Part shown: in pieces, positions 1-47,781 of the stretch
Position numbering within the stretch: the stretch's first letter is position 1
Layout: each line of letters opens with the position of its first letter
Source of the DNA: Clostridia bacterium
GTDB lineage: Bacteria; Bacillota; Clostridia; Oscillospirales; Acutalibacteraceae
NCBI GenBank assembly: GCA_030528905.1
Contig: JAUMXZ010000003.1
Location: forward strand, 1-47,781
Direction of reading: 5' to 3'
Length of the DNA stretch: 47,781 bases
The notes under the pieces: generated by a model
What the model was told of the DNA's origin: nothing
The model's database searches: none
Seen by the model: only the letters and a program-made list of their open reading frames with translations
Program-made: the position numbers and the translations under genes

Positions 1-2
1 AT

Positions 3-2051
3 CCTCTCCGATTTATTCTTGTCTCTTTTTTCTTCGTCCTCGTTTTAACTCTTCTACACTTTAAAGACCGCAAAATATATGATTTTATATATAAATACCG
101 CTACTTATTAGCCTCTTTAGTCCTCATACTATGCGTGTTCTTTAAATTAAGCGGCTCATCTGTTGGCTGCTGGAACCAATGTATGGGCGACGGTGTAATT
201 ACTAACGAGGGGGTTCTTTGGGGCGAATCCCGGGCTCTTAGAGGCGATGAGTGGGCGACTAATACTCCTATGGCCATATCTCAGCATTTTAATAATTACT
301 CCTACTTTACAAATATCATAAGAGGTGACCTGACTGACAGCTTTATCGTATATGGACAGCCTGTTTTGTCTTTTGCTGAAATCTTCAGACCTTTTCATTG
401 GGGTTACTTGATTTTAGGCTCAGAAATGGGACTTTCTTTCTTTTGGTGTGCAAGATTTATCGCTCTTTTTATGATAAGTTTTGAATTCTCTATGATGTTT
501 TTCAAAAAAAATAAACCGTTTTCCCTGCTCTATGCAGTATTTATTACCTGTTCTCCTGTTTTGCAGTGGTGGTTTGCTATAAACGGCTTGGCTGAAATGC
601 TGATCTTTGGCCAGCTTGCTGTTATAATCATAAACCTATATATGAAAACCGATTCATATATAAAAAGAATTCTCTTTGCCTTCATAATCTATATCTGTGC
701 GGGCGGATTCGTTTTAACTTTCTACCCGGCCTGGCAGATACCGTTTGCTTATGTGTTCCTGGCTTTAGCTGTGTCTGTAATAGTAAGAAACTTCAAAACT
801 TCAAAACTCAGCCTTCTAAAAGACGGCTTGATATTACTGACTACCATCATTTTACTCGCTGTCAGCCTCGGACTTATTATTATGACCTCCTTTGACACTA
901 TACAAGCCGTTCTTAATACGGAGTACCCCGGAAAGAGAATGTTGCTCGGCGGAGATGAAAAAGACCGCTTTTTTGCTTACCCTTCCAACCTTTTCTTTGC
1001 TTTTGACGGCGCACTGCCGCCTAATGTCTGTGAACAAGCTCTCTTTTTAGACTTCTCTCCTTTAGGTATTATCCTTGCTTTATTTATTATGATAAAAAAC
1101 AAAAAGCCGGATTCTATTCTCGTTTCTTTAATAGCCATAAACGCTTTTCTTATCTCCTACTGTGTTGTCGAATTTTCACCACTTCTTGCTAAGCTCACTC
1201 TTATGACTTATAGTGCCTCAGGACGGGAAATTATTGTTATATCCTTTGTTAATTTGCTAATTCTCTTTCGGGCATCTGCTATGCTTAGTGATAGTTCTAT
1301 TTTGTATAAGCGTTTATCGAAAAACACTATCTCTTTTGATAAGTTTAAGCCTTTTATCGTAGTTCTTACTTCTCTTATCTTTGCTTTTACTGTTTCTTAT
1401 CTTTGCCGCAGAACTTTCCCTGATTATATGCTCTTAGATAAATTCATTATAGCTTTTATCTTTCTCTTCCTTGGTGCTTTATATTTTATTGCTCCTAAAT
1501 TCAAAGTCTGCAAAAAATTCATCCTCCCTCTTATTGCTGTTTTCTTAATCGTTATTGCCTCTTTTGTAAACCCTATAAGAAAAGGCCTGGATGTAATATA
1601 TGAAAACGATATTTATAAAAGTGTTTCAAATGTCACTTTGCAAGATAAAGATGGTATCTGGATTATGGAAAGTATGGATTACCCTTCTACTAACTTCTCT
1701 ATAATGGCCGGTGCTCCTACTGTTAATTCTACTAATGTCTACCCTAATATGAATCGCTGGGCTTTGCTTGACCCAGATGGTGAATATTCTGAAATTTATA
1801 ACAGATATGCTCATATAAAAATTGTACTGCAGCCTGACTCTAATGGCGATACTTATTTTGAACTCATTTCTCCTGACTATTTCCTCATTATGCTTAATAT
1901 TAACGATCTTCAAAAACTTAATATTTCTTATATTCTCTCTGCTAATAATCTGGAAACACTTTCTAATGATTCTGTTGTCATTTCTAAAATAGACGAAGCT
2001 TCAATGTCTGATAATCACCAAAATATATTTAAGGTAACTTATAACCAATAA
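3..2051 (+). CDS. Polytopic membrane protein, probable GT-C-type glycosyltransferase (5' end outside window)
   Basis: The reading frame is open from the left edge, so the true start lies upstream and the GTG at 135 is unlikely to be the start. The visible part is a large integral membrane protein with many hydrophobic segments over its first two thirds and a soluble, probably extracytoplasmic C-terminal domain of about 150 residues. An early loop carries GESRALRGDEWATNTP; an acidic pair in the first outer loop is typical of GT-C glycosyltransferases that use polyprenyl-phosphate sugars. The next gene, 16 bases on, encodes a GT2 enzyme of the kind that makes such donors, which supports a joint role in decorating a cell-surface glycan. 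The family resembles large uncharacterised Firmicutes membrane proteins; the enzymatic role is inferred and the sugar unknown. Confidence 0.6.
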   Translation, partial: PLRFILVSFFFVLVLTLLHFKDRKIYDFIYKYRYLLASLVLILCVFFKLSGSSVGCWNQCMGDGVITNEGVLWGESRALRGDEWATNTPMAISQHFNNYSYFTNIIRGDLTDSFIVYGQPVLSFAEIFRPFHWGYLILGSEMGLSFFWCARFIALFMISFEFSMMFFKKNKPFSLLYAVFITCSPVLQWWFAINGLAEMLIFGQLAVIIINLYMKTDSYIKRILFAFIIYICAGGFVLTFYPAWQIPFAYVFLALAVSVIVRNFKTSKLSLLKDGLILLTTIILLAVSLGLIIMTSFDTIQAVLNTEYPGKRMLLGGDEKDRFFAYPSNLFFAFDGALPPNVCEQALFLDFSPLGIILALFIMIKNKKPDSILVSLIAINAFLISYCVVEFSPLLAKLTLMTYSASGREIIVISFVNLLILFRASAMLSDSSILYKRLSKNTISFDKFKPFIVVLTSLIFAFTVSYLCRRTFPDYMLLDKFIIAFIFLFLGALYFIAPKFKVCKKFILPLIAVFLIVIASFVNPIRKGLDVIYENDIYKSVSNVTLQDKDGIWIMESMDYPSTNFSIMAGAPTVNSTNVYPNMNRWALLDPDGEYSEIYNRYAHIKIVLQPDSNGDTYFELISPDYFLIMLNINDLQKLNISYILSANNLETLSNDSVVISKIDEASMSDNHQNIFKVTYNQ

Positions 2052-2067
2052 GGAGGTTTTAATTTCT

Positions 2068-3012
2068 ATGCAAGTTGCTGTTTTAATTCCCTGTTATAAC
2101 GAGGAAAAAACTATTAAAAAAGTTGTTTTAGACTATAGAAAGGCTCTTCCTGATGCTGATATCTATGTCTATGACAACAATTCAACCGATAAAACTGCTC
2201 AGATTGTAAATGATCTTAAACTAAATGACGACAAACTCTTCTTAAAACACGAGTACCGTCAGGGTAAAGGTAATGTCATAAGAAGTATGTTTCGCGATAT
2301 TGATGCTGACTGCTATTTAATGATCGACGGAGATGACACTTACTCTGCTGATAATGCTCCTGAAATGGTATCTTATGTCCTGTCAAACCAGGCTGATATG
2401 GTCGTTGGCGACAGACTCTCCTCTACCTATTTTACCGAAAATAAAAGACCGTTCCACAATTTCGGAAATGTTCTTGTCCGCAACCTCATTAACTTTATCT
2501 TTAAATCAAATATTAACGATATTATGACCGGCTACAGAGCTTTTAGCAAATCTTTTGTCAAAGGCTTTCCTGTTCTCTCCAAAGGCTTCGAAATCGAAAC
2601 TGAGATGACCATTCACGCTGTTGATAAAAACTTTTTAGTCAAAGAAATTCCTATATCTTACAAAGACAGACCCGATGGCAGTGAGTCAAAACTTAATACC
2701 TATTCCGATGGATTTAAAGTCCTGAAAACTATTTTCAAACTCTTTAAAGATTACAGACCTCTTGCTTTTTTCGGTATATTCTCCCTTTTGTTCCTCATCG
2801 CAACGTTGATTTTACTTATCCCTGTTATGATAGATTATTCCAAAACAGGCCTTGTTGCAAGATTTCCCACTCTTATAGTCTCCGGTGTGTTCGGTATATT
2901 CTCACTGCTCTTGCTCAGTGTCGGTATACTTCTTGATGTCGAAGTCAAAAAACATAAACAACTCTACGAGATCCTTATGAATATGCAGCATAAAATTGAT
3001 AATATTCGCTAA
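2068..3012 (+). CDS. GT2 glycosyltransferase, polyprenyl-phosphate sugar synthase type (DPM1/GtrB-like)
   Basis: Protein of 314 residues. The N-terminal GT-A domain starts with VLIPCYNEEKTIKKVV, followed by the nucleotide-binding YDNNSTDKT and the metal-binding D87-G-D-D90. A region around DIMTGYRAFSK is typical of the DPM1/GtrB subgroup. Two hydrophobic helices at about 230-255 and 270-292 anchor it in the membrane, and a short charged tail follows. Family knowledge: such enzymes move a sugar from a nucleotide donor to undecaprenyl phosphate on the cytoplasmic face. An AAGGAGG ribosome binding site sits 11 bases before the ATG. It is very probably cotranscribed with the membrane protein upstream, which could use the lipid-linked sugar outside the cell. 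The donor sugar cannot be read from the sequence. Confidence 0.85.
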   Translation: MQVAVLIPCYNEEKTIKKVVLDYRKALPDADIYVYDNNSTDKTAQIVNDLKLNDDKLFLKHEYRQGKGNVIRSMFRDIDADCYLMIDGDDTYSADNAPEMVSYVLSNQADMVVGDRLSSTYFTENKRPFHNFGNVLVRNLINFIFKSNINDIMTGYRAFSKSFVKGFPVLSKGFEIETEMTIHAVDKNFLVKEIPISYKDRPDGSESKLNTYSDGFKVLKTIFKLFKDYRPLAFFGIFSLLFLIATLILLIPVMIDYSKTGLVARFPTLIVSGVFGIFSLLLLSVGILLDVEVKKHKQLYEILMNMQHKIDNIR

Positions 3013-3029
3013 TCTTTTTCATATATTGT

Positions 3030-3058
3030 TTGCTTGTTTTTGAAAAAAGGTATATAAT
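3030..3058 (+). promoter_or_regulatory. SigA-type promoter of the car/dap/pyrG operon
   Basis: TTGCTT at 3030-3035 and a perfect TATAAT at 3053-3058 are separated by 17 bases. Transcription would start about 42 bases before the carA start. This leader is too short for a PyrR-type attenuator, and I see no terminator hairpin in it. Confidence 0.75.
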
Positions 3059-3106
3059 GTCTATGTGTAGATTTTTATGTGGTTTCGTGAAAGGAGAAAG
3101 TAATTT

Positions 3107-4216
3107 ATGCTTAATAATAAACGTGCCTACCTGCTCTTGGAAAACGGTAGCTTATTCGAGGCTGATCTGTTCGGTTATGATGAATTTGATGACCTTTGCG
3201 CAGAGATTGTTTTTAACACTTCAATGGTAGGATATACTCAAACTCTTACTGACCCTTCTTACTATGGTCAGATGATCGTTCAAACTTTTCCTCTTATCGG
3301 AAATTATGGCGTGAACCCTTTGGATTTCGAAAATGAAAAATCTTATGTCCGTGCTTATATAGCAAGAGAATTTTGTAAAGAACCCTCAAATTTCAGAAGC
3401 CGTTATTCTATAGAAAAGTTCTTAATAGATAATAAAATACCCGCCCTTTGTAATATAGATACCCGTGCCCTTACTAAACAGCTGAGAACCTGCGGTACTA
3501 TGAATGCAATAATCTTAAAGTCTTTTGATGAAAATGATAAAGACAAGATACTGAAAGAACTTAAAAATTGTAAAATTACCAACGCTATTGCAAAAGTAAG
3601 TACAAAAGAAAGTATCTTCCTTTGCTCTATGCGCCCTTATAGAATAGTTATAATGGATTTTGGCTGCAAAAAAAGCGATGTATATGAGTTTATCGGGGAA
3701 GATTTCGATGTCATTATCGTTCCTTATGATACTACTGCTCAAAAAATTAAACAGCTTAATCCTGATGGCGTTCTTCTTTCAGATGGTCCCAGCGACCCTA
3801 TGGAAAATACTGAAGTTATCAGCGAAATTAAAAAACTTTCTCAAATGAATATGCCTATTTTAGGCGTCGGTATGGGCCACCAGCTCCTCGCTTTGGCAAA
3901 TGGTGCTAAAACTAAAAAATTAAAATATGGTCATAGAGGCTCAAGCCAGCCTGTTAAAGATGTCAATTCCGGAAAAGTATATATCACTGCTCAAAATCAC
4001 GGCTATGTCGTAGATAGAGACTCTCTTTCCGATAATATGCATATGAGATTTGTAAACATAAATGATAACACCTGCGAGGGTATTGAATATACCGATATCC
4101 CTGCTCTGTCCATTCAGTTTAATCTCAAACTTTGCGCCGGCGCACAAGATAGCAACCTTTTGTTGGATGAATTTATTTCAATGGTAAAGGAGAGAAAAAC
4201 AAATGCCTCTAAATAA
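3107..4216 (+). CDS. carA: Carbamoyl-phosphate synthase small subunit with a destroyed glutaminase triad
   Basis: Protein of 369 residues, normal length for CarA. The N-terminal CPSase domain is typical (GYTQTLTDPSYYGQM, IGNYGVNPLDFE, CNIDTRALTKQLR). The C-terminal class I glutaminase domain keeps its frame (MGHQLLALANGAK, QNHGYVVD) but not its chemistry. The nucleophile position of G-[IV]-C-L-G-H-Q is Gly255 (GVGMGHQ), and the His-Pro-Glu motif reads Asn339-Leu340-Lys341. The GPGDP motif is also altered (GPSDP). Known for the family: Cys, His and Glu form the triad that releases ammonia from glutamine. Inference: this subunit cannot hydrolyse glutamine but may still support CarB structurally or allosterically. 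It follows a good promoter and overlaps carB by 14 bases. AAGGAG lies 10 bases before the ATG. The gene is intact with no frameshift. Confidence 0.93.
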   Translation: MLNNKRAYLLLENGSLFEADLFGYDEFDDLCAEIVFNTSMVGYTQTLTDPSYYGQMIVQTFPLIGNYGVNPLDFENEKSYVRAYIAREFCKEPSNFRSRYSIEKFLIDNKIPALCNIDTRALTKQLRTCGTMNAIILKSFDENDKDKILKELKNCKITNAIAKVSTKESIFLCSMRPYRIVIMDFGCKKSDVYEFIGEDFDVIIVPYDTTAQKIKQLNPDGVLLSDGPSDPMENTEVISEIKKLSQMNMPILGVGMGHQLLALANGAKTKKLKYGHRGSSQPVKDVNSGKVYITAQNHGYVVDRDSLSDNMHMRFVNINDNTCEGIEYTDIPALSIQFNLKLCAGAQDSNLLLDEFISMVKERKTNASK

Positions 4217-7200
4217 AAATATCAAGCGTGTTATGGTTATTGGCTCAGGACCTATCGTTATCGGACAGGCTGCTGAATTCGATTATGCCGGAACTCAGGC
4301 TTGCAGAGCTTTGAAAGAAGAAGGCCTCGAGGTAATCCTCGTCAATTCAAACCCCGCTACAATTATGACCGATAATGCTATGGCTGATAAAATCTATATC
4401 GAGCCTCTGACCCTTGCAACTGTTAAAAGAATTATACAAAAAGAACGCCCTGACAGCTTACTCTCTACTTTGGGCGGCCAAACCGGTCTTACTCTTTCTA
4501 TGCAGCTTGCTAAATGCGGCTTTTTGAAAAAGTATGGCGTTAAACTTTTAGGTGCTAACCCTGAAACTATAGATAAGGCTGAAGACAGATTGCTCTTCAA
4601 AGAAGAAATGCAAAAAATCAACCAGCCTGTCATCCCTTCTGTCGTTGTCAATGATGTGTCAACTGCTATAAATTTCGCAAATGAGATAGGCTACCCTCTT
4701 GTTGTAAGACCTGCTTTTACTCTCGGCGGTACCGGCGGCGGTATTGTCTTTAATGAAACCGAACTGATAGAAATTGCTACAAACGGTTTGCAGGCTTCTC
4801 CTATACATCAGGCTCTTATCGAAAAATGTGTATCAGGATATAAAGAAATTGAGTTCGAAGTCGTCAGAGATGCCAATGATAATGCAATAACCGTTTGCTC
4901 TATGGAAAATGTTGATCCTGTTGGAATCCATACCGGCGACAGTATTGTTGTCGCTCCTGCTTTGACTCTTTCAACTAAAGAGTATACTATGCTTCGTCAG
5001 GCTTCTATAGATATCGTTCGTTCTCTGAAAGTAGAAGGCGGCTGTAACTGTCAGTTTGCTCTTGAGCCTAACAGTATGGAATATGCTGTTATCGAAGTTA
5101 ATCCCAGAGTTTCACGCTCTTCTGCTCTTGCTTCAAAGGCTACCGGTTATCCTATTGCTAAAGTTGCTACCAAAATAGCTATCGGCTACACTCTTGATGA
5201 AATCAGAAATACTATTACCGGTAATACTTTTGCCTGCTTTGAACCTGCTATTGATTATGTTGTTGTTAAATTCCCTCGCTGGCCCTTTGATAAGTTTATA
5301 TATGCAAAACGCTTACTCGGGACTCAAATGAAGGCAACCGGCGAAGCTATGTCTATAGGCCAGAGCTTTGAAGAAGCTATTATGAAAGCTGTGCGTGGTG
5401 CTGAGATTTCTCAGGATAGCCTGAATAATCCAACTATGGCAAGCTATTCTGATGAAACTATTATTAAAAAACTCTCTTTTTGCGACGATTTAAGACTCTT
5501 CCTTGTCTTTGAAGCCTTGAAACGCTCAATATCTGTTGATGAAATCAATAAAATCACAAAAATAGATAAGTGGTTCTTAAATAAACTCTTAAATCTTGTT
5601 AATATGGAACGCGAACTTTCTAAACAAAATACTGAATTTATAGACGAAGAACTTTACTTCAAAGCTAAAAAACTCGGCTATACCGATAAACTGATCAAAG
5701 AGTTCTCCGGCTGTAAAATTAAAAACCCTATACTGCCAAAATATAAAATGGTCGATACTTGTGCTGCTGAATATGAAGCTGAGACACCTTACTTCTATGC
5801 AAGCTATGATTGCGAAAATGAGGCACTTCCTTTTGTCGAAAAATCTAAAGACAAGAAAACTGTTATCGTATTCGGCTCCGGTCCGATAAGAATAGGTCAG
5901 GGTATAGAATTTGACTACTCCTGCGTTCACTGCGTTTGGGATCTCAAGCGTATGGGCTATGAGGTGGTTATGGTTAATAATAACCCGGAAACTGTTTCTA
6001 CTGACTTTGACACTGCAGACAGGCTTTATTTTGAACCACTTACCAAAGAAGATGTTCTCGGAATTATAAATACTGAAAAACCTTTCGGTGTCGTTGTGGC
6101 TTTCGGCGGACAAACTGCTATAAAACTTACTAAATTCCTCGACCAGCTAGGCGTTAATATATTAGGCACTTCTTTTGACGGTATAGATATGGCCGAAGAC
6201 AGAGAACGCTTTGATGCCTTACTTGAAAAATATCACGTAAGCAGACCTCAGGGTGTTACTGTTATGACTCTTGATGAAGCCCTAAAAGCTGCTAATACTC
6301 TTGGCTACCCTGTTTTACTCCGTCCCTCATATGTCCTTGGCGGACAAAATATGATAATCGCTTATAATGATAATGATATAGAAGAATATATGGGTGTAAT
6401 CCTTGCTCAAAACATCGAAAACCCCATACTTATAGATAAATATCTTATGGGTACTGAGCTTGAAGTTGATTTGATCTGCGACGGCGAAGATATCTTAATC
6501 CCCGGTATTATGGAGCATATCGAACGCGCCGGAATCCATTCCGGAGACTCTATCGCTGTTTATCCTGCTTTTAATATCAGAGATGAAATGGTCGAAATTA
6601 TGGTCAAAACTTCTGCTAACCTTGCTCTTTCTCTTAAAACTAAGGGCCTTATCAATATCCAATACCTGATCTATGAAGATCAACTCTATGTCATCGAGGT
6701 TAATCCTCGTTCCTCAAGAACTATCCCCTATATCAGTAAGGTAACCGGTATTCCTATGATAGACCTTGCTACACGAGCTATGCTCGGCGAAAAATTAAAA
6801 GATATGGGCTATGGTACCGGACTTTATAAAAATTCTGCTTATACCGCTGTTAAAGTCCCTGTGTTCTCGTTTGAGAAACTTATCAATGTTGATAACCAAT
6901 TAGGCCCTGAAATGAAATCTACCGGCGAAGTCTTAGGTATCGGCTCTACTCTTGAGGAAGGCTTGTTTAAAGGCCTTGTTGCTGCCGGCTATAAAATGGA
7001 AAAATCAGGCGGCGTCTTAATAACTGTCAAGAAAGCCGACCAAAATGAAATAGCTCAGGTCGCTGAAATCTTCGATGAACTCGAATTTGAAATATATGCT
7101 ACTGAAGGTACTGCCAAGGCTTTGGAAAATTCTAATATACACGCTCATGTTGTTAATAAAATCAGTGAGTCAAGCTCACATAACACCTTAACCTTGATCG

Positions 7201-7412
7201 AAAGCGGCAGAATAAATTATGTTATCTCTACTTCTTCCAAAGGCAGATACCCCGAAAGAGACAGCGTTAAAATAAGAAGAAAAAGTATTGAGAAAAATAT
7301 ACCTTGCTTAACTTCTGTCGATACTGCTCTTGCTTTAGCTAACAGCCTCAAAAGCAGATATACCGAATATAGCACCGAGCTTATAAATATAAATAATATG
7401 AGGAGAGATAAA
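4203..7412 (+). CDS. carB: Carbamoyl-phosphate synthase large subunit (N-terminal part of an open CarB-DapF fusion)
   Basis: The CarB portion covers residues 1-1070, the usual full length. Two homologous halves are visible: the first opens with MVIGSGPIVIGQAAEFDYAG and holds the carboxy-phosphate ATP-grasp (LGGTGGGIVFNE); the second opens near residue 556 with VIVFGSGPIRIGQGIEFDYS and holds the carbamate-kinase ATP-grasp (SYVLGGQNMIIAY). A C-terminal MGS-like allosteric domain follows (IYATEGTAKALE to SVDTALALANSLK). The protein makes carbamoyl phosphate from bicarbonate, ATP and ammonia for pyrimidine and arginine synthesis. No stop codon ends the domain: the frame runs through NMRRDK directly into DapF, giving a possible 1353-residue polypeptide ending at 8264. 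With a glutaminase-dead CarA, ammonia would have to enter from solution. Confidence 0.95.
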
Positions 7413-8264
7413 ATGAAGGCAAGATTTACTAAAATGCATGCCTGCGGAAATGATTATATCTATTTTAACTGCTTTAACCAGAATATCACAAATCCGGAAG
7501 GCTTAGCTATACGCCTCTCTGACAGACATTACAGCGTTGGCGGAGACGGTGTAATCCTTGTTTGCCCTTCTGATGTTGCTGATGCCAAAATGCGTATGTT
7601 TAACCTCGACGGAAGCGAAGGTAAAATGTGCGGCAACGGTATTCGCTGTGTCGGTAAATTCTTATATGACCATAATCTTGTCCAGCAGGATAAAAAAGAA
7701 ATTACTATCGAAACTTTATCCGGCATCAAAAAACTCCACCCTTATAAACAAAACAATGAGGTCACAAGCGTTCGTGTCGATATGGGTAAGGCTGAATTGT
7801 TCCCGGAATTTATCCCTGTTTTAGCCCCCGGAAATCTTGAGAAAATTGTTAATATGCCTGTAACTATCGGTAATAAAAATTATCATATTACCTGCGTTTC
7901 AATGGGCAATCCTCACTGCGTTGTTTTCTGCGATAATATCTTTGATATCAATCTTGAAGAAATCGGCCCGTTATTTGAAAATAACGAAATGTTCCCTGAA
8001 AGAATCAATACCGAATTTGTCAGAGTTATAGATAAAAATGTAATACAAATGCGCGTCTGGGAAAGAGGCAGCGGCGAAACTTATGCCTGCGGCACCGGTG
8101 CTTGTGCTGTTGCTGTTGCTGCTGTTGAAAACGGTTACTGCGATAAAGATAAAGATATTCTTGTTAAACTTAAAGGCGGTAATCTGACTGTTCGCTATAC
8201 CGACCAAACCGTTTATATGACAGGTGAGGCTGTAAAAGTATTTGAGGGAGATATTGAAATATGA
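7413..8264 (+). CDS. dapF: Diaminopimelate epimerase, in frame with carB but with its own start site
   Basis: From the ATG at 7413 this is a 283-residue DapF of normal length. It interconverts LL- and meso-diaminopimelate for peptidoglycan and lysine. The two catalytic cysteines are present: Cys73 in [14 protein letters not shown] and Cys226 in [28 protein letters not shown] at the N-terminus is also typical. AGGAGA at 7401-7406 lies 6 bases before the ATG, so a free DapF can probably be made. However, the upstream carB frame enters without a stop, so CarB-DapF fusion protein should also form unless ribosomes terminate or the sequence holds an error. The stop overlaps the pyrG start by 4 bases (ATGA). 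dapL two genes downstream makes its LL-DAP substrate. Confidence 0.93.
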
Positions 8265-9868
8265 CAAAATATATATTCGTAACCGGCGGCGTAGTTTCCG
8301 GCCTGGGTAAAGGTATTACTGCTGCTTCTTTGGGAAGACTTCTTAAATCAAGAGGCCTTAAAGTCGCTGCTCAGAAATTAGACCCTTATATAAATATCGA
8401 CCCCGGTACTATGAGCCCTTATCAGCACGGCGAGGTTTTCGTCACCGAAGACGGCGCTGAAACCGATTTAGACCTCGGCCACTATGAACGATTTATTGAC
8501 GAAAATCTTAATAAATATTCTAACTTAACTACCGGTAAAGTTTACTGGAATGTCCTTACTAAAGAACGCAAAGGGGAATATCTGGGCAATACTGTCCAGG
8601 TAATCCCTCATATAACTAACGAAATAAAAAGCTTTATCTATTCTGTCGGCAAACAAACTGCTGCTGATGTCGTTATTACCGAAATCGGCGGTACTGTCGG
8701 CGATATAGAAAGTCAGCCCTTCCTTGAGGCTATCAGACAGGTTTCTCTTGAGGTCGGTATCGAAAACTGTATTTTTATCCACGTTACTTTGATACCCTAT
8801 CTCAAAAGCTCAGGTGAACATAAATCTAAACCTGCTCAACATTCCGTTAAAGAACTTCGCTCTATCGGCATAAATCCAAACATCATAATAGCAAGATGTG
8901 ATGAGCCTCTTAACAAAGATATTATTAACAAAATCTCTTTGTTCTGTAACGTTAAGCCAAACTGTGTCATCGAAAACTTAACTGTTCCGATTCTATACGA
9001 GGCTCCTTTAATGCTCGAAAGACAACACCTCTCTGACATAGTCTGCAAAGAACTTAACCTTAAATGCGATGACTGCGACCTGAGTGGCTGGCTTAAAATG
9101 CTTGATATGATAGATAAACGCAACAAAAAGGTCAAAATAGCTATCGTTGGTAAATATGTCCAGCTGCACGATGCCTATCTTTCTGTTGCTGAGGCTCTCA
9201 GACACGGCGGCTTTGAAGAATCTGCTATTGTCGATATAAAATGGGTAAACTCCGAAATGCTTACGGATGCTACTGTAAAAGAAGAGTTTATCGACTGCGA
9301 TGGCATCTTAGTCCCCGGCGGATTCGGCGACAGAGGTATTGAAGGTAAAATTTGTGCTGCTAAATATGCAAGAGAAAATAATATGCCTTTCTTAGGTATC
9401 TGCCTTGGTATGCATATCGCTGTTATCGAATTTGCAAGAAATGTTTTAAATATCAAAGATGCAAACTCCAGAGAATTTGCTCCTTGCGGCGAAAATTGTG
9501 TCATCGACCTTATGCCTGACCAAAAAGATATTGACGATAAGGGCGGCACAATGCGTCTTGGCAGCTATCCTTGCGTTATAAAAGAAAATACTATGCTTCA
9601 TAACGCTTACGGTAAATCTTCTATCAATGAACGACATCGCCATAGATATGAGTTTAATAATAACTACAGAGATGCTCTGCAAAAAAATGGTATGATCCTA
9701 AGCGGTCTGTCTCCTGACCAACGACTTGTCGAGGCTGTTGAGATAGCTAATCACAAATTCTTCGTCGCTGTTCAATATCACCCTGAATTTAAAAGCAGAC
9801 CAAATCACGCTCATCCACTGTTCAGAAAGTTTGTAGAAATGTGTATAAAAAAGGAGGAGTCTTTCTAA
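8261..9868 (+). CDS. pyrG: CTP synthase
   Basis: Protein of 535 residues, full length. The N-terminal amidoligase domain begins [17 protein letters not shown] with the P-loop, followed by the conserved [13 protein letters not shown] and GGTVGDIES. The C-terminal glutaminase domain has Cys381 in GICLGMH and the His507/Glu509 pair in QYHPEF, so its ammonia-channelling chemistry is intact. This contrasts with the dead glutaminase of CarA in the same operon. It converts UTP to CTP using glutamine and ATP. The start overlaps the dapF stop (ATGA), indicating translational coupling. Confidence 0.97.
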
Positions 9869-9869
9869 T

Positions 9870-11054
9870 ATGAAGATAAATTCAAACTTTAATAATGTAG
9901 AAACCAGTTACCTCTTTTCTACAATCGCTAAAAAAATAGATGCTTTCCTACAAGAAAATCCGGATAAAAAAGTTATCCGTCTTGGCATAGGAGACGTTAC
10001 AAGACCTCTGTGCCCTGCTGTTATCTCAGCTTTACATTCAGCTGTAGATGATATGTCTACTAAAAATGGTTTCCACGGCTATGGTCCTGAACAAGGCTAC
10101 CCCTTTATTAAAAATGAGGTGCAGAAATATTATCAGAACCGTAATGTCGATCTTGAAATAGATGAAATATTTATCTCAGACGGTGCAAAAAGTGATGCCG
10201 GCAATATTTTGGACCTTTTCGATAAAGATAATGTTGTACTTATCCCTGACCCTGTTTATCCTGTCTACAGAGATACCAATATAATGGACGGAAGAAAAAT
10301 CGTCTATATGAATGCAAATGAATCTAACTCTTTTCTTCCTATGCCCGACAGTAATATCAAGGCTGACCTAATCTATTTGTGCTCTCCTAATAATCCAACC
10401 GGTGCTACCTATAATAAAGAACAACTCAAGGCTTGGGTCGATTATGCCTTGGCTAATGATGCTTTGATTCTGTTCGATGCTGCTTATGAGGCTTTCATAG
10501 TAGATGACTGCCCTCACTCTATCTATGAAATAGAAAATGCTAAAAAATGCGCTGTCGAAATTTGTTCACTCTCTAAAACCGCCGGCTTTACCGGTACTCG
10601 CTGCGGTTATACTATCGTTCCTTTTGATATCCAATTTGATGGCCATAGCCTTAATAAAATGTGGCTAAGACGCCAGACTACTAAGTTTAACGGCGTTTCA
10701 TATGTCGTTCAAAAAGGTGCTGCTGCTGTCTTTAGCCCTGAAGGTCAAAAACAAATTAAAGAAAATTTAGACTACTATAAACAAAATGCCAAAATTATTT
10801 CAGATGCTATGGACCAAATGAATATCTGGTATACAGGCGGCAAAAACTCTCCTTATATCTGGTTTAAATGCCCTAAAAATATGTATTCCTGGGATTTCTT
10901 CGATCTGCTCCTTACTAAAGCCTGTGTTGTCGGTACTCCCGGTGCCGGATTTGGTAAAAACGGCGACAATTTCTTCAGATTAACCGCTTTTGGTAATAAA
11001 GAAGATACTATCGAGGCTGTTAATAGAATTAAAGCTCTTATCTCATCTTTATAA
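9870..11054 (+). CDS. dapL: LL-diaminopimelate aminotransferase
   Basis: Protein of 394 residues, a fold-type I PLP aminotransferase. Diagnostic segments are VIRLGIGDVTRPLCPAV, FHGYGPEQGYPF, CSPNNPTGATYNKEQL and SLSKTAGFTGTRCGYTIVP, where Lys236 is the PLP-binding lysine. This last motif is characteristic of DapL rather than generic aspartate aminotransferases. The enzyme turns tetrahydrodipicolinate into LL-DAP in one step with glutamate, bypassing the succinylase or acetylase routes. The product is the substrate of DapF encoded upstream in the same operon. The ATG is 2 bases after the pyrG stop, behind AAGGAGGAG located inside the pyrG end. Confidence 0.93.
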   Translation: MKINSNFNNVETSYLFSTIAKKIDAFLQENPDKKVIRLGIGDVTRPLCPAVISALHSAVDDMSTKNGFHGYGPEQGYPFIKNEVQKYYQNRNVDLEIDEIFISDGAKSDAGNILDLFDKDNVVLIPDPVYPVYRDTNIMDGRKIVYMNANESNSFLPMPDSNIKADLIYLCSPNNPTGATYNKEQLKAWVDYALANDALILFDAAYEAFIVDDCPHSIYEIENAKKCAVEICSLSKTAGFTGTRCGYTIVPFDIQFDGHSLNKMWLRRQTTKFNGVSYVVQKGAAAVFSPEGQKQIKENLDYYKQNAKIISDAMDQMNIWYTGGKNSPYIWFKCPKNMYSWDFFDLLLTKACVVGTPGAGFGKNGDNFFRLTAFGNKEDTIEAVNRIKALISSL

Positions 11055-11072
11055 GTAAGGAAGTGTTTAGCT

Positions 11073-11624
11073 TTGTCAAGATCTTTTAATATAGCTGCCA
11101 ATGCAGAAGATGCTTTTAAAAAAAATGATATTAAACTTATTATCTGCTACCTCTTATCAAATATCGATGCCGGTCTGAAAAAAGATGATATTGTTTCTGT
11201 TTTGTCAAAATGTTCAGTCGCTAATTATTTTGAAATAACAAATGCTTTTTCTGAACTCATTACCCAAAAACATATCTCATCTTCTCTTGATGATACAGAA
11301 CTATTCTTTATTACCGATACCGGTAAAATTATCTCAGAACAGCTTTCTGTCTCTCTTCCCTATTCGCTAAGAGAAAAGGTTATTTCTCAAACTCTTAAAC
11401 TGCTCTCTAAGACAAAAAGAGAAACCGAAAATTCTGTTAATATCAAAAATTGTGAAAATGGCTATATTGTTGAGTGTAATATCTCCGGCACTAATATCGA
11501 TCTACTTACCCTGTCTATTTATGCTCCGGATCTTATGCAGGCTGAACTTATAAAGGAAAGCTTTTTGAAAAAACCCGAAAAATTTTATCAGGCAGTTTTA
11601 TCTTTAATTCCCTTGGAAGAATAA
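11073..11624 (+). CDS. DUF4364 family protein, winged-helix-like
   Basis: Protein of 183 residues that I recognise as the DUF4364 type found in Firmicutes. The N-terminal 80 residues look like a winged helix (IKLIICYLLSNIDAGLKKDDIVSVL, then NYFEITNAFSELITQKHI), and the C-terminal part is a mixed alpha/beta domain. Function is unknown; DNA binding is an inference from the fold. The start is TTG at 11073 behind AAGGAAG, 18 bases after dapL, so it is the last gene of the operon. It might regulate the operon, but nothing in the sequence shows this. Confidence 0.7.
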   Translation: MSRSFNIAANAEDAFKKNDIKLIICYLLSNIDAGLKKDDIVSVLSKCSVANYFEITNAFSELITQKHISSSLDDTELFFITDTGKIISEQLSVSLPYSLREKVISQTLKLLSKTKRETENSVNIKNCENGYIVECNISGTNIDLLTLSIYAPDLMQAELIKESFLKKPEKFYQAVLSLIPLEE

Positions 11625-11643
11625 AAACTTTTTACTATATAAT

Positions 11644-11684
11644 CAGCATTAAGATAAGTGCTTACTAAACTTATTTTAATGCTG
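11644..11684 (+). promoter_or_regulatory. Long AT-rich hairpin upstream of the adenine-deaminase-like gene
   Basis: A 16-base inverted repeat (11644-11659 against 11669-11684) pairs completely in RNA if one G-U pair is allowed, with a 9-base loop. It is followed by a T-rich stretch (AAATTTTTAT) and then directly by the ribosome binding site of the next gene. It could end the dapL-DUF4364 transcript or act as a 5' leader structure. A TATAAT at 11638-11643 just before it, with a poorly spaced TTGGAA at 11613, would put the hairpin at the very 5' end of a new transcript. Confidence 0.55.
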
Positions 11685-11708
11685 AAATTTTTATAAAAGG
11701 TGATAATT

Positions 11709-13370
11709 GTGGATAATAATATCTTAAATAATTATATGAATATAACACTTAATCGTGATAAGTCCTTCTTTATTTTCAGAAATGCCCGAATTGTTAATGT
11801 AATTAGTGATGAAGTTAAAAAATGTGATATCGCTGTTTGCAACGGTACTATTGTTGCTATTTCTGATTATTTGGAAAATATAAAAGCTGATGACGAAATA
11901 GACCTTAAAGGTAAGTTTGTTTGCCCCGGATTTATAAACACTTATACTGTTTTGGAATCCTCCTTGATGTCTTTACAGGACTACGATATGCTATCTCTTA
12001 AAAACGGTACTACAACTTTTGTTGCTGATTTGACTAATGTCTATAACATAGCAGGATATTCAGGTATAGCTAATTATTTGAAAGAATCTGAAAATCTTAA
12101 CTGTAACCCATATTTTTTACTCCCTGTATCCGCTCTGAAAAATGAAAACATCTCACAGATTCTATCCTGTGACTCTATCTTAGGCCTGACTGTTTCTCCT
12201 GATGACCTTTCAGACTCCCAAAACTATAAACATATCTTTGAGTCCTTAAATCACACAAAAATTAAAAACATCTTGCCTGTTATGCCTCTTTACTCAGAAA
12301 ATAACATCAAAAATTTAAGCCTCTTCTCGACTTGTGCCATAGTCGGCGCATCTTCTGTTGAGGAAGCTTCTCAAGTTTTACGCGCTGGAAAGTCTTTGTC
12401 TATACGCGACGGCTCATATGTGAATAATGTGCGAAATATAATAGTCGGTGCAATAAGAAACTTTTTGCCTATGAATGTCTTTTCTTTTAACACATATCTT
12501 AAAAATGCTAAAGATCTGATAAACGACGGCTTTATAAATGCTTCTGTTAAAAAAGCTGTAAATGCCGGGCTTAACCCTGTGTATGCTGTAAAGATGGCAA
12601 CCATAAATGCTTCTTCTGTCTACTCTCTTAATCATCTTGGCTCTATTTCTGTTGGCAAACAGGCTGATATGGTCGTTTTAAATGACCTTACAAGCGTTGA
12701 TATTGATTCTGTATATGTAAAAGGAAAATGTGTTAATAAATCTTCTTCTGCGCCATACTATCCTCCTAACTTCTTTAACACTATAAGCACAAAAAAATTA
12801 AAACCTGATATATTATCTGTTGATCCTATAGACAATATTACTGTTATCAAGATCCTTAATGATTCTATGACCACTTTCTGTTCTGATAAAAAATCTTCTG
12901 AAAATTTTGATAGCCTGAATAAAATTTTTGTTTCTGATAAAAATTTCGATAACACCTCTATTGCTTACATTGAAAATATCGGGATAAAAAATGCTGCTGT
13001 TGCTTCAAGCATCTCTTTGCAAAATGATATTATATCAATCGGCGATAATGATGATGATATGTTCCTTGCGCTAAACAGACTCCAACAATCAGGCGGCGGT
13101 ATTGTAATCGTTAGTAATAATACTGTTGTCTCAGAAATTCATTTGCCGGTGCTTGCTGCTGTTTCCAAACTGCCTGTTAAAAAACTTTTAGAACAAATCA
13201 CCGAATTTGAGTCTAATCTTCAAAATATAAACTTCAACAGTAAACTCAATCTATTCTCTGTTCTTAATAACATCACTTCCACTAACATCCCTAAAGTCAA
13301 AATTACTCCAAACGGCATATTTGATGTTCTTTCTAAAAGTTTTGTAAATCTAAAACCTCAAAACAAATAG
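11709..13370 (+). CDS. Adenine-deaminase-like amidohydrolase lacking all metal-binding motifs (pseudoenzyme)
   Basis: Protein of 553 residues, close to the usual 575-590 of adenine deaminase. The start chosen is GTG at 11709, 6 bases after AAGGTGAT; an earlier in-frame GTG at 11700 overlaps that site. Scaffold motifs are clear: KFVCPGFIN, LESSL, NGTTTFVADL, VKMATINASSVYSL, LGSISVGKQADMVVLNDL, and the C-terminal DNDDDMFLALNRL, QSGGGIVIV and KITPNGIFDVL. The catalytic motifs are gone. DAHIHIESS reads NTYTVLESS (Tyr79 and Val81 for the two His), ADPHE reads ADLTN (107-110), the S-D-H-E motif reads A-I-V-G (about 210-213), T-D-D reads T-Y-L, and A-H-D-S-H-N is replaced. It is probably not a deaminase. 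The long open frame argues for a retained non-catalytic role rather than decay. Confidence 0.75.
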   Translation: MDNNILNNYMNITLNRDKSFFIFRNARIVNVISDEVKKCDIAVCNGTIVAISDYLENIKADDEIDLKGKFVCPGFINTYTVLESSLMSLQDYDMLSLKNGTTTFVADLTNVYNIAGYSGIANYLKESENLNCNPYFLLPVSALKNENISQILSCDSILGLTVSPDDLSDSQNYKHIFESLNHTKIKNILPVMPLYSENNIKNLSLFSTCAIVGASSVEEASQVLRAGKSLSIRDGSYVNNVRNIIVGAIRNFLPMNVFSFNTYLKNAKDLINDGFINASVKKAVNAGLNPVYAVKMATINASSVYSLNHLGSISVGKQADMVVLNDLTSVDIDSVYVKGKCVNKSSSAPYYPPNFFNTISTKKLKPDILSVDPIDNITVIKILNDSMTTFCSDKKSSENFDSLNKIFVSDKNFDNTSIAYIENIGIKNAAVASSISLQNDIISIGDNDDDMFLALNRLQQSGGGIVIVSNNTVVSEIHLPVLAAVSKLPVKKLLEQITEFESNLQNINFNSKLNLFSVLNNITSTNIPKVKITPNGIFDVLSKSFVNLKPQNK

Positions 13371-13387
13371 CATATTGTTAATATTGC

Positions 13388-13416
13388 TTGTATTTATTTT
13401 TAAAATATGTTATCAT
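13388..13416 (+). promoter_or_regulatory. Possible promoter of the lipoprotein-ybaB-recR group
   Basis: TTGTAT at 13388-13393 and TATCAT at 13411-13416 are 17 bases apart, about 54 bases before the lipoprotein start. Both hexamers match consensus only partly, in a very AT-rich gap. Confidence 0.4.
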
Positions 13417-13469
13417 ATCACTTAGCTTTATTTTAATGTTTTATTAAAAGTGTACAAGGAGTATGTTCT

Positions 13470-14018
13470 ATGAAAAAATTATCTTTATTTCTATCTTTAT
13501 TGTCTTTAACTTTTATTTTGTTCGCTTTCTCAGCCTGCGGCGCCGGTGATGTCGGCAGTGATGAATATATGGCTAAAAAAGCTGCAAGTGAAAATGCTGC
13601 ATTAACCGGCCAAACTCAAACAGACCCTGCTGAAAAAGAACCTGAGTGGGACCCCACTTTTGACGGCCTAATTGAATGTTTTAAGTGGCACGGTTATATC
13701 GATGTTAATACAAAATTCAATACCGCTGCTGATGTAGTTGGTGCTAATGTCGGCTATCGCTTTACCTCAAATGCCTGCGCAAGCGGCCCGTTTAATCTTG
13801 AACTGTATTACTATGACCCTCAGAATCCTTTGGGAAATTCCCAGGAATTTATAAACAAAATAAAAGAGTCTGGACATTTTACTTTACTCGACAATGACAT
13901 ACAATCTGTCGTGTCCAATAACGGTAAATATATGATGGTGTATTCAAGCACCTCTACTAAACCTGAAGACCTTGAGAAAAAACAGGAAATATATGATGTA
14001 TTGATAAATTTTAATTAA
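13470..14018 (+). CDS. Small predicted lipoprotein of unknown function
   Basis: Protein of 182 residues. It starts with a lipoprotein signal peptide: positive MKKL, a hydrophobic core, and the lipobox FSAC with Cys23 as the lipidated residue. A 30-residue linker rich in Ala, Glu and Lys follows, then a compact domain of about 130 residues with aromatic residues (GLIECFKWHGYIDV, NLELYYYDPQNPLG). After removal of the signal it should be anchored on the outer face of the membrane. I recognise no family. AAGGAG lies 10 bases before the ATG, and the gene is 15 bases upstream of ybaB. It has no obvious functional link to the DNA-repair genes that follow. Confidence 0.75.
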   Translation: MKKLSLFLSLLSLTFILFAFSACGAGDVGSDEYMAKKAASENAALTGQTQTDPAEKEPEWDPTFDGLIECFKWHGYIDVNTKFNTAADVVGANVGYRFTSNACASGPFNLELYYYDPQNPLGNSQEFINKIKESGHFTLLDNDIQSVVSNNGKYMMVYSSTSTKPEDLEKKQEIYDVLINFN

Positions 14019-14033
14019 CAAAGGAGAATTTTT

Positions 14034-14384
14034 ATGAAAGCTCGTATCCCTAAAAATAATTTTTCAGGCGGTGCAAATAATTTGCAGCAAATTGCTATGC
14101 AGGCTCAAAAAATGCAGAAAAAAATGGATGAAGTCGGCGCAGAACTTGATGAAAAAGAATATAGCGCTACATCAGGCGGTCAAGCTGTTAAAGTCACTGT
14201 CAAAGGTACTATGGAAATCCTTAATATCGAATTGTCAAATGATATTATTGATCCTGATGAACCCGATATGCTCTGTGACTTGATAATCGCTGCTGCTAAT
14301 GAGGCTTTGCGCACAGCTCAGCAGGACAGAAACGATCAAATGGAAGCTCTTTCCGGCGGAATCAGTATCCCCGGCTTGTTCTAA
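14034..14384 (+). CDS. YbaB/EbfC family nucleoid-associated protein
   Basis: Protein of 116 residues. NLQQIAMQAQKMQKKMDEV is the N-terminal helix of the YbaB family, followed by the strand region ATSGGQAVKVTVKG and the C-terminal helix ANEALRTAQQDRNDQM. The family forms tweezer-like dimers that bind DNA and is almost always next to recR, as here. AAGGAG lies 8 bases before the start. Its stop codon shares one base with the recR ATG, so translation is coupled. dnaX, the usual upstream partner, is absent; the lipoprotein gene occupies that place. Confidence 0.92.
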   Translation: MKARIPKNNFSGGANNLQQIAMQAQKMQKKMDEVGAELDEKEYSATSGGQAVKVTVKGTMEILNIELSNDIIDPDEPDMLCDLIIAAANEALRTAQQDRNDQMEALSGGISIPGLF

Positions 14385-14983
14385 TGTACACTATCAACAG
14401 CCTGTCTTTGCTCGTCGAACAGTTCCAGCGATTACCCGGTATAGGTAATAAAACCGCTCAAAGACTTGCTTATTATGTCCTTAACCTGCCTGAAAATGAA
14501 GTCAAAAAGTTTACAAACGCCATTCTTGATGCTCATAAAAATTTAAGGCAGTGCAAAATCTGCTCCAATCTGACCGATGCCGAAATATGTTCTATTTGTA
14601 CTGACCCAAAAAGAGATAAATCTATTATTTGCGTCTTGACTGCACCTAAAGATGTCATCGCCTTTGAAAAAACTAATCAGTATAACGGCCTTTATCATGT
14701 ACTCAACGGCGAAATCTCCCCTATGAACGGCGTTTCACCTGAGGATATTAAAATTAAGGAACTTCTTGACCGCTTAAAAGACGGCACTGTTAAAGAAGTC
14801 ATTATGGCTACCAACCCTACTATCGAAGGTGAGGCCACTTCTATGTATATCTCAAGACTCATTAAACCCTATAATATAACTGTTACTCGTCTTGCTTATG
14901 GAATCCCTATTGGTGCAGATTTGGAATATGCAGACGAAATAACTCTTGGCCGAGCTTTAAATGGCCGGCAAAATATGATTTAG
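14384..14983 (+). CDS. recR: Recombination protein RecR
   Basis: Protein of 199 residues, standard length. It shows the helix-hairpin-helix LVEQFQRLPGIGNKTAQRLAYYVL, a four-cysteine zinc finger (CKICSNLTDAEICSIC), and a Toprim domain (IICVLTAPKDVIAFEKTNQYNGLYHVL, ATNPTIEGEATSMY). RecR acts with RecO and RecF to load RecA on gapped DNA. The C-terminus (ADEITLGRALNGRQNM) is the conserved end of the family. It ends just before a strong bidirectional terminator. Confidence 0.97.
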   Translation: MYTINSLSLLVEQFQRLPGIGNKTAQRLAYYVLNLPENEVKKFTNAILDAHKNLRQCKICSNLTDAEICSICTDPKRDKSIICVLTAPKDVIAFEKTNQYNGLYHVLNGEISPMNGVSPEDIKIKELLDRLKDGTVKEVIMATNPTIEGEATSMYISRLIKPYNITVTRLAYGIPIGADLEYADEITLGRALNGRQNMI

Positions 14984-14990
14984 CTTATTA

Positions 14991-15026
14991 AAAATCCTTA
15001 CGGTAAATCTACCGTAAGGATTTTTT
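14991..15026. terminator. Bidirectional intrinsic terminator between recR and ytaF
   Basis: A perfect 14-base inverted repeat (14991-15004 against 15011-15024) with a 6-base loop has A-rich and T-rich outer arms, so it can end transcription from both sides. The genes on either side converge on it. Confidence 0.9.
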
Positions 15027-15027
15027 G

Positions 15028-15666
15028 TCAGTATATATATCTGCATACAGCTATTATAATTAAAATTATCGCACTTGTGATTATAAATATCTTTTGATCC
15101 ACTCTATATTTCAATAAATATTTGCCTATAAAATAACCCGAACTTATCAAAAAAGTCTGTAACAGCCCTATCAGTAACGGAAATATAAATACATTACTAA
15201 AATACACAACCGATCCTATTCCCACAAAACAGGAATCTATTGACAAAGTAAGTGAAATATATACAGCCTCAAACCAGTCTATGCTCTTTGACTTGTCTAT
15301 GTCTATGCTTTCCGGCCGCTTCATTACCTTTATTCCCATATTTGCAGGACTCATTTTCTCCTTGCCCGGATTTTCTCCTGCTCTTTTATCACTTTTATCT
15401 CTGTCTTTTTTTAACCCTTCTATTAACATATATACCGCAAGTAATATAATCATTGCCGAGCTTATAATCTTCGATATCTCTAAAGGTATAAATCTAAATA
15501 AAATATTACCAAAAATTGTTGCTGTAAGCGTCAATGAAAACGATATAAAAAATATTATAACCTTTGCCGGATTTAATATCTTTATCCCTCTTATCCCATA
15601 TGTTACTCCTATACCTATCGAATCAATGCTAAGACAACAGGCAAGAAGTATACTGCTTAAAAACAA
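15028..15666 (-). CDS. ytaF: YtaF-like sporulation membrane protein (MntP superfamily)
   Basis: Integral membrane protein of about 212 residues with six hydrophobic segments in two similar halves. Each half carries an intramembrane acidic motif (CLSIDSIGIG, TLSIDSCFVG) like those of MntP-type exporters. The charged central loop (KKDRDKSDKRAGENPGKEK) and GVTYGIRGIKI fit YtaF, a sporulation membrane protein, better than MntP. The best start is TTG at 15666: a perfect AGGAGG (15679-15674) sits 7 bases before it, whereas the ATG at 15684 has no ribosome binding site. Transport function is inferred only from the superfamily. Confidence 0.75.
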   Translation of the reverse strand: MFLSSILLACCLSIDSIGIGVTYGIRGIKILNPAKVIIFFISFSLTLTATIFGNILFRFIPLEISKIISSAMIILLAVYMLIEGLKKDRDKSDKRAGENPGKEKMSPANMGIKVMKRPESIDIDKSKSIDWFEAVYISLTLSIDSCFVGIGSVVYFSNVFIFPLLIGLLQTFLISSGYFIGKYLLKYRVDQKIFIITSAIILIIIAVCRYIY

Positions 15667-15784
15667 AGCTAAACCTCCTACCATTTTTATTCATAGTATG
15701 AGATTTTTAAAAACTTTGTGTACTACCAAAAAAAATTTTTGAATACTATTATATAAATATAAATTCTCCGGAGGTGGCCTTTTA

Positions 15785-18427
15785 ATGCGCTTTTATAGCC
15801 TGCCTGCTGATAAAGTTGTAGATATACTGAAAAGCAACTCACGCTTAGGCCTTAGTAATACTGCCGTAAAAGATCGTATAAAAAAGTTTGGATATAACAA
15901 ATTAAAAGAACCTAAAAAGAAAAATCTGTTCCTTCGCTTTATCGATCAACTCTCTGACTTTATGATACTCATTTTAATAATCGCAGCCGTAGTCTCATTT
16001 ATAATATCTAAACTTGAAAACAATAATGATTACATAGACTCCATTATAATTATCCTTATCGTTATTATCAATGCCTGTGTCGGTGTTGTTCAGGAAAATA
16101 AAGCTGAAAAGGCTATAGAAGCTTTGAAAAAATTATCCTCCTACAAAACTAATGTATTAAGAAATGGCAAGGAAGCTGTTATCGACTCTGAAATGCTAGT
16201 CCCGGGGGACATTGTCTTTCTTAATACCGGCGATTTTGTTCCTGCTGATGCAAGAATTATAAGTGCTAATAACCTAAAAGTAAAAGAAGATGCCCTTACC
16301 GGTGAGTCTGTAGCCGCTATTAAAGATGCAAATGTCTGTTTAAAGGAAGGCACCAACATTATCGATCAAAAAAATATGCTCTTTTCAGGCACTTTTGTCA
16401 CTACCGGAAAATGCACCTGTATCGTTACCGCAACCGGTATGAACACCCAAATAGGTAAAATCGCTAACCTGATAAATAAACAGGATTCTCCCAACACACC
16501 TTTGCAAAAATCACTGCATAAAACCGGAAAACTCTTAGGTCTTAGTGCCATTATTATATGTATAATTATATTCGCGCTCGGACTTTTACAAAATATAGAT
16601 CCTTTGAAAATGTTTATGATATCCATTAGCCTTGCTGTTGCTGCAATCCCTGAAGGCCTGCCTGCTGTTGTAACTATAGTCTTAGCTCTTGGAGTTAAAC
16701 GCCTTGCTGATAATAAGGCTATTATAAGAAAACTCCCGGCGGTTGAAACCCTTGGCAGTGCTGATGTAATATGCTCTGATAAAACCGGTACTCTTACTCA
16801 AAATAAAATGACCGTTCAAATTGTATCTGACTTTAAGGATATTTTAAAACCTTCAAGCGAGTCAAGTGAAATTATTTTATCTCTTGCTGCTCTTTGTAAC
16901 AATGCAAAAACTATTCGCTCAAATAACAAAATTTATGCTTTAGGTGACCCTACTGAAGAAGCTATTGTTAATGCTTATAACAGTTTAGGTAAAGATAAAA
17001 AAGTCCTTGATGACCTCTTTGTCAGAATAGATGAAATTCCTTTTGATTCAAACAAAAAGTTTATGACCACATTACATAAAACTCCGACCGGAAAATACAG
17101 GATAATCTCCAAAGGTGCTGCTGATATACTTATAAACAAATGCACTAAATTTTTAAACAATGGGAAAATCTCTGATATCACAAACTTTGAGCGGCAGCTT
17201 ATAAGAAAACAAAATGAAGCTATGGCGTCAAAAGCTCTGAGAGTTATCTGCGTTTGCTATAATGATACCAATACTCTTCCCTCTAAAGACCAACTAAATA
17301 AAAACCTCATATTTGCAGGACTTATAGCTATGCTTGACCCGCCACGAAAAGAGGCTAAACAAGCTGTCAAAGACTGTCAGCTTGCCGGTATCAAACCCGT
17401 TATGATAACCGGAGATCATATAATAACTGCAAAAGCTATTGCTAAAGATCTCGGTATATACACTACTGATTCCAAAGCTATCTGCGGTTATGAACTTGAT
17501 AGAATCTCCCCTGAAAACCTCAAAGATAAAATAAATGATTATTCTGTCTTTGCAAGAGTTACTCCCGAACATAAAGTTAAAATTGTCAAAGCTTTCCAGC
17601 AAAATAATAATGTAGTCGCTATGACCGGAGATGGCGTTAATGATGCCCCTGCTTTAAAAGCTGCTGATATAGGCTGTGCTATGGGAAAAAATGGTACTGC
17701 CGTTGCAAAAGAAGCTGCTGATATGATTCTTACCGATGATAATTTTGCCACCATAGTTTCCGCTATAAAACAGGGGCGTACTGTTTTTGAAAATATCAGA
17801 AAAACCATTCACTTTCTCATTTCAAGCAATATAGGCGAAATTATTACTGTCCTGTCTGCTTTCTTACTAAACTTACCCTCCCCTTTGCTTGCTATACAGC
17901 TTTTATGGGTTAACTTGGTAACAGATTCTTTGCCTGCTTTGGCTTTAGGTGTTGAACCTGTAGAAAAAAATATTATGTTGAAAAAATCAAAAAATGAAAA
18001 AGGTAAACTCTTTACCAAAAAAATGGCCTTTGAAATAGCTGTCGAGGGCTTTTTTATAGGTACTATATCAATGCTCGCTTTTTGCATAGGCCGCTCTTAT
18101 TTTGACTCTTTTGATAATACCGATATCGCCCGTACAATGGCTTTCTGCGTTCTGAGCTTATCTCAGCTGATTCACGCTTTTAATGTCAGAAGTGATCTCT
18201 CTTTATTCAAAATAGGCTTTTTTTCTAATCCTAAAATGATCTTTTCATTCTTTGTATGTTTACTCCTTCAAATATCTGTTGTTTGTATTCCTTTTCTTAA
18301 CTCTGTATTTAAAACAGTACCTCTAAATCCTGTTCAATGGCTTATAGTAGCCGGATTATCTTTATCTCCTCTTGTTATAATCGAGATAGAAAAAGCTCTG
18401 TTTAAAAAACCTTGCCACGATAGTTAA
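15785..18427 (+). CDS. Calcium-translocating P-type ATPase
   Basis: Protein of 880 residues, the size of bacterial SERCA/PMCA-like P2 ATPases. Domains in order: N-terminal cation ATPase segment; TM1-2; actuator domain with the TGE loop (DALTGESVAA); TM3-4 with PEGLPAVVTIVLALGVKRLA; phosphorylation site DKTGTLTQNKMTV; nucleotide-binding domain (KGAADILINKC); hinge MTGDGVNDAPALKAADIGCAMG; and four more TM helices. PEGL in TM4 and NLVTDSLPALALG in TM6 match the calcium-binding sites of the Ca2+ subgroup. It exports Ca2+ using ATP. GGAGG lies 10 bases before the ATG. Its TAA stop overlaps the stop of the converging gene. Confidence 0.92.
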   Translation: MRFYSLPADKVVDILKSNSRLGLSNTAVKDRIKKFGYNKLKEPKKKNLFLRFIDQLSDFMILILIIAAVVSFIISKLENNNDYIDSIIIILIVIINACVGVVQENKAEKAIEALKKLSSYKTNVLRNGKEAVIDSEMLVPGDIVFLNTGDFVPADARIISANNLKVKEDALTGESVAAIKDANVCLKEGTNIIDQKNMLFSGTFVTTGKCTCIVTATGMNTQIGKIANLINKQDSPNTPLQKSLHKTGKLLGLSAIIICIIIFALGLLQNIDPLKMFMISISLAVAAIPEGLPAVVTIVLALGVKRLADNKAIIRKLPAVETLGSADVICSDKTGTLTQNKMTVQIVSDFKDILKPSSESSEIILSLAALCNNAKTIRSNNKIYALGDPTEEAIVNAYNSLGKDKKVLDDLFVRIDEIPFDSNKKFMTTLHKTPTGKYRIISKGAADILINKCTKFLNNGKISDITNFERQLIRKQNEAMASKALRVICVCYNDTNTLPSKDQLNKNLIFAGLIAMLDPPRKEAKQAVKDCQLAGIKPVMITGDHIITAKAIAKDLGIYTTDSKAICGYELDRISPENLKDKINDYSVFARVTPEHKVKIVKAFQQNNNVVAMTGDGVNDAPALKAADIGCAMGKNGTAVAKEAADMILTDDNFATIVSAIKQGRTVFENIRKTIHFLISSNIGEIITVLSAFLLNLPSPLLAIQLLWVNLVTDSLPALALGVEPVEKNIMLKKSKNEKGKLFTKKMAFEIAVEGFFIGTISMLAFCIGRSYFDSFDNTDIARTMAFCVLSLSQLIHAFNVRSDLSLFKIGFFSNPKMIFSFFVCLLLQISVVCIPFLNSVFKTVPLNPVQWLIVAGLSLSPLVIIEIEKALFKKPCHDS

Positions 18428-18993
18428 AAAATATAGCCCTTGCTTGAGTCTATATCTGAAAGTAATAATATCGCTGCACTTATAAGAGTGGAGTAAAGAG
18501 ATCCTGGCTTTCTTAATGTGACTAAAAAATCGTGCGGCTCTATTATTTTTCCTTTCATACTTTCTACTTTTCGCTGAAGACTAATACATATACTCTCTTT
18601 GTCTTGGCCGCTTACATTTAATGTATTATTTAATGCCATTCCGCAATTTATCGTTTTGCAATTTGTTAAACTCAGCATTTTTACCGCATTTATGTTTTCC
18701 TCATCTATTACTGCTGTTATATTTTTACAACTTCTTATTTCTCCTAAAACATTAAAATCTGTTTCATTTCCTAAAATTATTATCGCTTTTTCCAACTTTA
18801 TATTTGTGCTAAACTGCACAGTAAAACCGGTATCTTTAAATTCGTTATCTGTGTCTAATCCCTTTAAACTATCTCTTTTCATTCCCTGTTTTAATATGTT
18901 ACAGCTTCCATATCTGCTGATATTCTCCAAGATCGACATAAATAATCTCTTATTAGCCCTCGTTTTTCTTCCCATAAATAAGATAAAAACCAT
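18424..18993 (-). CDS. Uncharacterised cytosolic protein
   Basis: Protein of 189 residues; I do not recognise a named family. A central alpha/beta stretch (AIIILGNETDFNVL, NITAVIDEENINAVKML, KTINCGMALNNTLNVS) alternates strands and helices like a Rossmann-type domain. The end (FLVTLRKPGSLYSTLISAAILLL) contains an amphipathic or hydrophobic helix. AAGGGTG lies 5 bases before the ATG at 18993. Together with the BofC-like gene upstream on the same strand it may form a two-gene unit. Its TAA stop shares the TTAA palindrome with the stop of the converging ATPase gene, so no space remains for a terminator between them. Confidence 0.6.
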   Translation of the reverse strand: MVFILFMGRKTRANKRLFMSILENISRYGSCNILKQGMKRDSLKGLDTDNEFKDTGFTVQFSTNIKLEKAIIILGNETDFNVLGEIRSCKNITAVIDEENINAVKMLSLTNCKTINCGMALNNTLNVSGQDKESICISLQRKVESMKGKIIEPHDFLVTLRKPGSLYSTLISAAILLLSDIDSSKGYIF

Positions 18994-19030
18994 ATCAGCA
19001 CCCTTTTTTATCCATATTAACTACTAACAT

Positions 19031-19402
19031 CTAACTCTCATAATCCTGAATAATATATTTTAAATTCGTTTCTCCTTTTACTACTATCCCTTCTGTTAAC
19101 ATCTTTTGGTCAAGCTCAGGTAATGCTCTCATATCTTTCTCTATAATATCAAACGGCTCTTTTTCATCACTTTTAAATATCCCTATATAACTGTTGTATG
19201 CACGCAGTATATATATGCTGTCTTCAGGACTCTTTTCTACACTGTTATTTTCTGTCTGTATAACCTCTTCACTGCTTTTACTGCTAACAACCTTTTGCTC
19301 CTTTATATCAGACTCAGATAATGCTGCAAAAAATATCCCGTACGAAAAACAAAATACTACTACCCCTAAAAGTAATACCCCTATATAGCCTCTTGCTTTC
19401 AT
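19031..19402 (-). CDS. Membrane-anchored protein with BofC C-terminal-like domain
   Basis: Protein of about 123 residues. One N-terminal transmembrane helix (YIGVLLLGVVVFCFSYGIFFAA) is followed by a Ser/Glu-rich linker and a 60-residue domain (YILRAYNSYIGIFK, EPFDIIEKDMRALPELDQ, LTEGIVVKG). That last pattern resembles the C-terminal domain of BofC, a regulator of the SigK checkpoint in sporulation, which also occurs in many clostridial proteins of unknown role. ATG at 19402 is preferred over upstream GTG codons because AAAGGTGG overlaps those GTGs and sits 8 bases before the ATG. The domain should face outside the cytoplasm. A specific role in sporulation is inferred. Confidence 0.65.
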   Translation of the reverse strand: MKARGYIGVLLLGVVVFCFSYGIFFAALSESDIKEQKVVSSKSSEEVIQTENNSVEKSPEDSIYILRAYNSYIGIFKSDEKEPFDIIEKDMRALPELDQKMLTEGIVVKGETNLKYIIQDYES

Positions 19403-19550
19403 CGTTTTCACCACCTTTATCTATATTATGATGTATACCTCTTTTCTTTATACATTACATTAAATTTAAAAATATATCCCTACTTAACCCAAAAGTAATA
19501 TTAGATAAAATATCAGTTTAATATTTTTTCTATTATTTTTGTAAATGATG

Positions 19551-19579
19551 TGGAAATGTATAAAAATATTTGTTATAAT
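19551..19579 (+). promoter_or_regulatory. Extended -10 promoter of ppdK
   Basis: A perfect TGTTATAAT (extended -10, TATAAT at 19574-19579) is preceded at 17 bases by a weak TGGAAA. Transcription would start about 45 bases before the ppdK ATG. Confidence 0.7.
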
Positions 19580-19632
19580 AGAAAAAGTTAGTAATAACTA
19601 AATGTTTTTCTGAAAATTAGGAGGTTGTATTT

Positions 19633-22263
19633 ATGGGTAAAAAGTATGTTTATCTCTTTTCCGAAGGAAATGGCTCAATGAGAGAGCTTCTTGGTGGTAA
19701 AGGTGCTAACTTGGCTGAAATGACAAAGTTAGGCTTACCTGTTCCTCAAGGCTTCACAATTTCTACTGAGGCTTGTACTCGTTACTATGACGATGGAAGA
19801 AAAATTTCTTCTGATATCGAAGAAGAAATATATAAAAATCTTGCCGAAATGGAAAAAATTACAGGCAAAAAATTCGGCGATGCAAGTAACCCTTTGTTAG
19901 TTTCTGTTCGCTCAGGCGCCAGAGCTTCTATGCCGGGTATGATGGATACTATACTTAATTTGGGCCTTAATGATACTGTTGTTGAAAGTTTAGCTCAAAT
20001 AACAGGTAACCCCAGATTTGCTTACGATTCTTATCGCCGCTTTATCCAAATGTTCTCTGATGTTGTTATGGAATTGCCAAAACCTGAATTTGAGAAAATT
20101 ATTACCGCAAAGAAAAAGGAAAAGGGCGTAACATTAGATACTGAACTTGATGCTGACGATATGAAAGATCTCGTTAATAGATTTAAGGCTTTCTATTTTG
20201 AGAAAAAAGGTTCAGAATTCCCTTCAGACCCAACTTTGCAAATGATGGAAGCTGTTAAAGCTGTTTTCCGCTCCTGGGATAACCCTCGTGCTAATGTGTA
20301 TCGTATGATGAACGAGATTCCTTATAGCTGGGGTACTGCTGTTAATGTTCAGGAAATGGTGTTCGGAAACTCAGGCGACGATTCCGGAACCGGTGTTGCT
20401 TTTACCCGTGACCCTGCAACCGGTGAAAAGAAATTGTTCGGTGAGTACCTCATCAACGCTCAAGGCGAAGACGTTGTTGCCGGCGTAAGAACTCCTTCTT
20501 CTATCGAAAACCTCAAAAAAGAAATGCCTGAAATATATGACCAATTTGCTGCAATCGCTCAGAGCCTTGAAGATCACTACAGAGATATGCAGGATATGGA
20601 GTTCACTATCGAAAAAGGTAAACTCTTTATGCTCCAAACAAGAAACGGTAAGAGAACTGCTGCTGCTGCTTTGAAAATCGCTGTTGACCTTGTTGACGAA
20701 GGCAAAATCAGCGAAACTGAGGCCGTTTTAAGAGTAGAACCAAAACAACTCGACGCTCTCTTACACCCACAATTTGATGCTGCTGCTCTTAAAAAAGCTA
20801 CTCCTATCGGAAAAGGCTTAGCTGCTTCTCCGGGTGCTGCTTGCGGTAAGGTTGTCTTCTCTGCTGAAGATTCAAAAGCTTGGGCTGCTAAAGGCGAAAA
20901 AGTTATCCTTGCTCGTTTGGAAACTTCTCCTGAAGATATCGAAGGTATGGCTACTGCTCAAGGTATCCTGACCGTTCGTGGCGGTATGACTTCTCACGCT
21001 GCTGTTGTTGCAAGAGGTATGGGTACTTGCTGCGTTTCAGGCTGCGGTGCTATCGAAATAGATGAAGATGCTAAAGAATTTAAACTCGGTGGAAGAACCT
21101 TTAAAGAGGGCGACTATATCTCTCTTGACGGTACAACCGGTAATATATATGGAGAGGCTATTCCTACTGTTGCTGCTGCTATCTCCGGTGACTTTGAGAG
21201 ATTTATGAACTGGGCTGACTCAAGAAGAACTCTTAAAGTAAGAACTAATGCTGATACTCCAAGAGATGCTAAACAAGCTATCGCTTTTGGTGCTGAAGGT
21301 ATCGGACTTTGCCGTACTGAGCATATGTTCTTCGAGGGCGAGAGAATTAAAGCTATCCGCGAAATGATCGTTGCTAATAACGTTGATGACAGAAAAGCTG
21401 CTTTAGCTAAAATCTTACCTTATCAACAAGGTGACTTCGAGGCTATGTATAAAGTTATGGAAGGCCGCCCAATGGTTATCCGTTTCTTAGATCCTCCTCT
21501 ACACGAGTTCTTACCTCAAAAAGAAGACGATATTATCGAAATTGCTAAAGAACTCAATATCTCTGTTGCTGCTTTGAAAGAAGTTATTTCAAGCCTGCAC
21601 GAGTTTAACCCAATGATGGGCCATAGAGGCTGCCGCTTATCTGTAAGCTATCCTGAAATCGCTGAAATGCAGACTACTGCTGTTATTAACGCTGCTATCA
21701 ATGTTAATAAATCAAATCCTGAGTACAAAACTATTCCTGAAATTATGATCCCATTAGTCGGCGATGTAAAAGAACTTAAATTCGTTAAAGATATTGTTAC
21801 AAGCACTGCTGATAGAATAATCAAAGAATCAGGTATCGAGATGGAATATCAAGTTGGTACAATGATTGAAGTTCCAAGAGCTGCTATCTTAGCAGATGAA
21901 ATCGCTAAAGAAGCTGAATTCTTTAGCTTTGGTACAAACGATTTAACTCAAATGACTTTCGGATTTAGCCGTGATGATGCTGCTAAATTCTTACAGGATT
22001 ACTATGAGAAGAAAATCTATGAATCTGATCCATTTGCAAGACTTGACCAAAATGGTGTTGGCAAACTTGTTCAAATGTCAGCTGAATTAGGTAAGAAAAC
22101 TCGTCCTGATATATCTCTCGGAATCTGCGGAGAACACGGTGGAGATCCTTCTTCTGTTATGTTCTGTCATAACATCGGACTTGACTATGTTTCCTGCTCT
22201 CCTTACAGAGTTCCTATCGCAAGACTTGCCGCTGCTCAAGCTGCTATTAACGAAAAAAAATAA
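19633..22263 (+). CDS. ppdK: Pyruvate, phosphate dikinase
   Basis: Protein of 876 residues, full length. The N-terminal ATP-grasp domain (YVYLFSEGNGSMRELLGGKG, SVRSGARASMPGMMDT) is followed by the swivelling phosphohistidine domain (RGGMTSHAAVVARGMGTCCV) and the C-terminal PEP/pyruvate barrel (GTNDLTQMTFGFSRDD, GICGEHGGDPSSV). It interconverts pyruvate + ATP + Pi and PEP + AMP + PPi, a common pyrophosphate-linked glycolytic step in anaerobic clostridia. Alanine codons are nearly all GCT, suggesting high expression. AGGAGG sits 7 bases before the ATG. It is a single-gene unit with its own promoter and terminator. Confidence 0.97.
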   Translation: MGKKYVYLFSEGNGSMRELLGGKGANLAEMTKLGLPVPQGFTISTEACTRYYDDGRKISSDIEEEIYKNLAEMEKITGKKFGDASNPLLVSVRSGARASMPGMMDTILNLGLNDTVVESLAQITGNPRFAYDSYRRFIQMFSDVVMELPKPEFEKIITAKKKEKGVTLDTELDADDMKDLVNRFKAFYFEKKGSEFPSDPTLQMMEAVKAVFRSWDNPRANVYRMMNEIPYSWGTAVNVQEMVFGNSGDDSGTGVAFTRDPATGEKKLFGEYLINAQGEDVVAGVRTPSSIENLKKEMPEIYDQFAAIAQSLEDHYRDMQDMEFTIEKGKLFMLQTRNGKRTAAAALKIAVDLVDEGKISETEAVLRVEPKQLDALLHPQFDAAALKKATPIGKGLAASPGAACGKVVFSAEDSKAWAAKGEKVILARLETSPEDIEGMATAQGILTVRGGMTSHAAVVARGMGTCCVSGCGAIEIDEDAKEFKLGGRTFKEGDYISLDGTTGNIYGEAIPTVAAAISGDFERFMNWADSRRTLKVRTNADTPRDAKQAIAFGAEGIGLCRTEHMFFEGERIKAIREMIVANNVDDRKAALAKILPYQQGDFEAMYKVMEGRPMVIRFLDPPLHEFLPQKEDDIIEIAKELNISVAALKEVISSLHEFNPMMGHRGCRLSVSYPEIAEMQTTAVINAAINVNKSNPEYKTIPEIMIPLVGDVKELKFVKDIVTSTADRIIKESGIEMEYQVGTMIEVPRAAILADEIAKEAEFFSFGTNDLTQMTFGFSRDDAAKFLQDYYEKKIYESDPFARLDQNGVGKLVQMSAELGKKTRPDISLGICGEHGGDPSSVMFCHNIGLDYVSCSPYRVPIARLAAAQAAINEKK

Positions 22264-22302
22264 TTAAAACTGCTCTAAAACAACTAAATAATTAGAAAAT
22301 TT

Positions 22303-22339
22303 GCCCACATTATATTAAATTATAGTGTGGGCTTTTTTT
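22303..22339 (+). terminator. Intrinsic terminator of ppdK
   Basis: A 12-base stem (22303-22314 against 22321-22332, one G-U pair) with a 6-base loop is followed by seven T residues. Confidence 0.92.
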
Positions 22340-22660
22340 GCGTTACAGCTACATTACTTGCATTGGGTATGATACCTAAGCTTAGTCGTAAGTACACCAA
22401 GACATTCTATTTAAAATAAGCGGTCTAAGAAATTTTAAGCCCGATGGCCAAATTTTAATTTATTATTTTTAGAGTCGTCAAAGTAAAAAAGAACCAAATC
22501 TCTCCCCTATTCTGCTTGACAGAAGTACGATTTTTCAATAAAATAATGACAAAAATAAACAATTCTTAAAAAAGTTTAGATTCAGTTTAGATTCAAATAA
22601 TATCATATCCCTAATAAATATAAAAATCATAAAAATGATTATAAGAAAGGGAGATAAATT
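22340..22660 (+). promoter_or_regulatory. Gene-free region with tandem 11-base repeats before the response regulator
   Basis: No convincing gene lies in this 321-base stretch. Near its end, GTTTAGATTCA occurs twice in direct tandem (22574-22584 and 22585-22595), a period of 11 bases. A TATCAT at 22601-22606 follows, about 60 bases before the regulator start. Tandem repeats one helical turn apart over the -35 region are the usual binding arrangement of OmpR/PhoB-type regulators, so autoregulation is likely. The rest of the gap shows nothing I can identify. Confidence 0.6.
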
Positions 22661-23335
22661 ATGTTTCGGATTCTTGTGGTCGATGATGACCGTCATACCA
22701 GAATGCTTTTAGAAGCCATTTTGAAAGCAGAAAACTATACCGTATTCACCGCATCAAACGGCGAGGAAGCCTTAGACGTAATGGACAAGGAACACATTGA
22801 TCTTGTTGTTCTTGATATTATGATGCCCAAAATGGATGGATATGAATTTACTAAGATCCTTCGCAAATCTGATAATAATCTGCCAATTTTGATGGCATCA
22901 GCAAAACAGCTTCCTGCTGATAAGCGCAGAGGTTTTATTGTCGGAACTGATGACTATATCACAAAGCCTATTGATGAGGAGGAAATGCTGCTTCGAATCA
23001 AAGCGCTTCTTCGCCGTGCTCAGATTGTTAATGACCAAAAAATTAAAATCGGCGATGTCGTTCTTGATTATAATTCTTTTGCAGTAAGTAAAAATGGTAA
23101 GACTCAGGTCCTGCCGCAAAAAGAATTTCTACTCCTCTATAAACTGCTTTCTTACCCCGGAAAGATCTTTACCCGTATTCAGCTTATGGACGAAATTTGG
23201 GGCGCTGAAAGTGATACCGGCTGGGAAACCGTAACGGTGCATGTGGGCAGACTTCGCAAACGCTTTGAGGACTGGGATGAATTCGAGATCGAGTCTGTCA
23301 GAGGTCTCGGATATAGGGCGGTAAAAAAAGTATGA
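22661..23335 (+). CDS. OmpR/PhoB-family response regulator
   Basis: Protein of 224 residues. The receiver domain has the acidic pocket (VVDDDRHTR, Asp8-10), phospho-acceptor Asp52 in VVLDIMMPKMDG, and the KP pair in DDYITKPID. The C-terminal winged helix (VLPQKEFLLLYKLLSYPGKIFTRIQLMDEIWG, TVTVHVGRLRKRFE, VRGLGYRAVKKV) is of the OmpR type. It overlaps the histidine kinase by 4 bases (ATGA). Alanine codons such as GCC and GCA are frequent here, unlike the GCT-dominated neighbours, hinting at a different origin. The likely target is the ABC exporter downstream. Confidence 0.95.
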   Translation: MFRILVVDDDRHTRMLLEAILKAENYTVFTASNGEEALDVMDKEHIDLVVLDIMMPKMDGYEFTKILRKSDNNLPILMASAKQLPADKRRGFIVGTDDYITKPIDEEEMLLRIKALLRRAQIVNDQKIKIGDVVLDYNSFAVSKNGKTQVLPQKEFLLLYKLLSYPGKIFTRIQLMDEIWGAESDTGWETVTVHVGRLRKRFEDWDEFEIESVRGLGYRAVKKV

Positions 23336-24393
23336 ATAAAAAAGAACATAAGCATACATTAGCACTGATACTATTAGCAGCCACAATCGTTTTCTTTATT
23401 ATTTTAGTCGCTGTGGTATTATCAGCTGCAACAGTATACCTTCTGCTTGATACCGGAGTTATTACAACTATTAACGGCAGACCCGACCCTCGTCATACCC
23501 TTATGTTTATGGGGATTATCAGCCTTTTGATCGGTTCTGTACTGACGGCTGTTATTAGTAAATTTTCGCTGCAGCCTGTCAATCGAATCGTTACTCAAAT
23601 GAATCGATTGGCCTCCGGCGACTTTAAGGCCCGACTTAAAATCGGCAAACCCTTAGGAACTTATAAAACAATTATTGAAGTTACCGAAAGCTTTAACAAA
23701 ATGGCCGAAGAACTTGAAAATACCGAGATGCTTCGCAGCGATTTTATCAACAATTTCTCCCACGAATTTAAAACGCCTATTGTTTCTATTGCTGGTTTTG
23801 CCAAACTCTTAAAGCGTGGGAATCTCACCGAAGAACAAAAAAGAGAATACATTGATATTATTGAAGAAGAATCTATGCGTCTTGCCGCTATGGCAACTAA
23901 TGTGCTTAATCTTACTAAATATGAAAACCAAATGATTTTGACGGATGTCACTACATTTAACCTCTCAGAACAGCTTCGTTCAAGTATTCTTGCGCTTGAG
24001 GGTAAATGGTCAAAAAAGAATATCGATTTTAATTTGGATTTTTCTGAGCATATGATTGAAGGTAATAAAGATATGTTAAAACATATGTGGATCAACTTGA
24101 TTGATAATGCGGTTAAGTTTTCAAGTGATGGTAAAACGGTTGGAATCGGTATAAAGGAACAAAACGGATATTATGAGGTTTCCGTACAAAATCACGGCAG
24201 TGAAATTGCCCCTGAACAACAGAAAAAGATATTTAATAAATTCTATCAGGCAGATGAATCTCACGCATCTGAAGGCAACGGCGTTGGTCTTGCTCTTGTA
24301 AAAGGCATTTCCGAGCTTCACGGCGGCAGAGTCTCGGTCTATTGTGAAAACAATATAACTACATTTACAGTAACTTTACCAAAAAAACAATAG
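23332..24393 (+). CDS. Sensor histidine kinase
   Basis: Protein of 353 residues with two transmembrane helices (about 10-38 and 57-79) and only a short loop of roughly 20 residues between them. A small extracytoplasmic loop suggests sensing within the membrane or through the partner transporter. A HAMP domain follows (LQPVNRIVTQMNRLASGDF), then the dimerisation domain with His144 in NNFSHEFKTPIVSIAGFAKLL, and an ATPase domain with the N box (MWINLIDNAVKFS) and G boxes (EGNGVGLALVKGI). It should phosphorylate the adjacent regulator. Intramembrane-type kinases paired with ABC exporters often respond to envelope-active compounds; here that is inferred from context. Confidence 0.93.
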   Translation: MNKKEHKHTLALILLAATIVFFIILVAVVLSAATVYLLLDTGVITTINGRPDPRHTLMFMGIISLLIGSVLTAVISKFSLQPVNRIVTQMNRLASGDFKARLKIGKPLGTYKTIIEVTESFNKMAEELENTEMLRSDFINNFSHEFKTPIVSIAGFAKLLKRGNLTEEQKREYIDIIEEESMRLAAMATNVLNLTKYENQMILTDVTTFNLSEQLRSSILALEGKWSKKNIDFNLDFSEHMIEGNKDMLKHMWINLIDNAVKFSSDGKTVGIGIKEQNGYYEVSVQNHGSEIAPEQQKKIFNKFYQADESHASEGNGVGLALVKGISELHGGRVSVYCENNITTFTVTLPKKQ

Positions 24394-24450
24394 CAAAATT
24401 TTGTGTTAAATCAGAAGATGATTATATTTTTTTACATCTATCCGGTTTGT

Positions 24451-24490
24451 TTTATTTAACATTTATTTAAACTTAGAAACAAATGTTAAA
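24451..24490 (+). promoter_or_regulatory. Candidate regulator-binding site before the ABC exporter
   Basis: TTTAAC-like motifs cluster here. TTTAACATTTA and TTTAAACTTAG lie in direct order 11 bases apart from 24455. A perfect 10-base inverted repeat also occurs (24455-24464 against 24481-24490, 16-base loop). The arrangement fits an OmpR-family binding site, but no clear -10 was found. Confidence 0.45.
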
Positions 24491-24520
24491 CTTTAACTTC
24501 AAAAAAGGAGTTTTTATTTT

Positions 24521-26272
24521 ATGATTCGTATTCTTAAAAAGCTAAGAAAAAAAGACATATTACTAATTATCATTTCTATTGCTTTTATCGCTGTTCAGGT
24601 CTGGCTTGACCTGAAACTGCCGGACTATATGAGCGAAATTACACTACTGGTTCAGACACCGGACAACGAAATGACTGATATTTTAGCTGCCGGTATAAAA
24701 ATGCTTCTTTGCGCCTTAGGCAGTCTTGTGTCAGCAGTTGCAGTTTCTATTCTTTGTGCAAGAATTGCCACTGACTTCGGCGCTGATTTGCGTTCGGGGC
24801 TATATAACAAGGTCTTGTCGTTTTCCAAAGGCGAGATAAGTAAGTTTTCTACCGCCAGCCTCATCACAAGAAGCACAAACGATGTTATGCAGGTTCAAAT
24901 GCTTATCCTTATGGGTCTGCAATCCATTATCAAGGCACCTCTAATGGGCACTTGGGCGATTATTAAAATCGCAGGTAAAAACACCGAATGGACAATTACT
25001 ACAGCCATAGCGGTTATGTGTCTTATGGTCGTTGTTGTTTTGGCAGTTGCCTTGATGCTTCCTAAGTTTCGCAAAATACAGAAGATGACTGATGACTTAA
25101 ATCGTATAACAAGAGAAAATCTAAACGGTATTTCTGTTATCCGTGCCTACAATGCTGAGGATTATCAGCAGAATAAATTTGATGCTACCAACAACTACCT
25201 CACAAAGGCAAATTTGTTTACCGGCAGAGTTTCTGCATTTATGATGCCCTCCATTCAGATGATTATGAACGGGCTTAGTCTTTCTATCTATTGGCTCGGT
25301 GCGGCACTTATTGACAGTGCGGGAATACAACAAAAAATAGGCCTGTTTTCCGATATGATAGTATTCTCTCAATATGCTATGCAGGTTGTTATGGCGTTTA
25401 TGATGCTGGTTATGCTCTTTATTATGCTTCCTCGTGCTTCTGTTTCGGCAAAGCGTATTCTTGAGGTTTTTGATAGCCCTGTTTACATTCAAGACGGAAA
25501 TATTTTCTCAAATGCAGCAAACTGTGAAGGTGAAATTGAATTCAAAAACGTCAGCTTCCGTTATCCTGATGGCGAGGGCGATGTAATCGAAAACATAAGC
25601 TTTACTGCTAAAAAAGGTGAAACCGTTGCTGTTATCGGCTCAACGGGCAGCGGCAAAACAGCACTTATTGACTTAATTCCCCGTTTTTATGATGCAACAA
25701 GCGGTGAAGTTTTAGTTGACGGCGTTAATGTTAAAGATTATAAATTAAAGACTCTTCGCAATAAAATCGGCTATGTTTCCCAAAAAGCTACCCTGTTTTC
25801 AGGTACAGTTCGCAGTAATGTAATCTTTGGTGACAGCAAACACGATTTAAGCCAAAATTTTGTAGAATCAATTTACACCGCTCAAGCGGCAGACTTTGTT
25901 GAAAAGATGGAAAAAGGCTATGACGGAGTTATCTCTCAGGACGGTGCTAATCTCTCAGGCGGACAAAAACAACGCCTTTCTATCGCTCGTGCAATCTGCA
26001 GAAGACCTGAAATTCTCATTTTTGACGACTCATTTTCAGCTCTTGACTATAAAACTGACCGTACTCTTCGTCAAAAAATGAACAAAGATTGCAAGAATAT
26101 CACAAAGCTTATCGTTGCACAACGCATTGGTACCATTCGTGATGCAGACCGCATCATTGTTTTAGATGAGGGCAAAATGGTCGGATACGGAAAACACAGC
26201 TATCTTATGGAAAATTGTGAGGTTTACAGACAAATAGCCTATTCACAACTTTCAAAGGAGGAACTCGCCTGA
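24521..26272 (+). CDS. ABC exporter half-transporter with degenerate catalytic site
   Basis: Protein of 583 residues: a six-helix exporter membrane domain (about 1-320) fused to an ATPase domain. The ATPase shows Walker A GSTGSGKTAL (373-382), the signature LSGGQKQRLSIARAI, Walker B LIFDDSFSALD with Asp503 where the catalytic Glu belongs, and Gln534 in place of the switch His (VAQRIGT). These are the marks of the degenerate subunit of heterodimeric exporters such as BmrCD, LmrCD and TM287/288. Its canonical partner is the next gene, overlapping by one base. Substrates are probably drugs or peptides. AAGGAG lies before the ATG. Confidence 0.93.
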   Translation: MIRILKKLRKKDILLIIISIAFIAVQVWLDLKLPDYMSEITLLVQTPDNEMTDILAAGIKMLLCALGSLVSAVAVSILCARIATDFGADLRSGLYNKVLSFSKGEISKFSTASLITRSTNDVMQVQMLILMGLQSIIKAPLMGTWAIIKIAGKNTEWTITTAIAVMCLMVVVVLAVALMLPKFRKIQKMTDDLNRITRENLNGISVIRAYNAEDYQQNKFDATNNYLTKANLFTGRVSAFMMPSIQMIMNGLSLSIYWLGAALIDSAGIQQKIGLFSDMIVFSQYAMQVVMAFMMLVMLFIMLPRASVSAKRILEVFDSPVYIQDGNIFSNAANCEGEIEFKNVSFRYPDGEGDVIENISFTAKKGETVAVIGSTGSGKTALIDLIPRFYDATSGEVLVDGVNVKDYKLKTLRNKIGYVSQKATLFSGTVRSNVIFGDSKHDLSQNFVESIYTAQAADFVEKMEKGYDGVISQDGANLSGGQKQRLSIARAICRRPEILIFDDSFSALDYKTDRTLRQKMNKDCKNITKLIVAQRIGTIRDADRIIVLDEGKMVGYGKHSYLMENCEVYRQIAYSQLSKEELA

Positions 26273-28080
26273 TGAATATAAAAAACAAACACTCCGGGCC
26301 CAGACCTATGCACGGCGGTTTTGAAAAGGCAAACAATACCAAAGGTACCTGGATTAAAATTATCAAATATTGCCGCAAATATTGGACAGCAATGATAGCC
26401 GCAATCCTTGCAGCAGGGGTGGGCACTGTATTAACACTTCTTGGCCCTGATAAAATTTCAGACCTTACCAAAGTGATCGCTGACGGCATTATAACTGGTA
26501 TTGATATGGGTATGGTTGCTAAAATCGGCTTTACTTTGGCCGCTTTCTATTTTCTTTCCTGGCTTCTTTCGGTATTACAGCATCTTGTTATGACTAATGT
26601 AACACAGAATGTGTCAAAGAATCTGCGTACCGATATTTCAAAAAAAATCAACCGTCTGCCTATGTGCTACTATAACACTACCACCACCGGTGATGTGCTT
26701 TCCCGCATTACAAATGATGTCGATATGATAGCCCAGTCGCTCAACCAAAGCATTGGTATCTTGGTACATTCTATCACTTTGTTTATCGGCTCAATAGTTA
26801 TGATGCTTATAACCGATGTTACAATGACCATAGCCGCCATACTCTCTGTGATGATCGGCTTTGCTTTGATGGGTGCTACTATGGGCCGCTCACAAAAATA
26901 TTTTTCCCGTCAACAAAAGGCTTTTGGTGATGTTAATGGTCAGATCGAAGAAATTTACTCCGGTCAAACCATTGTTCGTGCCTATAATGCTGAAGATAAG
27001 GCAAAAGAGGATTTTAATAAAATGAACTCCTATCTGCGTGAATGTAGCTTTAAAGCACAATGTATTGCAGGTACGATGATGCCGCTTATGAACTTTATCG
27101 GAAACTTCGGTTATGTGGTTGTTTGTGTTGTGGGCGCTATGCTTACAATGAACGGAAACATCGGCTTTGAAGTTATCGTTGCCTTTATGATGTATATTCG
27201 CTATTTTACCCAGCCACTTTCCCAAATGGCACAGGCAGCTCAGTCTTTACAGTCTGCCGCCGCTGCAGGTGAGCGTATTTTTGAATTTTTGGAAGCCGAA
27301 GAAATGGAAGATGAAACAAAAAAGACAACCGTTCTTGAAAATGTTAAGGGTACTGTTGAATTTGATCACATAAGATTCGGCTACGAGGGTTCTGATAAGA
27401 TAGTTATAAAAGACTTCTCTGCAAAGATAAAGCCCGGTCAAAAAATCGCGATTGTTGGCCCTACGGGAGCTGGAAAAACCACTCTTGTAAACCTCTTGAT
27501 GCGTTTTTACGAAATTCAAAACGGTGAAATTCATATTGACGGCATACCCACTTCAAAGCTTAGCCGAAAAAATGTACATTCTCAGTTTTGTATGGTCTTG
27601 CAGGACACCTGGGTGTTTGAAGGCAGTGTGCGTGAAAATCTGATGTACTGCTCTGAGGGTGCTACTGAGGAAAAAATGATTGCAGCTTGTAAGGCGGTTG
27701 GACTTGACCACTTTATTCACACACTCCCCAAAGGATATGACACCGTTCTTTCTGACAGCACCAATCTTTCACAGGGACAAAAACAGCAGCTTACTATTGC
27801 CCGTGCTATGATAGCTGATAAGCCGATGCTTATTCTTGATGAGGCAACAAGCTCAGTTGATACCAGAACGGAATTACAGATTCAAAAGGCGATGGATGAA
27901 CTGATGAAAAACAGAACCTCATTTGTTATTGCACACCGTCTTTCTACCATCAAAAACGCTGATCTCATTCTTGTTATCAATGAAGGCGATATCATCGAAA
28001 GCGGCACTCACGAAGAACTTCTGAAGAAAAACGGCTTCTATGCTGATTTATATAACAGTCAATTTAAACAGGTATCATAA
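26272..28080 (+). CDS. ABC exporter half-transporter with canonical catalytic Glu
   Basis: Protein of 602 residues with an extended N-terminus (GPRPMHGGFEKANNTKG), a six-helix membrane domain and an ATPase domain. Walker A is GPTGAGKTTLVN (from 396), the signature is LSQGQKQQLTIARAM with Gln501 replacing the first Gly, Walker B is LILDEATSSVD with the catalytic Glu, and the switch is IAHRLSTI. The odd signature pairs with the degenerate Walker B of the partner subunit, giving one weak and one active ATP site, as in known heterodimers. The start shares one base with the upstream stop, so the subunits are translated together. Confidence 0.94.
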   Translation: MNIKNKHSGPRPMHGGFEKANNTKGTWIKIIKYCRKYWTAMIAAILAAGVGTVLTLLGPDKISDLTKVIADGIITGIDMGMVAKIGFTLAAFYFLSWLLSVLQHLVMTNVTQNVSKNLRTDISKKINRLPMCYYNTTTTGDVLSRITNDVDMIAQSLNQSIGILVHSITLFIGSIVMMLITDVTMTIAAILSVMIGFALMGATMGRSQKYFSRQQKAFGDVNGQIEEIYSGQTIVRAYNAEDKAKEDFNKMNSYLRECSFKAQCIAGTMMPLMNFIGNFGYVVVCVVGAMLTMNGNIGFEVIVAFMMYIRYFTQPLSQMAQAAQSLQSAAAAGERIFEFLEAEEMEDETKKTTVLENVKGTVEFDHIRFGYEGSDKIVIKDFSAKIKPGQKIAIVGPTGAGKTTLVNLLMRFYEIQNGEIHIDGIPTSKLSRKNVHSQFCMVLQDTWVFEGSVRENLMYCSEGATEEKMIAACKAVGLDHFIHTLPKGYDTVLSDSTNLSQGQKQQLTIARAMIADKPMLILDEATSSVDTRTELQIQKAMDELMKNRTSFVIAHRLSTIKNADLILVINEGDIIESGTHEELLKKNGFYADLYNSQFKQVS

Positions 28081-28126
28081 AGGTACTCGGTATCAAAACT
28101 CAAATCATAAAAGGAGACTTATTAGT

Positions 28127-28849
28127 GTGGATATGTGGAGTAAAGAAGACGAAAAAAATATGAAAAAAATTCTGTTTGCTGCCGATGATGAAACAACAGA
28201 ATGGATCAAAAAAAAGACAAAAGATCTTATGACTCTTATGGTATATTATAAATGTGCTATAATGGAAATAGAAACAAAATTTAATGTTCTAAATGAAGAA
28301 TATTCTTTGGAATATGATCGTAATCCTATAAACTCGATTAAAACACGACTTAAATCACTTCAAAGTATTCGTGCGAAAATGAAAGAAAAGGGCGTTTCGA
28401 TTACTCCTGATGCTGTTGAGGAAACACTAAATGATATCGCCGGTGTCCGGGTTGTCTGCTCTTTTACTAAAGATGTCTATACTCTTGCAAATGCTCTTCT
28501 TAAACAGGATGATGTTATCTTAATCGAAAAGAAAGACTATATTGCAAATCCTAAACCTAACGGGTATAGAAGCCTTCATATGATAGTTGCTATTCCGATT
28601 TTTCTGGCTTGCGAAAAGCATCTGATAAAGGTTGAAATTCAGCTTCGCACGATAGCTATGGATTTTTGGGCAACATTAGAACATCAGCTTCGATATAAAA
28701 AAGATTATGCTATTACCGATGAAATGGCTGCAGAAATGCTTGAATGTGCAAGGCTTAGCGCTGTTTTGGATGATCGTATGGATAAGCTTAGAAAAAGTGT
28801 GTTTATGAGTTTACCTGAAAAAACTGTAAGTAAGATAAATACAAAATAG
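28127..28849 (+). CDS. Small alarmone synthetase (RelA/SpoT synthetase domain only)
   Basis: About 240 residues from the GTG at 28127, which has AAGGAG 10 bases upstream; the open frame extends further 5' into the transporter gene but without a start signal. It holds a RelA/SpoT nucleotidyltransferase domain (IKTRLKSLQSIRAKM, LNDIAGVRVVCSFTKDVYTLANALL, NPKPNGYRSLHMIV, VEIQLRTIAMDFWATLEHQLRYKK) and lacks the HD hydrolase and TGS/ACT regulatory domains of long Rel enzymes. Family members transfer pyrophosphate from ATP to GTP or GDP to make (p)ppGpp. It lies 46 bases after the exporter with no terminator between, so stress signalling may be co-induced with the exporter. Confidence 0.9.
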   Translation: MDMWSKEDEKNMKKILFAADDETTEWIKKKTKDLMTLMVYYKCAIMEIETKFNVLNEEYSLEYDRNPINSIKTRLKSLQSIRAKMKEKGVSITPDAVEETLNDIAGVRVVCSFTKDVYTLANALLKQDDVILIEKKDYIANPKPNGYRSLHMIVAIPIFLACEKHLIKVEIQLRTIAMDFWATLEHQLRYKKDYAITDEMAAEMLECARLSAVLDDRMDKLRKSVFMSLPEKTVSKINTK

Positions 28850-29044
28850 CAAAGTTTCAAAAACGCTGTCAAAAAGGAGTCTGCCCTATATTGTCGCAAG
28901 CTCAAACAGTAATCAATATATATTTATAAAAACCTATGCTTTTATAACAGTAGCTTGTTTTGTTTCGGTTTGAAAAATAATTTCATACTTTATCTAACAT
29001 TCAAGTTTCTTTTTTTGCAAATGTTATACTCCGTCTTTACCTGT

Positions 29045-29082
29045 CCCGTATATCAAAAAAACGATATACGGGTTTTGCTTTT
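29045..29082 (+). terminator. Intrinsic terminator downstream of the exporter/alarmone operon
   Basis: A perfect 10-base stem (29045-29054 against 29063-29072) encloses an 8-base A-rich loop and is followed by TTTTGCTTTT. Confidence 0.85.
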
Positions 29083-29110
29083 AAATTCTATATTATTTAG
29101 CTTAAGTATA

Positions 29111-29119
29111 TGTTATAAT
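29111..29119 (+). promoter_or_regulatory. Extended -10 promoter of the beta-CASP gene
   Basis: TGTTATAAT is a perfect extended -10 element 33 bases before the start codon. No good -35 hexamer is seen. Confidence 0.55.
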
Positions 29120-29152
29120 GAGTATATATTATATCGGAAAGGCGGAGATAGT

Positions 29153-30757
29153 ATGAAACTCACTTTCTTAGGTGCTACCCACGAAGTAACCGGAAGCTGT
29201 ACATTACTTGAAACCCAAGGCAAAAATATCTTAATAGACTATGGTATGGAACAAGGTAATGATATATTCATAAATCAGGAACTTCCTGTCAACCCTCGCG
29301 ATATAGACTGTGTCCTGCTTACTCACGCTCATATCGACCATTCCGGAAATTTACCCCTTCTGTATAAGTACGGATTTCGCGGAAAAATTTATGCTACAGA
29401 GGAAACTTCGAGCCTTTGTAATATTATGCTCCTTGACAGCGCTCATATACAAATGTTTGAGGCTAAATGGCAAAACCGTAAGGCTAAGCGTTCCGGTAAG
29501 GCTGAGTGTCGCCCTGTTTATGATGTCGATGATGCTATGGGCGCAATATCAAAGTTTATCCCCTGCAAATATAACCAAACTATCCCTATACTCGAAAACT
29601 TAGCCATTAGATTTTCTGATGTCGGCCATTTACTCGGCTCTTCCTGCATAGAAATATGGGTAAAAGAAAATGATCAAGTCCGAAAAATCGTCTTTAGCGG
29701 TGACATAGGTAATAATAATCAGCCCCTTATCAAAGACCCTTGTACTCTTGATGAAGCTGATTATGTTGTTATCGAATCAACTTATGGCGATAGATATCAC
29801 GAAGACCGACCTGATCATATCGCTATCTTAACCGATTATATCCAGGAAACTTTCGATAGAGGCGGTAACCTTGTAATCCCCTCCTTTGCTGTCGGCCGTA
29901 CTCAGGAACTTCTCTACTTCATAAGACAGATAAAAGAACAAAATCTTATCAAAGGACATAAAAACTTCCCTGTATATATCGATAGCCCTCTTGCTAATGA
30001 AGCTACAAGTATCTTCCTTCAATGTAATACCGATTGCTTTGATGATGAAACTAAGGCTCTGATACAAAAAGGAATAAATCCTATATATTTTGACGACCTG
30101 AAAGTTTCTTTGACTTCAGACGATTCTAAGCTGATAAATGCCGATAAAACCCCTAAAATTATCATCTCTGCCAGCGGTATGTGTGAGGCCGGCCATATCA
30201 GACATCATTTAAAACATAACCTCTGGAGAAAGGAATGTACTATTCTGTTCGTTGGCTATCAGGCTATGGGTACTCTTGGAAGAACTTTATACGAAGGTAT
30301 AGATGAGGTTAAACTTTTTGGCGAAACTATTGCTGTCAATGCTCAAATAGCTACTCTGCCCGGTATTAGCGGCCACGCTGATAAACAAGGTCTTATTAAC
30401 TGGCTTATGGCCTTTAAAGATAAACCTAAGACCGTCTTTGTCAACCACGGCGAAGATTCTGTATGCTCTGCTTTTGCTGGCTGCTTAAAATATGAGTATG
30501 GTTTTAATACTATTGCTCCCTATAGCGGCAGCTGCTATGATCTGTTAAGCGGAGAAACCTTAACTTCTACAGTCGGAATCCCCGTTGTTAAAAAATCTTC
30601 ACAAAAGGGCAGCCGTTCTTCTATGCTCTTTAATAAACTGGTTGATGCTGCAAAACGCTTGATGATTGTTGTAAAACAAAGCGAGGGTATGCCTAATAAA
30701 GAACTTGCTAAGTTTGCTGACCAAATCCATTCCCTATGTGATAAATGGATTAGATAA
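29153..30757 (+). CDS. Metallo-beta-lactamase/beta-CASP protein with RNA-metabolising domain
   Basis: Protein of 534 residues from the ATG at 29153; GGCGGAG precedes it, and the in-frame extension upstream covers a terminator and promoter, so it is not coding. The metallo-beta-lactamase core has the zinc motif His58-x-His60-x-Asp62-His63 (LTHAHIDHSG) and SDVGHLLGSS. A beta-CASP insertion (VIESTYGDRYHED, IPSFAVGRTQELLYFI, SASGMCEAGHIRHHL) and an RMMBL segment (LPGISGHADKQGLINWL, KTVFVNHGEDSV) follow. This layout is shared with CPSF73/YSH1-type nucleases and is distinct from RNase J. The C-terminal 60 residues are an extra helical tail. RNA cleavage is expected from the family; the substrate is unknown. 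Confidence 0.88.
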   Translation: MKLTFLGATHEVTGSCTLLETQGKNILIDYGMEQGNDIFINQELPVNPRDIDCVLLTHAHIDHSGNLPLLYKYGFRGKIYATEETSSLCNIMLLDSAHIQMFEAKWQNRKAKRSGKAECRPVYDVDDAMGAISKFIPCKYNQTIPILENLAIRFSDVGHLLGSSCIEIWVKENDQVRKIVFSGDIGNNNQPLIKDPCTLDEADYVVIESTYGDRYHEDRPDHIAILTDYIQETFDRGGNLVIPSFAVGRTQELLYFIRQIKEQNLIKGHKNFPVYIDSPLANEATSIFLQCNTDCFDDETKALIQKGINPIYFDDLKVSLTSDDSKLINADKTPKIIISASGMCEAGHIRHHLKHNLWRKECTILFVGYQAMGTLGRTLYEGIDEVKLFGETIAVNAQIATLPGISGHADKQGLINWLMAFKDKPKTVFVNHGEDSVCSAFAGCLKYEYGFNTIAPYSGSCYDLLSGETLTSTVGIPVVKKSSQKGSRSSMLFNKLVDAAKRLMIVVKQSEGMPNKELAKFADQIHSLCDKWIR

Positions 30758-30780
30758 TATAAATTTTCCTTAATACAAAC

Positions 30781-30817
30781 AAAAAGCGTATGACCCGTTT
30801 AGTCATACGCTTTTTTT
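30781..30817. terminator. Bidirectional terminator between the beta-CASP gene and nrdD
   Basis: A perfect 14-base inverted repeat (30781-30794 against 30802-30815) with a 7-base loop has A-run and T-run outer arms. It serves the two converging genes. Confidence 0.92.
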
Positions 30818-30831
30818 ATGCTAAGTGCCTT

Positions 30832-33192
30832 TTAAATTCTTTCAAATTCGCCTTTTCCTGTTCCCATAGAATGTTTAACTCTATCTCTTACTTCGGCCTG
30901 TTTTGCATTATTAAATCTATCAAGTGTACCTACCAGGTATCCTGTGATTCTTCTGATACGCTCAAAATTGGCTTCGCCGGCTTCCTCTTTTCTTCCGCAT
31001 TTCGGACATTCATCGTTTATAATTCCTGTAAATCCACATACCGGGTCTCTGTCTACCGGATGATTTATGGATCCATAACCTATGCCCTGCTCTTTCATAC
31101 ATCTTACTACGCTTTCAAACGCTTCTATGTTTTGTGTCAGGTCGCCGTCAAGCTCCACATATGAAATATGTCCTCCATTAGTCAAATCGTGATACGGCGC
31201 TTCAAGCTTAATCTTATCAAATGCTGATATATCATAATATACCGGAATATGAAATGAGTTTGTATAGTAATCTCTGTCTGTAACCCCTTCAATGATTCCA
31301 AATCTTTTCTTATCTATTCGCACAAATCTTCCTGATAATCCTTCTGCAGGTGTTGCTATAAGCGAAAAGTTAAGACCATAATCTTTTGTTGCCTTGTCCA
31401 TACGCCTTCTCATATATCTTATTATCTCAAGGCCAAGATTTTGTGCCTTTTCACTTTCTCCATGATGAGTTCCAATAAGTGCCTTTAAACATTCTGCCAG
31501 ACCTATAAATCCCATTGTAAGCGTTCCGTGTTTTAACACTTCTCTTACTTTGTCGTCAGGATTTAACTTGTCTGAGTCAATCCAGATACCCTGGCCCATA
31601 AGGAACGGATAGTTGCGTACTTTCTTTTCTGCTTGTATCTCAAACCTTGCAAGAAGTTGGTCTATAACTAAGTCCATAATCCTGTCAAGCCTGTCAAAAA
31701 ACAGGTCTATATCGTGATGACTTAAAAGTGCTATTCTCGGTAAATTTACAGATGTAAAACTTAAATTACCTCTGCCTGTTACTATTTCTTTTGTTTGGTC
31801 TACGCTATTTGCTAAAACTCTTGTACGACAACCCATATAGGCAGCTTCTGTATTGTGATCGCCCTCTTTGTAATACATAAGATTAAATGGCGCATCCAAA
31901 AATGAGAAATTAGGAAATAATCTTTTAGCACTTACCCGACAGGCTAACTTAAACAGATCATAGTTCGGATCCTCTTTGTTATAATTTATTCCCTCTTTGA
32001 CCTTAAAGATGTGTATTGGGAAAATCGGAGTTTCTCCTCCTCCTAAACCGGCTTCTGTTGCTAAAAGAACATTCTTTATTACAAGTCTGCCCTCAGGACT
32101 TGTATCTGTTCCGTAATTTATTGATGAAAACGGTATTTGTGCTCCTGCTCTTGAGTGCATTGTATTAAGGTTGTGTACTAAAGCTTCCATCGCCTGATAT
32201 GTGGCTCTGTTAGTTTCTTTATCTGCATACTTGCAGGTGAATTTTTGTATCTTAGCCGCATTTTCTCCAAATTTTTCTTTTAAAACATCAAGCTCTGCCT
32301 TTAAATATTCATCAGATATTCCAAAACGCGGCTCTTTAGCTGAAACCTCAACAGCTTTAGCTATTATGTCTTTTGCTGTTTGCTCTGCATCTTCAACATT
32401 TTCTAATAATTCTATTGCCTTAATAAGATTTTTTCGATGCAACTTTTTATATGTCTTTGCTACTCCTTTTGCTAATGCGTAATCAAAGTTAGGTATGCTT
32501 TGTCCTCCGTGCTGATCGTTTTGGTTTGATTGTATTGCAATACACGCAAGTGCAGAGTAACTCTTTATATCATTTGGTTCACGCAAGAAACCGTGTCCTG
32601 TTGAAAAACCGCCTTCAAATAATTTCTCAAGGTCTATCTGACAGCAAGTTGTTGTCAATGTCAAAAAGTCCAAGTCGTGAATATGGATATCTCCCTCATT
32701 GTGTGCTTTGGCGTGTTTAGGGTCAAGAATATACATCTCATAGAACTTCTTAGCTCCCTCAGATCCGTATTTTAACATAACTCCCATCGCTGTATCACAG
32801 TCGATATTTGCGTTTTCTCTTTTTACATCTATATCTTTTGAATTCTTAAATGTCAAGTCTTCATATGTTTTCATAAGAGTAGTATTCATATCTCTGTGTC
32901 TTGTTCGTTCTGCTCTATATAATATATACTCTTTTGCTGTTCTTGAGTGTCCATTTTCAATCAATGTTTTTTCTACAATATCCTGTATATGCTCAACATC
33001 AGGCGGTGTATTGGAATCTTCGTTTTGTAATGTTTCCAGCACCTCCATAGCAAGTTTATCTGCTATTTCTCTGTTATGCCCCCCTATTGCTTTTGCTGAT
33101 TCAAATATAGCATTGGATATTTTCTCTATATCAAAGTTTACTTCTCTTCCATCTCTTTTTATTATCTTATCTATGGTTTTTTTAGTACTCAT
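30832..33192 (-). CDS. nrdD: Anaerobic ribonucleoside-triphosphate reductase (class III)
   Basis: Protein of 786 residues. An N-terminal ATP-cone (IIKRDGREVNFDIEKISNAIFESAKAIGG) is followed by the large catalytic barrel (IHIHDLDF, MHSRAGAQIPFSSINYGTDTSPEGRLV). Near the C-terminus are a zinc-binding set of cysteines (DPVCGFTG, ECPKCGRKEEAGE) and the glycyl-radical loop RRITGYLVG with Gly751. It reduces NTPs to dNTPs with formate as electron donor in the absence of oxygen. The activating radical-SAM enzyme NrdG is needed but is not encoded on either side here. AAYATTGGAGGG precedes the ATG, and a strong promoter lies 45-72 bases upstream. Confidence 0.97.
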   Translation of the reverse strand: MSTKKTIDKIIKRDGREVNFDIEKISNAIFESAKAIGGHNREIADKLAMEVLETLQNEDSNTPPDVEHIQDIVEKTLIENGHSRTAKEYILYRAERTRHRDMNTTLMKTYEDLTFKNSKDIDVKRENANIDCDTAMGVMLKYGSEGAKKFYEMYILDPKHAKAHNEGDIHIHDLDFLTLTTTCCQIDLEKLFEGGFSTGHGFLREPNDIKSYSALACIAIQSNQNDQHGGQSIPNFDYALAKGVAKTYKKLHRKNLIKAIELLENVEDAEQTAKDIIAKAVEVSAKEPRFGISDEYLKAELDVLKEKFGENAAKIQKFTCKYADKETNRATYQAMEALVHNLNTMHSRAGAQIPFSSINYGTDTSPEGRLVIKNVLLATEAGLGGGETPIFPIHIFKVKEGINYNKEDPNYDLFKLACRVSAKRLFPNFSFLDAPFNLMYYKEGDHNTEAAYMGCRTRVLANSVDQTKEIVTGRGNLSFTSVNLPRIALLSHHDIDLFFDRLDRIMDLVIDQLLARFEIQAEKKVRNYPFLMGQGIWIDSDKLNPDDKVREVLKHGTLTMGFIGLAECLKALIGTHHGESEKAQNLGLEIIRYMRRRMDKATKDYGLNFSLIATPAEGLSGRFVRIDKKRFGIIEGVTDRDYYTNSFHIPVYYDISAFDKIKLEAPYHDLTNGGHISYVELDGDLTQNIEAFESVVRCMKEQGIGYGSINHPVDRDPVCGFTGIINDECPKCGRKEEAGEANFERIRRITGYLVGTLDRFNNAKQAEVRDRVKHSMGTGKGEFERI

Positions 33193-33236
33193 CAGGATCC
33201 CTCCAATATCTGTATATAGTTGTCTTAGTGATCATT

Positions 33237-33264
33237 ATTATACCATATATAGGATTTAATTCAA
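33237..33264 (-). promoter_or_regulatory. Promoter of nrdD with possible NrdR-box-like sites
   Basis: On the minus strand TTGAAT (33264-33259) and TATAAT (33242-33237) are 16 bases apart, with an extended -10 TGG. CTATATATGG just upstream of the -10 and CTATATACAG 33 bases further on each match 9 of 10 positions of the NrdR-box core. The spacing is about three helical turns, close to that of tandem NrdR boxes. The outer arms match poorly. Confidence 0.6.
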
Positions 33265-33314
33265 GTTCTTTTTAAAATTATTAAAGCGGCTGTCCCTATT
33301 TTCTCCCTATTGTA

Positions 33315-33348
33315 CAAAAAAGCATATTGAAATATTTATCAATATGCT
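33315..33348 (-). terminator. Intrinsic terminator of cysK
   Basis: A perfect 10-base stem (33321-33330 against 33339-33348) with an 8-base loop is followed on the minus strand by six T residues. Confidence 0.8.
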
Positions 33349-33362
33349 CTATTTACTAATTT

Positions 33363-34295
33363 TTAGTTTATATCGAAAAGTTCTGTTGAATAATATCTTG
33401 ATGCTGTATCAGGCAGTAAAACAACTATATTTTTTTCGTCATCAAGCTCTTTTGCCTTCTCTACCGCTGCATATACTGCTGCTCCTGATGAAATTCCGAC
33501 AGACAACCCTTCCTTTCTGCATAACTCTTTACCCATATTTATCGCGTCTTCATCTGATACGGCTATTACCTCGTCATAAATATTTGTGTCTAAAATTTTT
33601 GGCACAAACCCTGCTCCTATTCCCTGTATATTATGACTTCCTGCTGTTGATTTTGACAAAACCGGTGATTTTTTGGGCTCTACTGCTATTACCTTTATCT
33701 CAGGCTTCTTCTCTTTGAGATACTTACCTACCCCGCTTATTGTTCCGCCTGTTCCTACTCCTGCGATAAAGTAGTCCACTTCTCCTTTTGCAGCTTCCCA
33801 TATTTCCGGAGCTGTAGTCTTATAATGAGCTCTTGTATTAGCCGGGTTTTCAAACTGACCTGCGATAAATGAGTTTTCTATTTCTCTTGATAACTCTTCT
33901 GCCTTTTCTATTGACCCTTTCATTCCTTTTTTTCCGTCAGTCAAAACTATTTCAGCCCCATACGCTTTTATTACTTTTCTACGCTCTTCTGACATAGTAT
34001 CCGGCATAACTATTATCAATTTATAGCCTCTTACTGCGGCTATACACGCAAGTCCTATCCCTGTATTACCTGAAGTCGGCTCAATTATTACTCCGCCTTT
34101 TTTTAACTTCCCGCTTTTTTCAGCTTCATTTATCATCTCTAAAGCGACTCTGTCCTTTACTGATCCTGCTACATTAAAACTTTCTATCTTCACAATGATT
34201 TTTGACTTTAGTTTATATTCTTTTCTTATATTTTCAAGTTCTAACAGTGGTGTGTTACCTATTAACTGCTCTACTGATTTGCATATTCTTCCCAT
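33363..34295 (-). CDS. cysK: Cysteine synthase A (O-acetylserine sulfhydrylase)
   Basis: Protein of 310 residues, fold-type II PLP enzyme. It shows IGNTPLLELENI, the PLP lysine in AGSVKDRVALEM, the asparagine loop EPTSGNTGIGLA, GVGTGGTISGVGKYL, IQGIGAGFVP for substrate binding, and SSGAAVYAA. It forms cysteine from O-acetylserine and sulfide. The ATG at 34295 is chosen because AAAGGAG lies 8 bases before it and the product then begins MGRICKSVEQLIGNTPL, typical for CysK; the open frame upstream runs through the rsmE terminator. It stands alone between two terminators. Confidence 0.94.
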   Translation of the reverse strand: MGRICKSVEQLIGNTPLLELENIRKEYKLKSKIIVKIESFNVAGSVKDRVALEMINEAEKSGKLKKGGVIIEPTSGNTGIGLACIAAVRGYKLIIVMPDTMSEERRKVIKAYGAEIVLTDGKKGMKGSIEKAEELSREIENSFIAGQFENPANTRAHYKTTAPEIWEAAKGEVDYFIAGVGTGGTISGVGKYLKEKKPEIKVIAVEPKKSPVLSKSTAGSHNIQGIGAGFVPKILDTNIYDEVIAVSDEDAINMGKELCRKEGLSVGISSGAAVYAAVEKAKELDDEKNIVVLLPDTASRYYSTELFDIN

Positions 34296-34317
34296 AATAA
34301 TAACTCCTTTTATAAAA

Positions 34318-34356
34318 ATTAAGAGGATTGCTCTCATCAATTTGAAACAATCCTCT
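34318..34356 (-). terminator. Probable terminator after rsmE
   Basis: A perfect 9-base inverted repeat (34322-34330 against 34348-34356) with a 17-base loop is followed on the minus strand by TTAATTTTTAT. The larger loop lowers confidence, but the position between rsmE and cysK fits. Confidence 0.6.
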
Positions 34357-34392
34357 GTATATTTGAATTTAATTATTTAACCAATACATATA

Positions 34393-35127
34393 TCAGTTCA
34401 TATTATCTGTAAGATACATAATTATGCTAAGTGCTGCTATAGGTGCTGTTTCTGTTCTTAAAATGCGTTTTCCCAAAGTTGTTGCAATAGCCTTATTACT
34501 TCTTAGCTTATCCGATTCTTCCAACGAGAATCCGCCCTCCGGACCTATAAATATTGAGCACTTGGTTTCTTTTTTCTCCACAAGCGGACTTACTGCTTGT
34601 TTGACTTTGACGCCTCCGAGCTCGTAAAAAAACAACGCCAGTCCTCTTTCTTTTGATTCACTCAAAGCCTCATCAAATGCCCCTATGTACCTGACCTTAG
34701 GAATATAGCCTCGACCGGACTGCGATGCTGCATTTAAAGCTATATCGTTCCATCTTTTTAACTTCTTATCTATCGACTTGTTATCCGGCTTTGATACACT
34801 TCTTTGCATAGCTACAAAAACTATTTCCTTTACTCCGAGCTCTACGCTTTTTTGAATTATGTAACTTGCTTTATCTCCTTTTACCAGCCCCTGATATAAT
34901 GTTATGTCTATATCAGGTTCAGATTCACAGTCTTGTTTTTCCACTATTTCAAGAATTACCTGGTCTGCAAGTATCGTGTTTATTCTGCACAGATAAACTG
35001 TTCCCTTTGTATCGGAAATATTTATCATCTCGCCCGGCTTCATCCTCAGCGATTTTGATATATGAACTGCATCTTTACCTTTTATTATTGGATTTTCTTT
35101 AACATTCTCACAAAAAAAATTCGGCAT
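34393..35127 (-). CDS. rsmE: 16S rRNA (uracil-1498-N3) methyltransferase
   Basis: Protein of 244 residues with an N-terminal PUA-like RNA-binding part and a C-terminal SPOUT knot. Knot motifs are SIFIGPEGGFSLEE, TTLGKRILRTETAPIAALSII, and the AdoMet-binding loop before them. It methylates U1498 in the decoding centre of 16S rRNA. The ATG at 35127 gives MPNFFCENV, like the MPRFF start usual in this family. A GTG at 35145 is also open but has no ribosome binding site, and GGAG lies 12 bases before the ATG. It is the distal gene of the rpoD group, 30 bases after the acyltransferase-like gene. Confidence 0.93.
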   Translation of the reverse strand: MPNFFCENVKENPIIKGKDAVHISKSLRMKPGEMINISDTKGTVYLCRINTILADQVILEIVEKQDCESEPDIDITLYQGLVKGDKASYIIQKSVELGVKEIVFVAMQRSVSKPDNKSIDKKLKRWNDIALNAASQSGRGYIPKVRYIGAFDEALSESKERGLALFFYELGGVKVKQAVSPLVEKKETKCSIFIGPEGGFSLEESDKLRSNKAIATTLGKRILRTETAPIAALSIIMYLTDNMN

Positions 35128-35157
35128 TATATTATTGTTCTCCACACAATTTTCATA

Positions 35158-35670
35158 TTATTCTGTTACTTCTTTTCTTTGTATACGCGCTTTTAAGTTT
35201 AAGATTCTTATTCTGTTATATCTTTGAATACAAACACACGCACCGTTAAAAATTATTACTATTGAGGAAAAAACAACTGCATATGCAACCGGACTTATAA
35301 TAAAGGCTATCACCGCATAAAGACAGTTATATGAATGATTCCATTCTGCACGACAAGTTTCTAAAAGAAATCTTTCGATATACTCATCATCATTGAGCAT
35401 TTTTAAATCTACATTTCTTTTTGAAAAGCCCTCTTTTCCTATATGCTGCGGTATATGATCTTTCCAGAGTTTTATTTTAAAATATTTTATATAAATATTT
35501 CCGTTCTTCTCCCAACTTTTTGTCATATATCGCTTTTTTCTGTAATCAAAATGCTTTTCGTTTATTTTAACACATAGCACAAATATTATTATATGCCATA
35601 TAACTGCTGCGATTATATCTGTAAAAACAAAATGGAAAAAACTATTGCTATGCAAATCCTCACCCCTCAC
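35158..35670 (-). CDS. Small membrane protein resembling CrtO-type acyltransferases
   Basis: Protein of 170 residues. One hydrophobic helix lies near the N-terminus (about 15-35) and a long hydrophobic stretch near 115-150. Between them WEKNGNIYIKYFKIKLWKDHIP, KEGFSKRNVDL, and DDEYIERFLLETCRAEWNH resemble the glycosyl-4,4'-diaponeurosporenoate acyltransferase (CrtO) family, which in staphylococci acylates a carotenoid glycoside. No other carotenoid gene is in the window, so the substrate here is probably different, perhaps another lipid or glycan. It sits 22 bases after rpoD and 30 before rsmE, inside a housekeeping operon. The likely start is GTG at 35670; its ribosome binding site is weak. 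Confidence 0.55.
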   Translation of the reverse strand: MRGEDLHSNSFFHFVFTDIIAAVIWHIIIFVLCVKINEKHFDYRKKRYMTKSWEKNGNIYIKYFKIKLWKDHIPQHIGKEGFSKRNVDLKMLNDDEYIERFLLETCRAEWNHSYNCLYAVIAFIISPVAYAVVFSSIVIIFNGACVCIQRYNRIRILNLKARIQRKEVTE

Positions 35671-35692
35671 ATTCGTATATTATTTGATATCT

Positions 35693-36796
35693 TTATTCCA
35701 AATAATCTTTTAAAATCTTACTTCTGCTTGGATGTCTTAACTTTCTTAATGCCTTTGCTTCAATCTGTCTTATTCTCTCTCTTGTTACATTAAACTGCTT
35801 TCCTACTTCTTCAAGTGTTCTTGATCGTCCGTCTATAAGGCCGAATCTCAATTTCAACACCATACTCTCCCTGGGGGTTAATGTTTCCAACACTTTATGA
35901 AGTTGTTCTTTTAAAAGCATATGTGAAGCCGCATCTGCCGGAGATAGTGCATCTTCATCCTGTAAAAAATCTCCTAAATGGCTGTCTTCTTCTTCGCCTA
36001 TCGGCGTTTCCATAGACACCGGTTCCTGAGCTATTTTCATAATCTCACGAACTTTATCTACTGACAAGTTAAGCTCATCTGCTACTTCTTCCGGAGTAGG
36101 TTCCCTTCCATTTAGATGTAGAAGCTGTCCTGAGACTTTTTTTACCTTGTTTATCGTTTCTACCATATGCACCGGAATTCTTATTGTTCTTGCCTGGTCT
36201 GCTATTGATCTTGTTATTGCCTGTCTTATCCACCAGGTCGCATAGGTTGAAAATTTAAAGCCCTTTGTATAGTCAAATTTCTCAACAGCTTTTATAAGGC
36301 CTAAATTTCCTTCCTGTATCAGATCTAAAAAGTTCATTCCTCTTCCTAAATATCTTTTTGCGATACTTACAACGAGTCTTAAATTAGATTCTGAGAGTCT
36401 TTTCTTAGCTTCTTCATCGCCGTTACTTATTTTTATTGCCAAATCAACTTCTTCCTCTATACTCAAAAGAGGTACGCAGCCTATTTCCTTCAGGTAAATT
36501 TTCACCGGGTCGTCTATAACCGGTGAATCGCTTAGTGCAAGATCAACATCGCTTTTCTTGCCTTTTACCTCCGTACTGCTTACTAAATTATCTTCTTCGT
36601 CCTCAATCTCGAGGTCCTCTATTATATATATCGACTGCTGCTCTAATGTATCGTATAGAAATTCCATTTGATCCGGCTCGAAATCTATTTCTCCCATAGC
36701 ATCGAGAATATCTTTCATTCTCAATGTTCCGGATTGTTTGCCCTGCTCTTTTAATTCTTTAAAAATTTTTGCTTTCTCAGGAGTTAAATTTACCAT
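35693..36796 (-). CDS. rpoD: Primary sigma factor SigA/RpoD
   Basis: Protein of 367 residues, the size of clostridial SigA. An N-terminal region 1.1 ([28 protein letters not shown]) precedes region 1.2 ([23 protein letters not shown]), region 2 ([42 protein letters not shown]), region 3 and region 4 ([47 protein letters not shown]). It directs RNA polymerase to the TTGACA/TATAAT promoters seen across the window. It follows dnaG in the classic dgt-dnaG-rpoD order. The spacing between AAGGAGGGG and the ATG is unusually long, with a hairpin between them. Confidence 0.97.
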
Positions 36797-36831
36797 ATTT
36801 ATCTAGCGTTATAAAAACGCTTCCCCTCCTT
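36797..36831 (-). promoter_or_regulatory. rpoD ribosome binding site separated from the ATG by a hairpin
   Basis: AAGGAGGGG (about 36831-36823) lies nearly 30 bases before the rpoD ATG, far beyond the usual 5-10. Between them AGCGTT (36810-36805 strand complement) and AACGCT (36821-36816) form a perfect 6-base stem with a 5-base loop. Removing the stem-loop leaves about 9-11 bases, a workable spacing. An in-frame TAG upstream excludes an earlier start. Confidence 0.6.
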
Positions 36832-36855
36832 TTTGAATTTTTAACTTTTTTTATT

Positions 36856-38601
36856 TTACTGCTTATGCTTTTTTAGTATATTCACAAAGTCTTCTAATTG
36901 ATCAACAGGTATGTTATCGGTGTTTTTCAGCTTCAATTTCTTATATTCACATACTAAAAGCTCTACATATTCTTGTAATTGTTGTTTGTTTTTTATATTA
37001 AAACCTCTTGTTGCCAAAACTTTTGACATAAATCCCATAACTTCAGCAGAAAATTTCGATGAAAAATCAGAAAATGTGCATACCCCTTTTTGGTCTGTTT
37101 TTTTCACAATAAAGGCAAATATATCTTTATTCATCATATACTCTGCAAAATTTCCATACAGCTCTTTTATACTGTTCCCAACATCCTCAGGATGTTTCAT
37201 AATATACGCTATAATATTTTCTTCCAAAACAGAAATTTTATCATTCTTTAACATTCTTGGGCTGTTTTCTGATTTTATTCCGATAGATTCAATAGATTTT
37301 TGATTTTCATTGGTTTTTATTCTTTTCCTTAGTATTTTTTTTACATAATCTTTTAATACATTTTTATCTATATTTTCATCGCTGCTAAGTTTATTTATAT
37401 GGATATCTCTTTCTATTCCACTGGGTAACTCGGCAAAAAGCTCGCAAGCCTTATTTATAAATCTCACTTTACCGTTTATTGATGTCAGATCATATTCGCT
37501 TTTTAGCTTATCTAATCTGAACTCGACATCATTTTTTATGGTTTTTATGATGTTTTTTATTTTTATTGCAGCATTCTGTGTACTGTTTATAAACTCATCC
37601 GGATCTTTTCCTGATGGTAGTTTTAAAATTTTTACATCAACGCCCTCTTTTCTTAATATCGGTATTGCCCTCATTGTTGCCTTTTGTCCTGCATCATCAG
37701 AATCATAGGCTATTATTACTTCACCGGCATATCTTGATATTAACTTTGCTTGAGCTGTTGTAAGTGATGTACCCAGACTTGCTACAGCGTTAAAGAACCC
37801 TATTTTATGAAAGGCTATAACATCCATATAACCTTCAGCTAAGATCATATATTTTTCTTTGCTGTTTTTGGCAAAGTTCATAGAAAACAGATTGTCACTT
37901 TTTTTAAACACCTGTGTATCTGATGTATTCAGATACTTCGGATTTACCTGCCCCATTGCTCTTGCTCCGAAGGCTATTACATTTCCTCTTATGTCTATAA
38001 TCGGGAAAATTATCCTGTTAAAAAACCTGTCTTTTAATTCCCCTCTGTGCTTATAAACGACATTGGCCTGTTCCAACTCATAGTCTGAAAATCCTTTTTC
38101 TTTCAGGTGCTTAGTCAAAAGATTTGCTCTTAGCGGTGCAAATCCCAATCCAAAATGTCTTATAACTTTATCAGAAAGCTTTCGGCTTCTAAGGTATTTT
38201 AGTGCTTCGACTCCACTATCTGAATACAAAGCATTGTGAAAAAACCTTGCCGAAATGCGATTTATCTCAAAAATTCTCGAACGAAGCTTTAAAATTTTGC
38301 TGTCTATGTTTGAATCCGGCATCTTTACTCCTGTTTTATCTGCCAGATATTTTAAAGCATCCATATAATCAAGATTTTGCGAAAGCATTACAAATGTTAT
38401 TATATCCCCACCTGCTCCACAGCCAAAACAGTAAAAAGACTGCGTGTCCTGATATACTGTAAATGACGGCGTTTTTTCTTTATGAAACGGGCATAAGCCT
38501 TTTGAAATTCTTCCGCTGTGTTTTAAATTTGTATATGGTGTGATTAGATCATTAAGATCTGTCTTCAATCGAACTTCATTTAAAAACTTTTCGATATCCA
38601 T
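36856..38601 (-). CDS. dnaG: DNA primase
   Basis: Protein of 581 residues. The N-terminal zinc finger (CPFHKEKTPSF, FYCFGCGAGGD) is followed by the catalytic core, with the Toprim acidic residues in LAEGYMDVIAF and IIAYDSDDAGQKA. A C-terminal helicase-interacting region (about 430-581) is divergent, as usual. It makes RNA primers for DNA replication. It lies between dgt and rpoD with short gaps, the common macromolecular-synthesis arrangement. GGGTGA lies 7 bases before the ATG. Confidence 0.96.
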   Translation of the reverse strand: MDIEKFLNEVRLKTDLNDLITPYTNLKHSGRISKGLCPFHKEKTPSFTVYQDTQSFYCFGCGAGGDIITFVMLSQNLDYMDALKYLADKTGVKMPDSNIDSKILKLRSRIFEINRISARFFHNALYSDSGVEALKYLRSRKLSDKVIRHFGLGFAPLRANLLTKHLKEKGFSDYELEQANVVYKHRGELKDRFFNRIIFPIIDIRGNVIAFGARAMGQVNPKYLNTSDTQVFKKSDNLFSMNFAKNSKEKYMILAEGYMDVIAFHKIGFFNAVASLGTSLTTAQAKLISRYAGEVIIAYDSDDAGQKATMRAIPILRKEGVDVKILKLPSGKDPDEFINSTQNAAIKIKNIIKTIKNDVEFRLDKLKSEYDLTSINGKVRFINKACELFAELPSGIERDIHINKLSSDENIDKNVLKDYVKKILRKRIKTNENQKSIESIGIKSENSPRMLKNDKISVLEENIIAYIMKHPEDVGNSIKELYGNFAEYMMNKDIFAFIVKKTDQKGVCTFSDFSSKFSAEVMGFMSKVLATRGFNIKNKQQLQEYVELLVCEYKKLKLKNTDNIPVDQLEDFVNILKKHKQ

Positions 38602-38645
38602 AATTGTTCACCCACATTACTATATACCGATTTAATACCCTGTTA

Positions 38646-39647
38646 CTATATTTTATCCCACGCTTTAGGAATAAATAAATCATCAAAAAGCTTTATTGCA
38701 TACTGATCTGATAAACTCGCAATAAAGTCACAGACAGCACGCTCTGTTCCTTCTTCCAGCATAATATTTTTATATGTCGGCAGTATAACATCAGGCTTTT
38801 TTACGATGTATTCAAACAAGCTTTCTATAAAATACGGTATTTTATCCTCTTCTTCTCTTGCAAACTTATTATAATAGACCTTATCGTACATAAACTTATG
38901 CAGCATATCGAATTGTTCCTGTACTTCTTCTGACATTTTAAGATCTTTATCTGTTGAGTTTTCAATAAGCGAAAAAACCAGCGTATTTATTCTTTTTGAA
39001 AGCTTTGTTCCGAGTATCTCCTCGCAGCTTTTCGGTATATCTTCTGATTTTATTATTCCGGCTGTTAGCGCATCATCTATATCGTGATTTATATATGCGA
39101 TTCTATCTGCTATTCTAACGACCTGACCTTCCAATGTATCCGCATTTTTACCTTTTGTATGACACAAAATTCCGTTTCTCACTTCATATGACAAATTTAA
39201 TCCGCGGGGCATCTTTTCCAGCTTCTCTACTACTCTTACACCCTGTTCGTAATGACGAAAGCCGCCTTTCATTATATCATTCAAGGCTCTTTCTCCTGCG
39301 TGTCCAAAAGGTGTATGCCCAAGGTCATGAGCAAGAGCAATAGCTTCTGTTAAATCTTCATTTAATTTAAGTGCTCGTGAAATTGTTCTTGCAACTTGAG
39401 AAACCTCTAAAGTATGAGTAAGCCTTGTTCTGTAGTGATCATCATTCGGAGATAAAAACACCTGCGTTTTATGCTTTAACATTCTGAACGCTTTACTGTG
39501 TATTATCCTGTCTCTATCCTGCTGAAAAATCGTCCTTATCGGACACAGCTCATCCTGATAGTATCTGCCCTTGCTGTTTTTTGCTAATGTAGCATTAGCC
39601 GACAGAAAAGATTCTTCATAGTTTTCAGTTTGCTCTCTTAAATTCAA
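38646..39647 (-). CDS. dgt: dGTPase-like HD-domain triphosphohydrolase
   Basis: Protein of about 333 residues. The HD metal motif is split as usual: RLTHTLEVSQVA, then ALAHDLGHTPFGHAGE, with a later VVRIADRIAYINHDIDDA. RTIFQQDRDRIIHSKAFRMLKHKTQVF at the N-terminus is the conserved family block. Members hydrolyse dGTP or other dNTPs to nucleoside and triphosphate. TTG at 39647 is the preferred start because GGAG lies 8 bases before it; a GTG at 39656 overlaps that site. It heads the dgt-dnaG-rpoD order, 50 bases after the YigZ-family gene. Confidence 0.9.
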   Translation of the reverse strand: MNLREQTENYEESFLSANATLAKNSKGRYYQDELCPIRTIFQQDRDRIIHSKAFRMLKHKTQVFLSPNDDHYRTRLTHTLEVSQVARTISRALKLNEDLTEAIALAHDLGHTPFGHAGERALNDIMKGGFRHYEQGVRVVEKLEKMPRGLNLSYEVRNGILCHTKGKNADTLEGQVVRIADRIAYINHDIDDALTAGIIKSEDIPKSCEEILGTKLSKRINTLVFSLIENSTDKDLKMSEEVQEQFDMLHKFMYDKVYYNKFAREEEDKIPYFIESLFEYIVKKPDVILPTYKNIMLEEGTERAVCDFIASLSDQYAIKLFDDLFIPKAWDKI

Positions 39648-39697
39648 CAGTATCACTCCGAATAAATATTAACTAAAAATTGCTCGTACGCTCTCTT

Positions 39698-40327
39698 TCA
39701 GACTTCCTCATACGGTAAAAAATCTTCAGATATAACTTCCAGGTCAAAATTTGCAGCAAGGGTATCGTTTAAATCTTTTACAAGTTTACCAAATTGTTCC
39801 TCTTTTATATAGAAGCTTATTCTCACTTCATCACTATAGTCACAATTTCTTATAACGGCCTTGTATGAATTTAAAATGAACTCTAATTTCCCATAAAGCG
39901 CATAATCAACGACAATTTCACATTCTTTGCAAAGAAACATCTTAGCGATAATTGATTTCTCAAGAGCAATTTTCACAGCCTCTGAATATGCTCTTACCAG
40001 TCCTCCTGTGCCAAGAAGTATCCCGCCAAAATATCTTGTGACAACTGCTGCAACATCAGTAAGCTCACTTTTCTGCAGCACTTGCAGCATTGGTAATCCG
40101 GCTGTTGATTTCGGTTCGCCGTCATCGCTGTATCTTATGCGATTATTTTGCTGTAAAATGTAGGCATATGTATTATGTCTTGCTGTTTTATGCTCTGACT
40201 TTATCTTGTTTATAAAATCTATAGCCTCTTGTTCTGTTTTAACCGGGCATATAGAACATATAAATTTTGATTTCTTTTCGGTTAGTTCGCCGCAGCAAGA
40301 TTCCAATATGGTTTTATAATAGCTCAT
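39698..40327 (-). CDS. YigZ/IMPACT family protein
   Basis: Protein of 209 residues with the N-terminal UPF0029/IMPACT domain (KKSKFICSICPVKTEQEAIDFINKIKSEH, YSDDGEPKSTAGLPML, VVTRYFGGILLGTGGLVRAYSEA) and a C-terminal ferredoxin-like domain. The GGxxLGTGGLVRAY motif is diagnostic. The precise biochemical role in bacteria is not settled; related eukaryotic proteins affect Gcn2 signalling. The ATG lacks a good ribosome binding site (an AAGG is 13 bases upstream). It may be transcribed with dgt, which starts about 50 bases further on. Confidence 0.9.
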   Translation of the reverse strand: MSYYKTILESCCGELTEKKSKFICSICPVKTEQEAIDFINKIKSEHKTARHNTYAYILQQNNRIRYSDDGEPKSTAGLPMLQVLQKSELTDVAAVVTRYFGGILLGTGGLVRAYSEAVKIALEKSIIAKMFLCKECEIVVDYALYGKLEFILNSYKAVIRNCDYSDEVRISFYIKEEQFGKLVKDLNDTLAANFDLEVISEDFLPYEEV

Positions 40328-40427
40328 TTTAAATTACATACCTTTTTGTTCTGATTATTTACATTATCTATAATATCCTGCACAGAGTTTATAAATGATT
40401 GCATTTTACTCTGACTGTTACAAGATA

Positions 40428-40462
40428 AGAAACAAAGCGATACAGAAGCCACTGCATCGCTT
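40428..40462 (-). terminator. Terminator after rpmE
   Basis: A 10-base stem (40435-40444 against 40453-40462, one G-U pair on the minus strand) with an 8-base loop is followed by TTGTTTCTT. It closes the ribosomal-protein unit about 42 bases after rpmE. Confidence 0.7.
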
Positions 40463-40503
40463 GTGCAAAATAGATAAAATACAAGTTAATATCCGCTGCT
40501 ATC

Positions 40504-40710
40504 TTAGCCGTTCTTTTTTGCGTAACGTCTTTTAAATCTCTCAACACGTCCGCCTGTATCTACCAATTTTTGTTTACCGGTAAAGAACGGATGACATTTA
40601 GAACAAATTTCAACCTTTATATTTGATTTTGTTGATCTTGTTTCTATTACATTTCCGCAAGCGCAGGTAATTGTTGTTTCCTTATAATCCGGATGTATAT
40701 CTTTTCTCAT
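40504..40710 (-). CDS. rpmE: 50S ribosomal protein L31 (zinc-binding form)
   Basis: Protein of 68 residues. The four zinc ligands are present as C-x-C (TCACGN) and C-x-x-C ([15 protein letters not shown]), so this is the zinc-containing type rather than the zinc-free paralogue. The start MRKDIHPDY and the basic tail [12 protein letters not shown] are standard. AAGGGGTGATC precedes the ATG. It lies 46 bases after rpmA with no terminator between. Confidence 0.97.
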
Positions 40711-40756
40711 CTGTGATCACCCCTTTTTTTATTGTATGTCTATAGTTTTTTTGTTT

Positions 40757-41038
40757 TTATTGCTCTGCATATACAGAAACTTTCTTTCTGCTTTTTCCAA
40801 AACGCTCAAATTTAACTTTGCCGTCTATCAAAGCGAACAAAGAATCATCTGAACCGCGACCTACATTATTTCCGGGATGAATGTGTGTTCCGCGTTGTTT
40901 AACAAGGATATTTCCTGCTAAAACAAACTGTCCGTCAGCACGCTTTACACCTAATCTTTTTGACTCGGAATCTCTTCCGTTCTTTGTAGAACCCATTCCT
41001 TTTTTATGAGCAAATAATTGTATATTGATTTTTAGCAT
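40757..41038 (-). CDS. rpmA: 50S ribosomal protein L27 with cleavable N-terminal extension
   Basis: Protein of 93 residues. The N-terminal MLKINIQLF precedes [21 protein letters not shown], the usual L27 start. Firmicutes L27 carries such a short extension ending in a [LI]QxF motif, which the Prp protease removes before ribosome assembly; this example reads INIQLF. The gene for Prp lies directly upstream with a 3-base gap. AGGAGG-like GGAGGTG overlaps the end of prp. Confidence 0.97.
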
Positions 41039-41041
41039 TAT

Positions 41042-41365
41042 TTACACCTCCACATAACTTACGCTTATTTCGTTTTCATATTCACTTTGCAAATTTTCAA
41101 GGTGAAGTAAAAGTCCATATAACAAGCTTTCACAGCTTTTAAAGTCTTTATCTTCTATCAACAGAGCTAATCTTCCGTCGTCAGACAAAGAAATTTTTGC
41201 TTCAACCTTACACACTTCGGTAATGGAATTTGCTACCATAAAGGCTACCGAAGAAACTGCTGCACACACAATGTTCTGACCTGCCTGCAGGTCACCTGCG
41301 TGTCCTGAAAAATCAAAACCTAACAGTTTGTCGTTTTTGTTTTTCAGAAATCTTGCATAAATCAT
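41042..41365 (-). CDS. prp: Ribosomal-processing cysteine protease Prp
   Basis: Protein of 107 residues. The catalytic pair is visible as His in [10 protein letters not shown] and Cys in [13 protein letters not shown]. Prp cleaves the N-terminal extension of L27 in Firmicutes; its position between rplU and rpmA is diagnostic. The ATG overlaps the rplU stop by 4 bases (ATGA), indicating coupled translation. Confidence 0.95.
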
Positions 41366-41670
41366 GCAGTAATTGAGTCTATTTTTATCTTTGTATACGG
41401 TTGTCTATGTCCCAATTTACGCTTAATGCTTTTCTTTGGTTTGTATGTGAAAACAGTAATTTTCTTAGCTTTGCCGTTTTTTACAACAGTTGCTGATACT
41501 TTAGCGTTTTCAACATAAGGACTGCCAATTTCCAATCCTTTGTCAGAAGATACTGCAACAGCTTTCAACTCGATGCTGTCTCCTTCTTCGACATTCAATT
41601 TCTCGATGAAAATTTCATCATTTTGCTCTACCTTGTACTGCTTTCCACCTGTTTCAATAATAGCATACAT
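41362..41670 (-). CDS. rplU: 50S ribosomal protein L21
   Basis: Protein of 102 residues from the ATG at 41670 ([14 protein letters not shown], the standard L21 start); an in-frame GTG six codons earlier overlaps the GTGAGG ribosome binding site. Other conserved blocks are [32 protein letters not shown] and [15 protein letters not shown]. It is the first gene of rplU-prp-rpmA, behind a consensus promoter and a structured leader. Confidence 0.96.
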
Positions 41671-41756
41671 AACAGTAACCGGCCTCACTTTCTTTAATTA
41701 GACTCGCTGTTTATAGGCAGCTTACGCATTTAAAGCCTACACCAAGCGGTTATATC
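41671..41756 (-). ncRNA. Putative L21 leader (structured 5' UTR of rplU)
   Basis: The roughly 85-base leader is free of genes and structured. CAGC/GCTG segments (41718-41721 with 41706-41709) form a hairpin, and TAGG inside its loop (41714-41717) can pair with CCTA at 41736-41739, a pseudoknot-like layout. Firmicutes L21 operons are known to carry an autoregulatory leader RNA at this place; assignment to that family rests on position and structure only. Confidence 0.5.
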
Positions 41757-41785
41757 ATTTTACACCACTAAAATGAAAATGTCAA
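41757..41785 (-). promoter_or_regulatory. Consensus SigA promoter of rplU-prp-rpmA
   Basis: On the minus strand a perfect TTGACA (41785-41780) and TAAAAT (41762-41757) are separated by 17 bases. Confidence 0.85.
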
Positions 41786-41894
41786 GTGAAAAACCTAATA
41801 ATTTTTAATACTATTTAATAAAATCTTATCACTTACTTTGTCTATTATTCTTCACCTGTTCTTGAAACTTTATAGCCTTAATATTTTTATTTTA

Positions 41895-41923
41895 TTGATT
41901 TTTCATTCATAAACTGATAAAAT
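41895..41923 (+). promoter_or_regulatory. Promoter of tex-ychF
   Basis: TTGATT at 41895-41900 and TAAAAT at 41918-41923 are separated by 17 bases, 34 bases before the tex ATG. Confidence 0.7.
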
Positions 41924-41956
41924 AGCTTAGATATATTTTTGCGTGGAGGTCTGATA

Positions 41957-44140
41957 ATGAACTTTATAACAGAACTTTGCAATCAATTTAATTTGCAAAG
42001 CTGGCAAATTGAAAATATTATAAACCTTATTGAAGAAGGAAATACTATTCCTTTTATATCAAGATACAGAAAAGAAGCTCACGGATCGCTTGATGACCAG
42101 ACTATAAGAGAAATAAATGAACGGTATGACTATTTGAAAAATCTTGACGCTAAGAAAGACGAAGTCAGAAAACTTATCACCTCTCTTGACAAGATGACCG
42201 ACGAGATAAATACTGCTTTGGAAAACGCTCAAACTATTACTGAGGTCGATGATATATACAGACCGTTCAGGCCAAAAAGAAAAACCCGTGCTTCTGTTGC
42301 AAAAGAAAAAGGTCTTGAGCCTTTAGCCTGTCAAATTTTTGATCAAAAAGATAAATCGCTTATCCCTGAAATTCTTGCAAAAGACTACATAAATCCTGAC
42401 AACGATATTAACTCCATAGAAGATGCTCTTTCGGGTGCTTCAGATATAATCGCTGAGAAAATCTCTGATAATGCAAATCTGAGAAAAAGATTAAGAGCTG
42501 TTTTTCAAAATCGCGGCCTTTTAGTTTCAAAAGCTGTCGATAAAGACAAGTCTTCTGTTTATGATATGTATTACGATTTTAGCGAAGCTGTACCTAAGCT
42601 TGCCGGACATCGAATATTGGCAATAAACAGGGGCGAAAAAGAAAAATTCTTAAAAGTCTCCATTGAGCTTGACCAAAACTTTGCTTTGAGTGTAATATAC
42701 TCTGAAATAATCGAAGGAATCTCTGCCTGTGCAGAATTTATAAAAATCGCCGCTTTAGACGCTTATAAAAGACTTATCTACCCGTCTATAGAAAGAGAAA
42801 TCCGAAATATGCTTACCGAATCAGCAAGTGAAAATGCTATAAAAGTCTTTTCCACAAACCTTCGCAATTTACTTATGCAGCCTCCGGTTAAAGGCAAAGT
42901 CACTATGGGCCTTGATCCCGGCTATCGTACCGGCTGCAAAGTTGCTGTTGTCGATAAAACAGGTAAGGTCCTTGACACCGGGGTAATATACCCTACTCAC
43001 TCTCAACTTAAAATAGCTCAATCCAAAAAATTCCTTACGGACTTTATAACTAAATACTCTGTTCAAGTCGTCGCTATCGGAAACGGTACCGCTTCAAAAG
43101 AAACTGAAATTTTCTTTGTTGATGTTATGTCTTCTCTGCCTGAGAAAAATAAAAGAGAAATATCTTATATGGTTGTAAATGAGGCCGGCGCTTCTGTATA
43201 TTCCGCTTCTAAACTTGCCGCTTCTGAATTTCCTGATTTCGATGTCACTTTAAGAAGCGCTGTTTCTATTGCCCGACGCTTACAAGATCCTCTTGCCGAA
43301 CTTGTAAAAATTGAACCTAAGGCTATCGGCGTTGGTCAATATCAACACGATATGCCTAAGAAAAATCTCGAATCTGCTCTTGATGGCGTTGTCGAAGATT
43401 GCGTAAACTCTGTTGGTGTCGATCTTAATACCGCTTCTCCCTCCTTGCTTGCAAAAGTCTCCGGTATCAGTAATCTCATTTCTAAAAATATAGTTAAGTA
43501 TCGCGAGGAAAACGGAGAGTTTCAATCAAGAGACGAACTTAAAAATGTTAGTAAATTAGGCCCTAAAATCTTTGAACAGTGCGCAGGCTTTCTTCGTGTT
43601 TTTGAAAGCGACAACCCTCTTGATAATACCGCTGTACACCCGGAATCTTATAAAATCGCTGCTGACCTTCTTTCTTTGTTTTCTTATGACTCTTTGGATA
43701 TTTCAAACGGTAAAATTAAAAATATAGCTCACGATGTAGAAATGATGGGTGTTGACAATGTCTGTAAAAAATTATGTGTCGGAAAACCTACTCTTATAGA
43801 TATAGTAAAAGAACTCGAAAAGCCCGGACGCGATCCTCGTGATGAACTTCCAAAACCTCTGCTCAGAAAAGATATAATGGATATCAAAAGCCTTAAACCC
43901 GGTATGGAACTTATCGGCACTGTTAGAAATGTTATCGACTTCGGCGCATTTATTGATATCGGCGTCCACCAGGACGGCCTTGTTCATATCTCTCAAATAT
44001 GCGATAAGTTTATCAAAAATCCCGGCGAAGTCCTCAAAATCGGCGATATTGTTAAAGTCTGGGTTATAGATGTAGATCAAAATAAAGGTAGAATCTCTCT
44101 TACTATGAAAGATTCCTCTGTCAAAAATTTAATTCAATAG
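41957..44140 (+). CDS. tex: Tex-family S1 RNA-binding protein
   Basis: Protein of 727 residues from the ATG at 41957, which has GGAGG 7 bases upstream; an earlier GTG lies over that site. Domains in order: N-terminal helical region (NTIPFISRYRKEAHGSLDDQ, VDDIYRPFRPKRKTRA), a YqgF/RuvC-like domain (GLDPGYRTGCKVAVVDKTG), helix-hairpin-helix repeats (LNTASPSLLAKVSGISNLIS), and a C-terminal S1 domain (GTVRNVIDFGAFIDIGVHQD, GLVHISQI). Tex proteins bind nucleic acid and associate with transcription complexes; their exact role differs between species. Followed by ychF after 14 bases. Confidence 0.95.
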   Translation: MNFITELCNQFNLQSWQIENIINLIEEGNTIPFISRYRKEAHGSLDDQTIREINERYDYLKNLDAKKDEVRKLITSLDKMTDEINTALENAQTITEVDDIYRPFRPKRKTRASVAKEKGLEPLACQIFDQKDKSLIPEILAKDYINPDNDINSIEDALSGASDIIAEKISDNANLRKRLRAVFQNRGLLVSKAVDKDKSSVYDMYYDFSEAVPKLAGHRILAINRGEKEKFLKVSIELDQNFALSVIYSEIIEGISACAEFIKIAALDAYKRLIYPSIEREIRNMLTESASENAIKVFSTNLRNLLMQPPVKGKVTMGLDPGYRTGCKVAVVDKTGKVLDTGVIYPTHSQLKIAQSKKFLTDFITKYSVQVVAIGNGTASKETEIFFVDVMSSLPEKNKREISYMVVNEAGASVYSASKLAASEFPDFDVTLRSAVSIARRLQDPLAELVKIEPKAIGVGQYQHDMPKKNLESALDGVVEDCVNSVGVDLNTASPSLLAKVSGISNLISKNIVKYREENGEFQSRDELKNVSKLGPKIFEQCAGFLRVFESDNPLDNTAVHPESYKIAADLLSLFSYDSLDISNGKIKNIAHDVEMMGVDNVCKKLCVGKPTLIDIVKELEKPGRDPRDELPKPLLRKDIMDIKSLKPGMELIGTVRNVIDFGAFIDIGVHQDGLVHISQICDKFIKNPGEVLKIGDIVKVWVIDVDQNKGRISLTMKDSSVKNLIQ

Positions 44141-44154
44141 GAGATTGATAATTT

Positions 44155-45249
44155 ATGAAACTCGGTATAGTGGGACTTCCAAATGTCGGAAAAAGTACCC
44201 TTTTTAACGCTATAACAAATGCAGGTGCCCAGTCTGCTAACTATCCTTTTTGTACTATCGAACCCAATGTCGGCGTGGTTGCTGTCCCTGATAAACGACT
44301 TGATGCTCTTGCCAAAATGTATAACCCTGAAAAAGTTACTCCTGCTGCTATAGAATTTGTCGATATAGCCGGCCTTGTTAAAGGCGCTTCTAAAGGTGAG
44401 GGCTTGGGCAATAAATTTCTTGCCAATATCCGCGAAGTCGATGCTGTTTTACACGTCGTTCGCTGCTTTGAAAATGATGATATCGTTCACGTTAACGGTC
44501 AGATTGACCCACTTGGCGACATCGAAACTATTAACCTTGAGCTTATTTTGTCTGATATGGAAATGCTTAAAAGAAGAATTGATAAAGCTCAAAAGCTTCT
44601 CAAGGGTGATAAAAAATATCAAAAAGATTTAGACCTGTTTAAACGAATTTCTGATGTTTTAGATCAGGGTAAATGTGTAAGGTTCTTAGACTGTGATGAA
44701 GAAGAAAAAGAAATTATAAACTCTCTTAATCTTCTCACCTCAAAACCTGTTATATATGTTGCCAATATGAGCGAAGATGATTTCTCTTCAGGACTTGATA
44801 ACAACAAATATTATAATTTAGTAAAAGATTTTGCCGAATCAGAAAATTCTGCTGTGTTGCCTATATGTGCTCAGATTGAATCGGAAATAGCAGGTCTTGA
44901 CCCTGAGGAAAAAGAAATTTTCCTAAACGACTTAGGCCTTGAATGTTCCGGCCTTGACAGACTTATTACAACATCTTATTCTCTTTTGGGACTTATGTCT
45001 TATCTGACAGCCGGTAAGCCGGAAGTTCGTGCCTGGACTATAAAAAAAGGAACTACTGCTCCAAAAGCTGCCGGAAAAATTCACACCGATTTTGAACGCG
45101 GCTTCATACGCGCTGAAGTAGTCAGTTTTGATGATCTTATGAAATGTCAGACTATGCAAAAAGCAAAAGAAAACGGCCTTGTCCGTTCCGAAGGAAAAGG
45201 ATATGTTATGCAGGACGGAGATATCGTATTGTTCAGATTTAATGTTTAA
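44155..45249 (+). CDS. ychF: Redox-regulated ATPase YchF
   Basis: Protein of 364 residues, OBG-family NTPase. G1 is [15 protein letters not shown]3 is [20 protein letters not shown], and the NxxE-type specificity loop (VANMSEDD) fits the ATP preference of YchF. A coiled-coil insertion ([19 protein letters not shown]) and a C-terminal TGS domain ([28 protein letters not shown]) complete it. AGGAGATTG precedes the ATG. It shares a terminator with the converging phage tail genes. Confidence 0.97.
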
Positions 45250-45272
45250 ATATATCCTATATAAAACCTAAA

Positions 45273-45306
45273 TAAGCCACCCATAAAAATGGGTGGCTTA
45301 TACTTT
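45273..45306. terminator. Bidirectional terminator between ychF and the tail-fibre gene
   Basis: A perfect 12-base inverted repeat (45273-45284 against 45289-45300) with an AAAA loop is flanked on both sides by AT-rich tails. It marks the boundary between chromosome and tail module. Confidence 0.85.
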
Positions 45307-45778
45307 ATTTAAAGGCTATACATATATACTGTATTCCCGAGGCATTCAGATTGTAAAAGTAATTATTCTGCGGCGTCTCTACAGTTTGATAAACTGTTAA
45401 TATATTGTTATATAAGCTTACTCCTGCACTTGAAAAACTCGTCTGCAGCGCTATTGCAGAATTGTAAACATTATATCCGCTTTCTGCATCATAATAGTAA
45501 AGCACAGACCCTTTCTTATGTATCAATACACATTTAGGATTAAAATCAAATATCACTTCTTTACTCTCTTCTCCATTACCTAAATAACTCCTTATGTAGT
45601 AAGGCTGTGAAATCCACGCTTTTTCGCTTGTTGTAAAATGTAACTCCTCATTTGCCATATGTGTTGATATCGTATTATCTAATATTATGTTATCATTTAC
45701 AAAATCTGTTCTTGTCGGTTTGTCTGTGCCAAGCCAACTGTTTAGTGCTAAGTTCGGGGTCTTATTATTAGTAGGCAT
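45305..45778 (-). CDS. Short phage tail-fibre-like protein
   Basis: Protein of 157 residues. The N-terminus (TPNLALNSWLGTDKPTRTDFVNDN, then ILDNTISTHMANEELHFTTSEK) matches the attachment region common in clostridial phage and prophage tail fibres. The C-terminal 90 residues (FDFNPKCVLIHKKGSVLYYYD to ASGIQYICIAFK) look like a small beta-rich domain and could be the receptor-binding part. It is short for a fibre. It follows the DUF2313 gene by 21 bases and is the last gene of the module before the terminator shared with ychF. Confidence 0.75.
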   Translation of the reverse strand: MPTNNKTPNLALNSWLGTDKPTRTDFVNDNIILDNTISTHMANEELHFTTSEKAWISQPYYIRSYLGNGEESKEVIFDFNPKCVLIHKKGSVLYYYDAESGYNVYNSAIALQTSFSSAGVSLYNNILTVYQTVETPQNNYFYNLNASGIQYICIAFK

Positions 45779-45799
45779 TATTCTCTCTCCTTTTTATAT

Positions 45800-46381
45800 T
45801 TAATCTTCTTCCAATGATATTGTATCTATTTCATCCCACATAAGATCTTTATTATCCATATCATCAAAACAAAGGTCTAAACTTTCTATCTTATCCCAGC
45901 TGAAATTCCTGAAGTCAAACACGACATTCAAATGTGCCGGTGTAAAACTTTTTGCTAATTCTATTGCCTTTTCCTGTGTCAAACTTTTATCAAGCATAGA
46001 TATGCAGCTTATGAAAATTGTAAACTCACCCGGACTTTCAAATATCTCAGTTTCTAAGCCACAGGCTAACAAGGCTTTTTTTATCCCTTCCATATTAAAA
46101 TCATTCGCTGTTACTGAGCTTCTGTAATTAAGCATTCTTCGTCTGTTTTCAATCGTTTCTTCTGATAACTTCCTGTCACTTAATTCCTCTCTGATACTAA
46201 GCCCATAATCTTCTGCTGTCGCAACAAATGCTTCCTGTTCTAAATTGCTAAGTTCTCTGTCTAATATCTCAAGCCCTTTTGCATATGCACAGAGTTCTGC
46301 GTGTACAAGGCTCTTATCATCAAGCTTATATAGCCCTGTCGGTCTTAACCCTGCTTTTAATCTGTTTAATTGCTCTTGCAT
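45800..46381 (-). CDS. DUF2313/YmfQ-type phage baseplate protein
   Basis: Protein of 193 residues. Features of the YmfQ (Mu gp48-like) family are LNRLKAGLRPTGLYKL near the N-terminus, LEQEAFVATAEDYGLSIREEL in the middle, and the FTIFISC and AHLNVVFDFRNFSWDKIESL segments. Such proteins form part of the baseplate of contractile tails, and the gene lies directly after baseplate J as in Mu-like and PBSX-like phages. The C-terminal acidic repeat (SLDLCFDDMDNKDLMWDEID) is unusual and may contact the fibre. Confidence 0.85.
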   Translation of the reverse strand: MQEQLNRLKAGLRPTGLYKLDDKSLVHAELCAYAKGLEILDRELSNLEQEAFVATAEDYGLSIREELSDRKLSEETIENRRRMLNYRSSVTANDFNMEGIKKALLACGLETEIFESPGEFTIFISCISMLDKSLTQEKAIELAKSFTPAHLNVVFDFRNFSWDKIESLDLCFDDMDNKDLMWDEIDTISLEED

Positions 46382-46386
46382 ATATC

Positions 46387-47451
46387 TTAGCCTTCCTTTT
46401 CTGTAATACTTATTGTTCCGACTACAGCTTTTTGGCCCTGTGTCATAACCATATCACTGCCAAAATTACCTATTATGTAATTTTCTACACCATCTACATT
46501 TAATATTCTGTTTCCTGCTACAGCCAAATAATAATTTTCTCCTATGCCCAAAGAATTTATGTACTCAGCCACTGCATTCTCACAATTTTCCTTGACGCTT
46601 TCAAAGTCATAACCCTGTTTACAACTTATTCCAAAATACGCAGTACAGTTTACCTGTTCAGGACTTAACACTTCTACATCAACATTTATTTCTCTGAGAT
46701 TATCAAATTCGTTTTGCATCAAATCTATTAAATCCTGTGACGGCTCACCACCTGCCCAGATATATACATCAACAGTACCCACTCCTCTTTGCAGTCCTAT
46801 AACTCCTGCTGACGTAACATTTTCATTTTTTAAAGCCTGCTCCTTATAAAATGCTGTGTTTGTACCATTTGAAATATTCCTATAACTCTCTATTATCCTT
46901 TTCCTCAGATTCTCATCGCTTTCTTCTTCTGTACCTCCTGTAAAAGCCTGTATGTTCATTACCTCAGATATGCCGGGAAGAGATGTGATAATGACGCTTA
47001 TACTGCCTGCCTTACAGTTGCCTTTTTTGCCCTCATCCAAAGATCTTGCTTTTAGCGTTACTTCTAAGTCTCCTGCATATAAAATCCCTTCTTCCACGGT
47101 TTCATATCTGCTGTCCTGAACACTTGCTGTGCTGCACACTGTTCCAATCGGGATATTTATATCATATGATACCGGGGTTTGGATATAAAAAGTCAACTCG
47201 CCCTGGGCTTTCACAGCTTTTTTTCTTTCTATTCCTCTTTCTTGTGCGTGATAATCAAGTTGGATATCAGTTGCTGTCTGAACAAACATCTGTTTTTTTA
47301 ACCATTCGGTATTTATAAGACAATTATATATTTCTCCTGCTAATAATCTTATTCTGATTCCTATGTCAGATGCATCATCTGCAGAATATCCGGCTAAATT
47401 TCTAAATTCTTCATTCATTGAATTTAAAATTTCTTCATAGCTTTTACTCAT
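46387..47451 (-). CDS. Phage baseplate J family protein
   Basis: Protein of 354 residues with the baseplate J core: GDIGIRIRLLAGEI-like N-terminus (SDIGIRIRLLAGEIYN), RGIERKKAVKAQGELTFYI, FTGGTEEESDENLRKRI, GVGTVDVYIWAGG, and the C-terminal LNVDGVENYII. It forms wedges of contractile-tail baseplates. GGAGG lies just before the ATG. It sits between the gp25/W and DUF2313 genes in the standard order. Confidence 0.95.
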   Translation of the reverse strand: MSKSYEEILNSMNEEFRNLAGYSADDASDIGIRIRLLAGEIYNCLINTEWLKKQMFVQTATDIQLDYHAQERGIERKKAVKAQGELTFYIQTPVSYDINIPIGTVCSTASVQDSRYETVEEGILYAGDLEVTLKARSLDEGKKGNCKAGSISVIITSLPGISEVMNIQAFTGGTEEESDENLRKRIIESYRNISNGTNTAFYKEQALKNENVTSAGVIGLQRGVGTVDVYIWAGGEPSQDLIDLMQNEFDNLREINVDVEVLSPEQVNCTAYFGISCKQGYDFESVKENCENAVAEYINSLGIGENYYLAVAGNRILNVDGVENYIIGNFGSDMVMTQGQKAVVGTISITEKEG

Positions 47452-47465
47452 TTTTTTACCTCCTC

Positions 47466-47765
47466 TCAGACAGATATATCTATATCTTCTATTTGTTCAT
47501 CAACGCTAATCTTAAAGCTTAATCTTAACTGCTCGCCCATTTTACAGCTTTCTGCTTTAACTGATACGACATTTACATTTTTCATATCTTTTAGTGCTTT
47601 TTTTGCATAATCTATTGCTTGTTTTTCTATATTGTTTCTGCTTATATTTCCCATTTTTATTTTATAAAATTCGCTACCTAAATCTCTGTTGTAAACATAG
47701 CTGCCTTTTTTACAGATAAGCCTTATAATAATCCTTTGTAAAATTTCTTCATATGAGTCTATCAT
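47466..47765 (-). CDS. Phage baseplate gp25/W-like protein
   Basis: About 99 residues. Segments LICKKGSYVYNRDLGSEFYKI, DYAKKALKDMKNVNVVSVKAE and LRLSFKISVD fit small gp25/W-like or DUF2634-like baseplate wedge proteins; its place directly before baseplate J supports this. ATG at 47765 is preferred (AAGGG 10 bases upstream); a GTG at 47768 is adjacent. The 13 bases beyond it are probably the end of a further tail gene outside the window. Confidence 0.75.
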   Translation of the reverse strand: MIDSYEEILQRIIIRLICKKGSYVYNRDLGSEFYKIKMGNISRNNIEKQAIDYAKKALKDMKNVNVVSVKAESCKMGEQLRLSFKISVDEQIEDIDISV

Positions 47766-47781
47766 CACAGGATATCCCTTG

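Follow-up and report, generated by a model that had tools for sequence, protein, structure and literature searches.

A full-length adenine deaminase homologue without any of its six metal ligands, probably retained as a pseudoenzyme in a reduced Clostridia genome

The window analysed here is a stretch of 47,781 nucleotides from a Clostridia bacterium, and corresponds to contig C136 of a genome (1.42 Mb in 145 contigs, 99.5% complete) that is the only one in its genus; the gene content and the named homologues likewise point to an organism of Clostridia type. Positions 11709-13370 (+) hold an unbroken frame of 553 codons, with a GTG start at 11709 and a stop at 13370, encoding a probable adenine deaminase-like pseudoenzyme of 553 amino acids, as judged from the frame, from Pfam and NCBIfam homology and from the AlphaFold2 fold. 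A Shine-Dalgarno, AAAAGGTG, can be read at 11695-11702 (+), six bases 5′ of the GTG. As the start at 11700 in a mechanical list of open reading frames falls within this Shine-Dalgarno, the start at 11709 given by the initial annotation is preferable; residue numbers are nevertheless counted from 11700. The probability that a composition-matched frame of 556 codons is open by chance is ~5e-18, and the codon positions are of coding type (GC1>GC2>GC3, with a GC3 of 29% vs 20% GC in the flanking spacers). The frame without frameshifts that the initial annotation had described is, consequently, borne out.

The upstream neighbour encodes a DUF4364 protein (11073-11624, +; Pfam) and the downstream one a small putative lipoprotein without a family match (13470-14018, +; family search). 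In the spacer that separates the pseudoenzyme gene from the DUF4364 gene, folding indicates a near-perfect hairpin with a 17-bp stem (11643-11685, +), a terminator or a leader, which occurs once in the window (a 90-nt fold with a minimum free energy of -26 kcal/mol and z -6.1). The outer base pairs of this hairpin include the Shine-Dalgarno of the pseudoenzyme gene, and it may either stop transcription coming from the upstream operon or regulate the pseudoenzyme gene. Rfam gave no match and no known riboswitch upstream of this gene, and neither a transporter nor a regulator gene of obvious relevance adjoins it.

The genes nearby, carA, carB-dapF, pyrG and dapL, belong to pyrimidine and lysine metabolism. 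Parts of the carB-dapF-pyrG-dapL order recur in related genera without the pseudoenzyme gene, so that adjacency to these genes is weak evidence of a partnership. No conserved neighbourhood was found for the pseudoenzyme gene, and the active relatives examined have other neighbours. carB and dapF share one open frame of 1353 amino acids (4203-8264, +), and a similar fused frame is present in another genus (L230:33-2723). Inside this frame, dapF still has an ATG of its own at ~7413 as well as a Shine-Dalgarno-like AGGAGAG, so that DapF may be made both fused to CarB and separately. Elsewhere in the window lie a ribosomal protein L21 leader RNA (RF00559, 46.2 bits; 41690-41761, -) and, at its end, phage tail-type genes (45800-47451, -; Baseplate_J, and a Mu Gp48-like match that stays under its cut-off), which may mark the border of a prophage or of a tail-like element.

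The pseudoenzyme matches Amidohydro_1 and the adenine deaminase C-terminal domain PF13382 (105.5 bits; 12912-13334, +; Pfam and alignment), and TIGR01178 covers residues 24-550 at 261.9 bits, under the equivalog cut-off of 472.5. The full length of the family, an amidohydrolase barrel followed by the PF13382 domain, is therefore present, and the best solved relative is the Agrobacterium adenine deaminase Atu4426 (PDB 3nqb). An AlphaFold2 model built from 55 sequences, in which the alignment of active relatives helped, reached a pLDDT of 90.3 and a pTM of 0.91 and could be superposed on 3nqb over 547 residues (Z 42.0, rmsd 3.0). An active-type relative (L116) given the same treatment yielded a pLDDT of 94.4, a pTM of 0.93 and a match to 3nqb over 559 residues (Z 46.1, rmsd 2.6). 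The structure prediction that the initial annotation had proposed thus returns a confident adenine deaminase fold and, together with the TIGR01178 match, agrees with its description of a full-length homologue.

The metal ligands of Bacillus subtilis YerA are His87, His89, Glu179 (bridging), His210, His231 and Asp283 (PMC12133300). These six columns are ~100% conserved among 152 homologues and are occupied in the pseudoenzyme by Y82, V84, V165, V194, V215 and Y266, so that none of the six ligands of the binuclear site (HxH, Glu, His, His, Asp) is left. According to the homologue alignment, Y82-T-V84 (11943-11951, +) replaces the metal-binding HxH and D110-L-T-N113 (12027-12038, +) replaces DPHE, while after P142 (12123-12131, +) the active-site loop, SCVPxxxFExxG in active relatives, has lost ~11 residues of its SCVPxxxFE stretch. 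T164-V165 (12189-12194, +) stands in for the Gly-Glu with the bridging ligand and P193-V194 (12276-12281, +) for the Gly-His with a ligand His, the ligands being those of PMC12133300; V215-G216 (12342-12347, +) replaces the His-Glu of TDHE, where His is again a ligand, although at residues 193-216 the alignment register could be off by one or two positions. Y266-L267 (12495-12500, +) takes the place of the Asp-Asp that provides a ligand and the general base. At the level of whole motifs, TDHE has become a stretch without His, TDDKH reads TYLKN and the two lid motifs of the C-terminal domain are lost, ERH having become S-D-K and HDSHN L-QND. The whole protein contains only four His (178, 185, 312 and 481), none of them at a ligand column. 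Metal-site inspection, also proposed in the initial annotation, consequently makes its claim that every metal-binding motif is replaced somewhat stronger than stated, since the bridging Glu of GE(M/V)M, the His of DGH and the loop, which it had not listed, are lost as well. Adenine is contacted in both YerA and Atu4426 by one Arg, one Asp and one His (PMC12133300), and only the first is kept, as R236 (12405-12407, +; Arg252 of YerA, Arg260 of Atu4426). From these replacements we infer that the protein would be dead for the two-metal adenine deamination known from the family.

By contrast with the active site, much of the scaffold remains. The pseudoenzyme keeps ESS, GTTT, N116, LGL, R236-D-G-S, MATINAS, GSISVGKQADMVVL and SGGGI, and the retained scaffold motifs that had been pointed out earlier are thus indeed present. 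Of the 77 columns conserved at ≥90% in the family, 42 are kept, and these family-invariant residues are distributed very unevenly: 40/54 outside the active-site motifs vs 2/23 inside (Fisher p ~1e-7), with a motif set drawn up when the finding was already known; for the six literature-defined ligands alone the contrast has p = 0.007. Hydrophobic-core columns are 89% kept, vs 94-100% in active homologues, and polar columns are mostly still polar, just 12.5% being hydrophobic. When neutral drift was simulated from the gene of an active relative, a mean of 7.2, 10.5 and 13.6 stops had accumulated at 70, 60 and 50% of residues remaining, so that ~7-14 stops would be expected from drift alone at comparable divergence, vs none in the frame. 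The open frame, the missing stops, the retained hydrophobic columns and the still polar ones support, indirectly and from a single sequence, the view that the protein has long been selected as a folded protein, over most of its long branch.

The divergence is, in any case, considerable. Median identity is 43% among active homologues and 28% between these and the pseudoenzyme, whose branch carries 4.3 changes per column vs a median of 0.59 (~seven times the median). Additionally, Asn and Ser make up 23% of the protein, the highest value in the window (9-18% in the 23 other proteins), Glu and Arg are low and there is no Trp. The long branch and this composition indicate a constraint far weaker than the one acting on the enzyme, or one of another kind.

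The initial annotation had also raised the question of whether a dead clade is widespread, and a single sequence was found in everything searched. No relatives above ~33% identity were detected in ~1,580 genome searches, in which some genomes were sampled more than once (398 from the family, 394 from the order, 391 from the class and 398 from the phylum), and no close relatives in the genome contigs searched with the pseudoenzyme sequence. An alignment-based search of genome contigs, in which two of the three patterns favour active enzymes, returned at least 80 homologues, and all 75 that were checked have full motifs and ≤31% identity to the pseudoenzyme. Viral contigs gave no match to the sequence alone and two active-type homologues with the alignment as query. 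Because of its long branch, the pseudoenzyme has no firm position in the family tree.

Regarding metabolism, the genome carries an adenosine deaminase over its cut-off, an adenine phosphoribosyltransferase-type (Apt-type) protein, PRPP synthase, PyrE, PyrB and OTCase, whereas an NCS2 purine permease was not found in it. With the Apt-type protein and adenosine deaminase present, adenine could be handled without the pseudoenzyme. The genome probably lacks adenine deaminase activity, although homology-based annotation could name this protein an adenine deaminase. A dihydroorotase-like frame (pyrC) with its histidine motifs in place lies at a contig end, next to frames identified by inspection as pyrK and pyrD; these genes and pyrB (contig C1) are on contigs other than that of the pseudoenzyme.

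Since every metal-holding residue has been replaced, a structural or binding job is probable instead of chemistry. The explanation that we favour, and consider reasonably probable, is that of a metal-free pseudoenzyme derived from an ordinary adenine deaminase, whose barrel and C-terminal domain persist in a structural role or as a protein partner. With all its metal ligands gone, and the general base, the loop and both lid motifs as well, the fast-changing descendant would be kept for what the folded barrel and C-terminal domain can do without metals. Against this reading, the hairpin upstream could stop transcription ahead of the gene. By analogy with the pseudo-dihydroorotase and the CRMPs, which have the same barrel, its likeliest job would be that of a non-catalytic protein partner or scaffold. 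An active paralogue was ruled out as the partner, because the pseudoenzyme is the sole PF13382 gene in its genome.

Alternatively, the gene could be a slowly decaying relic of a dispensable activity, with relaxed constraint and a frame that is still unbroken. The branch length, the reduced core retention and the drift-like richness in Asn and Ser also fit relaxed constraint, as do the occurrence in a single genome, which is reduced (1.4 Mb) and has other routes for adenine, and the absence of a conserved neighbourhood. However, there are neither stops nor frameshifts where drift alone predicts ~7-13 stops, the losses are concentrated in the active site and not spread evenly, the Shine-Dalgarno is intact and the predicted fold is confident, so that we regard decay as rather unlikely.

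It has also to be considered that the old pocket, without metals, holds a purine or some other small ligand, which it signals or buffers. Although Arg236 and its GS neighbours are kept and the C-terminal lid domain is still recognisable, the counterparts of His94 and Asp289 have been lost together with the loop and the lid motifs, the former site is now mostly Val, Leu, Tyr and Pro, Arg236 may serve structure, and no known riboswitch or relevant transporter or regulator gene adjoins. Ligand binding is, consequently, improbable. The initial interpretation stands in part: death for the known metal chemistry and long selection as a fold agree with the lack of stops, the core, the motif contrast and the fold, whereas the nucleobase sensing that it suggested is weakly supported, and the partnership of the pseudo-dihydroorotase type that it invoked is an analogy only, with pyrB and pyrC on other contigs. 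A more specific role, with the protein as an indispensable subunit or an allosteric regulator of some other enzyme of nucleotide metabolism, perhaps the neighbour-encoded carbamoyl phosphate synthase or CTP synthase, seems very doubtful; if true, the adenine deaminase family would thereby gain its first known regulatory pseudoenzyme. Finally, Y82, T112, Y266 and K268 do lie at or near former active-site positions, but a barrel remodelled for chemistry without metals or with another coordination is most improbable: no new catalytic set is recognisable, no relatives show one conserved, and none of the only four His is at the site.

Among known systems, the pseudoenzyme shares its domain order, predicted fold, scaffold motifs and PF13382 domain with adenine deaminase (Ade/AdeC, TIGR01178; Atu4426, 3NQB; B. 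subtilis YerA), from which it differs in having no metal ligand and no active-site loop, in scoring under the TIGR01178 cut-off and in its identity of ≤~33%. A dead amidohydrolase from this branch was not found in a limited literature search, while the dihydroorotase and dihydropyrimidinase branches are known to include dead amidohydrolases with a job. For instance, the pseudo-dihydroorotase of class A2 aspartate transcarbamoylase has lost its zinc ligands and substrate residues and is nonetheless kept (PMC7053772). Both proteins have retained the amidohydrolase barrel after the loss of the ligands; ours, however, comes from a different amidohydrolase family and adjoins no ATCase gene, pyrB being on contig C1, outside the window. 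Descent from a dihydroorotase was ruled out, as the best matches are adenine deaminases and PF13382 is present. The CRMP/DPYSL proteins are likewise amidohydrolase barrels, with most of the metal ligands gone and functions other than catalysis; CRMP-4 retains 2/6 ligands and 58% identity to its enzyme (PMC4051505), whereas the pseudoenzyme, which is bacterial and not neuronal, keeps 0/6 at ~30% identity. The PHP domain of E. coli DNA polymerase III has also lost its metal site and is kept for structure (PMC3666897), although it belongs to an unrelated metallo-enzyme family and is a domain of a larger protein. Beside these systems, the pseudoenzyme described here presents the total loss of a metal site with the scaffold retained.
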